DNA from: a virus
Virus record (IMG/VR): IMGVR_UViG_3300048928_000218
Span: 1-39,608 of that record
Direction: 5' to 3' (one strand)
Length of the DNA stretch: 39,608 bases
Part shown: in pieces, positions 1 through 39,608 of the stretch
How positions within the stretch are numbered: the stretch's first letter is position 1
How the letters are laid out: the number at the start of each line of letters is the position of its first letter
Position numbers and translations under genes: made by a program
Notes under the pieces: generated by a model
Database searches by the model: none
The model's input: only the letters and a program-made list of their open reading frames with translations
What the model was told of the DNA's origin: nothing

Positions 1-281
1 GCTCGGGGTTCCATCGTCCCTGGGCATCGCGTGTCGCCCTCGCCCGTGGTTGGCCGGATAGCTCATCGAGGCCGGACGGCTCACCAAATGGCCGCGCAGC
101 GGAGGCCGCCCGAAGCGGTCGCATTAGGCCCGTAGGCGACGAAAAGGCCCCGCACCTCGTGAGAGGAGCGGGGCCTTTCGTGTTGCGCTAGGCGGAGGTG
201 TCAGGCGGCGGGGGGAGCGCGGCGCGGGAGCGGTATACGACTCACGCACGTCTACGCCCGTGAGGCCGCACGGCGAACGAA
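1..281. other. Left-end non-coding stretch
   Basis: No convincing gene on either strand. It holds one strong hairpin (143-178) and lies just before a second one (282-320). A minus-strand ATG at 27 opens a reading frame that runs off the window, but it has no good ribosome site and I do not call it. This stretch is far from the terminase genes and is probably the distal end of the genome. Confidence 0.6.
143..178. terminator. Hairpin terminator at the left end
   Basis: Perfect 11-bp stem AAAGGCCCCGC / GCGGGGCCTTT with a 14-nt loop. A and T runs flank both sides, so it could act in both directions. It is placed to end leftward transcription after the last gene (329-574). Confidence 0.7.
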
Positions 282-320
282 AAATGCCCCCGAGTTCCTA
301 GGGGGAGCTCGGGGGCATTT
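282..320. terminator. Hairpin terminator after the leftmost gene
   Basis: Perfect 13-bp stem AAATGCCCCCGAG / CTCGGGGGCATTT, 9 nt past the stop of the leftmost gene. On the minus strand it is followed by a T-rich tail (ATTTTTCG). Confidence 0.75.
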
Positions 321-328
321 CGTCGCGC

Positions 329-574
329 TCAGGGGGCGTCGTCGGTGTTTGGTGGCGGTGTGCGCTCGCCTCGGGCGATGGCGGCGAGCTCGTCGACGAG
401 CTCGGACTCGTTGAGGAGCACGAGCGACCGCGTGCGACCGTCCCGGACGTGGACGAGGTCGACGGTGGGCTCGGTGGTCAGATACACGGCCACGTCGGGC
501 CCGTTGACCAGGACGCGGAGCTTGTGACCGTCGAGTGAGTGGTCGAGCCATGGGAGCGGTTGGGCAGTCGGCAT
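329..574 (-). CDS. Small hypothetical protein, 81 aa
   Basis: Family not recognised. The ATG at 574 is chosen because GAAAGGGGGG lies just upstream; longer in-frame starts would run through the preceding terminator hairpin. The protein is predicted soluble, with a beta-rich middle (residues 18-54, alternating V/L/Y) and a short helix near LVDELAAIARGE. It is the last gene of the leftward series and lies downstream of the DUF4258-like gene, separated by a hairpin. A toxin/antitoxin-like pairing is possible but is inference only. Confidence 0.7.
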   Translation of the reverse strand: MPTAQPLPWLDHSLDGHKLRVLVNGPDVAVYLTTEPTVDLVHVRDGRTRSLVLLNESELVDELAAIARGERTPPPNTDDAP

Positions 575-614
575 TTGCCCCCCTTTCGATTGCGAACGCC
601 TCAGCATATGACGG

Positions 615-647
615 CGAGAGGGCCGGGATGCGGACCCGGCCCTCTCG
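615..647. terminator. Intergenic hairpin terminator
   Basis: Stem of about 12 bp, GAGAGGGCCGGG / CCCGGCCCTCTC, between the stop of the DUF4258-like gene (654) and the start of the leftmost gene (574). There is no long T run, so termination may be partial. Confidence 0.55.
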
Positions 648-653
648 ATATCC

Positions 654-920
654 TCAGCGTCGTCGCTGGCGGACGTCGGCGTCGCTCCACCGCTCATTCG
701 AGCGGAGTCCTACCGTGACGACGGTGGGCCTGTCGAGGGCCACGACGACCATGAGGTCGCCGTAGAAGATGCGCCATGCGCCCTCGTGCTCGTGGCCCGA
801 GCCGCGCCGGACGGCGGTCAGGACGTCCTCCCAGGTCACCTCGCGAGCCGCCATCCGCGTCGCGGCGTGGCGCGTGGGATAGAGGCGGTTGATGTAGTCG
901 GGAGTCATGGGGTTAGCCAT
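654..920 (-). CDS. DUF4258-like small protein, 88 aa
   Basis: Resembles the DUF4258 fold: an N-terminal helix with HAATRMAAREVTWEDVLTAVRRG (an H..xRM..R.(V/I)..EDV pattern, residues 18-40), then a beta-hairpin with WRIFYGDLMVVVAL and VVTVGLR. Family members are small proteins of uncertain role, some found in toxin-like contexts. The start at 920 follows GAAAGGGCTCCCCA. A TTGCGT-N17-TAGGCT promoter lies about 50 bp upstream, with a terminator just beyond it, so this gene probably opens its own short transcription unit. Confidence 0.65.
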   Translation of the reverse strand: MANPMTPDYINRLYPTRHAATRMAAREVTWEDVLTAVRRGSGHEHEGAWRIFYGDLMVVVALDRPTVVTVGLRSNERWSDADVRQRRR

Positions 921-975
921 TGGGGAGCCCTTTCGCTGGCGGCTCGCTCCGACGGGATTGCCGGGCGATGACCTC

Positions 976-1004
976 AGCCTAGCCGCGTGTACACACTCAC
1001 GCAA
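976..1004 (-). promoter_or_regulatory. Promoter TTGCGT-N17-TAGGCT (minus strand)
   Basis: The -35 TTGCGT is at 1004-999 and the -10 TAGGCT at 981-976, with exactly 17 bp between; predicted transcription start near 969. It is preceded by GTCGAC, shared with the other sites of this class. It sits between a terminator (1018-1053) and the DUF4258-like gene. Confidence 0.65.
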
Positions 1005-1017
1005 GTCGACGCACGCG

Positions 1018-1053
1018 AAGGCGCCCCGCCTCGGGTGAGAGGTGGGGCGCCTT
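1018..1053. terminator. Hairpin terminator
   Basis: Stem AAGGCGCCCC / GGGGCGCCTT just beyond the stop codon at 1061, ending the long coupled operon that begins near 5428. The minus-strand tail is CTTCGCG, with little T run. Confidence 0.6.
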
Positions 1054-1060
1054 TGGTGAG

Positions 1061-1186
1061 TCAGACACAGGGGCAGGGGAGCTCGCCCGCGTCGTAGCCG
1101 AATCCGTAGCACTCGCGGCAGTCGGTGAAGGGGGCGGGTCGGTGCTCGGGGACGGTGCGGCGGAGACGGCGGAGCATGCGGAACAT
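1061..1186 (-). CDS. Tiny Cys-rich (zinc ribbon-like) protein, 41 aa
   Basis: The ATG at 1186 follows AAGGGGGCCGGGA, and the ribosome site overlaps the stop codon of the upstream DUF2637-like gene. The C-terminal half reads CRECYGFGYDAGELPCPC, a CxxCxGxG plus CPC arrangement like a DnaJ-type zinc knuckle; the N-terminus is Arg-rich. It probably binds zinc and perhaps nucleic acid or protein. Function unknown. Confidence 0.6.
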   Translation of the reverse strand: MFRMLRRLRRTVPEHRPAPFTDCRECYGFGYDAGELPCPCV

Positions 1187-1197
1187 TCCCGGCCCCC

Positions 1198-1938
1198 TTA
1201 CGCGACGACCGACGCGAGGGCCGGGGCGCTCGCGGTCGTCGACGCTTTCAGCACCCGGGAGACGGTCGACTTGGACACACCGACGGCCTCGCCGATGTCG
1301 CGCACGCCGAGCGTGCCCGAGGCGGCGAGCTCGCGGATGCGCGCGTCGCGCGCGGCGGTGCTCTTGGCCGAGGGGCGCGACGGCTTGCGCGCGGGTGCGA
1401 GGTGGTCGACGGGCGCGTCTCCGGCCGCGTGCGCGGACGGCTTGACGGTCAGGACATCGGCCCGACGCTCCCGCCATAGGGTGATCGGCGCGACGGCGGG
1501 GGCCTCCTCGGCCGACGGCGGGGCGATGATGAGCCGCGCGATGGTGTGGGTAGTGAGGAGCACGGCGACCGGGGCGAGTCCGGCGATGAGCATACCGATG
1601 CCGGTACGGAGCTCGGCGGGCGCGGCGTCCCATGCGTGGACGGCATTGGCGGCGACGGAGAGCGTAGCGAAAATGCCCAGCGATGCCCAGGACATGCGGG
1701 CGCCCTCCTCGCGGGCTCGGTGGACGAGCGCGGCGATGGTGTAGACGAGGATGCCCCCGTCGATGTAGGCGGGTACTCCCCAGGCCAGCCACGCGGGGAC
1801 GTTCGCCCACTCGGCGGCGGCGCTGAGGCCCGCGTAGGACATGAGGAAGGAGACGAGCGCGAGGAGGGCCGTGACGACGACGGCGACGACGAGAACAGGC
1901 AGGGAGTCGGGGTTGATGCGGGCTGGACGGTGCGACAT
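1198..1938 (-). CDS. DUF2637-like membrane protein with C-terminal HTH, 246 aa
   Basis: Residues about 13-135 hold four hydrophobic segments (first LVVAVVVTALLALVSFLMSY), as in the DUF2637/SpdB-like membrane family common on actinobacterial plasmids and phages. A linker follows, then a helix-turn-helix at about 205-233 (ELAASGTLGVRDIGEAVGVSKSTVSRVL), typical of a DNA-binding domain. So a membrane anchor is joined to a DNA-binding tail. The start at 1938 lies 2 nt after the stop of a tiny upstream membrane gene, with GAGGATCAC as a weak ribosome site. Its role could be tethering phage DNA to the membrane, or regulation; this is not established. Confidence 0.8.
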   Translation of the reverse strand: MSHRPARINPDSLPVLVVAVVVTALLALVSFLMSYAGLSAAAEWANVPAWLAWGVPAYIDGGILVYTIAALVHRAREEGARMSWASLGIFATLSVAANAVHAWDAAPAELRTGIGMLIAGLAPVAVLLTTHTIARLIIAPPSAEEAPAVAPITLWRERRADVLTVKPSAHAAGDAPVDHLAPARKPSRPSAKSTAARDARIRELAASGTLGVRDIGEAVGVSKSTVSRVLKASTTASAPALASVVA

Positions 1939-1940
1939 GG

Positions 1941-2036
1941 TCAGTGATCCTCGGAGGGGTGAGGGGCGGCAAGAGCGCCAGCGATAGCGGAGGAAGCGAG
2001 CAGGAGGGCGGCGAACGCCAGGAGCGCGACAATCAC
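1941..2036 (-). CDS. Tiny single-span membrane protein, 31 aa
   Basis: GTG start at 2036 overlaps the stop of the upstream gene (GTGA) and follows AGAGGAG at ideal spacing. The translation starts MIVALLAFAALLLASSAIAG, one hydrophobic span, then a short polar tail APHPSEDH. It lies in the chain of coupled small genes and directly precedes the DUF2637-like gene. Function unknown. Confidence 0.55.
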   Translation of the reverse strand: MIVALLAFAALLLASSAIAGALAAPHPSEDH

Positions 2037-2203
2037 GCGCGGGCTCCTCTGTCGGCGACGCGCCCCCAGAGGGAGCCCGTGGCGCCCACGCGCGGCATGT
2101 ACCAGGCGAAGCCGCCCGAGCTCACGATGAGGGAGACGGTCTCGGTTATCTGGTCGTTGGGGATCGCGACGCGGGTGGTCTCGTAGACGAGAGGGGCGGT
2201 CAT
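2033..2203 (-). CDS. Small hypothetical protein, 56 aa
   Basis: ATG at 2203 has CGAAAGG upstream and overlaps the stop of the preceding gene (ATGA). The N-terminus reads MTAPLVYETTRVAIPNDQIT; the middle has GGFAWYMPRVG and the tail is Arg-rich. No family recognised. The ribosome site and the overlaps on both sides make it a real gene. Confidence 0.65.
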   Translation of the reverse strand: MTAPLVYETTRVAIPNDQITETVSLIVSSGGFAWYMPRVGATGSLWGRVADRGARA

Positions 2204-2328
2204 CGTGCGGCCTTTCGGTGGGCGCGGCGGGCGCGGAGGTAACGGGCGACGTGGGGGAGGAGGAAGGCTCCCCAGGCCAGCCCCGCGAGGGGCCAGCCCA
2301 GGGGGCCGAGGTCGTCGGGGTAGGTCAC
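2200..2328 (-). CDS. Small membrane protein, 42 aa
   Basis: GTG start at 2328 overlaps the stop of the SprT-like gene (GTGA). One hydrophobic segment (about residues 9-28, LGPLGWPLAGLAWGAFLLPH) is followed by a basic tail (RYLRARRAHRKAAR), suggesting a membrane protein with its C-terminus inside. It resembles in size and layout the protein at 12205-12474, which has a similar WPL...GxxAWGAFL stretch; the two may be distant paralogues. Confidence 0.6.
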   Translation of the reverse strand: MTYPDDLGPLGWPLAGLAWGAFLLPHVARYLRARRAHRKAAR

Positions 2329-2945
2329 TCGCCCGCCTCGACCTCTCGCATGGCCTCGCCGTGGCACGGGCACGAGGGCGTGCCGTACTCGTCGAGCCAC
2401 TTGCGGGTCATGCGGACGATGTAGCCGTTACCGCTCCCGCATTCGATCTTGAGCATGCGCGTCCCTTGCTTGGAGGGGCCATCGGCGCCGTCGGCCCCGG
2501 CGACGATGGCCGCGTGGGGGTAGGAACCGAGGTCAGTCTCGACGAGGGCGACGAGGTGCGCGGCGAGCTCCTCGCCCGCGACGGTTGCGGTCATCTTGCC
2601 GGTCAGGCCGAGGCCCTTAGCGATGCGGGTGAACTCGCCCTTGTGTCCGCTCTTGTTGTCGTCGGCGGCATGCACGAGCTCGTGCGCCAGGACGTCGAGC
2701 ACGCGGGGCGCGTCGTCGAGGACGGGCGAAATGAAGACCTGGGCGACGTTGTCAGCCGAGGCCGAGGCGGCCCAACACTGGCCGATGACGGAGTTTTTCT
2801 TGCCGCGCCCCCCGGGCCAGCCGACCGAGACGCGCACGGCCGGGAGGGTGACGCCGATGAGCTCGAAGCGGGGGCGGAGGGCCTCTACGGCGGCGACGAG
2901 CCACTCCTCGCGAGTGCGGTAGGTGGGGGCGGTGGGGGCGGTCAT
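2325..2945 (-). CDS. SprT-like zinc metalloprotease, 206 aa
   Basis: Contains the zinc-protease motif HELVH at residues 88-92 with a likely third ligand His101 (GHKGEF), as in SprT/SPRTN-like proteins. The C-terminal part has a Cys pattern (C.SGNGYIVRMTRKW then CPCHGEAM) like the SprT zinc ribbon. Eukaryotic SPRTN degrades DNA-crosslinked proteins; the phage role is unknown. The start at 2945 follows GAGAGGAACCGCC and lies downstream of a TTGCGC-N17-TACATT promoter. The frame stays open upstream to 3188, but that part contains the terminator and promoter, so I do not extend it. Confidence 0.85.
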   Translation of the reverse strand: MTAPTAPTYRTREEWLVAAVEALRPRFELIGVTLPAVRVSVGWPGGRGKKNSVIGQCWAASASADNVAQVFISPVLDDAPRVLDVLAHELVHAADDNKSGHKGEFTRIAKGLGLTGKMTATVAGEELAAHLVALVETDLGSYPHAAIVAGADGADGPSKQGTRMLKIECGSGNGYIVRMTRKWLDEYGTPSCPCHGEAMREVEAGE

Positions 2946-2973
2946 TTCGGGCGGTTCCTCTCGGGTGCGGCTT

Positions 2974-2981
2974 TGTGTAAA
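2974..2981. repeat. GTGTAAAC dispersed motif, copy 1
   Basis: Reads GTGTAAACG on the plus strand. It lies at the predicted start site of the SprT promoter, a position suited to an operator. One of 11 copies in the window. Confidence 0.5.
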
Positions 2982-2983
2982 CG

Positions 2984-3012
2984 AATGTACTCGCGCAAGT
3001 CGACTCGCGCAA
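2984..3012 (-). promoter_or_regulatory. Promoter TTGCGC-N17-TACATT (minus strand)
   Basis: The -35 TTGCGC is at 3012-3007 and the -10 TACATT at 2989-2984, with a 17-bp spacer. The sequence GTCGACTTGCGCGA occurs almost twice in tandem here. It lies between a strong terminator (3029-3054) and the SprT-like gene. A GTGTAAAC motif (2974-2981) overlaps the predicted transcription start. Confidence 0.65.
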
Positions 3013-3028
3013 GTCGGAGACGGCGAAA

Positions 3029-3054
3029 GGCCCCCGAGCGTGAGCTCGGGGGCC
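3029..3054. terminator. Hairpin terminator before the SprT promoter
   Basis: Perfect 11-bp stem GGCCCCCGAGC / GCTCGGGGGCC with a GTGA loop, followed on the minus strand by TTTCGCC. It separates the metallophosphoesterase operon from the SprT unit. Confidence 0.7.
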
Positions 3055-3188
3055 GTGGTCTTTACTCGATGCGGTCGGGAAGAGGAGCCGGTGGAGGGGG
3101 CCGGTGCCGTCCTCGTGGCCCCCCACTTGGCCTCTTGGCGCTCGCGCTCGGCGTTGACGTCGCCGAGCGCGCGAGCACGCGCGGTCAT
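3055..3188 (-). pseudogene. N-terminal remnant of an RERQEAKWG-type gene, end uncertain
   Basis: An ATG at 3188 overlaps the stop of the metallophosphoesterase (ATGA), so translation should restart here. The first 21 residues end with NAERERQEAKWG, resembling the (E)R.RQ..KWG signature near the N-terminus of several phage proteins, some MazG-like or DUF. After the WG comes a run of six G; the reading frame becomes proline-rich and has no stop before the downstream terminator, while the +1 frame ends in DRIE at a TAA just before it and the -1 frame reads HEDGTGP. I read this as a truncated or frameshifted gene. A sequencing error in the G run, or a real short frameshifted protein, are the alternatives. 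Confidence 0.45.
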
Positions 3189-3997
3189 CGCTTGGCCTCA
3201 CACATGAGGCAGTCGTGGAGGCGGCCACACGGGGCGTCGGCGTACCCGTTGGGCGGGCAACACTCTCGGCACAGGCCGCACCATTCGCCGAGCTCCTCGG
3301 GGCGCTGGGCGACGGGGCGGAGGTCGTAAGGGAGGGTCTCGTCGTCGGGCGTCCAGGTGAACGGCGCGAGCTCGATGCCGTTGGCGCGGGCGATGCTCGC
3401 GTCGGAGCGGTAGGAGGCGAGCTCGTCGAGCCAGTCGATGACGTGGTCTTGGCTTACTGGGGCGAGGCCCCAGGCGTCGACGCCGATGTGGAGCGAGTGG
3501 CCGTGTCCTTGCTCGGTGCCGTGCGTGTGGCCGTGGAGGAGCGGTGTGCCGAGGTCGGGGAGGCGGTATTGCTCATACCGTGAGCCCTCCCGGCCCGGGC
3601 CGTCGCCCCACTCGACATAGGGGAAGTGCGAGAGGAGGAGCTCGCGCCCGGCCAGCTTGCGGCGGAGGAACGGCGAGACGGTCTCGAAGACGTCCAGGAA
3701 CGCCGGGAGCTTGCCCGCGAAGGTGCGGCGGTGCATGGGGTGGACGGGGTCGTGGTTGCCCGCGATGAGGTGCTTGCGTCCCGGGAGCCCCGCGAGGAAC
3801 TCCAGCGCGTAGGTGAAGCCGGAGACAGCGACGTCCCCGAGGACGTAGACGGTGTCGCGGTCGGTAACCTCGGAGCGCCAGCCGTCGGCGATGGCGCGGT
3901 CGTGATCGCGGGTCGATGTGAACCCGCGGAGGTCGGCCACCCGCCCGTGGCCGAGGTGGATGTCGGAGGTGTAGAACACGCGAGGAGAGCGGCTCAT
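3185..3997 (-). CDS. Calcineurin-like metallophosphoesterase with Cys-rich tail, 270 aa
   Basis: All the usual metal-binding blocks are visible: SDIHLGH (residues 11-17), LGDVA (53-57), GNHD (80-83), a later SHFPY and GHTHG. This family hydrolyses phosphomono- or diesters of nucleotides or nucleic acid; the substrate here is unknown. The last 35 residues carry a cluster of at least seven cysteines (CGLCRECC, then C, C..C), probably a zinc-binding appendix not typical of the core family. The start at 3997 follows CGAAAGG and overlaps the upstream stop (ATGA). Confidence 0.85.
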   Translation of the reverse strand: MSRSPRVFYTSDIHLGHGRVADLRGFTSTRDHDRAIADGWRSEVTDRDTVYVLGDVAVSGFTYALEFLAGLPGRKHLIAGNHDPVHPMHRRTFAGKLPAFLDVFETVSPFLRRKLAGRELLLSHFPYVEWGDGPGREGSRYEQYRLPDLGTPLLHGHTHGTEQGHGHSLHIGVDAWGLAPVSQDHVIDWLDELASYRSDASIARANGIELAPFTWTPDDETLPYDLRPVAQRPEELGEWCGLCRECCPPNGYADAPCGRLHDCLMCEAKR

Positions 3998-4206
3998 GCG
4001 CTGGCCTTTCGGGTCGGGGTGAGGGCGGCCTTGACGCTCTCGGGGTCTGGGGAGCCGGAGAAGACGGCGGCGGTCATGCGGTTCGCCTGGGCGCGGGTGA
4101 ACCCGTCGCGCTGGAGGTTGTCGCGGAGGGTGACGGCGAGGACGCGGAACGCGTCGAGTTGCAGGGCGACTTGGGCGGCGAGAATGGCGGCGGTGTAGGG
4201 ATTCAC
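3994..4206 (-). CDS. Small helical hypothetical protein, 70 aa
   Basis: GTG start at 4206 overlaps the upstream stop (GTGA) after GAGAGGCCCGCC. Mostly alpha-helical (AAILAAQVALQLDAFRVLAV, then FTRAQANRMTAAVF). No family recognised. Translationally coupled on both sides within the 1.1-5.4 kb operon. Confidence 0.65.
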   Translation of the reverse strand: MNPYTAAILAAQVALQLDAFRVLAVTLRDNLQRDGFTRAQANRMTAAVFSGSPDPESVKAALTPTRKASA

Positions 4207-4523
4207 GGGCGGGCCTCTCGGGCGGTGTCGGCGGGGGTGCGGTAGGGGCAGAACGTCGCGTGTCCCGCGGCCATCGCGCACTCGACGCACATGCCATACC
4301 TCCCGACGCGGGGCGGGGCGGTCGCAGGGGTCTCGGCGTCGACGGCGCGCACGAGCACGAGCCGAGAGACGGCGACCTCGCGACGTTGGCGCGTGGAGCG
4401 CTGGCGGACTTGGATGCGCCCCGCGCCGTAGCGGCGCGAGAGCACGTCGTGGAGCTCGGTGGCGGTCTTGCCGAGCTTGACGATGTCGCCTACAGCGAAC
4501 GCCCGCGGCGACTCGGCGGTCAT
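4203..4523 (-). CDS. Hypothetical protein with CxxC motif, 106 aa
   Basis: ATG at 4523 overlaps the stop of the sigma-like gene (ATGA), giving tight coupling. The N-terminal half contains GDIVKLGKTATELHDVLSRR and a basic stretch RQRSTRQRREV. The C-terminus has CVECAMAAGHATFCPY, a likely zinc-binding site (C..C, H, C). It could be a small nucleic-acid-binding partner of the sigma-like factor, which is inference from position and charge only. Confidence 0.65.
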   Translation of the reverse strand: MTAESPRAFAVGDIVKLGKTATELHDVLSRRYGAGRIQVRQRSTRQRREVAVSRLVLVRAVDAETPATAPPRVGRYGMCVECAMAAGHATFCPYRTPADTAREARP

Positions 4524-5428
4524 GCGTTGGCCTTGCCGTTGTCGTAGGCGGCGAGGAGCTCGCGCTCCCACTCGGCGAGTGGCTCCTCGGCGCGCTCGGG
4601 GTGGAGCTCGGTGCGGGCACAGCGGGTCTCCTCGCCGTCGCACGTTGCGGCGTGCATGGCGACGAGGCCCTCGGTGCGGATGCGCTGGACTTTCGAGCGG
4701 GAGTAGCCGCGACGGTGGGCGATTTCGGCGTCGGGGAGGGGCTCGTAGTCGGAGAACCCGTAGGCGTCAGCGATGACGCCTCCGGTGGTCTCGTCAACGG
4801 CGGCGAAGGCGGCGTCGACGAGGAGGCGGATGTCGACTGCGGTTTCGTCCTCGGCGGGGTTGCCGACGAGGGGGTAGGTGGCGGGCTCGCGGTTGCCGAT
4901 GCCGTCGAGGACGCCGGGGGCGTCGACGGTGGCCTCGTAGGAGCCCCAGAGGTTGAGGGCCTCGGCGACGGCGCGGAACACCTCGGGTGTCATGCCGAAC
5001 TCATGGGCGACGGCCTCGGCCTCTTTGAGGTTGCCGCCCTTGGAGCGGGCGATTTCGAGGAAGCGCGATCGGGTGCGCTCGGGGATGGCGACGGCTCCGA
5101 CGAGTTGGTAGCTGTCGGCGGTCTGGCGGACGGTGGACTTGAGCGCCCCGTTGAAGTGATACGTCGCGGAGACCTTGGCGACGGCCTCGGCGAACGCGAG
5201 GAGGATGTTGGCACGCGTCTCGTCGCGGTCGACGTAGCCGTTGGCGCGGCGGGCCTCGGTGATCGCGTAGCCGCGGAGCGCCGGGATGAATTGGCGGAGG
5301 AGCTCGTTGTAGGCGTCCTCGTCGCCCGCCTGGGCCCGGAGTGCGAGGTCGAGCTCTTCCTCGTGGGAGAGCGGCGCCAGCTTGGGGGCGGGGGCGTCGA
5401 AGAGCTCGTGGAGGGTGGGCTTAGACAT
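4520..5428 (-). CDS. Sigma-70-like RNA polymerase sigma factor, 302 aa
   Basis: The N-terminal part LALRAQAGDEDAYNELLRQFIPALRG looks like the start of sigma region 2, followed by a helical core. Near the C-terminus, PDAEIAHRRGYSRSKVQRIRTEG resembles the region 4.2 helix-turn-helix that contacts -35 elements. The spacing between the two is longer than in typical ECF sigmas, so this is a diverged phage type. It would direct host RNA polymerase to phage promoters; the repeated elements described elsewhere are candidates. Start at 5428 follows AAGAGGAG. A 386-bp gene-free leader rich in inverted repeats lies upstream. Confidence 0.75.
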   Translation of the reverse strand: MSKPTLHELFDAPAPKLAPLSHEEELDLALRAQAGDEDAYNELLRQFIPALRGYAITEARRANGYVDRDETRANILLAFAEAVAKVSATYHFNGALKSTVRQTADSYQLVGAVAIPERTRSRFLEIARSKGGNLKEAEAVAHEFGMTPEVFRAVAEALNLWGSYEATVDAPGVLDGIGNREPATYPLVGNPAEDETAVDIRLLVDAAFAAVDETTGGVIADAYGFSDYEPLPDAEIAHRRGYSRSKVQRIRTEGLVAMHAATCDGEETRCARTELHPERAEEPLAEWERELLAAYDNGKANA

Positions 5429-5504
5429 GTGGTTTCTCCTCTTGGTGGTGGTTTGCGCGCACGCCAAAGAGAGCGGCGACGCGCGGGGGTCGACGCTCGT
5501 GGCG

Positions 5505-5512
5505 CGTTTACA
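5505..5512. repeat. GTGTAAAC dispersed motif, copy 2
   Basis: Reads GTTTACAC on the plus strand, in the leader of the sigma-like gene about 80 bp before its start. Confidence 0.5.
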
Positions 5513-5673
5513 CGAAGAGGCGTGCGAGAGCGCGACGAACGTCGGTTAGGAAGCGGCTACGACCCGCTCCTAAGCGAGTGGGCGGCGACGGTCGACGTCG
5601 CCGCGGGGCTTTCGGGTGAGCGCCGACGGGTGGCGGCGGGGAAGCGATGCCGGGGACTAGTCCGGCGTGGGGA

Positions 5674-5697
5674 AAAAGTGTCGAGGGTTTCCCGACA
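5674..5697 (-). terminator. Rho-independent-type terminator before the sigma gene
   Basis: On the minus strand, TGTCGGG-AAA-CCCtCGACA (one bulge) is followed by CTTTTTCC. It would end leftward transcription from the polymerase operon and isolate the sigma gene. Confidence 0.65.
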
Positions 5698-5814
5698 ACC
5701 CCCTCACACTAACCCGAGTCCGACCCACGCAAGTCGGCTTACGTCGAACGTTGCGTCACGGAACGGTAACGAATCGGTCGTCGGGCAAGGGCTTGCATGA
5801 GCCGGGCGGGAGTG

Positions 5815-6150
5815 CTAATCGCCCCACTCCTCCCGGGCCTTGTCGAGCTCGTCCGCGAGCTCGTGCATGCGAGCGGTGACGGATACGAACTCGGCCTCGG
5901 CGGTAACGACGGCGGCGCGCACCTTGAGGCGGCGCTCGTTGGCGACGATGTCGAGGGTGGGGTTGGAGATTGTGCCGCGTGCGCGTTCGGTGGGCTCGGT
6001 AGCGCTGGCGGCGTCGTCGGGGTTGATGCCCCCGGCGCGGCTCGGGCGGGGCGGGGCGCTCCATTGGATGGAGGCGGCGTCGACGAGGGCGACGGCGGCC
6101 CGCTGGCATGCGGCGCCGAGGTCGATGATGAGCGGGGCGTGGGACGCCAT
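5815..6150 (-). CDS. Hypothetical helical protein, 111 aa
   Basis: Start at 6150 with CGAAAGGCCCACCCC upstream. The C-terminal half (NERRLKVRAAVVTAEAEFVSVTARMHELADELDKAREEW) is predicted to be one long helix or coiled coil. The N-terminal half is Ala-rich with a Pro-rich linker. No family recognised with confidence; it lies 18 bp downstream of DNA polymerase I and is probably cotranscribed with it. Confidence 0.7.
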   Translation of the reverse strand: MASHAPLIIDLGAACQRAAVALVDAASIQWSAPPRPSRAGGINPDDAASATEPTERARGTISNPTLDIVANERRLKVRAAVVTAEAEFVSVTARMHELADELDKAREEWGD

Positions 6151-6168
6151 GGGGTGGGCCTTTCGGGG

Positions 6169-8097
6169 TTAGGGGTGGGGCACGCCGAATTGGCGCGGGT
6201 GGGTAGGGTCGGTGTTCTCGCAGATGCCGGACTTGCTCTTGCGGCATCCGTAGCCGTGGCCCCATGAGGCGCCGTAGACGTCGGGGTCGGCGACGATGGG
6301 GAGCCGGTAGAAGGTGGATTCCATGAGGCGGCCGATTTCGGCGATGGCCTCGGGGGCGTCGGCGGCGTCGGCCTGGGCGACGAGCTCGTCGTGGACAGGG
6401 AGGAGGAGCAAGTCCCCGAGCCCGGCCTCGAAGATGTCGACGATGGCTTGCGCGAGGAGGTCGCGGGCCGTGGATTGAACCATGTAGTTCGTCGCGGCGT
6501 AGAGGCGGTCGGCATCGAGGGGGAGGCGGCGCTTGGAGAGCGTCGTCACAGCGCGGTCGCCGTAGCGGGCTTTCCGCACGAGCCCGGCCCCGTAGCGCTT
6601 GATGCCGGGGAAGGTCTTGTCGTAGGCGCCCATGGCGGGGCGGACGTCGTTGACGGGCACCCCGGTTTGCTTGGAGACCGTGTCGGCCCCGCCGCCGTAG
6701 ACCTTGCCGAACCCGATGGCCTTGGAGACCGATCGGTCTCGCTTGGTGAAGTCCTCGCCGAACACACGCCGGGCGGTGAAGTCATGGAGGTCGACGCCGG
6801 AGAGGATCGCCTCGACGAGGGTGGGGTCTTGGCAGAGCCCCGCGAGCACTCGCATTTCGACTTGGGAGTAGTCGGCGGCGATGATGAGCTTGCCGGGGTC
6901 GGCGATGAGGGCTCGTCGGATCGTCCAGTCGCCGGAGGGGAGTTGCTGGAGCGGGGGCCGGGAGATACTCATGCGGGCCGTGCGGGCCTGTAGTCCGCCG
7001 ATTTGCGGGTGGACCCGGTCGCCGTCGTCGCGGAGCTTGAGGAAGGCGTCGACGTAGCTCTCGCGCCACTTTCCGGCGCGCTTGGCGCGGAGGACGGCGT
7101 CGGCGACGGGGTTGGGCTCGCGGGCGCCGAGGCGCTCCCAGTCGCGGTCGAGGTCGGCGAGGGGGAGGAGTACCTCTTTGGCCGTGGAGAGCGCGCCGGA
7201 GTCGGTGGTCTCGGTGAGGGTCTCGCCCATGGCGAGGAGCACCTCGCGGACTTGGTCGGTGGAGTTGACGTTGTCGACGCCCCCGCGACGGGCCACGAGC
7301 TCAAAGCGGGCGGCCTCCTCGGCGAGCACGTCGGCGAGGCCCTCGGTGTATTCGACATCGAGGCGGACCCCGCGGCGCTCCATGGCGCACAGGAGCGCTT
7401 GGAGGTGGTGCTCGAAGGTGGAGAGGTCGGAGAGTCCGCGCTGGCGGATGAGGGGGACGAGCTCGGTGAACAGGCGATGCTCTAGCAGCACGTCCAGGCC
7501 CGCGTATCGGACGTAGAGCTCGTGGTCGATGGGGATGAACCGCCATCCGTCTCCGGCGTCCTTGGAGCACATGAGGCCGGTCTCGGGGTTACGGATCGTG
7601 CGGAAGACGGCGTTAAGGCCCTCTTGCGTGTCGGGGGCGGACGCGTCGACGTAGAGCGCGGCGAGCTCTTTGAGCTTGAGCCCCTGCCCGCCCTCGTGCG
7701 GTTGGCGCGGGTCGAGGAGGTGGGCGAAGATGCGGGTATCGAACACGCGCCGTGATAGCTCCTCGATGCTCACGCCGATGTGATGGTCGATGACCTTGAG
7801 GTCGAATGCGGCGTTATGCACGGCGAAGAATCGCGGCATGCGGAGCGCGCGGCGGATCGCGTCGAGGAAGAGGTCGACGCGGATGACCCACGCCTCGCGT
7901 GCGTTGCCGAATTGCACGAGGCGGCATCCGGTCCCGCGCGCGTAAGAGTAGGTGTCGAGGCCGAGGGTTTCGGTGTCGAGGCCGATGACAGCGTCGCCCT
8001 GAGCGAGGAAAGCCCAGAACCCGTCGAGTGAGTCGAAGAGCTCGGGCATGTAGATGTTGCACTCGTCGCCCGCGAGGGTGTGCGTGATGTGAAGCAT
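6169..8097 (-). CDS. DNA polymerase I, family A, with 3'-5' exonuclease, 642 aa
   Basis: The N-terminal domain has exonuclease motifs DTETLGLDT (D41, E43), HNAAFD (D99) and YAGLD (Y198, D202), so proofreading is probably active. The polymerase domain shows motif A AADYSQVEMR (D409), motif B RSVSKAIGFGKVYGGG (R455, K459, F463, Y467) and motif C VHDEL (H569-E571). There is no 5'-3' exonuclease domain, as usual for phage enzymes. The start at 8097 follows GAGAGGACCGCGC. It is the replicative polymerase of the phage and works with the primase-helicase upstream. Confidence 0.97.
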   Translation of the reverse strand: MLHITHTLAGDECNIYMPELFDSLDGFWAFLAQGDAVIGLDTETLGLDTYSYARGTGCRLVQFGNAREAWVIRVDLFLDAIRRALRMPRFFAVHNAAFDLKVIDHHIGVSIEELSRRVFDTRIFAHLLDPRQPHEGGQGLKLKELAALYVDASAPDTQEGLNAVFRTIRNPETGLMCSKDAGDGWRFIPIDHELYVRYAGLDVLLEHRLFTELVPLIRQRGLSDLSTFEHHLQALLCAMERRGVRLDVEYTEGLADVLAEEAARFELVARRGGVDNVNSTDQVREVLLAMGETLTETTDSGALSTAKEVLLPLADLDRDWERLGAREPNPVADAVLRAKRAGKWRESYVDAFLKLRDDGDRVHPQIGGLQARTARMSISRPPLQQLPSGDWTIRRALIADPGKLIIAADYSQVEMRVLAGLCQDPTLVEAILSGVDLHDFTARRVFGEDFTKRDRSVSKAIGFGKVYGGGADTVSKQTGVPVNDVRPAMGAYDKTFPGIKRYGAGLVRKARYGDRAVTTLSKRRLPLDADRLYAATNYMVQSTARDLLAQAIVDIFEAGLGDLLLLPVHDELVAQADAADAPEAIAEIGRLMESTFYRLPIVADPDVYGASWGHGYGCRKSKSGICENTDPTHPRQFGVPHP

Positions 8098-8108
8098 GCG
8101 CGGTCCTC

Positions 8109-8258
8109 TCAGAGCGGGCGAGGGGCGGGGCCGAAGGCTCCCGAGCGGAGGTAGGGGAAGGCTGCGCGTGACATGACCTCGGGCCGGATGAGCGCGCACG
8201 CGGGGCACCCGGCGACGGGGGCGACGGTTTGGGTGATGTGCGAGTGGGGCGGGCGCAT
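8109..8258 (-). CDS. Small protein with CPAC motif, 49 aa
   Basis: ATG at 8258 has a strong ribosome site, CGAAAGGCCCGCC. The translation begins MRPPHSHITQTVAPVAGCPACALIRPE; CPAC with the nearby histidines may bind metal. It ends 12 bp before the polymerase start. No family recognised. Confidence 0.6.
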   Translation of the reverse strand: MRPPHSHITQTVAPVAGCPACALIRPEVMSRAAFPYLRSGAFGPAPRPL

Positions 8259-8273
8259 GGCGGGCCTTTCGGG

Positions 8274-8281
8274 CGTGTAAA
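8274..8281. repeat. GTGTAAAC dispersed motif, copy 3
   Basis: Plus-strand GTGTAAACG, about 16 bp upstream of the 49-aa gene and just downstream of a terminator, an operator-like position. Confidence 0.5.
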
Positions 8282-8291
8282 CGAGTTGAAT

Positions 8292-8326
8292 GCCCCGCCC
8301 CTCGGCGGACTCACGAGGGGCGGGGC
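8292..8326. terminator. Hairpin terminator before the polymerase operon
   Basis: Perfect 13-bp stem GCCCCGCCCCTCG / CGAGGGGCGGGGC. It is followed on the minus strand by ATTCAACTCG, not a T run. Confidence 0.6.
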
Positions 8327-8392
8327 GGCGGGCGCTCTACTAGGCCGAGTCGTTTGAACCGCGCGGCGCTTAGGCGCGGTCCCGCTGGCGGA

Positions 8393-8869
8393 TCAGGCGA
8401 CGCGCGAGAGCGCCGACAGGCGGGCGAGGCCCGGGAACGGGATGCCGTCGTCGGCGGATCGGAGCACGGCGAGGGCGACGAGCTCCTCGGTGGTGGTGTC
8501 GTCGAGGCCGATGTCGGTGAGGAGCTCGGCGATGACGGTGGGCCGGATGACCTTGGCCGCGAGGGTGACCGGGCGGGCCGTCCGGTTCTCGTCGAAGGTC
8601 TGCCCGATGATCGGCTCGCCCGCGGCCTCCCCGGTCGGGGCGGTCGTGCGCTCTCGGATGACGTCCTCGACATCGACGAGGATGCCGCCGTTGATGTACA
8701 TGAGCTCGTTGTCGAAGCGGACGAGGCGGTCGCCGTCGCGGTCGACGAAGTCCTCGTCGGTCGTGACGACGTCTCCGATGCCCGGGCGAGTAACGCCCAC
8801 GTAGTCGATGCGACGGATGGCGCCGCTGGAGTAGTAGGGCTCGTCGACGAGGATGTAGCGCTTGGTCAT
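8393..8869 (-). CDS. Hypothetical protein, 158 aa
   Basis: Start at 8869 follows CGAAAGGCCCACC. The N-terminal half is acidic and beta-rich (RYILVDEPYYSSGAIRRID...GDVVTTDEDFVD); the C-terminal half is helical (IAELLTDIGLDDTTTEELVALAVL). Copy 1 of the repeated 32-bp element lies about 75 bp upstream, inside the end of the primase gene, so it may have its own promoter. No family recognised. Confidence 0.75.
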   Translation of the reverse strand: MTKRYILVDEPYYSSGAIRRIDYVGVTRPGIGDVVTTDEDFVDRDGDRLVRFDNELMYINGGILVDVEDVIRERTTAPTGEAAGEPIIGQTFDENRTARPVTLAAKVIRPTVIAELLTDIGLDDTTTEELVALAVLRSADDGIPFPGLARLSALSRVA

Positions 8870-8882
8870 GGTGGGCCTTTCG

Positions 8883-11579
8883 TTAGAAGGGGAGGTCGTC
8901 GAGGCTTGCGCCGCCGAGCGTGAGGGTGGGGGTGGTGTCGTGAGGAGATACCGCCTCGGGGGCGGGGATTGCCCGCGCGAGTTTCGGTGCGTCCTCGTCC
9001 GGCTTGTCCTCGGGGGCGTCGGCGGGGTTGCCGTGCCAGGTGAGGACGACGCGGCGCGCGCCGTTGCTCTTGACGCGTTCGACTTGGAGGCCGAGCGCGC
9101 CGCATGCCTCGGTGTGTTTGAGCACCTCGGCCGATAGCTGGGCGGGGCCGGAGGGCCACCATTCGGAGGGGTCGCCGGGCCGGTCGTCCGCGAGGGCGTC
9201 GCGGAGCTCGGTGGCGGTGCCCTCCCAGCGGTAGCCGTGGCCCTTGCGGGTGGAGGCGAGCTTGACGAGAGCGGCGACGAGGGGCTCGTCGCTGGCCCGT
9301 GAGGCGATGGCCTCGCGGACGCTGGCGGCGTAGGCGCCCGCGTAGCTTGCCGGGCTCCTCGGGTCAAGGCCGATGTGGAGGTCGAGCGCGATGAGGTGCT
9401 CGGCGTAGTCGGCCATGCGGGGGAGGGCGATGCCTTGGCGGCTTGCGTCGTAGAGGTTCGCGAGCACGCCGACGAGGTCGTCGAGGAGTGCGCCCAGGAT
9501 GACCGGGTGCGCGTCGAGGAACTCGCGCCAGACGGAGCCCTCGGTTTGGCGGCGTTCCATGGGGACGCGTTCAAACTCAACGACGACGAGGCGCTCCAGC
9601 GCGTCGGGGCGGAGCCCGAGGGGCATGGCGATGGAGGTGGCGACTCCGGTGCGGCGGATGCGTTGGATATACATGTCGCCGTCGGTGTAGAGCCGTCGGC
9701 GTGCCGTGGCGGCCCCGGTGACGAGGGTGCAAAACCAGTCCGACGTGGCCGTGTGGACGCTCGAAATGTTGTCCCACGAGGGCACGAATTGACCGGCCGC
9801 GGAGGTCGTATCGTCGCGTTCGTCGCCGGTCGGAGCGGCCCCGAGCGCCCCCTCTCGGCCGGTTGGGCCGAGGGCGGGGTCGAGGACCGACTTGACCATC
9901 CGGGCTCGGGTGGACTTGCCGGAGCCCTGGGGGCCGGAGACCCACAGGACCGGGCGAGACGTCGCCTCGAACAGGGCGCCGACGAGCCACCCGTAGACGA
10001 GCCTCCATGTGGGGTCGTCGGCGGTGAAGCCGAGCACCTCGCGGAGCACGTCGCGCGATCCCCCGCGGACGGGGACGGGGAGCGGTTCGGTGGCACGGGT
10101 GCGGCGGAACGCTGGGGCGTCCTGGGAGCGTGCGGGGAGCACCTCCCACCCGTCGGCCGAGACGTAGACGATTTGCCCGTCGTCGCGGCCGAGGTCGACG
10201 TAGATGCCATCCCGCGCCTCGTAGGAGCGCAGCGGTGCCGGTCGCACGGGGGCGGAGTTGGCGATGGCCGTGAGGGTCGTTTTGGCGGAGCTCATTTCGG
10301 TCGGCTTGAGTGACTCTTTGGCCTCGTCCCACACCATGCGGGCGATAGTGGCGGGGAGGTCGGAGACCTCCTCGGCGATGCCCGCGCCGTGCTCGTCGCG
10401 CTCGATGGTGACGATGGCGCCCTCGGGGGTGCGGGCGAACTCGTACCGGGCGAGGATTGCCGCGACGATGGACGCCGGGGAGAGGTCGTTGAGGGGACGC
10501 ACCCCGGGGGAGTCGTCCGGCTTGGGCTTGGGGGCCTTGGGTGTCCGCGGGGACGCCTTGCGAGCCTTGGGGGCCTCCTCGGGTGCCTCGGGCGCGGTGG
10601 GCGGGGCGGGGCGGGGCATGGTGGGCTGGCGGAGCTCGGCGGCGGCGATGGCGCGGCCGACGCTGGCGGACATGGCGGGTCCGCGCTGGGCGCGCCAGTC
10701 GGTGAGGTCGAGGCCGTCGGCGAGGTGGAGCTCCCGGACGGCGACGCCCTCGGAGAGGAGGCCGTCGGCGAGGCGGGTGGCGAAGCGGCGGCCCGCCTCG
10801 TCCCCGTCGCCCGCGATGACGGCGACGCGGTCTCCGACCCACGATGCGACCTCGGCGATGATGGCGGGGTTTTCCGCGTGAGAGGCTCCCGCGATGCCGA
10901 CGGTGTCGTAGCCGAGGGCGGCTCCGGTGAGCGCGTCTCCGGGGCCCTCGCAGATGAGCACCTCGGAGCGGAGGCCGTTGCCGGGGAAATAGCCGGTCTT
11001 GGCCCACGAGCCACCCTCGGGGGACTTGGGGCCGAGCCACCGGACGGCGCCATCGGGGAGCTCGGCGGCGAGGGCTCGGCCTTGGAAGTTTCGCGCGACG
11101 CCGTCGGGGTCGCGGAATGGGACGACGAGGCGAGGGATGCCGGAGTCCTTGGGGGAGCGGATGTCGTCGGCGTAGCCCAGGCCGAGGCGGGCGAAGTCGT
11201 CCGCGGTGAGCCCGAATCGGGTTTTGGCGTAGGCGCGGGCGCCGTCGGCGGCGGGGGCGGTCGCGCCCTCGGCGTAGCCGTTGACGCGCATGGCGAGGCG
11301 GGCGATGTCGGCCGGGGTGGCGGGGAGGGCCGAGGTGGCGCGCCGGGTGGTGGGAACGTCGCCGGGCTGCATGCGGACGAGCTCACGCATGCTCATGCCG
11401 AGGGCCTTGACGATGGCGACGGTGGAGCACCCGGCGCGACACTTGAGGAGTACCTTGCCCGCGTCCGATACCGCGATACGGAGTGATGCGCGCGAGTCGG
11501 CGTGCGAGGGGCACGGCGCGAGCCAGCCGTCGCGCTCGTCGACGGCGTCGAGGCGCGAGAGGAGGTCGGGGAGTTTCAT
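8883..11579 (-). CDS. Primase-helicase fusion with SSB-like C-terminal tip, 898 aa
   Basis: The N-terminus has a zinc-finger-like Cys/His set (C23, H26, C47, C51). A TOPRIM-like domain follows: EGPGDAL (E211) and AGDGDEAG (257-263). After a Pro/Lys-rich linker (about 320-365) comes a P-loop ATPase with GPQGSGKST (549-557), consistent with a replicative helicase. The last six residues are LDDLPF after a disordered Asp/Pro-rich tail, which resembles the tip by which bacterial SSB recruits partners. Copy 2 of the 32-bp element lies 34 bp upstream of the ATG. It makes primers and unwinds DNA for the phage polymerase. Confidence 0.9.
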   Translation of the reverse strand: MKLPDLLSRLDAVDERDGWLAPCPSHADSRASLRIAVSDAGKVLLKCRAGCSTVAIVKALGMSMRELVRMQPGDVPTTRRATSALPATPADIARLAMRVNGYAEGATAPAADGARAYAKTRFGLTADDFARLGLGYADDIRSPKDSGIPRLVVPFRDPDGVARNFQGRALAAELPDGAVRWLGPKSPEGGSWAKTGYFPGNGLRSEVLICEGPGDALTGAALGYDTVGIAGASHAENPAIIAEVASWVGDRVAVIAGDGDEAGRRFATRLADGLLSEGVAVRELHLADGLDLTDWRAQRGPAMSASVGRAIAAAELRQPTMPRPAPPTAPEAPEEAPKARKASPRTPKAPKPKPDDSPGVRPLNDLSPASIVAAILARYEFARTPEGAIVTIERDEHGAGIAEEVSDLPATIARMVWDEAKESLKPTEMSSAKTTLTAIANSAPVRPAPLRSYEARDGIYVDLGRDDGQIVYVSADGWEVLPARSQDAPAFRRTRATEPLPVPVRGGSRDVLREVLGFTADDPTWRLVYGWLVGALFEATSRPVLWVSGPQGSGKSTRARMVKSVLDPALGPTGREGALGAAPTGDERDDTTSAAGQFVPSWDNISSVHTATSDWFCTLVTGAATARRRLYTDGDMYIQRIRRTGVATSIAMPLGLRPDALERLVVVEFERVPMERRQTEGSVWREFLDAHPVILGALLDDLVGVLANLYDASRQGIALPRMADYAEHLIALDLHIGLDPRSPASYAGAYAASVREAIASRASDEPLVAALVKLASTRKGHGYRWEGTATELRDALADDRPGDPSEWWPSGPAQLSAEVLKHTEACGALGLQVERVKSNGARRVVLTWHGNPADAPEDKPDEDAPKLARAIPAPEAVSPHDTTPTLTLGGASLDDLPF
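8944..8975 (-). promoter_or_regulatory. 32-bp promoter-like element, copy 1
   Basis: Minus strand reads CGGGCA-N14-GGCGGTATCTCC. It lies within the last codons of the primase gene, about 75 bp before the 158-aa gene. It shares 24 bp of identity with copy 2, and is the only copy wholly inside a gene. Confidence 0.6.
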
Positions 11580-11612
11580 GCGGCGGCGTCCTTATCGGGT
11601 GGCGGGTCGTGA

Positions 11613-11644
11613 GGAGATACCGCCTCGGGCGGCTCTAGTGCCCG
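11613..11644 (-). promoter_or_regulatory. 32-bp promoter-like element, copy 2
   Basis: Minus strand reads CGGGCA-N14-GGCGGTATCTCC, 34 bp before the primase-helicase start, overlapping the stop codon of the upstream gene (11635). The arms GGGC / GCCC can pair. Confidence 0.65.
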
Positions 11645-11841
11645 GTTGGGGCGGGGATGGTCGGCTCGTCGATAACGGCCCAGGTGCCGACAAGAGCTCC
11701 GGCGCGCATGGGGTGGGGGCGTTCGGTGCGGATGACACCGTCGGAGCCGACGTCGAGGTAGCGCACGGCCGCGGTCAGGCCCTCGGACAGGACGACCCCC
11801 GCAGGGAGCTCCAGGGTGAGGCGGACGACACGGCCGATCAT
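11635..11841 (-). CDS. Small hypothetical protein, 68 aa
   Basis: ATG at 11841 overlaps the stop of the NrdH-like gene (ATGA). Predicted all-beta with MIGRVVRLTLELPAGVVLSE and LVGTWAVIDEP. No family recognised; the overlap and codon use support a real gene. Confidence 0.65.
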   Translation of the reverse strand: MIGRVVRLTLELPAGVVLSEGLTAAVRYLDVGSDGVIRTERPHPMRAGALVGTWAVIDEPTIPAPTGH

Positions 11842-12128
11842 TCGACGGCCTTGAGGTGCTCGTCGACGAGGTCGGGGCGGAAGCCGGACCAGGCATCGCG
11901 CTCGGAGCCGTCGGCGTTGAGGAGGACGACGACGGGAGCTCCGACAAAGCCTCGAGTCTTGAACGCGGTGAGGAGCTCGGCATGCTCGGGCGCGTCGAGC
12001 GGCTCGCCGTCGTCGTACCGGGCGCCGAGCTCGTTGAGGCGGCGCTTGGTGGCGTCGCACTGGACGCACCGGCCGAGCTTGCTGTAGACGATGATGCGGG
12101 CGATGCCCGTCCGGGTGAGGGGGTCCAT
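11838..12128 (-). CDS. NrdH-like glutaredoxin/thioredoxin-fold protein, 96 aa
   Basis: A redox site CVQC sits at residues 21-24 after a beta strand (ARIIVYSKLGR), followed by a helix (DATKRRLNELG). A later GFVGAPVVVL matches the cis-Pro strand, and WSGFRPDLVDEHL the last helix, as in NrdH. NrdH proteins pass electrons to ribonucleotide reductase. No reductase is seen here, so it may serve the host enzyme during infection. Start at 12128 follows CGAAAGCCCTACCT. Confidence 0.85.
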   Translation of the reverse strand: MDPLTRTGIARIIVYSKLGRCVQCDATKRRLNELGARYDDGEPLDAPEHAELLTAFKTRGFVGAPVVVLLNADGSERDAWSGFRPDLVDEHLKAVE

Positions 12129-12140
12129 AGGTAGGGCTTT

Positions 12141-12148
12141 CGTGTAAA
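12141..12148. repeat. GTGTAAAC dispersed motif, copy 4
   Basis: Plus-strand GTGTAAACG about 13 bp upstream of the NrdH-like start, next to its ribosome site. Confidence 0.5.
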
Positions 12149-12167
12149 CGGGGTGTGGACGTGGAGC

Positions 12168-12200
12168 GGCCCCCGCCCGGGCGGATGCCGAGCGGGGGCC
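12168..12200. terminator. Hairpin terminator upstream of the NrdH-like gene
   Basis: Stem GGCCCCCGC / GCGGGGGCC between the end of the membrane gene (12205) and the NrdH-like start. No T run follows on the minus strand. Confidence 0.5.
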
Positions 12201-12204
12201 GGGG

Positions 12205-12474
12205 TTACTTGCGACGGAGGCGGAGGAGGTGGAGGAAGGCCCCCCAGGCGAGGAACCCGCCGACACTTGCCGCGACGAGCGGCCAGCCGGTCAGGCCCAG
12301 CGCGGGGAACCAGAGGAGCGCCGCGAGGGTCGGCGGGAGGACGGCGAACCCGAGTGCGATGACGACGAGGAGCACGAACCCGAGGACGACCGCGACGGCG
12401 GCGCCGGTCGATACCTCGCGCGAGCGGGACATCCGGGTCTTGAATCGGTTGGCGGCGGCGTATGCGATGCTCAC
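12205..12474 (-). CDS. Two-span membrane protein, 89 aa
   Basis: GTG start at 12474 overlaps the stop of the RDF-like gene (GTGA). Hydrophobic segments at about 22-46 (TGAAVAVVLGFVLLVVIALGF) and 55-80 (FPALGLTGWPLVAASVGGFL) give two membrane spans, ending in a basic tail (HLLRLRRK). No family recognised. It resembles the 42-aa membrane protein at 2200-2328 in its last third. Confidence 0.65.
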   Translation of the reverse strand: MSIAYAAANRFKTRMSRSREVSTGAAVAVVLGFVLLVVIALGFAVLPPTLAALLWFPALGLTGWPLVAASVGGFLAWGAFLHLLRLRRK

Positions 12475-13175
12475 TTGTCGCCCTCACCCGTGAGCTCGAT
12501 GCGGGTAGCGGTGTACTCGACGCGCTGGCCCTTGGTCTCGCCCGTGCGGGAGGTGAAGGCGACGGGCTTGAGCTTGAGGGTGGCCGTGGTCTGGCCGCCG
12601 ATTTCGGCGAGGCGCTCGGAGGTGCGGTTGAGGGCGAGGTCGTAGGCGACCGAGAATGACGTGGTCTTGAACAGGAAGAGCCCGAGCTCGGGAGCGTCCG
12701 CGAGGCGGAAGTAGAAGTCGATGTCGGGTGCCGGGCCGTCTCCCGCCTCGGCCTTGGCCTTGCGCTCCTTGAACGTGAGCGCGGCGTCGGGGTCTCGCTC
12801 GTCGGTCGGCTTGTTGTGCTCGTCGAGGATGAACTCGCCGTCGGAGGCGTAGACGAGCTCTCCCTCTCGGAAGTAGACCATGCGCTGGCGGAGGCCCCAG
12901 GGGCCCTCGATGATGACGTCGACGTCGGCGACGTCGGTGAATACCTCGATGTTGTCGTCGCCCTTGGCCTCCTCGTCGACGGCGGGCACCGATCCGCTGA
13001 GGAGGTCGGCGACGGCGTTGGCGACGTCGGTGTCGGCGGTGGTCACGCGCCAGGTGGTGAGGGGTGCGGGCTCGCCGTCGACGGTGTAGCCGGAGCGGAA
13101 GCGTCCGACGACGTCGTCGAATGACGCACGGGGCTTGGGGAGGTTGGCGGGGTCGTCGCCGAAGATTTTGAGCAT
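12471..13175 (-). CDS. phiC31 Gp3-like recombination directionality factor-type protein, 234 aa
   Basis: The opening LKIFGDDPANLPKPRASFDDVVGRFRSGY and WRVTTADTDVANAVADLL match the Gp3-like RDF family of actinophages. In phiC31 the family member binds serine integrase and turns integration into excision. No serine or tyrosine integrase is visible in this window, so the protein either has another role or acts on an enzyme encoded elsewhere. Start at 13175 is preceded by GAGAGACTCCGC. Copy 3 of the 32-bp element lies about 50 bp upstream. Confidence 0.8.
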   Translation of the reverse strand: MLKIFGDDPANLPKPRASFDDVVGRFRSGYTVDGEPAPLTTWRVTTADTDVANAVADLLSGSVPAVDEEAKGDDNIEVFTDVADVDVIIEGPWGLRQRMVYFREGELVYASDGEFILDEHNKPTDERDPDAALTFKERKAKAEAGDGPAPDIDFYFRLADAPELGLFLFKTTSFSVAYDLALNRTSERLAEIGGQTTATLKLKPVAFTSRTGETKGQRVEYTATRIELTGEGDK

Positions 13176-13226
13176 GCGGAGTCTCTCGGGGTGGGCCCGT
13201 GGTGGGCGGCGTTGTTGGGGACGCGT

Positions 13227-13258
13227 GGAGATACCGCCTGGGGTGCCCGGAGTGCCCA
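13227..13258 (-). promoter_or_regulatory. 32-bp promoter-like element, copy 3
   Basis: Minus strand reads TGGGCA-N14-GGCGGTATCTCC, directly after a terminator (13268-13302) and about 50 bp before the RDF-like gene. Confidence 0.7.
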
Positions 13259-13267
13259 GAAATGGCG

Positions 13268-13302
13268 AAAGCCCCTCCCGCGGGTGAGGCGGGAGGGGCT
13301 TT
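13268..13302. terminator. Strong bidirectional hairpin terminator
   Basis: Perfect 14-bp stem AAAGCCCCTCCCGC / GCGGGAGGGGCTTT, 12 bp past the stop of the gene at 13315. Confidence 0.8.
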
Positions 13303-13314
13303 CCGCGGGAGGGG

Positions 13315-13692
13315 TCAGACGACGACGTAGGGCGGGAAGAGAACCTCCTCCGGCTCGAAGTCGTTGTAGGCGTCCTCGGGGTCGAGGTCGCCGGAGTTGA
13401 GGCGGATGACGTCGAGGCGGACGACGTCCGGCGTGCGCTCCATGTAGTCGGCGATGAGGCCGGTTTCGGTGTCGCGGATGCCGTAGTCGCCCGTGTCGTC
13501 GAGGACGAGCTCGTAGCGGTCGGGCGTCGGCGGGACGAGCTCGGGGGTGGCGGTCTTGGAGGCGAATCCGAAGAGGCGGCGGGCGGTGTCGGCGATGCGG
13601 GTGAGGAGCATGTTGAGGGTCTTTCCGGGTTGGAGGGCGAGGGCGAGGAGGATGCCGATGAGGAGGAGGATGATGAGCTCGGGGAGCGTCAT
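13315..13692 (-). CDS. Membrane-anchored protein, paralogue of the 118-aa protein, 125 aa
   Basis: One N-terminal span (LPELIILLLIGILLALALQ) is followed by a soluble domain. That domain contains DDTGDYGIRDTE...LIADY...RLNSGDL, which closely matches the C-terminal part of the protein at 14135-14491. ATG at 13692 overlaps the lipoprotein stop (ATGA). With the lipoprotein between the two paralogues, this looks like a small envelope-facing cassette. Superinfection exclusion is a possible role but is not shown by sequence. Confidence 0.7.
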   Translation of the reverse strand: MTLPELIILLLIGILLALALQPGKTLNMLLTRIADTARRLFGFASKTATPELVPPTPDRYELVLDDTGDYGIRDTETGLIADYMERTPDVVRLDVIRLNSGDLDPEDAYNDFEPEEVLFPPYVVV

Positions 13693-14105
13693 TCCTTGCC
13701 GACCTCGATGTCGAACTCGGGGAGGATGTTCTGGGGCTTGAGAACGATGCGGGTGTGGTAGACGCTGACGTCGATGGGCTCCTCTTGCGTGATGGTGACG
13801 GAGTCCTGATCGCCCATGATGAAGACGTGCTTGCGGTACTCGTCGGGGCCGTAGCGACACGTCACGTCGAAGCGACGCCCGGAGCTCTCGAACGAGCACC
13901 GGCCCTCGGCGTAGAAGGTGGTCTCGCCGGTGATGCCGTTGATGCCGACGATGGTGCGTTGCACCTCGAATTGTTCGGCGGCGGTGGCGATGTTCTTACT
14001 GGCCTTGTCGGCGTCGGTGGCGGTCATTTCGGCGCACCCGGCGAGGCCGAGGGCGGTGGCGCCGACGAGGGCGATGGCGGTGAGGGCCTTGGTGATCTTT
14101 CGCAT
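13689..14105 (-). CDS. Lipoprotein, 138 aa
   Basis: The N-terminus MRKITKALTAIALVGATALG is a signal peptide, followed by LAGC, a lipobox with the acylated Cys at about 24. The mature part is predicted beta-rich with two further cysteines (RCSFESSGRRFDVTCR) that could form a disulphide. Start at 14105 follows AAAGGGACCATC. Phage lipoproteins placed in the host membrane can block superinfecting phages (known for other phages); here the role is inferred from type only. Confidence 0.8.
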   Translation of the reverse strand: MRKITKALTAIALVGATALGLAGCAEMTATDADKASKNIATAAEQFEVQRTIVGINGITGETTFYAEGRCSFESSGRRFDVTCRYGPDEYRKHVFIMGDQDSVTITQEEPIDVSVYHTRIVLKPQNILPEFDIEVGKE

Positions 14106-14134
14106 GATGGTCCCTTTGAGGTGAACGGGCGGGG

Positions 14135-14491
14135 TCAGTTGACGGGGGTGAAGGGGGAGAAGGTGGAACCCCAGGGGTGGACGATGTCGCGGCGCTGGAG
14201 CTCACCGGAGTTGAGGCGGCGGAGGTCGTCACGGACCTCGTCGATGTCCTCTCGGTCGTCGTTGTCGTCGATGCCGTAGTCGGCAACGATGTCGAGCTCG
14301 GTGTCGCGGATGCCGTAGTCGCCCGTGCGGTCCTTTACGAGGACGTAGCGCGGCGGGGCGGCCGGGGCGACCGGGGAGAGCTCGTCCGCCATGCGGCGGA
14401 GCTCGTCGGCGACGAGGGCGCGGACGGAGGCGGCGAGGGTGGGGAGCTCGGGCTCGATGCGGATGGTGGCGGTGGCGATTTCGGTTGCCAT
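14135..14491 (-). CDS. Soluble paralogue of the 125-aa membrane protein, 118 aa
   Basis: After a helical N-terminal half (ASVRALVADELRRMADEL) it has DRTGDYGIRDTELDIVADY...RRLNSGEL, the same core as in the protein at 13315-13692. It lacks the membrane span. Start at 14491 follows GAAAGGCCCACC. Function unknown; the duplication around the lipoprotein suggests the three act together. Confidence 0.7.
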   Translation of the reverse strand: MATEIATATIRIEPELPTLAASVRALVADELRRMADELSPVAPAAPPRYVLVKDRTGDYGIRDTELDIVADYGIDDNDDREDIDEVRDDLRRLNSGELQRRDIVHPWGSTFSPFTPVN

Positions 14492-14511
14492 GGTGGGCCT
14501 TTCAGAGAGGG

Positions 14512-14601
14512 TTAGACGTCGTAGACGTCGAGGCGGTCGCGGAGGTCGAGGAGCTTGGGGTCGGTCGGCTCGTAGGCGAGCGCGATGTCGTCGGGGCTCA
14601 C
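14512..14601 (-). CDS. Very small protein, 29 aa
   Basis: GTG start at 14601 overlaps the stop of the upstream gene (GTGA). It reads MSPDDIALAYEPTDPKLLDL and ends DVYDV: acidic and helical. There is no strong ribosome site, so it would rely on coupling. Confidence 0.4.
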   Translation of the reverse strand: MSPDDIALAYEPTDPKLLDLRDRLDVYDV

Positions 14602-15143
14602 AGGCGTAGCCCGGTCTTGGAGAGCGCGCGGCGGAGACGCATGAGGGCGTCGTAGGCGTAGGCGTTGCCGCTGGCGAGGAGGGCGGCGAAGTCCGGCGCG
14701 ACGATGGCGCCGCGGAGGATGGCGCCATCGGTGGTGGCGGCGTTGTTGAGGGTGTAGGGCAGGATGTCCCGGATGTCGATGCCCGCGGCGAGGGCGACCG
14801 TGCGGGCGTCGTCGACCGTCGAGGCGAGGACCGCGATACGGCCGCGGGGGCGGCCGGTGCTCCCGGCGATGGCGCGGGAGGCGGCGTCGGAGACGACGAC
14901 GGCGCGGAGGGCGTTGTCGAGGGCGCGAGCGGGGTCGCGGTCGCCGGTGTCGGTGTCGAGGAGGGCGCGTCGGACAGCGTTGACGCGGGCACGGTAGCTG
15001 GGGGCGCTCATGTAGAGGTCTCGGGCGAGGTTGAGCTCGCGCTCGAACTCGGCGCGCTGGGCGGCGATGTCGCCCATGAGGGCGAGCTCGGGGACGAGGT
15101 CGACACCGATGACGGGGAGGTTAGGGAGTGCGGTGTGTGTCAT
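14598..15143 (-). CDS. Hypothetical protein on a predicted leaderless mRNA, 181 aa
   Basis: Copy 4 of the 32-bp element ends 5 nt before the ATG (TATCTC-CCGAC-ATG) and no Shine-Dalgarno is present, so a leaderless transcript is predicted. The protein is mostly helical: ERELNLARDLYMSAPSYRARVNAVRRALL, then ALRAVVVSDAASRAIAGSTGRPRGRIAVLAST. No family recognised. It starts the operon that continues into the lipoprotein cassette. Confidence 0.75.
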   Translation of the reverse strand: MTHTALPNLPVIGVDLVPELALMGDIAAQRAEFERELNLARDLYMSAPSYRARVNAVRRALLDTDTGDRDPARALDNALRAVVVSDAASRAIAGSTGRPRGRIAVLASTVDDARTVALAAGIDIRDILPYTLNNAATTDGAILRGAIVAPDFAALLASGNAYAYDALMRLRRALSKTGLRL

Positions 15144-15147
15144 GTCG

Positions 15148-15179
15148 GGAGATACCGCCTGGGGCGCGGGGCCTGCCCA
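15148..15179 (-). promoter_or_regulatory. 32-bp promoter-like element, copy 4 (leaderless)
   Basis: Minus strand reads TGGGCA-N14-GGCGGTATCTCC followed by CGAC and the ATG at 15143. A terminator lies directly upstream (15192-15217). Confidence 0.75.
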
Positions 15180-15191
15180 GAAATGTCAAAA

Positions 15192-15217
15192 GGCCCCCGC
15201 CGAGGTAGGCGGGGGCC
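15192..15217. terminator. Hairpin terminator after RtcB
   Basis: Perfect 10-bp stem GGCCCCCGCC / GGCGGGGGCC, 8 bp past the RtcB stop. It is followed on the minus strand by TTTTGAC. Confidence 0.75.
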
Positions 15218-15224
15218 GGGGCCA

Positions 15225-16448
15225 TTAGCCCTTGACGCAGAGGACGGTGTCGAGTTTCTCGACGACGTCGACGAGGTCGGATTGGGCGGCGATGACGTCC
15301 TCGATGGGCTTGTAGGCGAGGGAGATTTCGTCGATGACGCCCTCGTCGGTGCGCGCCTCGATTCCGACCATGGTGCGCTCGACATCGGCGACGGTGAAGG
15401 TTCGCTTTGCCTTGGCGCGGGACATGACGCGCCCGGCGCCGTGGGAGGCGCTCTCGAAGCTGGCGGGGTTGCCCTTGCCGCGGACGATGTAGGAGCCGGT
15501 CGCCATGGAGCCGGGGATGAGCGCGAGCTCCCCGCCCTTGGCGCTGATCGCGCCCTTGCGGGTGACGATCATGTCGCGCCCGTCGATGACCTCCTCGGCG
15601 ACGTAGTTGTGGTGGCAGTTGATTTCGTCGCCGTAGTAGACGACGGGGCCCCGGTTGCCGAGGTAGGTGGAGAGCTCGCGCTTGACGAGGGCGACCATGA
15701 GCGTCCGCGAGTGCATCGCGTAGTCCTGGGCCCAGCGGAGGTCGCGAAGGTATGCGGCCATTTCGTGGGTGCCCTTGTGGAAGAGGGAGAGCTCGCGGAG
15801 GTGGTCGGGGAGGTCGGCGTTGGCGGGGAGGTCGCGGGCGACGCTCATGTGGTGCTGGGCGAGGACGTTGCCGGGGCCGCGTGAGCCGGAGTGCAGGGTG
15901 ATCCATACGCGGCCGGTGGAGTCGGTACAGAGCTCGATGAAGTGGTTACCGTGGCCGAGGGTGCCCAGTGATTGCCAGGCGCGATCGTACATGTCGCCGA
16001 GGTCGGCGTGGAGCTCGTCGAAGCCGCGCATGAGGCGCCGGGCCTCGCGGGCGAAGTGGGAGGGGAGGCCGTCACGGGTGTCGCGGAGCGGGTCGTGGAC
16101 GGCCTTGCCGACGGGGACGACGGCCTCGAATCGGGATCGGAGGGCCTTGAGGTCGCGGGCGTCGAGGTCCGTCAGGTGGAGGGAGGTACGGACGGCGTTC
16201 ACCCCACACCCGATATCGACGCCGACGGCGGCGGGGGCGAGGGCTTGCTCCATGGCGATGACGGAGCCGACGGTGGCACCCTTGCCGAAGTGGACGTCGG
16301 GCATGACGCGGAGGCCGTAGAGGCCGGGGAGCTCGGAGACGTCGCGAAGCTGGCGGAGGGCGGCATCCTCGATAGTGGACTCGTCGGCCCATGCGAGGAC
16401 GGGCGCGACGGTGCCGGTGAGGGTGACGGGGTAGGTGGAGTGAGTCAT
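15225..16448 (-). CDS. rtcB: RtcB-type RNA ligase, 407 aa
   Basis: Carries the full RtcB signature: PDVHFGKGATVGS (50-62), GVDIGCGV with metal ligand C81, GHGNHFIE (165-172, H169), LHSGSRG (H186), INCHHNY (H279/H280), GSMATGSY and SHGAGR with the guanylation His336. RtcB joins RNA 2',3'-cyclic phosphate to 5'-OH ends using GTP and Mn2+, as in tRNA splicing and repair. In a phage it may reseal tRNAs cut by host defence nucleases (inference). Copy 5 of the 32-bp element ends 5 nt before the ATG, so the mRNA should be leaderless. Length is normal for the family. Confidence 0.95.
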   Translation of the reverse strand: MTHSTYPVTLTGTVAPVLAWADESTIEDAALRQLRDVSELPGLYGLRVMPDVHFGKGATVGSVIAMEQALAPAAVGVDIGCGVNAVRTSLHLTDLDARDLKALRSRFEAVVPVGKAVHDPLRDTRDGLPSHFAREARRLMRGFDELHADLGDMYDRAWQSLGTLGHGNHFIELCTDSTGRVWITLHSGSRGPGNVLAQHHMSVARDLPANADLPDHLRELSLFHKGTHEMAAYLRDLRWAQDYAMHSRTLMVALVKRELSTYLGNRGPVVYYGDEINCHHNYVAEEVIDGRDMIVTRKGAISAKGGELALIPGSMATGSYIVRGKGNPASFESASHGAGRVMSRAKAKRTFTVADVERTMVGIEARTDEGVIDEISLAYKPIEDVIAAQSDLVDVVEKLDTVLCVKG

Positions 16449-16452
16449 GGCG

Positions 16453-16484
16453 GGAGATACCGCCTGGGAGCGCGCCCGTGCCCA
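16453..16484 (-). promoter_or_regulatory. 32-bp promoter-like element, copy 5 (leaderless)
   Basis: Minus strand reads TGGGCA-N14-GGCGGTATCTCC, then CGCC and the RtcB ATG. The hairpin terminator at 16495-16519 lies directly upstream. Confidence 0.75.
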
Positions 16485-16494
16485 GAAACACGAA

Positions 16495-16519
16495 AGGCCC
16501 CGCCGTGACGGCGGGGCCT
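16495..16519. terminator. Hairpin terminator upstream of RtcB
   Basis: Stem AGGCCCCGCCG / CGGCGGGGCCT with a TGA loop, followed on the minus strand by TTTCGTG. Confidence 0.7.
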
Positions 16520-16520
16520 C

Positions 16521-16528
16521 GTTTACAC
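16521..16528. repeat. GTGTAAAC dispersed motif, copy 5
   Basis: Plus strand reads GTTTACAC, between the RtcB-side terminator and the rightward promoter. Confidence 0.5.
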
Positions 16529-16543
16529 GCCACGCAAGTCGGT

Positions 16544-16572
16544 TTGCGTGGTAACGTGGATGTCGATAGGCT
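16544..16572 (+). promoter_or_regulatory. Rightward promoter TTGCGT-N17-TAGGCT
   Basis: The -35 TTGCGT (16544-16549) and -10 TAGGCT (16567-16572) are 17 bp apart, the same hexamers and spacing as the minus-strand promoter at 976-1004. The -35 is half of a perfect inverted repeat (16530-16551) that could be an operator. Predicted start near 16579; no protein gene follows before the terminator. Confidence 0.65.
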
Positions 16573-16578
16573 CGCGAT

Positions 16579-16694
16579 GCAGGGTAACCCGCCGCATGCG
16601 CGCTTGACGTCCCGGACTGGACTAGACCGAAGACTCGCCGAATTGCGTAGGGCCCTCTCGGAGGCTGGGGAGCCTGGCCGAGAGGGCCCTTTTT
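16579..16694 (+). ncRNA. Predicted plus-strand small RNA, about 115 nt
   Basis: Bounded by a consensus-like promoter and by a perfect 13-bp terminator ending in TTTTT. The 5' part can fold as ATGC...GGG-TAA-CCC...GCAT; the middle (about 16605-16648) looks unpaired; the 3' part is the terminator. There is no start codon with a ribosome site and a useful frame. It would be antisense-oriented to the rest of the genome and lies beside the RNA ligase gene. It is not a tRNA: no T-arm consensus. Function unknown; no homologue recognised. Confidence 0.5.
16649..16694 (+). terminator. Rho-independent terminator, plus strand
   Basis: Perfect stem AGGGCCCTCTCGG (16649-16661) / CCGAGAGGGCCCT (16678-16690) with a 16-nt loop and five T. 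On the minus strand the same stem lies just past the LAGLIDADG-like stop but lacks a T run, so its main direction appears to be rightward. Confidence 0.8.
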
Positions 16695-17128
16695 CATGCC
16701 GTGAGCGCGAGCGGCTTGGCGATGCCGAGCGGGCGGCCCACCTCGGGGCCGGGCGCGGACTTGGATGACTCGGCCGCCGTCCGGTAGTGGTGGATGGCGA
16801 TGACATCCGCCATGCGTCCCGAGCGCCGCGTCCCCATGTAGGGGAGGAGCTCGGCCATGATGGCGGCGGCGCGCGGGCCGGAGAGCTCGGCGTGCCACGT
16901 CGAGGCGGCCGGTGCGCGCTTGAGGGAGAGCCGGATGCGGCAGCCCATGAGCGACGCGGCGCGGCCGACGACGTCGCGGTCGGTCATGGCGAGGCGGATA
17001 CGCGGGTACTTTCCGCGGTGGGCGTCAAAGGTGCCCTCGCCCTCCAGGAGCCCGGCGAGCCAGATGACATCGTCTCGTGAGCCGAGGATCGCGCGGGGGG
17101 CGGGCGCCTCTTGGTCGGTGTCTGTCAT
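16694..17128 (-). CDS. LAGLIDADG-like protein, 144 aa
   Basis: The sequence WLAGLLEGEGTF (about residues 23-34) is a LAGLIDADG-type motif; RIRLAMTDRDVVGRAASLM and the later WHAELSGPRAAAIMAELLPYMG fit the alpha-beta-beta-alpha-beta-beta-alpha fold. One motif means it would act as a homodimer, either as a homing-type nuclease or a DNA-binding protein derived from one. It is a free-standing gene, not inside an intron. ATG at 17128 overlaps the upstream stop (ATGA). Confidence 0.75.
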   Translation of the reverse strand: MTDTDQEAPAPRAILGSRDDVIWLAGLLEGEGTFDAHRGKYPRIRLAMTDRDVVGRAASLMGCRIRLSLKRAPAASTWHAELSGPRAAAIMAELLPYMGTRRSGRMADVIAIHHYRTAAESSKSAPGPEVGRPLGIAKPLALTA

Positions 17129-17691
17129 GGGCGGCTCCCGGTGGGGTAGAGGTGTATCCACTCGGCGGGCGAGCGGTAGGGGATGTGTACGGCGTTGCCG
17201 AGGGCGACCTCGGCACGGGCTCCGCTGGAAACCTCCCAGCCGTCGAGGACGGCGATGCCGTCGACGTCGAGCACGGCGAGCACGTCGCGCCGGAGGGCGG
17301 CGCGATGATGCTCGGGGGTGAACTCGGCGACGGGGGCGGTGGAGTCAAACCCCGTGACCTCGTCGAGCTCGTGAGGGCTCACGACGTCGAACCCGGCGTG
17401 TCGGAGTCGGGCGGTGGCCTCACGGAAGGCGGGGAAATTCCACTCCTCGTGCCCGGTCATGGGCCCGGCGACGTAGAGGCGAACCTTTCCGGGTTGGCGA
17501 GCGGGGATGATTCCGGGGACGACGGTGACGGGGATGACCTTGCCGCCGTCCGGGACGGTGTCGGCGAGGTGGCGGGCCTGGGCATGGGCGAGGTCGGCAT
17601 CCTCGGTCACCCGTCCCACGATGGGGCCCCGTGTGCGGAGCCCCTCAGCGGAGGGCGCCTCGGTGAGGACGCCATAGAGGGGGCCGGTCAT
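17125..17691 (-). CDS. Nucleoside 2-deoxyribosyltransferase-like / DUF4406 protein, 188 aa
   Basis: The C-terminal two thirds has VRLYVAGPMTGHEEWNFPAF, then ATARLRHAGFDVVSPHEL, RRDVLAVLDVDGIAVLDGWEVSSGARAEVALG. This is the pattern of the deoxyribosyltransferase/DUF4406 fold, with the SSGARAEVALG helix at the active site. It may remodel nucleotides for phage DNA synthesis or modification; the substrate cannot be read from sequence. The N-terminal 65 residues are extra. ATG at 17691 overlaps the previous stop. Confidence 0.8.
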   Translation of the reverse strand: MTGPLYGVLTEAPSAEGLRTRGPIVGRVTEDADLAHAQARHLADTVPDGGKVIPVTVVPGIIPARQPGKVRLYVAGPMTGHEEWNFPAFREATARLRHAGFDVVSPHELDEVTGFDSTAPVAEFTPEHHRAALRRDVLAVLDVDGIAVLDGWEVSSGARAEVALGNAVHIPYRSPAEWIHLYPTGSRP

Positions 17692-17792
17692 GCCATTGCC
17701 TCGACGGTCTCCGACGGCGCGAACGCCACGAGGGCCGCCGTAGCGACCCCCGTGACGATGAGCGCGAGGAGACCGGGTCGGGCCTTAGCCAC
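17688..17792 (-). CDS. Tiny single-span membrane protein, 34 aa
   Basis: GTG start at 17792 overlaps the end of the upstream gene by 8 nt. The protein has a basic N-terminus MAKARPG, one hydrophobic span LLALIVTGVATAALVAF and an acidic tail. Its stop overlaps the next start (ATGA). Function unknown. Confidence 0.5.
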   Translation of the reverse strand: MAKARPGLLALIVTGVATAALVAFAPSETVEAMA

Positions 17793-18096
17793 TCTCGGCC
17801 TCCCGTCGGATGATGTCCTCCTCGGAGCCCGGGACGATGTCCGCCTCGGTCGGGGCGGCCTTGCGCTTGGTCGTGACCTTGGGCGCCGGGGCGGGCTCGA
17901 TGACCGGGCCGTCGTCCTCGGGGGTGAGGATGGCGGCGGCGGCATGGAGCTCGGCGAGCTCGCGCTCGGCGTCCGCCTCGACGCCCTCAGCCTCCAGGAG
18001 GAGACCCTCGGCGCTCGTGCGGGCGGCCTTGGCGCGGGCGAGGGTCGCGGTGGCGGCCTCGATGGCGGTGCCGAGGAGCTTGGCGGCGGCGGTCAC
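17785..18096 (-). CDS. Coiled-coil hypothetical protein, 103 aa
   Basis: GTG start at 18096 overlaps the upstream stop (GTGA). Residues 5-60 form a long Ala/Glu-rich helix (ATLARAKAARTSAEGLLLEAEG). The C-terminus is Pro/Lys-rich with acidic ends. No family recognised. Confidence 0.6.
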   Translation of the reverse strand: MTAAAKLLGTAIEAATATLARAKAARTSAEGLLLEAEGVEADAERELAELHAAAAILTPEDDGPVIEPAPAPKVTTKRKAAPTEADIVPGSEEDIIRREAESG

Positions 18097-18356
18097 GAGC
18101 GGGCCTCCCGGAGGAAGTCGAGGTCGTCGAGCGCGCGGTCGGCGAGGCTCCCGAACAGGTGTCGGAGCTCGGGGTTGCCGCGGGTGCGCCATGCCCACTT
18201 GGTGGCCTTGCGGAGGCGGGTCTTGACCGGCTTGGCGGCGGCGCGGTAGGCGGCGCGGTTGGGCAGGAAGAACGGCGGCTTGTCCTCGTCGCCGCCGAGG
18301 TTCACGGCCACACCGGTCGGGACAGCCCTGACGCCCGGGTAGGCGGCCGGATTCAC
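18093..18356 (-). CDS. Basic hypothetical protein, 87 aa
   Basis: GTG start at 18356 overlaps the upstream stop (GTGA). It has a basic middle (NRAAYRAAAKPVKTRLRKATKW) and an acidic C-terminal helix (LFGSLADRALDDLDFLREARS). Possibly nucleic-acid binding by charge; no family recognised. Confidence 0.6.
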   Translation of the reverse strand: MNPAAYPGVRAVPTGVAVNLGGDEDKPPFFLPNRAAYRAAAKPVKTRLRKATKWAWRTRGNPELRHLFGSLADRALDDLDFLREARS

Positions 18357-18571
18357 AGGGACACCCCCGCCGCGTCGAGCGTCTCGATGGCCGACTCGAC
18401 GGCCTCGGCGTGGGTGCCCGCGAGGGTGGCCTCGGCGCGGGCAGCGGCGGCGGCGGCGATGTGATCGTCGGCGGCGGCGGACTGGGCGAGCTCGCGGAAT
18501 CGGAGCTCCTCGGCCTTGGCGGCGAGGGCCTTGGCGAGCGGGGTGGACTTGAAGGGGTTGGAAATTGCCAT
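18353..18571 (-). CDS. Small helical protein, 72 aa
   Basis: ATG at 18571 follows GAGGAGACCCTC. Nearly all predicted helix: STPLAKALAAKAEELRFREL and AAARAEATLAGTHAEAVESA. No family recognised. It lies 15 bp downstream of the nuclease gene. Confidence 0.65.
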   Translation of the reverse strand: MAISNPFKSTPLAKALAAKAEELRFRELAQSAAADDHIAAAAAARAEATLAGTHAEAVESAIETLDAAGVSL

Positions 18572-18586
18572 GAGGGTCTCCTCGGG

Positions 18587-19438
18587 TTAGGCGGCGGTGC
18601 GGGCGGGGGTGGAGGGCTTGCGTCGGCGGTAACCGACGTCGAGGATGGCCGCGTCGGGCCCGTAGGCGATGGGGTCGCCGACGATGGTGTGTTGAACGGT
18701 GCCCATGTAGTCGAAGACGCGGCGGAGGTGGACGAAGATGTCGAACACCTCGTCGTCGGCCCGGACGGGGACGAGTTTCCAGCCCTCGGGCCGCACGAGG
18801 AGCACGGCGGCGGAGTCGCCCTTGGTGTTGGGCGTGCGGGTGCCGTCGGGGGCGATGCGCTCCTCGGCGTTTCGGTACGCCGCGAGCTGGAGCCCGGTCT
18901 CGGCGTGGATGCCGGAGCGGGTCGTCTTGTTGTCGCCCCAGACGCACTCGCCCTCGATGGTCGCGGTCCAGTCGAACGAGCCCGCGTAGCGGTGCCGGTC
19001 GCTCCAGACCGTCTCTTCCAGGTCGTGGAACTCGGGTTGCACGCGGTCGAGGAAGTCCTCGAAGTGCAGGAGGAAGGGCTCGACTCCGGCGTGGGAGGGG
19101 GCGATGTCGAGGTCGCCGATGGCGGCGCCTCGGGCCATGTCCTCGAAGTAGCCGTGTGCGGCGGTGCCCATGTCGGCGGCGGCTTGCGTCGCGCGGTCGG
19201 GGGCTCGCTTGAGCATGTCGACGGCGGCGGCGCTGGCGCCCGCGGCGATGAGCGCGGTTACCGCGGCGTTCTGGGCTACGGCCTCCTCGGCGACGAGCTT
19301 GGCCGCCCAGGGCTTGAGGAAGGGCTTGGGGATGGTGTTGAGGACGGAGGTGACTCCCGGATACGTCGTGCCCGCGAGCGGGTCGACGTAGAACCGGGAG
19401 TCGCCTTTGTGTTCGGTTTTGACCTTGGGCGTTGTCAC
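18587..19438 (-). CDS. Cas4/RecB-like PD-(D/E)XK exonuclease, 283 aa
   Basis: Catalytic-core residues are visible: GTAAHGYFED (H95), an acidic residue before VWSDRHRYAG (E141/E142), GSFDW (D156), GDNKTT (D169, K171) and TGLQLAAYR (Q184). Such phage enzymes degrade DNA ends, usually for recombination. Cas4-type relatives often have an iron-sulphur cluster, but I do not see the four-Cys set, so this is a cluster-free type. GTG start at 19438 follows AGGAGG. That ribosome site lies in the 3' arm of a perfect 10-bp inverted repeat (19446-19478). Confidence 0.85.
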   Translation of the reverse strand: MTTPKVKTEHKGDSRFYVDPLAGTTYPGVTSVLNTIPKPFLKPWAAKLVAEEAVAQNAAVTALIAAGASAAAVDMLKRAPDRATQAAADMGTAAHGYFEDMARGAAIGDLDIAPSHAGVEPFLLHFEDFLDRVQPEFHDLEETVWSDRHRYAGSFDWTATIEGECVWGDNKTTRSGIHAETGLQLAAYRNAEERIAPDGTRTPNTKGDSAAVLLVRPEGWKLVPVRADDEVFDIFVHLRRVFDYMGTVQHTIVGDPIAYGPDAAILDVGYRRRKPSTPARTAA

Positions 19439-19445
19439 GCCTGGC

Positions 19446-19478
19446 CTCCTAGCGTTCAGCGGTTGTGGACGCTAGGAG
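19446..19478 (-). promoter_or_regulatory. Inverted repeat covering the nuclease ribosome site
   Basis: CTCCTAGCGT and ACGCTAGGAG pair perfectly (10 bp, 13-nt loop). The AGGAGG of the nuclease gene is in the 3' arm; the 5' arm overlaps TATCTCC of element copy 6. It is either an RNA hairpin that hides the ribosome site or a DNA operator at the transcription start. Confidence 0.6.
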
Positions 19479-19506
19479 ATACCGCCCGGGGTGCCCGGGT
19501 TGCCCA
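19475..19506 (-). promoter_or_regulatory. 32-bp promoter-like element, copy 6
   Basis: Minus strand reads TGGGCA-N14-GGCGGTATCTCC, about 36 bp before the nuclease GTG. It is the only copy where the paired position is T with G rather than T with A or C with G. Confidence 0.7.
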
Positions 19507-19523
19507 GAATTGGGCGGAGGAAA

Positions 19524-20111
19524 TTACTTGGAGGGGTTTACACGCTTGGCGGCGGCGTTCGCCTCGCTGGCGAGGCGCTTGAGCGCGGTGGAGGCGTCGG
19601 CGGCGACGTCCTCGGATGCATCGGTGTCCTCCACGACGCGGGAGACGGCCAGGCGCGCCACGTTGGCGAGGAGGGTGGCGTCGTCGGCGTCGGTGATCGG
19701 AGCTCCTCCAGTGACGAGATTGAAGATGCGGGAGTCTCGCTCGCGGCGGAGCTTGCGGCGCTCGACGGTGGAGCCCGGCTTGAGCCCCAAGTCGTCGACG
19801 GCTTGCTCCCCGAACCGCTCGCGGAGCATCGGTGATATGTGATGCCGGATTGCGGCTTGCAGGTTGGACCGTTCGCCAGTCGGGATACCAGCATTGTCGA
19901 TCGCGCGCGAGACGAACTCGCGGTAGTCGTGGGAGCGCCCGACGAGGTCGGGTTGGCCGTCGCGGCCTCGGAAGATAGTACGGGCCTCAATGAGGGCCTC
20001 GGCGGCGGCCTTGGTGCCGAGCGTGCGCTCGGGGCCGGTGTTGGCGTGATACGCGCGCATTCCCTCGGTGGCGCGGGCGGAGAGCTCGTCGAGGGAGGTG
20101 GTCTTAGACAT
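19524..20111 (-). CDS. Hypothetical protein on a predicted leaderless mRNA, 195 aa
   Basis: The promoter TTGCGT-N17-GACAAT ends 6 nt before the ATG at 20111, with no ribosome site. A longer in-frame start would lie inside the promoter. The N-terminal half is helical and charged (LDELSARATEGMRAYHANTG, KAAAEALIEARTIFRG); the middle has RSHDYREFVSRAIDNAGI and LQAAIRHHISPMLRERFG. This could be a helical DNA-binding protein, perhaps a regulator, but no family is recognised. The stop codon is followed closely by element copy 6. Confidence 0.75.
   Translation of the reverse strand: MSKTTSLDELSARATEGMRAYHANTGPERTLGTKAAAEALIEARTIFRGRDGQPDLVGRSHDYREFVSRAIDNAGIPTGERSNLQAAIRHHISPMLRERFGEQAVDDLGLKPGSTVERRKLRRERDSRIFNLVTGGAPITDADDATLLANVARLAVSRVVEDTDASEDVAADASTALKRLASEANAAAKRVNPSK
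19537..19544. repeat. GTGTAAAC dispersed motif, copy 6
   Basis: Plus strand GTTTACAC, inside the last codons of the 195-aa gene (encoding R-V-N-P). Confidence 0.4.
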
Positions 20112-20117
20112 GTCGCC

Positions 20118-20146
20118 ATTGTCCCGAATGCCCATGCCCCACGCAA
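20118..20146 (-). promoter_or_regulatory. Promoter TTGCGT-N17-GACAAT (leaderless)
   Basis: -35 TTGCGT at 20146-20141, -10 GACAAT at 20123-20118, 17-bp spacer, preceded by CCGAC as at the other sites. The ATG at 20111 is at the expected transcription start. Confidence 0.65.
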
Positions 20147-20171
20147 GTCGGCATGCGCGGCTAACACGAAA

Positions 20172-20205
20172 ACGCCCCACCCCTCGGAATTGAGGGGTGG
20201 GGCGT
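20172..20205. terminator. Hairpin terminator
   Basis: Perfect 14-bp stem ACGCCCCACCCCTC / GAGGGGTGGGGCGT, followed on the minus strand by TTTTCGTG. It ends the dNMP kinase operon 16 bp past the small membrane gene. Confidence 0.8.
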
Positions 20206-20220
20206 GTCGCGGATAGTTTG

Positions 20221-20349
20221 TTACGTCCAGGGGAGGTGCTCCCAGACTCGGCGGACGAGAGCGCACGCTCCCCAGACGAGCGCGCCGAGAGCGATGACGG
20301 CGGCGAAGGCGAGGTCGAGGAGCTCTCGAACGCTGAGATAGAGGGTCAC
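20221..20349 (-). CDS. Small single-span membrane protein, 42 aa
   Basis: GTG at 20349 lies 3 nt after the dNMP kinase stop, with AAGGG upstream. One span (LLDLAFAAVIALGALVWGACALV) and a basic tail (RRVWEHLPWT). It ends just before a strong terminator. Confidence 0.55.
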   Translation of the reverse strand: MTLYLSVRELLDLAFAAVIALGALVWGACALVRRVWEHLPWT

Positions 20350-20352
20350 GGC

Positions 20353-20973
20353 TTAGCCCTTGATAGCGTGGATGACGGTGTCGACGGCGACGCGGAGGTC
20401 GGCGAGGGAGCCGTCGTTGACGACGAGGTGATCCTCGGGGTAGTCGTCGAGTGCGGTCTCGGAGACGTGCGCGTCCTCATCGAGCGGGAGCGAGGGGCGG
20501 GCGATGCGGACGATGACCCCGCCGTAGCGCTTGATGAGGGCGGCCTCGCTGGGGAAGCGGACGTCGGTGAAGGCGAGGAGCTCGCCCCGGGTTGCCCGTT
20601 CGATCCGGCGCTCGGCGATGGCCTCCCACACGTCGAGGCCTCCGAGGAGCTCGCGGAGCTCGTACTTGACGCCGAGCACCTCGCGGATGCCGTCGGTGCC
20701 CCCAGTCTGATGTACGCGGCGCACCTCGGGGAACAAGTCCTTGGCGGCCTCATATCCGACGGCGTTGAGCACCTCGGAGAGCTTGCGCGGGTGTGGGTTG
20801 GCGAGGTCACCGGGCAGGGGTCCGACGCCGACAAGCGGGTCGATGGCGACCATGAGGTCTCGGAGCGGGTCAGCGAACGCGGCCTTGCCGTAGCCGTAGC
20901 GCTGGAGCTCGGCGGCGACGGTGTCCTTGCCGGAGCGTTTACGGCCGACGAGGCCGATGAGGGGGAGAGCCAT
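20353..20973 (-). CDS. Deoxynucleoside monophosphate kinase-like protein, 206 aa
   Basis: A P-loop GRKRSGKDT (10-18) near the N-terminus, then FADPLRDLM, a substrate-side pattern of phage dNMP kinases, and LLAFTDVRFPSEAALI. These enzymes phosphorylate dNMPs to dNDPs to feed DNA synthesis. The start at 20973 follows GAGAGGAGCCCT. Element copy 7 lies 37 bp upstream of the ATG. Confidence 0.85.
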   Translation of the reverse strand: MALPLIGLVGRKRSGKDTVAAELQRYGYGKAAFADPLRDLMVAIDPLVGVGPLPGDLANPHPRKLSEVLNAVGYEAAKDLFPEVRRVHQTGGTDGIREVLGVKYELRELLGGLDVWEAIAERRIERATRGELLAFTDVRFPSEAALIKRYGGVIVRIARPSLPLDEDAHVSETALDDYPEDHLVVNDGSLADLRVAVDTVIHAIKG

Positions 20974-21009
20974 AGGGCTCCTCTCGTGTCAGGGGTGCGG
21001 GAGACGCGA

Positions 21010-21041
21010 GGAGATACCGCCTGGGCGTGGCGGTCTGCCCA
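21010..21041 (-). promoter_or_regulatory. 32-bp promoter-like element, copy 7
   Basis: Minus strand reads TGGGCA-N14-GGCGGTATCTCC with the longest paired arms (CCTGGGC / GCCCAGG). It sits 10 bp past a strong terminator and marks the boundary between the lysis genes and the non-structural genes. Confidence 0.75.
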
Positions 21042-21050
21042 GGAACGCGA

Positions 21051-21088
21051 AAAAGCCCCCGCTCCGTGTGCAGGAGCGGGGGGCTTTT
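21051..21088. terminator. Strong hairpin terminator after the endolysin
   Basis: Stem AAAAGCCCCCGCTCC / GGAGCGGGGGGCTTTT (one extra G), with T runs on both strands. It ends the late operon. Confidence 0.85.
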
Positions 21089-21100
21089 GGGGTGCGATGG

Positions 21101-21811
21101 TCAGAGAGCCTTGTAGTTCTCCGCCTCGGCGTAGGCGAGGGCCGCGCGCATGACCGGGCCGGGCACGTCGTTGCCGACGTAGCCCCACCGGGCACGGAGC
21201 CACCGCGCGATCGCGGCCCACATGACCGGGCCGAGCTCGTTGTTGCCGACGTAGCCGTAGTTACGCCGGAGGAACTCGGCGAATCCGGCCATGGAGCCGT
21301 CGCCGAACTTTTGGTCGGGGCCGCCGCGGTAGCCGTAGAGCGCCGCGATTTTCTGGAGGCCCGCGGTCCACGCGATGCCGAAGGGGTTAAAGCCCCCGCC
21401 CTGGGCGGGGACGCTACCGGCGTTCCAGTCGACACCGGACGCGGCAGGGGCCGGGGCCGGGGCCGACGGGCGCCCGCGGAACTCGTAGTGGACCGGGTCG
21501 CTATTGCCGTACCAGGCGAACCCGAACTCTTCCAGCTTGGCCCGGTCGGATGTGTAGTTGTAGACGTCGACCGCGATACCGCCGTCCTTGACATGGTTGG
21601 AGCGGGTAGCCGGACGCGCGGGCTCGTAGAGGTAGGGCGGTCGGTTGGAGGCGCCGCCGCGGTCCCATCGGGCGATGAGCTCGTTTTGCTCGCCCTCGGT
21701 GCGGCCCGCGGAGTTGATGCGGATAACGCCGTACTTGTCTTCGAGCGCGTTGATTGCGGCGGCGGCGTCGTCGCGGAGCCACAGGCCGGGGTGGTTCTTG
21801 AGGTTTGCCAT
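21101..21811 (-). CDS. M15-type peptidase endolysin with repeated C-terminal motif, 236 aa
   Basis: The catalytic domain (about 1-112) has SAGRTEGEQNEL and the zinc-site pattern SNHVKDGGIAVDVYN (H73, D82) with DPVHYEF (H109), as in VanY/M15 L,D- or D,D-peptidases. A Pro/Ala linker follows, then two copies of a ~24-residue motif, YGYVGNNELGPVMWAAIARW (185-204) and WGYVGNDVPGPVMRAALAYA (209-228), probably a cell-wall-binding module. It cuts peptidoglycan cross-links at lysis; the holins are just upstream. Start at 21811 follows CGAAAGGCACCCCC. Confidence 0.9.
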   Translation of the reverse strand: MANLKNHPGLWLRDDAAAAINALEDKYGVIRINSAGRTEGEQNELIARWDRGGASNRPPYLYEPARPATRSNHVKDGGIAVDVYNYTSDRAKLEEFGFAWYGNSDPVHYEFRGRPSAPAPAPAASGVDWNAGSVPAQGGGFNPFGIAWTAGLQKIAALYGYRGGPDQKFGDGSMAGFAEFLRRNYGYVGNNELGPVMWAAIARWLRARWGYVGNDVPGPVMRAALAYAEAENYKAL

Positions 21812-21835
21812 GGGGGTGCCTTTCGTGGGATGGAG

Positions 21836-21868
21836 AAGGGCCCGTCTCCGGGGTGGAGGCGGGCCCTT
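21836..21868. terminator. Hairpin terminator between holin and endolysin
   Basis: Stem AAGGGCCCG / CGGGCCCTT with an additional inner CTCC/GGAG pairing. It may only attenuate, because the endolysin has no separate promoter that I can see. Confidence 0.55.
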
Positions 21869-21887
21869 GGGGAGTGGGTGGGGCGGT

Positions 21888-21895
21888 GTTTACAC
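21888..21895. repeat. GTGTAAAC dispersed motif, copy 7
   Basis: Plus strand GTTTACAC; on the minus strand it supplies the holin stop codon (GTG-TAA). Confidence 0.4.
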
Positions 21896-22177
21896 GCCCG
21901 GGACGAGGGAGGCGGAGCCGGTGCCGACCTTGGTGGCCGTGATGGCCTTGAGGAGCGAGGTGAGCGCGGCGGTGCCCGCGCCGATGGCGATGGCTTGCCA
22001 GGTGTCGCCCGCGATGAGGTTGAACCCGTCGAGGGTGACGACGGCGAGGGCGCCGCCCGCGGCCGAGGACGCGACGCGCTCGAAGGTGTCGAGCCAGAAG
22101 GTGCCGGACAGGAGCGGCCGGTTGGTGGTGTGCGCCTCGGCGGCCTCGCGGATGCTTGCTCGTGTGGGGAGTGCCAT
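21890..22177 (-). CDS. Holin, r1t-like, 95 aa
   Basis: FWLDTFERVASSAAGGALAVVTL and WQAIAIGAGTAALTSLLKAI form two hydrophobic stretches in the layout of r1t-type holins, with a polar N-terminus and a C-terminal GTGSASLVPGV like the GxxSL tail common in that group. It forms holes in the membrane to release the endolysin. Start at 22177 follows CGAAAGGTCACCC. Confidence 0.8.
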   Translation of the reverse strand: MALPTRASIREAAEAHTTNRPLLSGTFWLDTFERVASSAAGGALAVVTLDGFNLIAGDTWQAIAIGAGTAALTSLLKAITATKVGTGSASLVPGV

Positions 22178-22192
22178 GGGTGACCTTTCGGG

Positions 22193-22423
22193 TTACTTAA
22201 GGAGGACGTTGGCGAGTTGACCGAGGGAGGCGCCGAGTACGGTGGCGGCGCCCGCGGCGACGAACACCTTGCGCTCCAGGCCTCGGATGCGGCTTTCGTG
22301 GTCCTCCCCTCGGGTGAGGGAGGTGTCGAGCTTGACCTCGATACGGGTGAGGAACGCCACGAGGGGCGCATCCTGGGAGGGAGGGATGGCGGAGCCCTCG
22401 GGGATGGTGCCAGCGGGGGGCAT
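22193..22423 (-). CDS. Second lysis-associated membrane protein (holin-like), 76 aa
   Basis: Start at 22423 follows CGAAAGGTCACCG. A helical region (PLVAFLTRIEVKLDTSLTRGEDHESRIRGLERK), probably coiled coil, precedes one C-terminal membrane span (VFVAAGAATVLGASLGQLANVLL). The layout of coiled coil plus tail anchor is common in phage second holins. Its place between tail and holin genes supports a lysis role. Confidence 0.7.
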   Translation of the reverse strand: MPPAGTIPEGSAIPPSQDAPLVAFLTRIEVKLDTSLTRGEDHESRIRGLERKVFVAAGAATVLGASLGQLANVLLK

Positions 22424-22442
22424 CGGTGACCTTTCGGGGACG

Positions 22443-22467
22443 CTCGGCTCGCGGAGTGCGAGCCGAG
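22443..22467. promoter_or_regulatory. Perfect inverted repeat between divergent starts
   Basis: CTCGGCTCGC-GGAGT-GCGAGCCGAG, 10-bp arms. It lies between the leftward holin-like gene (start 22423) and the rightward Cys-rich gene (start 22522). No T run; an operator or a terminator are both possible. Confidence 0.5.
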
Positions 22468-22521
22468 GAGGGGCCGGAGGGGTTAACCTCGGGGGAGCTA
22501 CGAATGAGCTAGGAGATTGCA

Positions 22522-22740
22522 ATGGGGGCTTGCCCGGGGTGCTCGCACGACAACGCGATGGCGAAGGTGCGTGTCACATGGCTCAGGCGCCGGCTCGTGA
22601 CCGAGTGCGGCTACCAGGGGGAGCCCGTGTCGGGCATGGCGGGCTCGGAGGTGTGCGTGTGCCGGAATGAATGGCACATGGCACACCTCCCCGCGCCCGT
22701 CGAGCTACCCGAACGAGACCGGGTGAAGCGCCCCCTTTAG
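22522..22740 (+). CDS. Plus-strand Cys-rich (zinc-finger-like) protein, 72 aa
   Basis: It is the only convincing plus-strand protein gene. ATG at 22522 follows AGGAGATTGCA, an ideal ribosome site. Cysteines at 4, 7, 29, 45 and 47 (CPGC, ECGY, CVC) suggest a zinc-binding fold, with a basic stretch KVRVTWLRRRLV. Its last 36 nt overlap, tail to tail, the end of the hydrolase gene. It may be a small regulator expressed against the late transcript. No family recognised. Confidence 0.7.
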   Translation: MGACPGCSHDNAMAKVRVTWLRRRLVTECGYQGEPVSGMAGSEVCVCRNEWHMAHLPAPVELPERDRVKRPL

Positions 22741-23640
22741 CGCGACATAAAGCACGTCGGCGACGAGCACCGTTCGATTCTGAGGAGGCGGCGTCGTGGT
22801 GACATCGGTGAGGAATCGAGTGACCGGGTCGAGCCGCATGCCCGTACCCTCCGCGAGGGCGTGGTCAAGTCCGATGTGCTCCTCGGCGAGGTCGAGGAGG
22901 GGCTTGCCCTCGCGAATCGTTCGCAGGAGCGCGGAGCCGCGGGGGGCCCAGGGGACGGCGATGTCGGCCGTGCCGTAGAGCTCCAGGATGCTACGACCGG
23001 CCCACACGTCGGGGCTCCAGTTCTCGGGCGCGTGGTCGGCGGCGAGGTCGACGAGCTCCCCGTAGGTGCTCGCGCCGTAGGCGGCGGCGAGTCCCTTGGT
23101 GGGGTTGTTGAAGTAGCGCGCGGATTGCTGGCGGATGTTGATGGGTGAGTCGGTGGCGACGGTGTCGAGGTTGCCGTTGAAGATCGTTCCCACGCCCGCG
23201 AGGCTGACGAGACCCTTGATGTCGTTGGCGATGTCGGAACGGGTGGCGAGCCACTTGGTGACGAGCCCTCCCATCGAGGAGCCGATAGCCACGAGGGGCC
23301 CGATGTCCAGGACTCCGGCGACGTAGTCGAGGTAGGCGCGGTACGCCGCGCGGTTGACCGAGTTGCCCCAGTGGTTGAACGAGGTTCCCGACGTGTCGAA
23401 GGGGCCACCCTCGCCCTCGATGACGCACCAGCGGCGGTCCATGAGCCACTCTCGGAGAGGGGCGACGCCCGTGCCACCCGCGAACGATCCGACGCCGCCG
23501 TTTGCCCCGTGGGCGTAGATGACGGTGGGGATGCGGCTGTTACCGATGGCGTCGTCGGCAATAGTCCACCGGACCCTCCCCAGGCCGGGGAGGGTCGCGG
23601 TGCGCGAGGCGTAGCTCGTGCCGGAGGCGGTGACGGGCAT
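22705..23640 (-). CDS. Alpha/beta hydrolase in the tail module, 311 aa
   Basis: The fold is shown by PTVIYAHGANGG (oxyanion region), the nucleophile elbow GSSMGG (GxSxG), LYGTADIAVPWAP (acid strand) and EEHIGLDHAL (possible catalytic His). Such enzymes cleave esters or amides. Its place at the end of the tail genes, before lysis, suggests a tail-borne hydrolase acting on host surface lipids or polymers, or a lysin B-like enzyme; I favour the first because it is coupled to the minor tail gene (TAATG overlap). Confidence 0.8.
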   Translation of the reverse strand: MPVTASGTSYASRTATLPGLGRVRWTIADDAIGNSRIPTVIYAHGANGGVGSFAGGTGVAPLREWLMDRRWCVIEGEGGPFDTSGTSFNHWGNSVNRAAYRAYLDYVAGVLDIGPLVAIGSSMGGLVTKWLATRSDIANDIKGLVSLAGVGTIFNGNLDTVATDSPINIRQQSARYFNNPTKGLAAAYGASTYGELVDLAADHAPENWSPDVWAGRSILELYGTADIAVPWAPRGSALLRTIREGKPLLDLAEEHIGLDHALAEGTGMRLDPVTRFLTDVTTTPPPQNRTVLVADVLYVALKGALHPVSFG

Positions 23641-25217
23641 TAGTTGAGTCCCCATTTGGCTCGGAGCATGCCGATGATGCGCGCGTGGTCGGATGCGGAG
23701 ACGAGCCCACGGATGACGATGACCTCGCCGAGGTGGCCGAGGAGGCGGTTGGAGTTGTCCGCGCGGGCGCCCAGGACGTAGCTCGATACGTCGGTTGCCG
23801 CGTCGACGGCGCCGCTGACAGGGGCTCCGCCGTCGAGGCTGAGCCGAGCCGTTTGCCCGTCGAACACGGCACAGTGAATGTGCGCTCCGGCGTCGGCGGT
23901 AGCACCGTTGAGGCTGGCGCCGCGCTGGGCTCGCCAGGTGCCTCCGACGCGTCCGATGGCGAGCTTGAGGGGCGTACCGTCGGACGCGGGGGCGTCGAAG
24001 AAGAAGTCGCCGTCGGCGGGAGCGACGGCGACGGTGTAAACGGTGTGGGCGCCTTGGAAGGCGGCGTAACCGTCGGTGCGGAGGGCGCCCCCGTCGGGGA
24101 AGTAGACAGTTCGCCGACCGTTGATGGCGGCGGCGTCGATCTTGGGGGCCGACGTGATCGGGACGGCGGCGCTCGCGCCCGTGACCCGGTTGGGCCAGGT
24201 GGTCATGTCGGCGCCGTGGGCCCCGGTGAGGGCTTGCGCGTCGAACCATGCGGCCAGTCCGGGCACCGTGGACAGGGACCACGATTGTTGCGTGAGCAAC
24301 TCTCGGATGTGGGCGCGATCGGTCTCGGAGACGAGCCCCTTGACGCCGATGACGCGCGCGATTTTGCCGGTGAGCCGGTTGGTGTCGCCTCCGCGTCCGC
24401 CGATGATGAGGGTAGTGAAGCCTTCATCGGAGGTCGTCGGGCCGGTAGTCGTGGGGCCGGAGTCGACGCGGATGGAGGAGGAGGCTCCGTTGAAGACGAC
24501 CTCGATCATGTGCGGTTGCGCGTCGGCGGTGGGGCCCGCGAGGGCCGTACCGCGCTGGGCGCGCCAGGCGCCGCCCGCGGTTCCGATGCCGAGCTTGAGG
24601 ACGCCGCCCGCGGAGTCGACGCCGTCGATGAGGAAGTCGCCGTCGGCGGGTGCGGTGGCCTGGCCGAGGAGGAAGATCGTCCAGGGGCCGGAGTAGTTGC
24701 CGAATCCGGTAACTTGCAGGGCGCCGCCGTTGGGGAAGTTGACGGCAGGACCGCCGTTGAGGCCGTCCGCGTCGAGGGTGGCGGTCGCGGCGGAGAGGTG
24801 TGTGGCGGTCTTCCCGGAGACGGGGTCGGTCCACTTGCCGCTCACGGTGTCGCCGTCGGCGATGGTGAGGTTGGCGGCGTTGAAGTCGAACGCGAGGCCC
24901 GGGACTGCCGTGAGGCTCCAGGCGGGCACGACCTCGTGCGGGGTGGGGTAGATGACGAAGTCGTTGTCGCCGATGAAGAGCGGCACGACGCGGTTGGCGG
25001 CGTCGCCGATCCAAATGACGGTGCGGGCGGCGGGGCGGATCGCGCCGACGTTGGTGCCGAATGTCACGGTCGCGATGGCGCGGGTGAAGGCGTCGTTTCG
25101 GGCTTGCTCGGCGGCGGCTTGGGCGGCGATGGCGGCGTCTCGGGCGGCGATGGCGGCGGGTGTGACGTCGCCTTGCGGGCCGGGGATGGCGACGGTGCGG
25201 CGGTCGATGACTTGCAC
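23640..25217 (-). CDS. Minor tail protein with two tandem LamG-like domains, 525 aa
   Basis: The N-terminal ~95 residues (VTPAAIAARDAAIAAQAAAEQARN helix, then a beta region) attach to the tail. Two similar beta-sandwich domains follow (about 100-318 and 320-525), each beginning SL(T/S)xVPGLA and containing GG(A/T)WRAQRG, and a NRL(T/L)G stretch followed by (I/V)xG(V/L)V(S). They look like concanavalin/LamG-like carbohydrate-binding domains, a likely receptor-binding device. GTG start at 25217 follows TGGAGCAATA and overlaps the upstream stop by 1 nt. Confidence 0.8.
   Translation of the reverse strand: MQVIDRRTVAIPGPQGDVTPAAIAARDAAIAAQAAAEQARNDAFTRAIATVTFGTNVGAIRPAARTVIWIGDAANRVVPLFIGDNDFVIYPTPHEVVPAWSLTAVPGLAFDFNAANLTIADGDTVSGKWTDPVSGKTATHLSAATATLDADGLNGGPAVNFPNGGALQVTGFGNYSGPWTIFLLGQATAPADGDFLIDGVDSAGGVLKLGIGTAGGAWRAQRGTALAGPTADAQPHMIEVVFNGASSSIRVDSGPTTTGPTTSDEGFTTLIIGGRGGDTNRLTGKIARVIGVKGLVSETDRAHIRELLTQQSWSLSTVPGLAAWFDAQALTGAHGADMTTWPNRVTGASAAVPITSAPKIDAAAINGRRTVYFPDGGALRTDGYAAFQGAHTVYTVAVAPADGDFFFDAPASDGTPLKLAIGRVGGTWRAQRGASLNGATADAGAHIHCAVFDGQTARLSLDGGAPVSGAVDAATDVSSYVLGARADNSNRLLGHLGEVIVIRGLVSASDHARIIGMLRAKWGLN
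24036..24043. repeat. GTGTAAAC dispersed motif, copy 8
   Basis: Plus-strand GTGTAAACG inside the minor tail gene, encoding V-Y-T. Confidence 0.4.
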
Positions 25218-25567
25218 TATTGCTCCAGGTAGAAGTAGCCCTCGCTGAGCCGCTCGATGCGGCCCGCGGGGGAGGTCAGGTTGATTTCCCATCGGCCCCC
25301 GGTGCGGGCGCCCCACTCGGAGGCGCCGAACAGGTCAGGGGTGAGTTGGACGGCGACGAGGCCGTCGATGCTCGTGGTAACGGGGTGGCGGAGCCACACC
25401 TCGCCGAGCGGGGAGCGGAGGGTAAGGGTGCCGATCCATTTGGTGAGGTCGACGGGGGTGTAAACGGCCCCGTCCGGCGAGGTCTCCCAGAGGACGCCCC
25501 ACTCGGTGGCGGCGCCGCGCAGGATGAGGACGTCGGCGCGGGCGGTGTCAGACGCGAGGACGGGCAT
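25217..25567 (-). CDS. Minor tail / baseplate-type protein, 116 aa
   Basis: Beta-rich: WGVLWETSPDGAVYTPVDLTKWIGTLTLRSPLGEVWL and RWEINLTSPAGRIERLSEGYFYLEQ. The (D)L(T/S)GW..G...R....G form is often seen in small baseplate wedge-like proteins of siphoviruses. Start at 25567 has TGAAAGGTACGC. It lies in the tail-tip cluster. Confidence 0.65.
   Translation of the reverse strand: MPVLASDTARADVLILRGAATEWGVLWETSPDGAVYTPVDLTKWIGTLTLRSPLGEVWLRHPVTTSIDGLVAVQLTPDLFGASEWGARTGGRWEINLTSPAGRIERLSEGYFYLEQ
25458..25465. repeat. GTGTAAAC dispersed motif, copy 9
   Basis: Plus-strand GTGTAAACG inside the 116-aa tail gene, encoding V-Y-T. Confidence 0.4.
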
Positions 25568-25576
25568 GCGTACCTT

Positions 25577-26161
25577 TCAGACGACGGAGTAACCGGCGTA
25601 GGCGGTGAGGTTGGCGATGTTGGAGGCGTGCGCGGGGAACGCGGCCTTGTTGAGAGCGGCCATTTGGAACTCGACGCGCAGAGTGGGCGGGAGGGGGGTG
25701 AGCTCGTTGACGGTCGAGACGGTGAGCACGTTTTGGACGACGCTCACCCCGGCGTCTTTGGCCGCGGGGATGACGGCGGAGGGGATGCCGTTGACGAGGA
25801 GGCGGCAACTCGACGTCGTGAGGCCGCCGCTCGTCATGTCGAGGAGGGTGCCTTGCGCGTTGGCTTGGACGACGACGCGGGACTTGTCCGCGGGGGTCGG
25901 GAGCGTCACTTGTGCGACGGTCTGCCATTCGGGGCCGTCGGAACGTAGCCCGAAGCCTTGCTCGACGGCCTTGGCGGCCTCGACTTGGGGGAGTCGGGTG
26001 AGGAGCTCGATGACGGCCCGGATTTGGGCTTGCAGCTTGCGGACGACTTGGAACGCCGCTGTCCCGCCCGGGGAGGCCGCCTCGCGGGCGAGGGCGGCGT
26101 CTTGCTCCATTTGGCGGCGGACGGTGGCGTAGGGGTCGGAGTCGGCGGGGTCATAGCCCAT
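25577..26161 (-). CDS. Minor tail protein, 194 aa
   Basis: The N-terminal half is helical (RRQMEQDAALAREAASPGG, FQVVRKLQAQIRAVIELLTRLPQVEAA). The C-terminal half is beta-rich (AQVTLPTPADKSRVVVQANAQGTL and SCRLLVNGIPSAVIPA). Start at 26161 follows GAAAGGACGGCAACGAA; the gene overlaps the end of the previous one by 11 nt. Assigned to the tail tip by position; function not recognised from motifs. Confidence 0.7.
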   Translation of the reverse strand: MGYDPADSDPYATVRRQMEQDAALAREAASPGGTAAFQVVRKLQAQIRAVIELLTRLPQVEAAKAVEQGFGLRSDGPEWQTVAQVTLPTPADKSRVVVQANAQGTLLDMTSGGLTTSSCRLLVNGIPSAVIPAAKDAGVSVVQNVLTVSTVNELTPLPPTLRVEFQMAALNKAAFPAHASNIANLTAYAGYSVV

Positions 26162-27245
26162 TTCGTTGCCGTCCTTTCACGGTGAGCCACTCGCCGGAGT
26201 CCCCGGAGACGGAGAGCACCTTGAGGGGGAGGTCGGTTTGGCCGTATGCGGGGTGTATGAATCGCACGTCGGCCCAGTCGCCGGGTTGCGGGGCGTGGGA
26301 CCGGTGGACGCGGAACTCGAACACCTCGGGCGGGACAGTCCCGCGGGACACCCGTTCGTTGAGGTGGGAGCGGAGTGTCCCGAGGTCGGAGACGGTGGAC
26401 AGTCCCGGGACACTTGTTTGGGACACGGGCCACCCGAGGCTCGTGAGCGCGTCGGAGCGGGACCGTGCGGCGAGGACAACGTCGTCGCTCTTCCCCCCGA
26501 AGCCCCACGCCTCGGAGGCGAGGTTGGTGGCGTCCTCGGTGATGCGGAGGAAGGCGACCCGCTGGAGCGGGAGTCGGGTGTCCCACCGATGCACCTTGCT
26601 GATGAGCTCGATGTCTCCCTCCAGGTGGAAGGTGATTCCCCCGTCCGCGCGGAGGGACGGGACGAAGCGGAGCTCGGGACCGTCGGCGACCCCGGTGAGG
26701 AGACTGAGCCGGGAGCCGACCGTGGGGAGCTCCCATCCGTTGTATGTGCGGACGTTGGTGCCGCCCTCGCTGGGCGGTGTCGTGATCGGCAGAGGGCCCC
26801 AGAAGAGCGCCAGGTCGACGAGGCGGGCGGCGATGTCGACGAGGGAGCCGGTGAGGGTGGTGAACCATTGCGGAGCCGGGTTGTCCTCGTCGATGAGCAC
26901 CTCGCCGCTCTCGAAGTTTGCGAGTGCGGGGTTGAGGACGAATCGGTCGTCGAGGGAGCGCCAGATGGACGCCGCGGCGTTGAGGGAGAATCCGCTCGTG
27001 TCGAGGTCTCGGTCGGTGATCGGTCCCGCGCACAGTACGCGGTTACCGTCCAGGACGGCGAGGATGGTGCGCTTGGCGGCGGTGCGTTGCCAGGTCTTGA
27101 GGCGGACGGCCTCGCGGGTCCACTTGGCGGTGACCTTGATCGAGCCGAGCTCGCCGTTGTAGGGGAGCTCGAAGGTGAACGATCCGGGGACGCGCGCGAT
27201 GCGGTCCCCGGTTGCGGTGTCGAAAGCGACGACTCTTAGCGCCAT
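26151..27245 (-). CDS. Minor tail protein, Gp37/tail-tip type, 364 aa
   Basis: Opens with VVAFDTATGDRIARVPGSFTFELPYNGELGSIKVTAKW and TILAVLDGNRVLCAGPI, and later has PLPITTPPSEGG and EFRVHRSHAPQPGDWADVRFIHP. The order of a strand-rich N-terminus followed by a mixed domain resembles the ReqiPepy6 Gp37-like tail proteins placed after the distal tail protein. ATG at 27245 overlaps the upstream stop by 10 nt. Probably a tail hub component. Confidence 0.75.
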   Translation of the reverse strand: MALRVVAFDTATGDRIARVPGSFTFELPYNGELGSIKVTAKWTREAVRLKTWQRTAAKRTILAVLDGNRVLCAGPITDRDLDTSGFSLNAAASIWRSLDDRFVLNPALANFESGEVLIDEDNPAPQWFTTLTGSLVDIAARLVDLALFWGPLPITTPPSEGGTNVRTYNGWELPTVGSRLSLLTGVADGPELRFVPSLRADGGITFHLEGDIELISKVHRWDTRLPLQRVAFLRITEDATNLASEAWGFGGKSDDVVLAARSRSDALTSLGWPVSQTSVPGLSTVSDLGTLRSHLNERVSRGTVPPEVFEFRVHRSHAPQPGDWADVRFIHPAYGQTDLPLKVLSVSGDSGEWLTVKGRQRNGL

Positions 27246-27973
27246 CCGGGGCGTACCTCCACCGCCGCCCATTCGGCGTCGGTCTCGATGGTCAGGGGCA
27301 TACGCCCGGGCGGGATGTAGGGGATGTCGTCCTCGACGAGGCCGGTGGTGCGGTCGATGCCGTTGGCCTCGGTGGCGGTGCCGGTGCGGCAGTCGATGAC
27401 GATGCCTCCGGCCAGGCCGGTCCAGCGGATGACGTGGCCGCCGATGGTGACGCGGAGGCGGGTGACGTTGCCGTTGGCGACGATGCGCCATGGGAGGACG
27501 GGGGTGCGGCCGGTGTTCTCGACGTAGCCCTCGCGGAACAGGGCGGGCGTGCCGTACTTGATCGGGTCGGGCGCCGTGATGAAGAGGGTGAACTCGGAGG
27601 CGAGGTCGTCGATGCGGCGATGGGTGGGGATCGCCGATTGGAACCCGGTGACCTCGCGGGTGCCGTGCTCGTCCTCGACGACGACGGAGATTTCGCCGTC
27701 GAGGGAGGCGAGCCAGTCCTCGGCCTCGGCGCGTGCGAGGGAGGACGACTCGGAGGTGTGGGCGCCTCGGATGGTGAGGGTGCGCGGGGCGAGGAGGAAC
27801 CGGGCGGGCCAGTAACCTCCATCCCCGTCGGGGACCGGGTCGGAAGTCGCCCGCGGGGCAGGGGCGTTCGTCCAGCCGTCGAGGCCCTCGTCCAGGAGCC
27901 ACCACTCGGTGGTGGTGGGCTGACGAGGGCCCCGACCGTCGGAGAGCGTCTTGGAGTCGACGGTTACGCGCAT
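27236..27973 (-). CDS. Distal tail-type minor tail protein, 245 aa
   Basis: Directly follows the tape measure, the usual place of the distal tail protein. FLLAPRTLTIRGAHTSES, ASEFTLFITAPDPIKYG and an N-terminal beta core followed by a galectin-like region fit a siphovirus Dit-like protein. It would link the tail tube to the host-binding tip. ATG at 27973; its ribosome site TAGGAGATAGCACCC lies at the end of the tape measure gene. Confidence 0.75.
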   Translation of the reverse strand: MRVTVDSKTLSDGRGPRQPTTTEWWLLDEGLDGWTNAPAPRATSDPVPDGDGGYWPARFLLAPRTLTIRGAHTSESSSLARAEAEDWLASLDGEISVVVEDEHGTREVTGFQSAIPTHRRIDDLASEFTLFITAPDPIKYGTPALFREGYVENTGRTPVLPWRIVANGNVTRLRVTIGGHVIRWTGLAGGIVIDCRTGTATEANGIDRTTGLVEDDIPYIPPGRMPLTIETDAEWAAVEVRPGWR

Positions 27974-27978
27974 GGGTG

Positions 27979-30180
27979 CTATCTCCTACGGAGCTTGTCG
28001 GCGACGACCTCTCCGACGAGGTGGGGGTCGTTGGCGTGGATGTTGATATCGGGGCCGTCGAACCCGCCGAGCGCGGAGTCGAGAGTGGCCGAGAGCGTTC
28101 CGACCTGCCCGATGAGTCCGCCGTCGATGTCGAGGGACGGCGAACCGAACCCGTCGACCGCCGCGTCGCTGAGCGTGCGAGCCGCTCCGGCGACCCCGCC
28201 CTCCATGTCCTCGATGCCCCCGGCGAGCCCTTGGCCGATGTTCTGGCCGAACCCGCGGAACAGGCGCGAGGGCGAGTGAATGCCGAGGAAGGCGAGGAAC
28301 CCGTCGACGGCGCCGCCGATGATGTCAAGCAGCGCGGCTCCGACTTGACCGGCCGCGCGCCACAGTCCCGACACGAGGCCCGCGATGAGGTCGATACCGG
28401 CGCGGAGGAGTTGGGGCACGGCTTGGAGGACCGCGCCGATGAGCGCCGGGATGACTTGCGTGAGGATCGTGCCGATGAGTTGCGGCAGGACGCGGAGGAC
28501 GGCCTTGACGAGCGAGAGGAAGAGCTCGATGCCCGTGCCGATGAGCGTGGGCACCATTCCGACGAGCGTTTGCACGAGAGACGGCAGGATGCCCACGAGC
28601 GTCGTGATGAGCGTGGGCAGCATTTGGACGACGGCCATGACGAGACCGAGGAAGAGCTCGACGCCCGCGGTCAGGATGCCCGGGAGCATTCCGAGGATCG
28701 TCGTGATGAGCACCGGGAGGAGCTCCAGGACCGTCGTGAGGAGCACGGGGACGAGCGTGATGACGGCTTGCACGAGGCCCATGAAGAGGTTGAGCCCGGC
28801 CTCGACGATTTGCGGGAGCATGCCGAGGATGGCCGCCGCGATGGCCGGGAGCATGCTCACGAGCGTCGAGAGCAATTGCGGCAGGACGAGCAGCACGGCC
28901 GAAACGAGGCTCGAGAACAGGCTCAGCGCGGCGGTGAGGAGCATGGGCACGAGGCTCAGGAGCGTCGTGATGATGGTGGGCACCATGCCGAGCACCGTGG
29001 ACAGGAGCGGCGGGAGGGTGTTGAGGAGCCCCGTGATGAGCGCCGAGAACGATTGGACCGCGGCCATGAGGATCGCGGGGGCCATGTCGAGAACGGCGGT
29101 CAGGATCGAGGGGACGGCCTCGGCGAGGGCGGAGAGGATGCCATCGCGCGCCTCGGCGGCTCCCGTGATGAGCCCGACGAGCACCTTGGTAAGGGCTTGC
29201 GGGTTGCCGGTGCTGATCGCCGCGAACACGTCGAGGATGCCCTCGCGCAGCTTGAACAGGACGTCGATGGCAGGGTCGTCCTCGTAGAGCCCGATGGCTC
29301 GGAAGAAGCTGGCCTCGTAGTTGCCGTTGAACAGGATGTCGATGACGCCGGTAGCGACCTCGGTGATGGTCGTGAGGAGTCCGACGGCGCCGCCCATTGC
29401 GGGCATCGCGGAGGAGAAGAGGGTCTCGCCGAACGTGCCCCAGGCGTGGCCGAGGAGGTCGACCTTTCCGGCGTAGGTCTGGGCGTAAGCCTGGCCCGAG
29501 CCGCCGAATTGCGAGTTGAGCTCGCCGAGGATGATCTTTTGGGCCTCGGCGACTTGGCCGGTTTCGACGAGCGAGGCGATGACGGCCTTTTGGTCGTCGG
29601 TAAAGGTGATACCCACGCGGGAGAGGGCGGAGATTCCGGCGACGGGATCGTTGAGCGCCTTGCCGAGTTGGATGGCTCCGCCCTTGGCGTCGGTGCCCAT
29701 GGCGCGTGCCATGTCGGTCATCGCGACGACGGTTTGGTCGAAGATGTCGTTACCGGCGCCCGCCTCGTTCTTGATGTTCTTGAACGTGAGGAGGAGGTTG
29801 GCGCCCTCTTGGATGCTCTCGGCCTCGGTGCCGGTGAGCCCCTCCAGCTTTCCGGCGAGGGCCTCGACGCCCTCGGCGGTGACGTTGGCGGCGTTGCCGG
29901 TGGACTTGATGACGTTGGCCGTTTGGGAGTTGATCTGCTCGACGCGGCCAAGCGCCTCGATTTGCTCCTTGCCCCAGGAGACGATGGCCCCGGTGGCGAA
30001 GACGCCCGCGACGACCCCGGCGAGCGGCCCTAGGGCGGACGATGCCGCGCCGAGGATGCCGTCGCCGAGGGCCTTGCCGCCGCTCTTGCCTACGGGGCCG
30101 AGCTCCCCGTCCAGCGCCGAGCCGAAACCCTTTGTCGAGGGGACAACGTTGAGGGTTGCGTGGCCGATGACGTTGGACAT
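27979..30180 (-). CDS. Tape measure protein, 733 aa
   Basis: Long, strongly helical and hydrophobic. The N-terminal part (1-350) is soluble-like. Residues 356-609 are an almost perfect run of 23 units of 11 residues (LPxLLTTxLGM type). The C-terminal part has GIHSPSRLFRGFGQNIGQGLAGG, a common tape-measure signature. It sets tail length and probably enters the host membrane during DNA injection. Start at 30180 follows TAGGAGCTCCC. Moderately long for a siphovirus of this genome size. Confidence 0.95.
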   Translation of the reverse strand: MSNVIGHATLNVVPSTKGFGSALDGELGPVGKSGGKALGDGILGAASSALGPLAGVVAGVFATGAIVSWGKEQIEALGRVEQINSQTANVIKSTGNAANVTAEGVEALAGKLEGLTGTEAESIQEGANLLLTFKNIKNEAGAGNDIFDQTVVAMTDMARAMGTDAKGGAIQLGKALNDPVAGISALSRVGITFTDDQKAVIASLVETGQVAEAQKIILGELNSQFGGSGQAYAQTYAGKVDLLGHAWGTFGETLFSSAMPAMGGAVGLLTTITEVATGVIDILFNGNYEASFFRAIGLYEDDPAIDVLFKLREGILDVFAAISTGNPQALTKVLVGLITGAAEARDGILSALAEAVPSILTAVLDMAPAILMAAVQSFSALITGLLNTLPPLLSTVLGMVPTIITTLLSLVPMLLTAALSLFSSLVSAVLLVLPQLLSTLVSMLPAIAAAILGMLPQIVEAGLNLFMGLVQAVITLVPVLLTTVLELLPVLITTILGMLPGILTAGVELFLGLVMAVVQMLPTLITTLVGILPSLVQTLVGMVPTLIGTGIELFLSLVKAVLRVLPQLIGTILTQVIPALIGAVLQAVPQLLRAGIDLIAGLVSGLWRAAGQVGAALLDIIGGAVDGFLAFLGIHSPSRLFRGFGQNIGQGLAGGIEDMEGGVAGAARTLSDAAVDGFGSPSLDIDGGLIGQVGTLSATLDSALGGFDGPDINIHANDPHLVGEVVADKLRRR
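28354..29115 (-). repeat. 11-residue (33-bp) tandem repeats in the tape measure gene
   Basis: 23 consecutive units, one with an extra residue, with Pro at position 2 in most. Every fourth unit begins with Phe followed by xxLV (residues 378, 422, 466, 510, 554; the sixth, at 599, begins with Ile), giving a 44-residue higher-order repeat. Confidence 0.85.
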
Positions 30181-30188
30181 GGGAGCTC

Positions 30189-30832
30189 CTAGTCGGGTTG
30201 GGAGAGTCGCGCGCGTTGCGCGTTGAGGCGACGTCGGAGGTCGGCGTACCGGGACGGTTTGCCGTTGCTTTGGGCGGCCTTGGCGAGCCACGGGTGGGGC
30301 TTGCCGGTGAGCGCCGAGTAGACGTGCGAGAGGAGGTAGTGCTCCCGGCCCCATGCCTCCTCGCCGTTACGGGCGAGGCGGACGGTGGCGGAGTCGGCGG
30401 GAAGGTGCTTGATGAGCACAGACAGGCGCCGGAGCGAGAGCTCGCCTCGGTAGAAGTCCGCGAGGGGGATGCCGTAGTGCCGTTGGAGGTCGGCCTCTAC
30501 GGCATCCGCGCCCTCGCTTAGTACCGAGACGAGCGCGGTCAGTTTCCCTCGATACCGAGGGCCCCTTGGATGCTCTTGACGAACTCGCCCAGGTCGCCGA
30601 CGGTGGCGTCGGAGGCGAGGAGGGTCTTGTGCTGATCGGGGCCGAGGATGGCCTTGAGGAAGGCGACGAGTCGGCCGTTCTCGTACTCGGCGAGGGCGAC
30701 GATGGGCCACATGGTCGTCGGGGGAACGAGGTAGGTGTTGCCGTGGAACGGGACGGGGACGAGCGTGCCGTTGACCTCGTCGACGACGGGGTTGGACTTG
30801 GGGGCGGTGCGGGTGCGGGTGGCGTTTGCCAT
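30189..30832 (-). CDS. Tail assembly chaperone, long frameshifted form, about 214 aa
   Basis: Made by -1 slippage at GGGAAAC (plus 30542-30548), one codon before the stop of the short form, into the frame that ends at 30189. The added part is about 117 aa (LTALVSVLSEGADAV...ARLSQPD). This G/GT pair is conserved in many long-tailed phages: it holds the tape measure during tail assembly but does not enter the virion. Its place between the major tail and tape measure genes is exact. The second frame has no good independent start. Confidence 0.85.
30539..30832 (-). CDS. Tail assembly chaperone, short form, 97 aa
   Basis: Start at 30832 follows TAGGAGAACCCCC. The chain VPVPFHGNTYLVPPTTMWPIVALAEYENGRLVAFLKAILG is typical of tail chaperones. 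The gene ends GAG-GGA-AAC-TGA, placing the slippery heptamer directly before the stop codon. Confidence 0.85.
   Translation of the reverse strand: MANATRTRTAPKSNPVVDEVNGTLVPVPFHGNTYLVPPTTMWPIVALAEYENGRLVAFLKAILGPDQHKTLLASDATVGDLGEFVKSIQGALGIEGN
30542..30548 (-). promoter_or_regulatory. -1 ribosomal frameshift site GGGAAAC
   Basis: Canonical X-XXY-YYZ slippery heptamer in the correct frame (G-GGA-AAC), immediately before the TGA of the short chaperone. Confidence 0.85.
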
Positions 30833-30883
30833 GGGGGTTCTCCTAGCGCGGGTTAGGTGGGGGTGCGCGGGCAGGGTGAAGCG

Positions 30884-30916
30884 CCCCGGGAGTCGCCCGC
30901 GCGACGACTCCCGGGG
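30884..30916. terminator. Hairpin between major tail protein and chaperones
   Basis: Perfect 12-bp stem CCCCGGGAGTCG / CGACTCCCGGGG. No T run; it may partly lower downstream expression after the abundant tail protein. Confidence 0.55.
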
Positions 30917-30939
30917 TGGGAGGGGATGGGGAGGGGCGC

Positions 30940-31488
30940 TTACGCGTCCGGGTCGGTCTCGACGGTGGTGTAGAGGGTGCCGTCCTCGTCGGGGAAGATG
31001 ACGACGGTGATTTCGTAGACCGTGGGGTCGGTCTCCGACTCCTTGATTTCGCCGATTTCGTCGACCTCGGTGATTTCCGCGATGCGGCGCCGGACCTTGT
31101 CGCCCTCGCGGGTCTCGAAGCCGATGGCGAATTGGTCGCCGCTCGTGGGGGTCTTGATCTTGGAGGTACGCACCCCCGCGACGGTCGAGCGGGTGGAGCC
31201 CGGGTTGACGAGCTTGAACGTGGTGGCGTTGTCCTCCAGCGCGACGAACTTGATGGTTCGCTTGTGCTTGCTCTTGGAGCGCTTGAAGAGCTTTCCGCCC
31301 CAGGCGTAGTGCTCGGAGGTCTCGGCCTCTCGGGCCTCGGTAAAGCCCTCTTCACCGTCGAGGAGTCCGACCAGGCCCCAGCCCTCGCCCCACGGGGAGG
31401 TCAGGTCGTCGGGGCCCGGGGTGCCCTTGGTCGCGATGTAGACGTCGGCGTCGAGCCAGAGGTTGGTGTTGTCGGCATTGCCGCTCAT
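30940..31488 (-). CDS. Major tail protein, 182 aa
   Basis: Beta-rich tube protein with DADVYIATKGTPGP at the start, then KRTIKFVALEDNATTFKLVNPG and VYEITVVIFPDEDGTLYTTVETD. This matches the major tail proteins of actinophages in size and pattern. It forms the tail tube. Start at 31488 follows TGAAAGGCACACC. A hairpin just downstream may set its level relative to the chaperones. Confidence 0.9.
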   Translation of the reverse strand: MSGNADNTNLWLDADVYIATKGTPGPDDLTSPWGEGWGLVGLLDGEEGFTEAREAETSEHYAWGGKLFKRSKSKHKRTIKFVALEDNATTFKLVNPGSTRSTVAGVRTSKIKTPTSGDQFAIGFETREGDKVRRRIAEITEVDEIGEIKESETDPTVYEITVVIFPDEDGTLYTTVETDPDA

Positions 31489-31889
31489 GGTGTGCCTTTC
31501 AGTGGTTGGACGACCGCGTCGAGGAGCACCGTGGCGAGGGGCTCGGCCGTGTCGGGGTCGGTCGTGAGGGTTGGTCGTGTCTCGCCGCGGTATCCGCCCG
31601 ATTGGACGAGGAGGCCGCGCACGAGCTCGGCGAGGTTGTAGGCGTGGCCCTCGTCGGCGGCGTTGACGTTGATGCGTTGGCGGTCGACGGAGCGGATGCC
31701 GCGGATGACGGTGCCGCCGTCGCTCCCGACGTGGATGTAGGGGCGGGGGCGGGTGGTGTCGTCGCCGGTCGTGGGCTTGGTGGAGACGGTGGCCTCGCGG
31801 GCGTACCGTTCGGGCCGGTCAGCGAGGAGGGTGCGGAGGAGGTCGCGCGTGTAAACGGCGGCGTGGGGGAAGAGGAGGAGCTCGCGCAT
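31485..31889 (-). CDS. Tail terminator / neck protein, 134 aa
   Basis: Lies directly before the major tail protein, the usual place of the tail terminator. Alpha/beta pattern with RDLLRTLLADRPERYARE, RINVNAADEGHAYNLAELVRGLLVQSGG, then a C-terminal strand LATVLLDAVVQPLKG. Overlaps neighbours by 1 and 4 nt. Assignment rests mainly on gene order. Confidence 0.7.
   Translation of the reverse strand: MRELLLFPHAAVYTRDLLRTLLADRPERYAREATVSTKPTTGDDTTRPRPYIHVGSDGGTVIRGIRSVDRQRINVNAADEGHAYNLAELVRGLLVQSGGYRGETRPTLTTDPDTAEPLATVLLDAVVQPLKGTP
31849..31856. repeat. GTGTAAAC dispersed motif, copy 10
   Basis: Plus-strand GTGTAAACG inside the tail terminator gene, encoding V-Y-T. Confidence 0.4.
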
Positions 31890-32173
31890 TACCGGGCCTT
31901 GAGCGGGTATCCCGCGGCGGATGCGGCCTTGGCGAGGTAGCCGTGTTTCGCCTCTAGGGCCCCGGCGCCGGGGTGGACGATGGTGACCGACGCGGCGGCG
32001 GAGAGCTTGGCCTCGTGGGTGTCGGTGTCGACGACGACGTCCCCGGAGTGGGTGTCGATGAAGGCGAGGTTTCCGGCGATGTCGTCGGCGGCATCGAGGA
32101 GGGCGGCGGCCATGTCCTCGCTCTTGAGGATGGTGAGCATGGCGCCGCGGTCGAGGGCGATGTCGAGTTTCAT
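31889..32173 (-). CDS. Small head-tail completion protein, 94 aa
   Basis: Starts MKLDIALDRGAMLTILKSEDMAAALLDAADDIAGN, a helical start similar to gp10-type completion proteins, then a beta hairpin (GDVVVDTDTHEAKLSAAASVTIVHPGA). It is between the stopper and terminator genes. Assigned by order and size. Confidence 0.65.
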   Translation of the reverse strand: MKLDIALDRGAMLTILKSEDMAAALLDAADDIAGNLAFIDTHSGDVVVDTDTHEAKLSAAASVTIVHPGAGALEAKHGYLAKAASAAGYPLKAR

Positions 32174-32176
32174 GGG

Positions 32177-32518
32177 CTACCTCGTGACGTGGCGGACGAG
32201 CTTGGCGACGGTCAGGGTGTCCATCGCGAGGGCGGGCTTGGTGAGGGGTTCGCCGTCGATGCGCCACACCTCGCCGCGGTACTCGATGCGGTCGAGCTCG
32301 GTGAGGTCGGGGCGAGGGCCGTCGATGAGGAGGCGGCGCTCGTTGTTGCTCCGCACGACGGTCACGCCGTCGCTCGTGGAGGCGACCTCTTGGATGTCGG
32401 CGCCGCGGATGCGTGTTCGCTCGGGCGCATCCCAGGTGCGGACGGTGTCGCCGACGGAGTCGGCGCGCTCGACGGCGCGGAGGCGGTAGACGGGCTCGTG
32501 AGGGAGGAGGCTCAGCAT
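32177..32518 (-). CDS. Head-tail stopper-like protein, 113 aa
   Basis: Small beta-barrel-like protein: VYRLRAVERADSVGDTVRTWDAP, RRLLIDGPRPDLTELDRIEYRGEVWRIDGEP. The phrase D.I.Y.G..W.I(D)G is common in head closure (gp16/stopper) proteins. Overlaps the upstream stop by 1 nt (TAATG). Confidence 0.7.
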   Translation of the reverse strand: MLSLLPHEPVYRLRAVERADSVGDTVRTWDAPERTRIRGADIQEVASTSDGVTVVRSNNERRLLIDGPRPDLTELDRIEYRGEVWRIDGEPLTKPALAMDTLTVAKLVRHVTR

Positions 32519-32991
32519 TAGGCGACGTCGTCGGGGTCGATGAGGGGCACGGGGCGGGAGCCGTCGGAGACGTTGGTGAGTACGGGCACGGTCGGGGGGA
32601 AGGTCTCGAAGGCGCTGGGGGTGCGGACGGAGCCGACGCCGGAGCGGCGCCGGGTGGCGGCGCGGCGAAGTTGCATGACCTCGCGGCCGGTGAGGTACAC
32701 ACCGGAGGACTCGGCGAGGCCGACGGAGTGCTCTCCGCGGGTCTCTTGTTGGATGCCGCGGGGGTTCTCGTACTCGCGGCGGGCGGCTTTGAGGATGACG
32801 AGCTCGACGACGTCGGGGGCGGCGGTGCGCCAGCGGTCGGCGGTGGTGTCGGCGACCTCGGCGAGAGCGAGGATGGTGGCGTCGTCGAGGGCGTCCTCGG
32901 CGCGCGCGAGGTCTGTGTCGTCGAGCGACCCCTCGGGGACGCCGAGGCGGCGCTCCAGCTTGGCGACGGCGGGGGGCAGGGTGGCGGGCAT
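32518..32991 (-). CDS. Head-tail adaptor-like protein, 157 aa
   Basis: Helical N-terminal half (LARAEDALDDATILALAEVADTTADRW, VVELVILKAARREYENPRG) is typical of gp15/gp6-type adaptors that bind the portal. The C-terminal tail is Pro-rich. First gene after the coat protein and its terminator. Confidence 0.75.
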   Translation of the reverse strand: MPATLPPAVAKLERRLGVPEGSLDDTDLARAEDALDDATILALAEVADTTADRWRTAAPDVVELVILKAARREYENPRGIQQETRGEHSVGLAESSGVYLTGREVMQLRRAATRRRSGVGSVRTPSAFETFPPTVPVLTNVSDGSRPVPLIDPDDVA

Positions 32992-33012
32992 GGGGCGCTC
33001 CTAGACGGCGAG

Positions 33013-33050
33013 AGCCCCGAGGGCGACCGGGTGGGGTCGCCCTCGGGGCT
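33013..33050. terminator. Hairpin after the major coat gene
   Basis: Perfect 16-bp stem AGCCCCGAGGGCGACC / GGTCGCCCTCGGGGCT, 16 bp past the coat stop. Little T run on the minus strand (CTCTCGCC); a likely attenuator that favours coat over connector genes. Confidence 0.7.
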
Positions 33051-33065
33051 CAGGGTGGGGAGGTG

Positions 33066-34022
33066 TTACGCCGCGACGGTCACGTCGTCGATGTGGATGA
33101 CGCCACCGTGGTCGAGCTTGGTCGTGGTCACCTGGCGCGTTTCGTAGTCGCGCTCGATCTTGAACGTCGGCAGGATGCCGACGCCCGAGAAGGCCGCGAC
33201 GATGGAGCGGTCGACGGTCTTGGTCGCGTCGTAGTCGCGGAGGTAGCGGAGCGAGTAGCCGCCCGCGCTGACCTGGGCGCCGAACGATGCACCGGCCGGG
33301 ACGGCGGGCGCGCGCGTCACGAGCGTCACGGCGTCGCGGTGGAACGCGGCGAGCTCCATGTCGTCGAGGCGGGTCGACTCGACGACGGTGAAGCCGCGAA
33401 TCTTGCCGACCTGGCCCTCGCGGAGCGCCGCGGTCGAACCCGACTGGGAGACGTCGGTGAGCGCCTTGGCGTCCAGGAAGTCGGCGAAGATGCCGGTTCC
33501 GACGGTGAGTTGGATGCCGTCCTGGGGCACACCGTTGTCGCGGAGGTGCTTACGGAGCGCCGTGAGGTACTTGGTGGGGTCGGTCGGGTCGTAGACCGCG
33601 GTGAACGCCTCCGCGCGCGGGATCGAGAGCAGCATCTTGGCGAGCTTGTGCTCGATGGAGTCGGCCACGGCGCTCGTCTGCGGTGCGAGGACTTGCTTGC
33701 CGAAGTCCTCCAGGTTGAACGCGAGGTCGGCCTCGCTCAGGGGCACGGCCGAGTAGTCCATCGCCTTGTCGAGCTCGATGATCGTGCCCTCTTCCTTGAG
33801 CTCGTCGAGGACGATGGTGCTCGTCACGTCGTCGATATCGCGGGAGCGCGCGATGAGCGTGGTGGGGTGCTTGACCTTGATGGGGCGGCCCGCGGTGCCC
33901 TCGCCCATGAACTCTTGCTCGTAGTTCTTGGACACGAGGGCGGAGAGGTAGCCGTCCTCCTTGACGAGCTTGGCGGCGACGACGGCGACTTGGTCGGCGT
34001 CGTAATCGAATTGGTGTGCCAT
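33066..34022 (-). CDS. Major capsid protein, P22 coat-like, 318 aa
   Basis: HK97-fold coat protein of the P22 Gp5-like group: helical N-terminal arm (VAVVAAKLVKEDGYLSALVSKNYEQEF), GRPIKVKHPTTLIARS, then a segment LDELKEEGTIIELDKAMDYSAVPLSEADLAF, and VVESTRLDD and SLRYLRDYDATKTVDRS in the A-domain region. Start at 34022 follows CGAAAGGCCACACC. It follows the scaffold gene directly, as usual. Confidence 0.92.
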   Translation of the reverse strand: MAHQFDYDADQVAVVAAKLVKEDGYLSALVSKNYEQEFMGEGTAGRPIKVKHPTTLIARSRDIDDVTSTIVLDELKEEGTIIELDKAMDYSAVPLSEADLAFNLEDFGKQVLAPQTSAVADSIEHKLAKMLLSIPRAEAFTAVYDPTDPTKYLTALRKHLRDNGVPQDGIQLTVGTGIFADFLDAKALTDVSQSGSTAALREGQVGKIRGFTVVESTRLDDMELAAFHRDAVTLVTRAPAVPAGASFGAQVSAGGYSLRYLRDYDATKTVDRSIVAAFSGVGILPTFKIERDYETRQVTTTKLDHGGVIHIDDVTVAA

Positions 34023-34087
34023 GGTGTGGCCTTTCGGTTAGAAGGGGGATGCCCGCACGGCGCGGGCGGAATGGTGTGGGAGAGGGG

Positions 34088-34615
34088 TTAGCCGCGGATC
34101 GAAGCGACGAGAGCGTCGGCGTCGAATACGGGCGCCTCGTCGCCTCCGTGGCCCGGGGTGAGGGCGGCGGCAGGGCGGAGGGGCGCGGGCTTGGCGGGCT
34201 CGGTCGGCTCGGTGGCGGCGGGCTTGGCGGGCTCGGCGGGCTTGATCGCGGCGGTGAGCTTGGCGACTTGCTCGGCGATGCCCTCGTCGTCCTCGGCGGT
34301 GACGAACGCGTGGAGCTCCTCGGGAAGGCCCGAGGATGCGAGCGCGGCGTCACGCTTGGCCGTCTTGACGGATGCCTCGGCGGCGTCGGCGCGCGCGATG
34401 GCGGCGTCGAGGTCGGCCTTGGGGACGAGGCTCTCGGCGGCGGTCTCCAGCGCGGCGATGCGGGCCTTGAGCTCTTGCTCGGCCGCGCGCTGGGCAGTGA
34501 TGGTGTCCCATGCTCGCGCGGCGTCGAACTCGTCACCCCACGGGGGCGTCGTGCTGGCGGTGTCGGGCTTGGCGTCGGGGGTCTCGTCGGGCTTGACCTC
34601 GGGGGCGTCGGGCAT
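34088..34615 (-). CDS. Capsid scaffolding protein, 175 aa
   Basis: Acidic and Pro-rich N-terminus (DAPEVKPDETPDAKPDT), then a long coiled coil (EQELKARIAALETAAESLVPKADLDAAIARADAAEAS), then an AKPAEPAKP-type tail. This is the standard scaffold layout, placed just before the coat gene. Start at 34615 follows CCAAGGAGACGCAACACCC. Confidence 0.85.
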   Translation of the reverse strand: MPDAPEVKPDETPDAKPDTASTTPPWGDEFDAARAWDTITAQRAAEQELKARIAALETAAESLVPKADLDAAIARADAAEASVKTAKRDAALASSGLPEELHAFVTAEDDEGIAEQVAKLTAAIKPAEPAKPAATEPTEPAKPAPLRPAAALTPGHGGDEAPVFDADALVASIRG

Positions 34616-34688
34616 GGGTGTTGCGTCTCCTTGGACGTTGGGCGCGCCGGACCTTGCCGGTGCGCGGGGTGGGGGTGGGGTCGCGTGC

Positions 34689-35444
34689 TTACGCGAAGAT
34701 GAGCGGCGTGCCGTCGACGTCGCTCGGGGAGCTCTTGGCCTCGCGGCGTGCGCGGCGGAACTCCAGGGGGTCGCCTCCGGCCTCGTCCCAGGCGTCACGG
34801 AGCTCGCGCGCTTGCGCGGTCCATCCGCCCGTGCGGTCATCGCGGCTGATGAGTTGCACGGAGCATCCGCAGCGGTCATGCGCGGCGAAGTCGCCGTCGC
34901 CGCCGTACACGGGACCGCGGCTGACGAGCATTTCGCAGAACGAGCACGGGTCACCGTCGGAGACCCGTGACCATCCCCGGAAGTTGCGCGAGCTCGCGGT
35001 CGTGGTGACGCGAGCTCGCCCGGAGTTGAGGACGTGACGCTTGGCGGCGCCGAGGGTGTTTCCCATGGCGACGCGGAGGGCGACGTTGGGGTCGAGTCCG
35101 GCGCGTTGGAGGCCGGATGCCCGGGCGAGCGACTTGGATGCGGCGCCCGTGAGGGAGAGCTCGATGCGGTCGCTGTCCATGACGGCCGATGCGACGCCGG
35201 GGGCGCGCACGCCGGAGAGGCGGGCGACGCTCTCGATGTACTGGGCGGCGGTGCGGTCACTGATGTTTCGCCCGGCTCCGATGTAGACGAGCGCGGACTT
35301 GCGGAAGCGTATAAACGATCCGGCGACATCCCGCGGGTCGAGCGTTTGCTCCCAGAGTCGGGCGAGCGCGGCTTGGACGGTCGCGGCCTCGCGGACTTGC
35401 TGGGCCATGTGCGCTCGGGCGACCGCCTCGTAGTCGGCGGCCAC
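34689..35444 (-). CDS. MuF-like minor capsid protein, 251 aa
   Basis: The C-terminal half carries FRGWSRVSDGDPCSFCEMLVSRGPVYG and FAAHDRCGCSVQLI, the usual Cys/His-rich MuF pattern of actinophages. The N-terminal half is helical. It binds the portal inside the head and may be ejected with DNA. A GTG at 35444 is taken as start (4 nt after the portal stop); an ATG at 35408 is an alternative. Confidence 0.85.
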   Translation of the reverse strand: MAADYEAVARAHMAQQVREAATVQAALARLWEQTLDPRDVAGSFIRFRKSALVYIGAGRNISDRTAAQYIESVARLSGVRAPGVASAVMDSDRIELSLTGAASKSLARASGLQRAGLDPNVALRVAMGNTLGAAKRHVLNSGRARVTTTASSRNFRGWSRVSDGDPCSFCEMLVSRGPVYGGDGDFAAHDRCGCSVQLISRDDRTGGWTAQARELRDAWDEAGGDPLEFRRARREAKSSPSDVDGTPLIFA

Positions 35445-35448
35445 CGGG

Positions 35449-36840
35449 CTACTCGGCCGCGGTCACCTCGGCCGCTCCGGTGCCCTCGGCGGGGGCGGGC
35501 GCGGCCGGGGTGGCGTTGGCGGCTTGGCGGTTGATTTCGGCGGTGAGCTCGGAGAGCGGGTCGGCCTTGACGGCCTCGCGCCAGCGCTGGAGCTTGGAGT
35601 CGGTCATGCCGGGCACCTCTTCCCAGAGGGCCTCTTCGGGAGCGCCGAGCATCGTGGCGAGCTTGCCGAGCGCGTCGACCTTGGCGGCCATGACCTCGCC
35701 CGACGTGTCACGCCAGCGGACCTCGGCGGCGGCGTCGGGGGCGTCGGAGCCCGCGGCAAGAGCGGCGGTACGAAATACCGATTCCCATGCCTCGCCGAAC
35801 AGGAGCTTGTACTCGTCGAGTTTCCGGTTGAACCCGCTCTTGAGGGAGAGGAGGGTGTCGTTGCCGATGTTGTTGAGGTCACCCGTGAGCACGGCGGGCG
35901 CGATTTGCGCGGCGGCGGCGTAGGTGGCGACGGCAGCCTTGTACTCCTCTTGGTGCCCGTGGATGTCGGTCTGCGCGAAGTCGCCGAACCGGGCGTCGGG
36001 CGAGTCGGAGACCCAGAGGCGGTCGATGGCCGATTGGAACGGCTCGACAGGCTCGCCGGTCTCCTCGTCGATGGGGATGGACAGGCCAGTCGCCCAACGC
36101 TGGCGGAACGATGCATATTGCATCGCCATGAGGATGTTGAACACGACCTCATTGATGCGGTCTTGGTGGAGCTTGAACGGGCGGACCAGTCCGGCGCTCT
36201 CGCCGTCGAGGCGGGTGCGGAAGCGGTGGAACGGGATGTAGCCGAGGCCGGTCTCCTCGTCACGCTCGAAGCGTGCTTTGCCGCCCTCGGAGGGGCGGGA
36301 GTAGACGCGCCGGAGGTTGCCCTCGTAGACGGCGAAGAGGTTGCGGAGCTTGTCGCCCTCGCGCTTGATGCCCATGCGTTGGATCGCGAGCTCGGGGAAC
36401 TCGTCGTCGTCGTCGGCATACCACGCCGCGGAGCGCAGCGGGGAGAGGGGGCGGATGAGGGGGCGAGTCTTGTCGGCGCCGGGAAGGACGAGGGTGTAGC
36501 TCGTGCCGTACTCCAGCGCGCCGCGGTGGCAAATGGTCTGCCGGGCGTCGAGGCCGTTGTCCTGCCAGTAGCGCCAGGCGTCGACGTTGTCGGATGTCTT
36601 GGGGGCGCGGAAACCGTCGAGGGCGAGGCCCTTGTTGAACTCGTCGGGGACAAGCGGCGTCCAGTTGGTGACGGCCTTTTGGGCGAGTTGCTTGAACTCG
36701 GGCTTAGCGCCGTGTGGCATGTAGGCGAGGTCATGGTCCCCGGCGAGGTAGCGCTTGGGGAGACCGAGGCGCCCGTCGCGCTTGAGGTCTGCCTCTAGCT
36801 TGTCGTCGAGCTCCTCGGCGAGCTTGGCCGTGATGGTCAT
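35449..36840 (-). CDS. Portal protein, SPP1 Gp6-like, 463 aa
   Basis: Conserved features: FKQLAQKAVTNWTPLVPDEFNKGLALDGFRA, WQDNGLDARQTICHRGALEYGTSYTLVLPG, VYEGNLRRVYSR, HQDRINEVVFNILMAMQYASFRQRWATGL and LTGDLNNIGNDTLLSLKSGFNRKLDEYKLLFGEAWE in the stem-helix part. It forms the dodecameric DNA gate at one capsid vertex. Start at 36840 follows CGAAAGGCGACCGT. Confidence 0.95.
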   Translation of the reverse strand: MTITAKLAEELDDKLEADLKRDGRLGLPKRYLAGDHDLAYMPHGAKPEFKQLAQKAVTNWTPLVPDEFNKGLALDGFRAPKTSDNVDAWRYWQDNGLDARQTICHRGALEYGTSYTLVLPGADKTRPLIRPLSPLRSAAWYADDDDEFPELAIQRMGIKREGDKLRNLFAVYEGNLRRVYSRPSEGGKARFERDEETGLGYIPFHRFRTRLDGESAGLVRPFKLHQDRINEVVFNILMAMQYASFRQRWATGLSIPIDEETGEPVEPFQSAIDRLWVSDSPDARFGDFAQTDIHGHQEEYKAAVATYAAAAQIAPAVLTGDLNNIGNDTLLSLKSGFNRKLDEYKLLFGEAWESVFRTAALAAGSDAPDAAAEVRWRDTSGEVMAAKVDALGKLATMLGAPEEALWEEVPGMTDSKLQRWREAVKADPLSELTAEINRQAANATPAAPAPAEGTGAAEVTAAE

Positions 36841-36865
36841 ACGGTCGCCTTTCGGGAGACACGGG

Positions 36866-36909
36866 AAAGGCCCCGGCGCCCGCGGGATCGTCGCGGGGCC
36901 AGGGCCTTT
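36866..36909. terminator. Hairpin between terminase and portal genes
   Basis: Outer stem AAAGGCCC / GGGCCTTT with an inner CGCG/CGCG pairing. Bidirectional in form, with T residues on both sides; read-through must occur because no portal promoter is evident. Confidence 0.55.
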
Positions 36910-36922
36910 CGGGAGGGGATGT

Positions 36923-38656
36923 TTAGAAGCCGTAGAGGCGGCCGACTTGCTTGCGCTTGGTCTTGAGCGCGTTGGACTCCAGCACTTTCGCGCGGGCCAT
37001 GCGGGCCAGCACGAGGGCGGCGAGGGCGTCGACCTTTTTGGGGGACTCGCGCGTTTCCTTGCCGAACGAGACGCCCCACCGGTTGATGCGGCGGCGGCCG
37101 TTGAGGACGTGGCGGGTGAGTACCTCGTGGGCCTCGGTGCCGACGCCGGAGCCCGCGAGGAGCTCGTGGGCGGTCCAGGGGAGCTCGCGGTCGGTGATGG
37201 CTCGGTGGAGGGCCTCGACGGCGCGGGTGGTGTCCATGAGGTGGCCGCGCATGTCCCAGCCGATGGCGTGCTTGGTGGTGGCCTTGACGAGGAGCCGCTC
37301 GGAGTAGGTGTCGCGCCAGGCGTCGACGTCGGTTTCCCAGTAGGCGACGTCGGAGTAGAACCCGACGACGTCTAGGTGGGCGAATGCGTAGTCGACGGCG
37401 CCGCGGACTTGCTCTTTCGGGACGCTCCACCCGGCGCCCGCGGGGCCCTCGGGTTTCTCCCAGATGGCGAGGAGGAACGGGGCGCCGTCGGAGACACGGA
37501 CGGCGACGAGCGCTGTGGAGTCGTCGGTGAGCGACCCGTCGAACCCGAGGGTTACGGTGTCGCGCTTGGAGCGGGCGTTTGCCGGGTCGCCGAGGAGGAG
37601 CGGCTCGATGTCGGGGCGGCCACCCTCGCCCGCGCGGTTGGCGTGCCACTCGGGCGGGCTGACCCACGAGTCGGCGGCGGCGACGATTTGGTTGAGGTAG
37701 AACCGTCGCGCCTCCTCGGGGGGCGTGTCGGGGTCGTAGATTTCGGCGAGGATGCGGTCGATGTCGACCCAGGTGGCATCGCCGTAGGTCGCGACGAGGG
37801 CGGCGCGGAGCTCGATGGGGTTGCCGAGGTCGACGTCGCCGGGTGCCTCGCGGGAGTCGTAGAGGATGCCGGACTCGTCGGGGCTGAGGGCGCGGCCCTC
37901 TCGGATCGCGAGGAACGCGAGGTAGGAGCGTTCGGCGACCGACTCGGCGCCGGGGTTGTGGGCGTTGGTGGTCTCGATGACGCGGGCGGCGCCGCCTCGC
38001 GCCTTGGCGAGGTTGCGCCGGATGACGCGGGCGAGCTTGGCGCCGCCGTTGGACTCGGTCCAGTGGTGCGTTTCGTCCATGATGGCGAACGTGGGGCGCG
38101 CGCCCTCTTGGGTAGCGGCGTTGGCCGTAACGGGGACGATCTTGCCGCCGTTGGGGAGGCGGATACGCATGATGCCGACGTCGACGCCGAAGTGGGCTTG
38201 TGTGGCGGACTCGTCGACCATGGCTCGGATCGCGGCCATGGTGTTCTCGGTTTGCGTCTCGGAGACGCCCGCGATGACAACCCACGGCATGGGGTGACGC
38301 TCGCCGACGGCGGTGGTGATTCCGAACGAGTCGACCTCGAAGTGGGAGAAGCGCACCGGCCCGCATAGCTCGGCGAGTGCGAGCGCCGCGAGGAAAGGCG
38401 ATTTGCCCCACCCCTTGGAACGGCGGAGGACTGAGCGACGGTAGATGAACCGGCCGTGCTCGTCGACGGCGTAGAACCAGAGGACGAAGCGGCGTTGCTC
38501 TTGGGTGAGCTCGAAGAGCTCTCCGGCGTTGTCGCCGTCGGGCTGGAGGAGGCCGAGGCCCTCGTAGTCGCCGCGTCCCTCGATGAAGTCGATGACGCCC
38601 CACCCGATGGTGGGTTGCGTCGCGGGGAAGGTCGGGACGGTGGTGATGGCTTGCAT
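36923..38656 (-). CDS. Terminase large subunit, 577 aa
   Basis: ATPase part: a Walker A-like RRSKGWGKS (78-86) and Walker B FAIMDE (190-195) followed by THHW. Nuclease part begins at about TLGFDGSLTDDSTALVAV with the first metal-binding Asp, and later YSDVAYWETD. It packages DNA into the prohead and cuts it. Start at 38656 follows CGAGGAGACCGC. The order small then large subunit then portal is standard. Confidence 0.95.
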   Translation of the reverse strand: MQAITTVPTFPATQPTIGWGVIDFIEGRGDYEGLGLLQPDGDNAGELFELTQEQRRFVLWFYAVDEHGRFIYRRSVLRRSKGWGKSPFLAALALAELCGPVRFSHFEVDSFGITTAVGERHPMPWVVIAGVSETQTENTMAAIRAMVDESATQAHFGVDVGIMRIRLPNGGKIVPVTANAATQEGARPTFAIMDETHHWTESNGGAKLARVIRRNLAKARGGAARVIETTNAHNPGAESVAERSYLAFLAIREGRALSPDESGILYDSREAPGDVDLGNPIELRAALVATYGDATWVDIDRILAEIYDPDTPPEEARRFYLNQIVAAADSWVSPPEWHANRAGEGGRPDIEPLLLGDPANARSKRDTVTLGFDGSLTDDSTALVAVRVSDGAPFLLAIWEKPEGPAGAGWSVPKEQVRGAVDYAFAHLDVVGFYSDVAYWETDVDAWRDTYSERLLVKATTKHAIGWDMRGHLMDTTRAVEALHRAITDRELPWTAHELLAGSGVGTEAHEVLTRHVLNGRRRINRWGVSFGKETRESPKKVDALAALVLARMARAKVLESNALKTKRKQVGRLYGF

Positions 38657-38677
38657 GCGGTCTCCTCGGAGGGGACC

Positions 38678-38685
38678 GTTTACAC
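38678..38685. repeat. GTGTAAAC dispersed motif, copy 11
   Basis: Plus strand GTTTACAC; on the minus strand it forms the small terminase stop (GAC-GTG-TAA). Confidence 0.4.
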
Positions 38686-39102
38686 GTCACCTCGTGGTGT
38701 CTGGCCGCGAGCGGCGGAGCCTCCAGCGGCGGCGCGGTTCGCCCAGCGCTTACCGACGAGGGCGGCGCCAGCGGCGGAAGCGGCGGAGCGCTCGGATAGG
38801 CCGAGGGCGCGGATGGCGGACAGGGCCGCCGCGCGGGAGAGCCGGACCTCGGAGAGGAGCGGGTGAGCGACGGGCTGACCTTGGGAACCCTCGACGACGA
38901 GGCCCTCCTTGTCGGCCTGGGCTTGCATGACGTCTGCGGCGTTGAGGAGGTCGACGGCGTAGTAGAGCGCCGTGAGGTCGGAGCCCGCGAGGGTGGGCGC
39001 CGCGTCGATGATGTCTTGGAACGCCGCCGAGGCGGACTCGCCCCAGGACTCGCGCGGGGTGGCGGGCTCGTCGGGCGTCGTGAGGACCGTAACGGGGCTC
39101 AT
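38680..39102 (-). CDS. Terminase small subunit, P27-like, 140 aa
   Basis: AFQDIIDAAPTLAGSDLTALYYAVDLLNAADVMQAQADKEGLVV and HPLLSEVRLSRAAALSAIRALGLS follow the P27 small terminase pattern (a helix pair, then 'G...HP......S...A.......LGLS'). It recognises the packaging site. Start at 39102 follows GAGGAGGCGCCC. Confidence 0.85.
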   Translation of the reverse strand: MSPVTVLTTPDEPATPRESWGESASAAFQDIIDAAPTLAGSDLTALYYAVDLLNAADVMQAQADKEGLVVEGSQGQPVAHPLLSEVRLSRAAALSAIRALGLSERSAASAAGAALVGKRWANRAAAGGSAARGQTPRGDV

Positions 39103-39235
39103 GGGCGCCTCCTCGGGCGGTCGTGGGCAGTCAGGCGGTGTGCGGAAAAACAAACGGGCGATACGTAGTCAGTCGGAGACGCTATGCCGCACCGGGGGGA
39201 GAGCGGAGGGGGGAGGGGGAGTCACCCCCCACCCC
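39103..39235. other. Gap between HNH endonuclease and small terminase
   Basis: Gene-free and very C-rich on the minus strand near 39210-39235, with a GGAAAAACAAA tract (about 39144-39155) that is unusually AT-rich for this genome. It may hold the packaging site or the late promoter; no promoter of either class above is seen. Confidence 0.4.
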
Positions 39236-39541
39236 TCACGCCGGTCGGAAAGCCGGGTGCGGTTCGGGCTTACGCCGTTGCGAGGGTCGCGGCTTGCGCG
39301 CGGCGACTCCCTCTTGTGCGCTCTTGCGGTCGTGGTGCCACTTGCACAGGGCGCGGAGGTTCTCGTCGCGGTGGTCTGAGCCGGGCTCAATGTGGTCGAC
39401 TTGATTGGCCGATGCTCGGCATGCGTCGCCCGAGTCCATGGCCCATTGGCACGCGTACCCGTCCCGGGCCAGGATGCGGCGACGAATGCTCAGCCAATTC
39501 CCAGGTAGCTCGTCCTTGCGGTTGCTTGACGCCCATGCCAT
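39236..39541 (-). CDS. HNH endonuclease, 101 aa
   Basis: ARDGYACQW (C31), then C41, VDHIEPGSDHRDENLRALCKWHHDRKS form the HNH core: D49-H50, N61, H69/H70, with Cys residues for a structural zinc. Such small HNH enzymes next to terminase are needed for DNA packaging and cos cleavage in several phages. Start at 39541 follows CTAGGAGTACCCCC. Confidence 0.92.
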   Translation of the reverse strand: MAWASSNRKDELPGNWLSIRRRILARDGYACQWAMDSGDACRASANQVDHIEPGSDHRDENLRALCKWHHDRKSAQEGVAARKPRPSQRRKPEPHPAFRPA

Positions 39542-39608
39542 GGGGGTACTCCTAGGGGGGTGGGGGGCATGCGAAGAGACCCCCACCCCCCTCGAATGGA
39601 GGGGAGGG
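39542..39608. other. Right end, G/C-run region
   Basis: Short non-coding end with runs GGGGGGTGGGGGG and CCCCCACCCCCC and the final GGGGAGGG. It lies just upstream of the HNH and terminase genes, where a cohesive end or packaging site is expected. Confidence 0.4.

Follow-up and report, generated by a model that had tools for sequence, protein, structure and literature searches.

The question raised by this locus is what role is played by the C-terminal end of a phage primase/ATPase protein that resembles the acidic tip of bacterial single-stranded DNA-binding proteins (SSBs). The protein is encoded in a virus record of 39,608 bases (~70% GC), the whole of which was analysed and is called the window here. 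An earlier note on this DNA had read the final residues, LDDLPF, as an SSB-like tip by which the phage helicase may recruit host partners of SSB or compete with host SSB. The ending is real and the idea of a recruiting tip is partly right, while mimicry of SSB would at best be a variant confined to this phage. The end of the tail is interpreted here as a conserved replisome-docking peptide, with the phage A-family DNA polymerase as the best guess for its partner, an interpretation by analogy to which a probability of about 0.55 is given. The most interesting lead of the analysis is another protein of the same region, related to phiC31 Gp3.

The primase/P-loop ATPase fusion protein (898 amino acids) is encoded on the minus strand at 8883–11579. 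It is a member of the PHROG 6088 primases (residues 1–318, E 8.5e-69) with Toprim_2 exceeding its cut-off and the Toprim region at residues 205–302 (10674–10967, minus strand), and it is 71% identical to gp37 of the Microbacterium phage Zeta1847. The primase half is present in 239 phage records, the hosts being nearly all Microbacterium, Arthrobacter, Streptomyces, and Curtobacterium. The ATPase half has a Walker A motif, GPQGSGKST, read from the sequence at residues 549–557 (9909–9935, minus strand). The name primase-helicase given in the earlier note is thus clear for the primase half, whereas the second half is a P-loop module without a recognised helicase family, and is probably a helicase. 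The open reading frame terminates, as had been described, in PEAVSPHDTTPTLTLGGASLDDLPF followed by the stop codon, the last ten residues being GGASLDDLPF. A ribosome site resembling GAAAGG lies directly 3' of the stop, followed by the ATG at 8869 of the next gene (8393–8869, minus strand), a small gene without Pfam match between primase and polymerase; a short gene is likewise placed in several relatives. The frame is considered sound because the spacing between stop, ribosome site and next start is nearly that of Zeta1847, and the same spacing rules out a frameshift artefact at the end of the primase.

The ATPase half (9032–10517, minus strand; 21000–22470 in locus L001) occupies the place of D5_N/DUF5906 in relatives and is itself an unrecognised module. 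Pfam gave no family above cut-off for it, solved structures included no convincing relative, and its AlphaFold model from the single sequence reached a pLDDT of 40. The relative Honk has D5_N and DUF5906, neither of which was found in the window protein. In profile comparisons the primase halves of the window and the D5-type phages matched at 100%, whereas the window ATPase half and the D5_N/DUF5906 half of other phages gave a probability of 0.2%, i.e., they are unrelated. Among phage records, the window ATPase half is common only to Zeta1847; no further relatives came from IMG/VR, whether the query was the entire protein or its ATPase half, and a search of genome contigs gave 10 loci, matching across the primase half. 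The window and Zeta1847 proteins share their primase half and tail with those PHROG 6088 primase/helicases that have a D5_N/DUF5906 half, from phages of Microbacterium, Arthrobacter, and Streptomyces, but the P-loop half that lies between the two shared parts is unrelated. As judged from sequence comparison, the helicase domain has been exchanged internally in these two phages, with the primase half and the tail retained.

The tail consists of a variable linker rich in Pro, Ala, and Asp (8913–9032, minus strand), presumably disordered given its composition, and of the tip GASLDDLPF (8886–8912, minus strand), which combines a conserved, putative docking motif with a private Pro-Phe end. Information content is about 1.7–3.1 bits in the tip columns and 0.4–1.2 bits in most linker columns. 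The pattern Phi-x-G-[AP]-[DS]-[LI]-D-[DSA]-[ILV]-Phi, a regular expression composed post hoc from the tails already inspected, is present in 39 of 40 non-redundant homologues (shuffled tails: mean 0.54, maximum 3). An independent test used a profile made exclusively from tails of D5-type helicases, with 2000 shuffles per scored tail. The window tail scored 20.6 bits (best shuffle 11.6) and the Zeta1847 tail 21.4 bits (best shuffle 10.6), which indicates that the tail outlasted the replacement of the intervening helicase half. Phages from several actinobacterial families carry the motif, and it was found on no other phage protein among 2822 coding-like open reading frames (ORFs). The endings of relatives include GADLDSVL (Zeta1847), LDDVL, LDSII, LDDIF, and GGIW, and the Streptomyces phages TG1, phiBT1, AbbeyMikolon, and Shaeky retain a core GPGIF near the C-terminus. 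In four loci (L008, L034, L037, and L040) the protein runs 2–5 residues beyond the motif, and neither a free carboxylate nor a free C-terminal Phe is therefore the conserved feature. A beta-clamp motif was considered for the tip and rejected, there being no Gln and no QLxLF-like spacing when it was read against the consensus.

In form, LDDLPF is SSB-like as had been claimed, with acidic residues and then x-Pro-Phe at the free C-terminus, after a flexible linker, as in the tips of bacterial SSBs (MDFDDDIPF in E. coli; DDTPF in Microbacteriaceae). Three of the 546 open frames of at least 30 codons in the window terminate in PF or in a comparable acidic-aromatic sequence, DDxPF being found only in the primase ORF. 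In related loci, [DE][DE]?xP[FY] ends were seen in 6 of 1579 coding-like non-Gp3 ORFs, two of the six being genuine SSBs. By these counts the window ending is rare as well as SSB-like; a scan for it with a DNA pattern gave no match, a weak negative given that the pattern was narrow and GC-biased. An ancestral docking tip may be supposed to have become DDLPF in the window phage and to dock on host pockets of the RecO/PriA type, either recruiting SSB partners or competing with host SSB. The Pro and Phe agree with this, since these last two residues are the ones visible for E. coli SSB in the RecO pocket (PMC7913777). So do the rarity of such endings outside SSBs and Gp3-like proteins, the fact that the record contains no canonical SSB, and the resemblance to the host-type tips of Microbacteriaceae, with YGDDTPF for Microbacterium and YADDTPF for Herbiconiux. 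The earlier note had, however, made its proposal dependent on conservation of the tip, and none of the close relatives read has the terminal Pro-Phe; the nearest one, Zeta1847, ends in LDSVL. Pro-Phe occurs once in the primase family and otherwise only in the primase of a distant Salinibacter phage, ending in APF. The carrier in the window is, moreover, a primase/ATPase protein and not an OB-fold protein binding single-stranded DNA, a canonical SSB is missing from these phages in general and not just from the window, and relatives combine the primase motif with an SSB-type tip on the Gp3-like protein. Since Pro-Phe is not conserved and a free carboxylate is not needed, the tail motif of the family is not an SSB tip. 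Of the proposed recruitment of SSB partners, the recruiting part is reasonable for a C-terminal peptide that is conserved while its linker varies, but the Pro-Phe that would mimic SSB is, by comparison with the relatives, private to this phage, where it may fit SSB-tip pockets too. Mimicry of SSB is therefore regarded as unlikely. The primase of the Salinibacter phage M8CR30-2 (L073:4974–7244) terminates in NRDAPF, and this phage encodes an SSB of its own as well as a clamp.

If the tail end is a docking peptide, the variable linker would present G[AP][DS]LD[DSA][ILV] plus a hydrophobic residue, and each primase/helicase subunit would tether a constant partner in the replisome. The likeliest protein bound would be the phage's own A-family DNA polymerase, in the way that T7 gp4 tethers gp5 by its acidic tail. 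In T7, the gp4 helicase attaches through its acidic tails to basic patches of gp5, an A-family polymerase, and processivity falls to about 5 kb, as against 17 kb, once 17 residues are lost (PMC12593628). In the window, too, a phage protein with primase and ATPase parts ends in a conserved tail, and the phage encodes an A-family polymerase with a 3'-5' exonuclease domain (6169–8097, minus strand; DNA_pol_A E 3.7e-61, DNA_pol_A_exo1 E 9.6e-12), the proposed partner of the tip. The helicase is, however, of another type without sequence relation to gp4, the tie to the polymerase is made by analogy, and the window tip is only mildly acidic, with a patterned hydrophobic motif (G[AP][DS]LDDxPhi) on a Pro/Ala-rich linker. 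A homologue of the polymerase lies downstream of the primase in all 59 usable loci, but this co-occurrence is weak evidence for a contact since gene adjacency is inherited synteny, and the Gp3-like protein accompanies the primase just as consistently.

This leaves some room, though not much, for a genuine docking tip with a different partner, either the Gp3-like protein or a replication protein of the host that Actinobacteria have in common. Gp3-like protein and primase are found together in nearly all phage records and loci read, and the spread of the motif over phages of several actinobacterial families would suit a common host protein, but the T7 analogy points to the polymerase. A disordered end that finishes in DDLPF by chance or drift is very improbable. 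The linker is indeed variable and Pro-Phe occurs once in the family, but the final residues are strongly conserved over 40 diverse proteins and across the domain exchange, and chance is reasonable when confined to the last two residues of the tip.

Docking on the polymerase is thus the preferred reading of the primase tail, and the SSB question shifts to the Gp3-like protein. The earlier note had recognised no SSB gene in the window, and PF00436 was not found in the record, but the Gp3-like protein at 12471–13175 (minus strand), two genes upstream of the primase, was probably overlooked. It belongs to the family of the phiC31 recombination directionality factor (RDF) both by sequence (PF18897, 33.6 bits against a cut-off of 23.6) and by predicted fold. 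Its AlphaFold model has a pLDDT of 90.3, and the best match among solved structures is the phiC31 RDF, 9teh (VIA Z 23.4). The matches after 9teh are mostly OB-fold proteins, among them bacterial SSBs, gp32 of T4 and RB69, and BRCA2, all of them weak (Z 2.7–4.4, Foldseek E 0.03 or worse). T7 gp2.5 was absent among the matches listed, which is uninformative either way. For an SSB-like function, this evidence from the model is suggestive and not proof.

The C-termini of the family point in the same direction. SSB-type tips (DEPPF, DDVPF, DEAPF, DTPF, EDEPAF) end 20 of 72 non-redundant Gp3-like proteins as compared with 6 of 1579 other ORFs, these two counts resting on slightly different tip patterns; by the strict pattern, 12 of the 58 Gp3-like proteins in the same loci have them. 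The loci listed for this observation are L020, L029–L040, L051–L053, L070, L112–L118, and L126–L164. The window copy ends in IELTGEGDK and has no tip. Of the primase loci read, 58 encode a Gp3-like protein; among phage records 240 have one, and their host counts nearly match those of the primase. A canonical SSB (PF00436) was found neither in the window nor in 30 further primase-family records and 14 records of the Gp3 analysis (some of them overlapping), apart from a single one in the distant, clamp-bearing Salinibacter phage. The primase motif and an SSB-type tip on the Gp3-like protein coexist in several phages and hence look like separate signals.

The phiC31 gp3 protein (PF18897, PDB 9teh) is known as a directionality factor of the integrase, and the phiC31 RDF also functions in phage replication (PMC5311408). 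Neither SSB-type tips nor an SSB-like role or OB fold were found reported for Gp3 in the open-access literature searched, which is weak evidence. The Microbacterium phage Dismas (L167, complete genome) encodes a Gp3-like protein, gp31, annotated as hypothetical, with a Pro-Ala-Phe tip. The serine recombinase domain PF07508 was detected neither in Dismas nor in G022, G026, G027, and G024, four IMG/VR records whose Gp3-like proteins are tipped. To judge by domain content, this argues against a role in integrase directionality in Dismas. The Gp3-like family could be a hidden SSB of actinophages, a replication protein with a partner-recruiting tip in many lineages that phiC31-type integrases use as a directionality signal, a tentative proposal given somewhat less than even odds. 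It is a speculative extension that the tip has moved in the window lineage, where the Gp3-like protein is tipless and the equivalent DDLPF is on the primase-helicase.

A docking peptide that outlives exchange of the helicase would point to a contact that stays fixed within the minimal replisome of an actinophage, and would provide a handle for the search for partners. The SSB by-product may be bigger in consequence. If the phiC31 gp3 family are SSBs, this would account for the replication role of a serine-integrase directionality factor, for its retention in phages without a detected integrase, and for how these phages can do without encoding a canonical SSB.

A gene for an NrdH-like glutaredoxin is found near the primase in the window (11838–12266, minus strand), and many relatives have glutaredoxin or thioredoxin genes near the primase. 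The processivity factor of T7 polymerase is thioredoxin. A role of the window glutaredoxin together with the polymerase is conceivable, nucleotide metabolism being the likelier function.

What the first reader, a model, noticed from the sequence alone, without database searches (positions are those of the whole stretch)
16530..16694. A plus-strand small RNA beside the RNA ligase gene
In a genome read almost wholly leftward, a consensus-like rightward promoter (16544-16572) leads within about 115 nt to a perfect 13-bp terminator with a T run, fitting the 245-bp gap between two genes exactly. No protein frame with a ribosome site is present. The -35 is half of a perfect 8-bp inverted repeat, suggesting control by a repressor. 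This may be a regulatory RNA, a decoy, or an RtcB substrate; the last idea rests only on adjacency.
Basis: partly seen in the sequence, partly recalled or inferred. Interest (0 to 1): 0.8.

Follow-up and report, generated by a model that had tools for sequence, protein, structure and literature searches.

The report
Phage small RNA with G-rich loops
Phages of Microbacterium carry a small, previously undescribed RNA gene whose hairpins are tipped with runs of G that match the C-rich tips of a common bacterial regulatory RNA (6C), so the phage may use it to mop up that host regulator during infection.

Summary
The 245-bp gap carries a rightward promoter-like site and a strong rightward terminator, predicting an RNA of about 117 nt. 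Comparative data make it a real gene family: I found the same anatomy in 13 other Microbacterium phages or prophages, always in a gap and convergent on the gene upstream (endonuclease or lysis gene). All 14 have TTG(C/T)G-N17/18-TAnnnT on the RNA strand; shuffled gaps give this about 1% of the time. No Rfam family matches.

The bodies scarcely align, yet the hairpins, terminator included, are capped by exposed GGGG. Summed GGGG accessibility is 22.5 against 2.05±1.05 in shuffles; for CCCC it is 0.001.

RtcB adjacency is unique to the window, so the RtcB-substrate idea falls. The "operator" inverted repeat is best explained as two back-to-back -35 boxes of divergent promoters; the leftward one has lost its -10 here.

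My best explanation is a target-mimic sponge for the host sRNA 6C, whose C-rich loops bind G tracts. I found 6C in 34 of 39 Microbacterium genomes; its loop UUCCCCCC is complementary to GGGGAA. Pairing, expression and function are untested. The RNA family is well supported; the 6C target is about even odds.

The parts
16544..16572 (+). rightward promoter of the small RNA: -35 TTGCGT (16544-16549), 17-nt spacer, -10 TAGGCT (16567-16572)
   Evidence: sequence; same form TTG[CT]G-N17/18-TAnnnT in 14 of 14 homologous gaps, 0-8 of 300 shuffles per gap
16579..16695 (+). predicted small RNA, about 117 nt (start inferred as about 7 nt after the -10 box)
   Evidence: promoter-to-terminator distance and fold; 13 homologues of 81-137 nt; no Rfam match
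16649..16694 (+). rightward intrinsic terminator: 13-bp perfect outer stem (16649-16661/16678-16690), inner AGGCT/AGCCT stem, T run 16690-16694
   Evidence: homologous terminators aligned
16667..16670 (+). GGGG apical loop, the conserved exposed element (predicted seed)
   Evidence: unpaired probability about 1.0; GGG or GGGG in apical loops across the family
16530..16551 (.). 8-bp inverted repeat CCACGCAA/TTGCGTGG: two back-to-back -35 boxes; left arm is the remnant -35 of a divergent leftward promoter
   Evidence: divergent promoter intact in 7 of 14 relatives, -10 absent in the window
16521..16528 (.). GTTTACAC element, found in the spacer of the divergent leftward promoter in relatives
16495..16519 (-). 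leftward intrinsic terminator (12-bp perfect stem, 1-nt loop, then TTTCGTG) at the upstream edge of the RtcB cassette
16453..16489 (-). repeated intergenic element TTTCTGGGCA...CCCAGGCGGTATCTCC upstream of the RtcB start
   Evidence: GGTATCTCC-containing copies at 7 places in the window
15225..16448 (-). RtcB-like RNA ligase gene; neighbour in this genome only
16694..17125 (-). LAGLIDADG-type endonuclease gene, convergent with the small RNA
   Evidence: 65-71% identity to Zetavirus and related homologues

Best explanation
The region encodes a stand-alone phage small RNA of a new family, here called the G-loop RNA. It is read rightward from its own promoter, away from a leftward phage promoter in those relatives that keep it, and ends at a terminator abutting the convergent gene's stop codon. 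Most members carry one to three hairpins plus a terminator whose tips expose GGGG, often GGGGAA. Most likely it acts as a target mimic (sponge) for the host 6C sRNA (called B11 in mycobacteria): the G caps pair loop-to-loop with 6C's C-rich loops (UUCCCCCC), which 6C uses to bind G tracts near ribosome sites of host mRNAs, so infection would relieve 6C regulation. Shown: gene anatomy, conservation, G-cap exposure, presence of 6C in Microbacterium, sequence complementarity. Inferred: transcription, timing, pairing in cells, benefit to the phage.
For: Gene family: 14 members with promoter, G-capped hairpins and terminator at two kinds of site. G caps are selected: summed accessibility of GGGG is 22.5 against 2.05 (sd 1.05) in dinucleotide shuffles (maximum of 200: 4.9), and accessible CCCC is 0.001. 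A broad hairpin survey of the same phage loci gave GGG loops in 8 of 10 small-RNA terminators against 22 of 435 other hairpins. Body sequences differ strongly while caps persist. Host partner: 6C next to tadA in Microbacterium; 34 of 39 genomes match my 6C model at E<1e-8; 39 of 60 Microbacteriaceae match RF01066 at E<=0.1. Complementarity reaches beyond G4:C4: GGGGAA matches UUCCCC, the usual 5' part of 6C loop 2. Mechanism of the partner is known: the C-rich terminator loop of B11/6C pairs with G tracts near RBSs (PMC12395582). Phage-encoded sponges exist (AgvB, AsxR; PMC12559287; PMC12197685).
Against: Accessibility-corrected duplex energies with 6C are not better than shuffles for individual RNAs: 7-60 of 100 shuffles do as well, because any G-rich RNA can pair with C6. 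The window's own RNA has a single GGGG cap, and its body loops are not G-rich. The caps have four G against six C, so only 4-6 bp form per kiss. 6C occurs in hosts whose related phages lack the RNA: no member was found in the Curtobacterium relative examined (L084), a genus of a 6C-bearing family. No expression data. C-rich sites other than 6C cannot be excluded as targets.
Confidence: 0.5

Rival explanations
1. The G-loop RNA is a direct antisense regulator of C-rich sites in host or phage mRNAs, not a sponge for 6C. The GGGG caps are seeds for several mRNAs, as in other sRNAs with homopolymer loops.
For: G caps are conserved and exposed; many C-rich sites exist in a GC-rich host and phage; some RNAs also have exposed G-rich 5' ends.
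Against: Needs no special host RNA, so it does not explain why the cap extends as GGGGAA to match UUCCCC of 6C. No target search was run.
Confidence: 0.22
2. The RNA acts in cis on the convergent gene (endonuclease or holin), through antisense pairing at its 3' end, transcription collision, or as a shared bidirectional terminator, in the manner of lambda OOP.
For: It is always convergent and ends at the stop codon of the upstream gene. In several relatives the hairpin also has a T run on the other strand and can end the leftward message.
Against: It does not overlap coding sequence beyond a few bases. The convergent gene differs among members (endonuclease or lysis gene) while the G caps stay. 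Body hairpins upstream of the terminator also carry G caps, which a shared terminator does not need.
Confidence: 0.13
3. The RNA is a protein decoy: its GGA-containing loops bind a CsrA-like or other RNA-binding protein, as CsrB or RsmZ do.
For: Several hairpin loops carry GGGGA.
Against: Two members (SuMoo, Mabodamaca) have GGGG caps without GGA. Whether a CsrA is present in Microbacterium was not tested; from memory it is not typical of Actinobacteria.
Confidence: 0.07
4. The RNA is a replication or immunity RNA of the prophage, like the noncoding RNA needed for extrachromosomal prophages of mycobacteriophages, or a repressor substitute (no repressor gene is known in Percival, Floof or Zeta1847).
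For: Some carriers may be temperate without an identified repressor (PMC7302621). Noncoding-RNA-based prophage origins exist in actinophages (PMC7157519).
Against: The mycobacteriophage RNAs sit beside parABS in phages lacking an integrase; Cen1621 and the Percival/Floof cluster carry serine integrases. The RNA and the divergent leftward transcript do not overlap, so no RNAI/RNAII arrangement is seen.
Confidence: 0.05
5. The RNA is a substrate of the neighbouring RtcB ligase.
For: Adjacency in the window only.
Against: In the other members with both, RtcB lies about 20 kb or more away.
Confidence: 0.01

Closest known systems
AgvB and AsxR, prophage-encoded sponge RNAs of enterohaemorrhagic E. 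coli (PMC12559287; PMC12197685)
   Same: Stand-alone phage-encoded RNA genes. AgvB imitates the mRNA targets of a host sRNA (GcvB) and so inhibits it.
   Different: Different host phylum and different target sRNA; the E. coli RNAs work in an Hfq-based system (from memory). Here the proposed contact is G-cap to C-loop, repeated on several hairpins. No experiment yet.
6C / B11 RNA (Rfam RF01066), the proposed target
   Same: Similar size and plan: hairpins with homopolymer caps, the last one being the terminator.
   Different: 6C has C-rich caps and is a host chromosomal gene beside tadA; the phage RNA has G caps, the complement. It is not a member of RF01066.
SprY-RNAIII (Staphylococcus aureus), described in PMC12197685
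   Same: An RNA said to bind a loop of a host regulatory RNA in a sponge-like manner.
   Different: Unrelated sequence, host and target; no shared family.
lambda OOP RNA (from memory)
   Same: Short RNA read against the gene direction, terminating at the 3' end of the convergent gene.
   Different: OOP overlaps the cII coding region; this RNA stops at the stop codon, and the convergent gene varies among members.

Membership tests
Independent small-RNA gene (own promoter and intrinsic terminator) | Promoter and terminator on the RNA strand, conserved in relatives | tested here: met
   14 of 14 members with TTG[CT]G-N17/18-TAnnnT; terminator hairpins with T-rich tails in most; tails weak in Barnstormer and Caron
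Independent small-RNA gene (own promoter and intrinsic terminator) | Transcript detected | not testable with these tools
   No expression data for these phages
6C RNA (RF01066) | Two stem-loops with runs of C; model score above cut-off | tested here: not met
   No Rfam match at cut-off in the window or 12 relatives, and no 6C match at E<=5 in the gap; loops are G-rich and accessible CCCC is about 0
Phage-encoded sRNA sponge (AgvB/AsxR kind) | Exposed segment complementary to the active segment of a host sRNA | tested here: met
   GGGG(AA) caps against UUCCCCCC loops of Microbacterium 6C
Phage-encoded sRNA sponge (AgvB/AsxR kind) | Predicted interaction stronger than for shuffled sequence | tested here: not met
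   Single-RNA duplex energies are not exceptional: 7-60 of 100 shuffles reach them
Phage-encoded sRNA sponge (AgvB/AsxR kind) | Target sRNA present in the host | tested here: met
   6C in 34 of 39 Microbacterium genomes at E<1e-8. The actual host of the window phage is inferred from its relatives, and the named isolation strains were not checked one by one
Phage-encoded sRNA sponge (AgvB/AsxR kind) | Binding and derepression of the host sRNA's targets | not testable with these tools
   Needs experiment
OOP-type cis-antisense RNA | Substantial overlap with the convergent coding sequence | tested here: not met
   RNA ends at 16694-16695; stop codon at 16694-16696
RtcB substrate | Conserved linkage to rtcB | tested here: not met
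   rtcB lies about 20 kb or more away in the other carriers that have it
CsrB/RsmZ-type protein sponge | GGA in every hairpin loop and a CsrA homologue in the host | tested here: inconclusive
   GGA in many but not all caps; CsrA in hosts not searched

The most novel reading that the evidence does not exclude
A phage RNA family of Microbacterium disables the actinobacterial 6C regulon by G-cap to C-loop kissing. It would be the first phage antagonist of 6C (as far as the searches here show), and it would imply that 6C matters for phage infection.
Probability: 0.45. Interest if true: 0.85.

Novelty: new variant of a known kind. Interest (0 to 1): 0.72.

Why it matters
Few phage small RNAs are described in actinobacteria. 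6C is one of the most conserved actinobacterial sRNAs, yet its physiological purpose is unsettled (overexpression stops M. smegmatis growth; PMC8628891). A phage RNA built as its complement would give a natural antagonist with which to test what 6C does, and would show that phages target it. The family also gives a ready set of natural sequence variants for testing G-cap to C-loop recognition.

Tried and rejected
- E. coli-type promoter scan: no site at 9 of 12.
- Known RNA families: no match in the window or relatives; weak hits in the gap at E<=5 are chance-level. No tRNA or tmRNA in the window.
- An 11-bp long-range pairing of 16532-16542 with 16638-16648 looked like a closing stem, but its left arm lies upstream of the promoter and so outside the RNA.
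- BLASTN with the window gap found no full-length relative. Homology was found through synteny with the endonuclease gene instead, then through sequences of other members.
- A promoter pattern alone (TTGCGCNNNTGGNACCGG) and cap patterns alone hit mostly unrelated contigs. In some searches the full architecture occurred only in this phage family, apart from one unrelated low-quality hit (L019).
- GardenState (L206) was retrieved by BLAST but has no member.
- Rfam's 6C model at its cut-off misses Microbacteriaceae; a CCCCCC pattern also missed them because loop 1 varies. Synteny with tadA and my own model solved this.
- Duplex energies against shuffles did not discriminate. I report this as a negative.
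- Co-occurrence of the RNA with 6C across host families: 6C looks patchier in the Arthrobacter family (8 of 41 with RF01066 at E<=0.1; no strong match with my model), whose related phages lack the RNA. The model is biased and Curtobacterium does not fit, so I draw no conclusion.

Full report
What was claimed.

Check of the observation. All coordinates are right. The site TTGCGT-17-TAGGCT matches only 6 of 12 positions of the E. coli consensus, and the consensus scan lists no site in the region, so 'consensus-like' is too strong. The terminator is better than described: its 16-nt loop folds further, giving an 18-bp hairpin with a GGGG tip. The plus strand folds better than all 200 shuffles (z -3.7). 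No Rfam family and no tRNA is there.

What the surroundings show. The window is a virus record of 39,608 bases whose closest annotated relatives are Microbacterium phages (Zetavirus and related). The gene to the right is a LAGLIDADG-type endonuclease, 65-71% identical to those of Zeta1847, Honk, Cen1621 and others. Reading the gap beyond that gene in relatives, on the opposite strand, revealed the same anatomy in Zeta1847 and in two viral contigs. BLAST with those copies, and reading the gaps of named phages, added Cen1621, Honk, Barnstormer, Caron, Mabodamaca, SuMoo, Percival, Floof and phiMiGM15. A Microbacterium testaceum prophage was added later. The RNA sits in a gap and is convergent either on an endonuclease gene (8 members) or on the last gene of the lysis cassette (6 members; annotated holin in three, membrane or hypothetical protein in the rest).

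Statistical support for a gene. All 14 gaps contain TTG[CT]G-N17/18-TAnnnT on the RNA strand; shuffles of each gap do so 0-8 times in 300. A blind detector (promoter plus hairpin with GGG loop and T-rich tail) over 2.65 Mb of loci returned 14 hits. After removing duplicate contigs, 11 of these are family members (the window included) and one (L019) is an unrelated low-quality hit; 4 hits came from reversed sequence. The members are related by descent, so these are not independent trials, but their transcripts differ in length (81-137 nt) and scarcely align outside promoter and terminator.

The upstream inverted repeat. In 7 of 14 gaps a second promoter of the same form points the other way, TTGCGN-16/18-TAnnnT with GTTTACAC in its spacer, just upstream of the next leftward gene. 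Its -35 reads CGCAA on the RNA strand. In the window the leftward -10 is missing and a terminator plus a repeated intergenic element plus RtcB begins there instead. I infer that an RtcB cassette was placed at this spot, and that RtcB adjacency says nothing about the RNA.

The conserved feature. In 13 of the 14 RNAs the terminator tip exposes GGG or GGGG in the predicted fold or just beside it; most have another such hairpin or an exposed 5' G run. Summed over the family, the probability that GGGG runs are unpaired is 22.5, against 2.05±1.05 in shuffles of the same RNAs (maximum 4.9 of 200); for CCCC the sum is 0.001. In a loose survey of the same phage loci, 8 of 10 small-RNA terminators have GGG in the apical loop against 22 of 435 other hairpins (most of the 435 are not true terminators). 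A stricter perfect-stem count found only 5 of the small-RNA terminators, 3 with GGGG, and 4 GGGG among 126 others. The transcribed strand is the G strand: the promoter is on it, and G-capped body hairpins lie between promoter and terminator.

The likely partner. 6C (B11) RNA is a conserved actinobacterial sRNA with two C-rich loops. In Mycobacterium marinum the C-rich loop of its terminator is the part that pairs with G tracts near ribosome sites, shown by compensatory mutation (PMC12395582). Rfam's model barely recognises the Microbacteriaceae versions: 1 of 60 genomes pass the cut-off, though 39 of 60 match at E<=0.1. A clear copy in Herbiconiux lies beside tadA. Searching upstream of tadA in Microbacterium found 6C with loops such as AUUCCCCCCAU, and a model built from these and other family members matches 34 of 39 Microbacterium genomes at E<1e-8 (some of these contributed to the model). 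GGGGAA, present in most phage RNAs, is the exact complement of UUCCCC in loop 2.

How it probably works. The phage RNA imitates the G tracts that 6C normally binds, and occupies 6C's C-rich loops. Known analogues are the prophage RNAs AgvB and AsxR (PMC12559287; PMC12197685). Shown here: gene, conservation, exposed caps, partner present, complementarity. Inferred: transcription, early timing, binding, consequence. A caution: computed binding energies to 6C are no better than for shuffled sequences of the same composition, so the case rests on conserved placement of the G runs and on the known biology of 6C, not on energy.

Novelty. No Rfam family matches. A survey of Microbacterium phage genomes describes intergenic repeats but, in the passages found, no such RNA (PMC7302621). 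Searches for phage sponges in actinobacteria found none; most subscription papers are not held. The RNA family appears new; the proposed mode (a sponge imitating targets) is known from other phages, so I rate it a new variant of a known kind.

Noticed in passing
window 8952, 11621, 13235, 15156, 16461, 19483, 21018 (minus strand): A repeated intergenic element ending in GGCGGTATCTCC, in several copies after a terminator and with the form CTGGGCA-N-CCCAGGCGGTATCTCC, just before gene starts; it resembles the start-associated repeats described in other actinophages.
   Followed up: partly
window 15225-16520: RtcB with its upstream terminator and repeat element appears inserted at the sRNA divergent promoter; in named relatives rtcB lies near the right end of the genome (about 42-47 kb).
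   Followed up: partly
L278, L286-L312 (tadA loci): Rfam RF01066 (6C) at its gathering cut-off misses nearly all Microbacteriaceae 6C RNAs, which sit beside tadA; the model could be improved.
   Followed up: yes
L041-L071, downstream of the LAGLIDADG gene: Arthrobacter-type relatives have, in place of the sRNA, a conserved element GTGAGCA-N-GGCCCTCTCCTC before the next gene.
   Followed up: no
L207 1548-1658: In phiMiGM15 a 111-nt ORF is annotated across this sRNA gene on the opposite strand; it is probably spurious.
   Followed up: no
Zeta1847 (L075 3840-3869), L059 5537, Cen1621 (L077): Between the sRNA -35 and -10 lies a near-palindrome TGGNACCGGTNNCA, possibly a regulator site, shared by some members only.
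   Followed up: no
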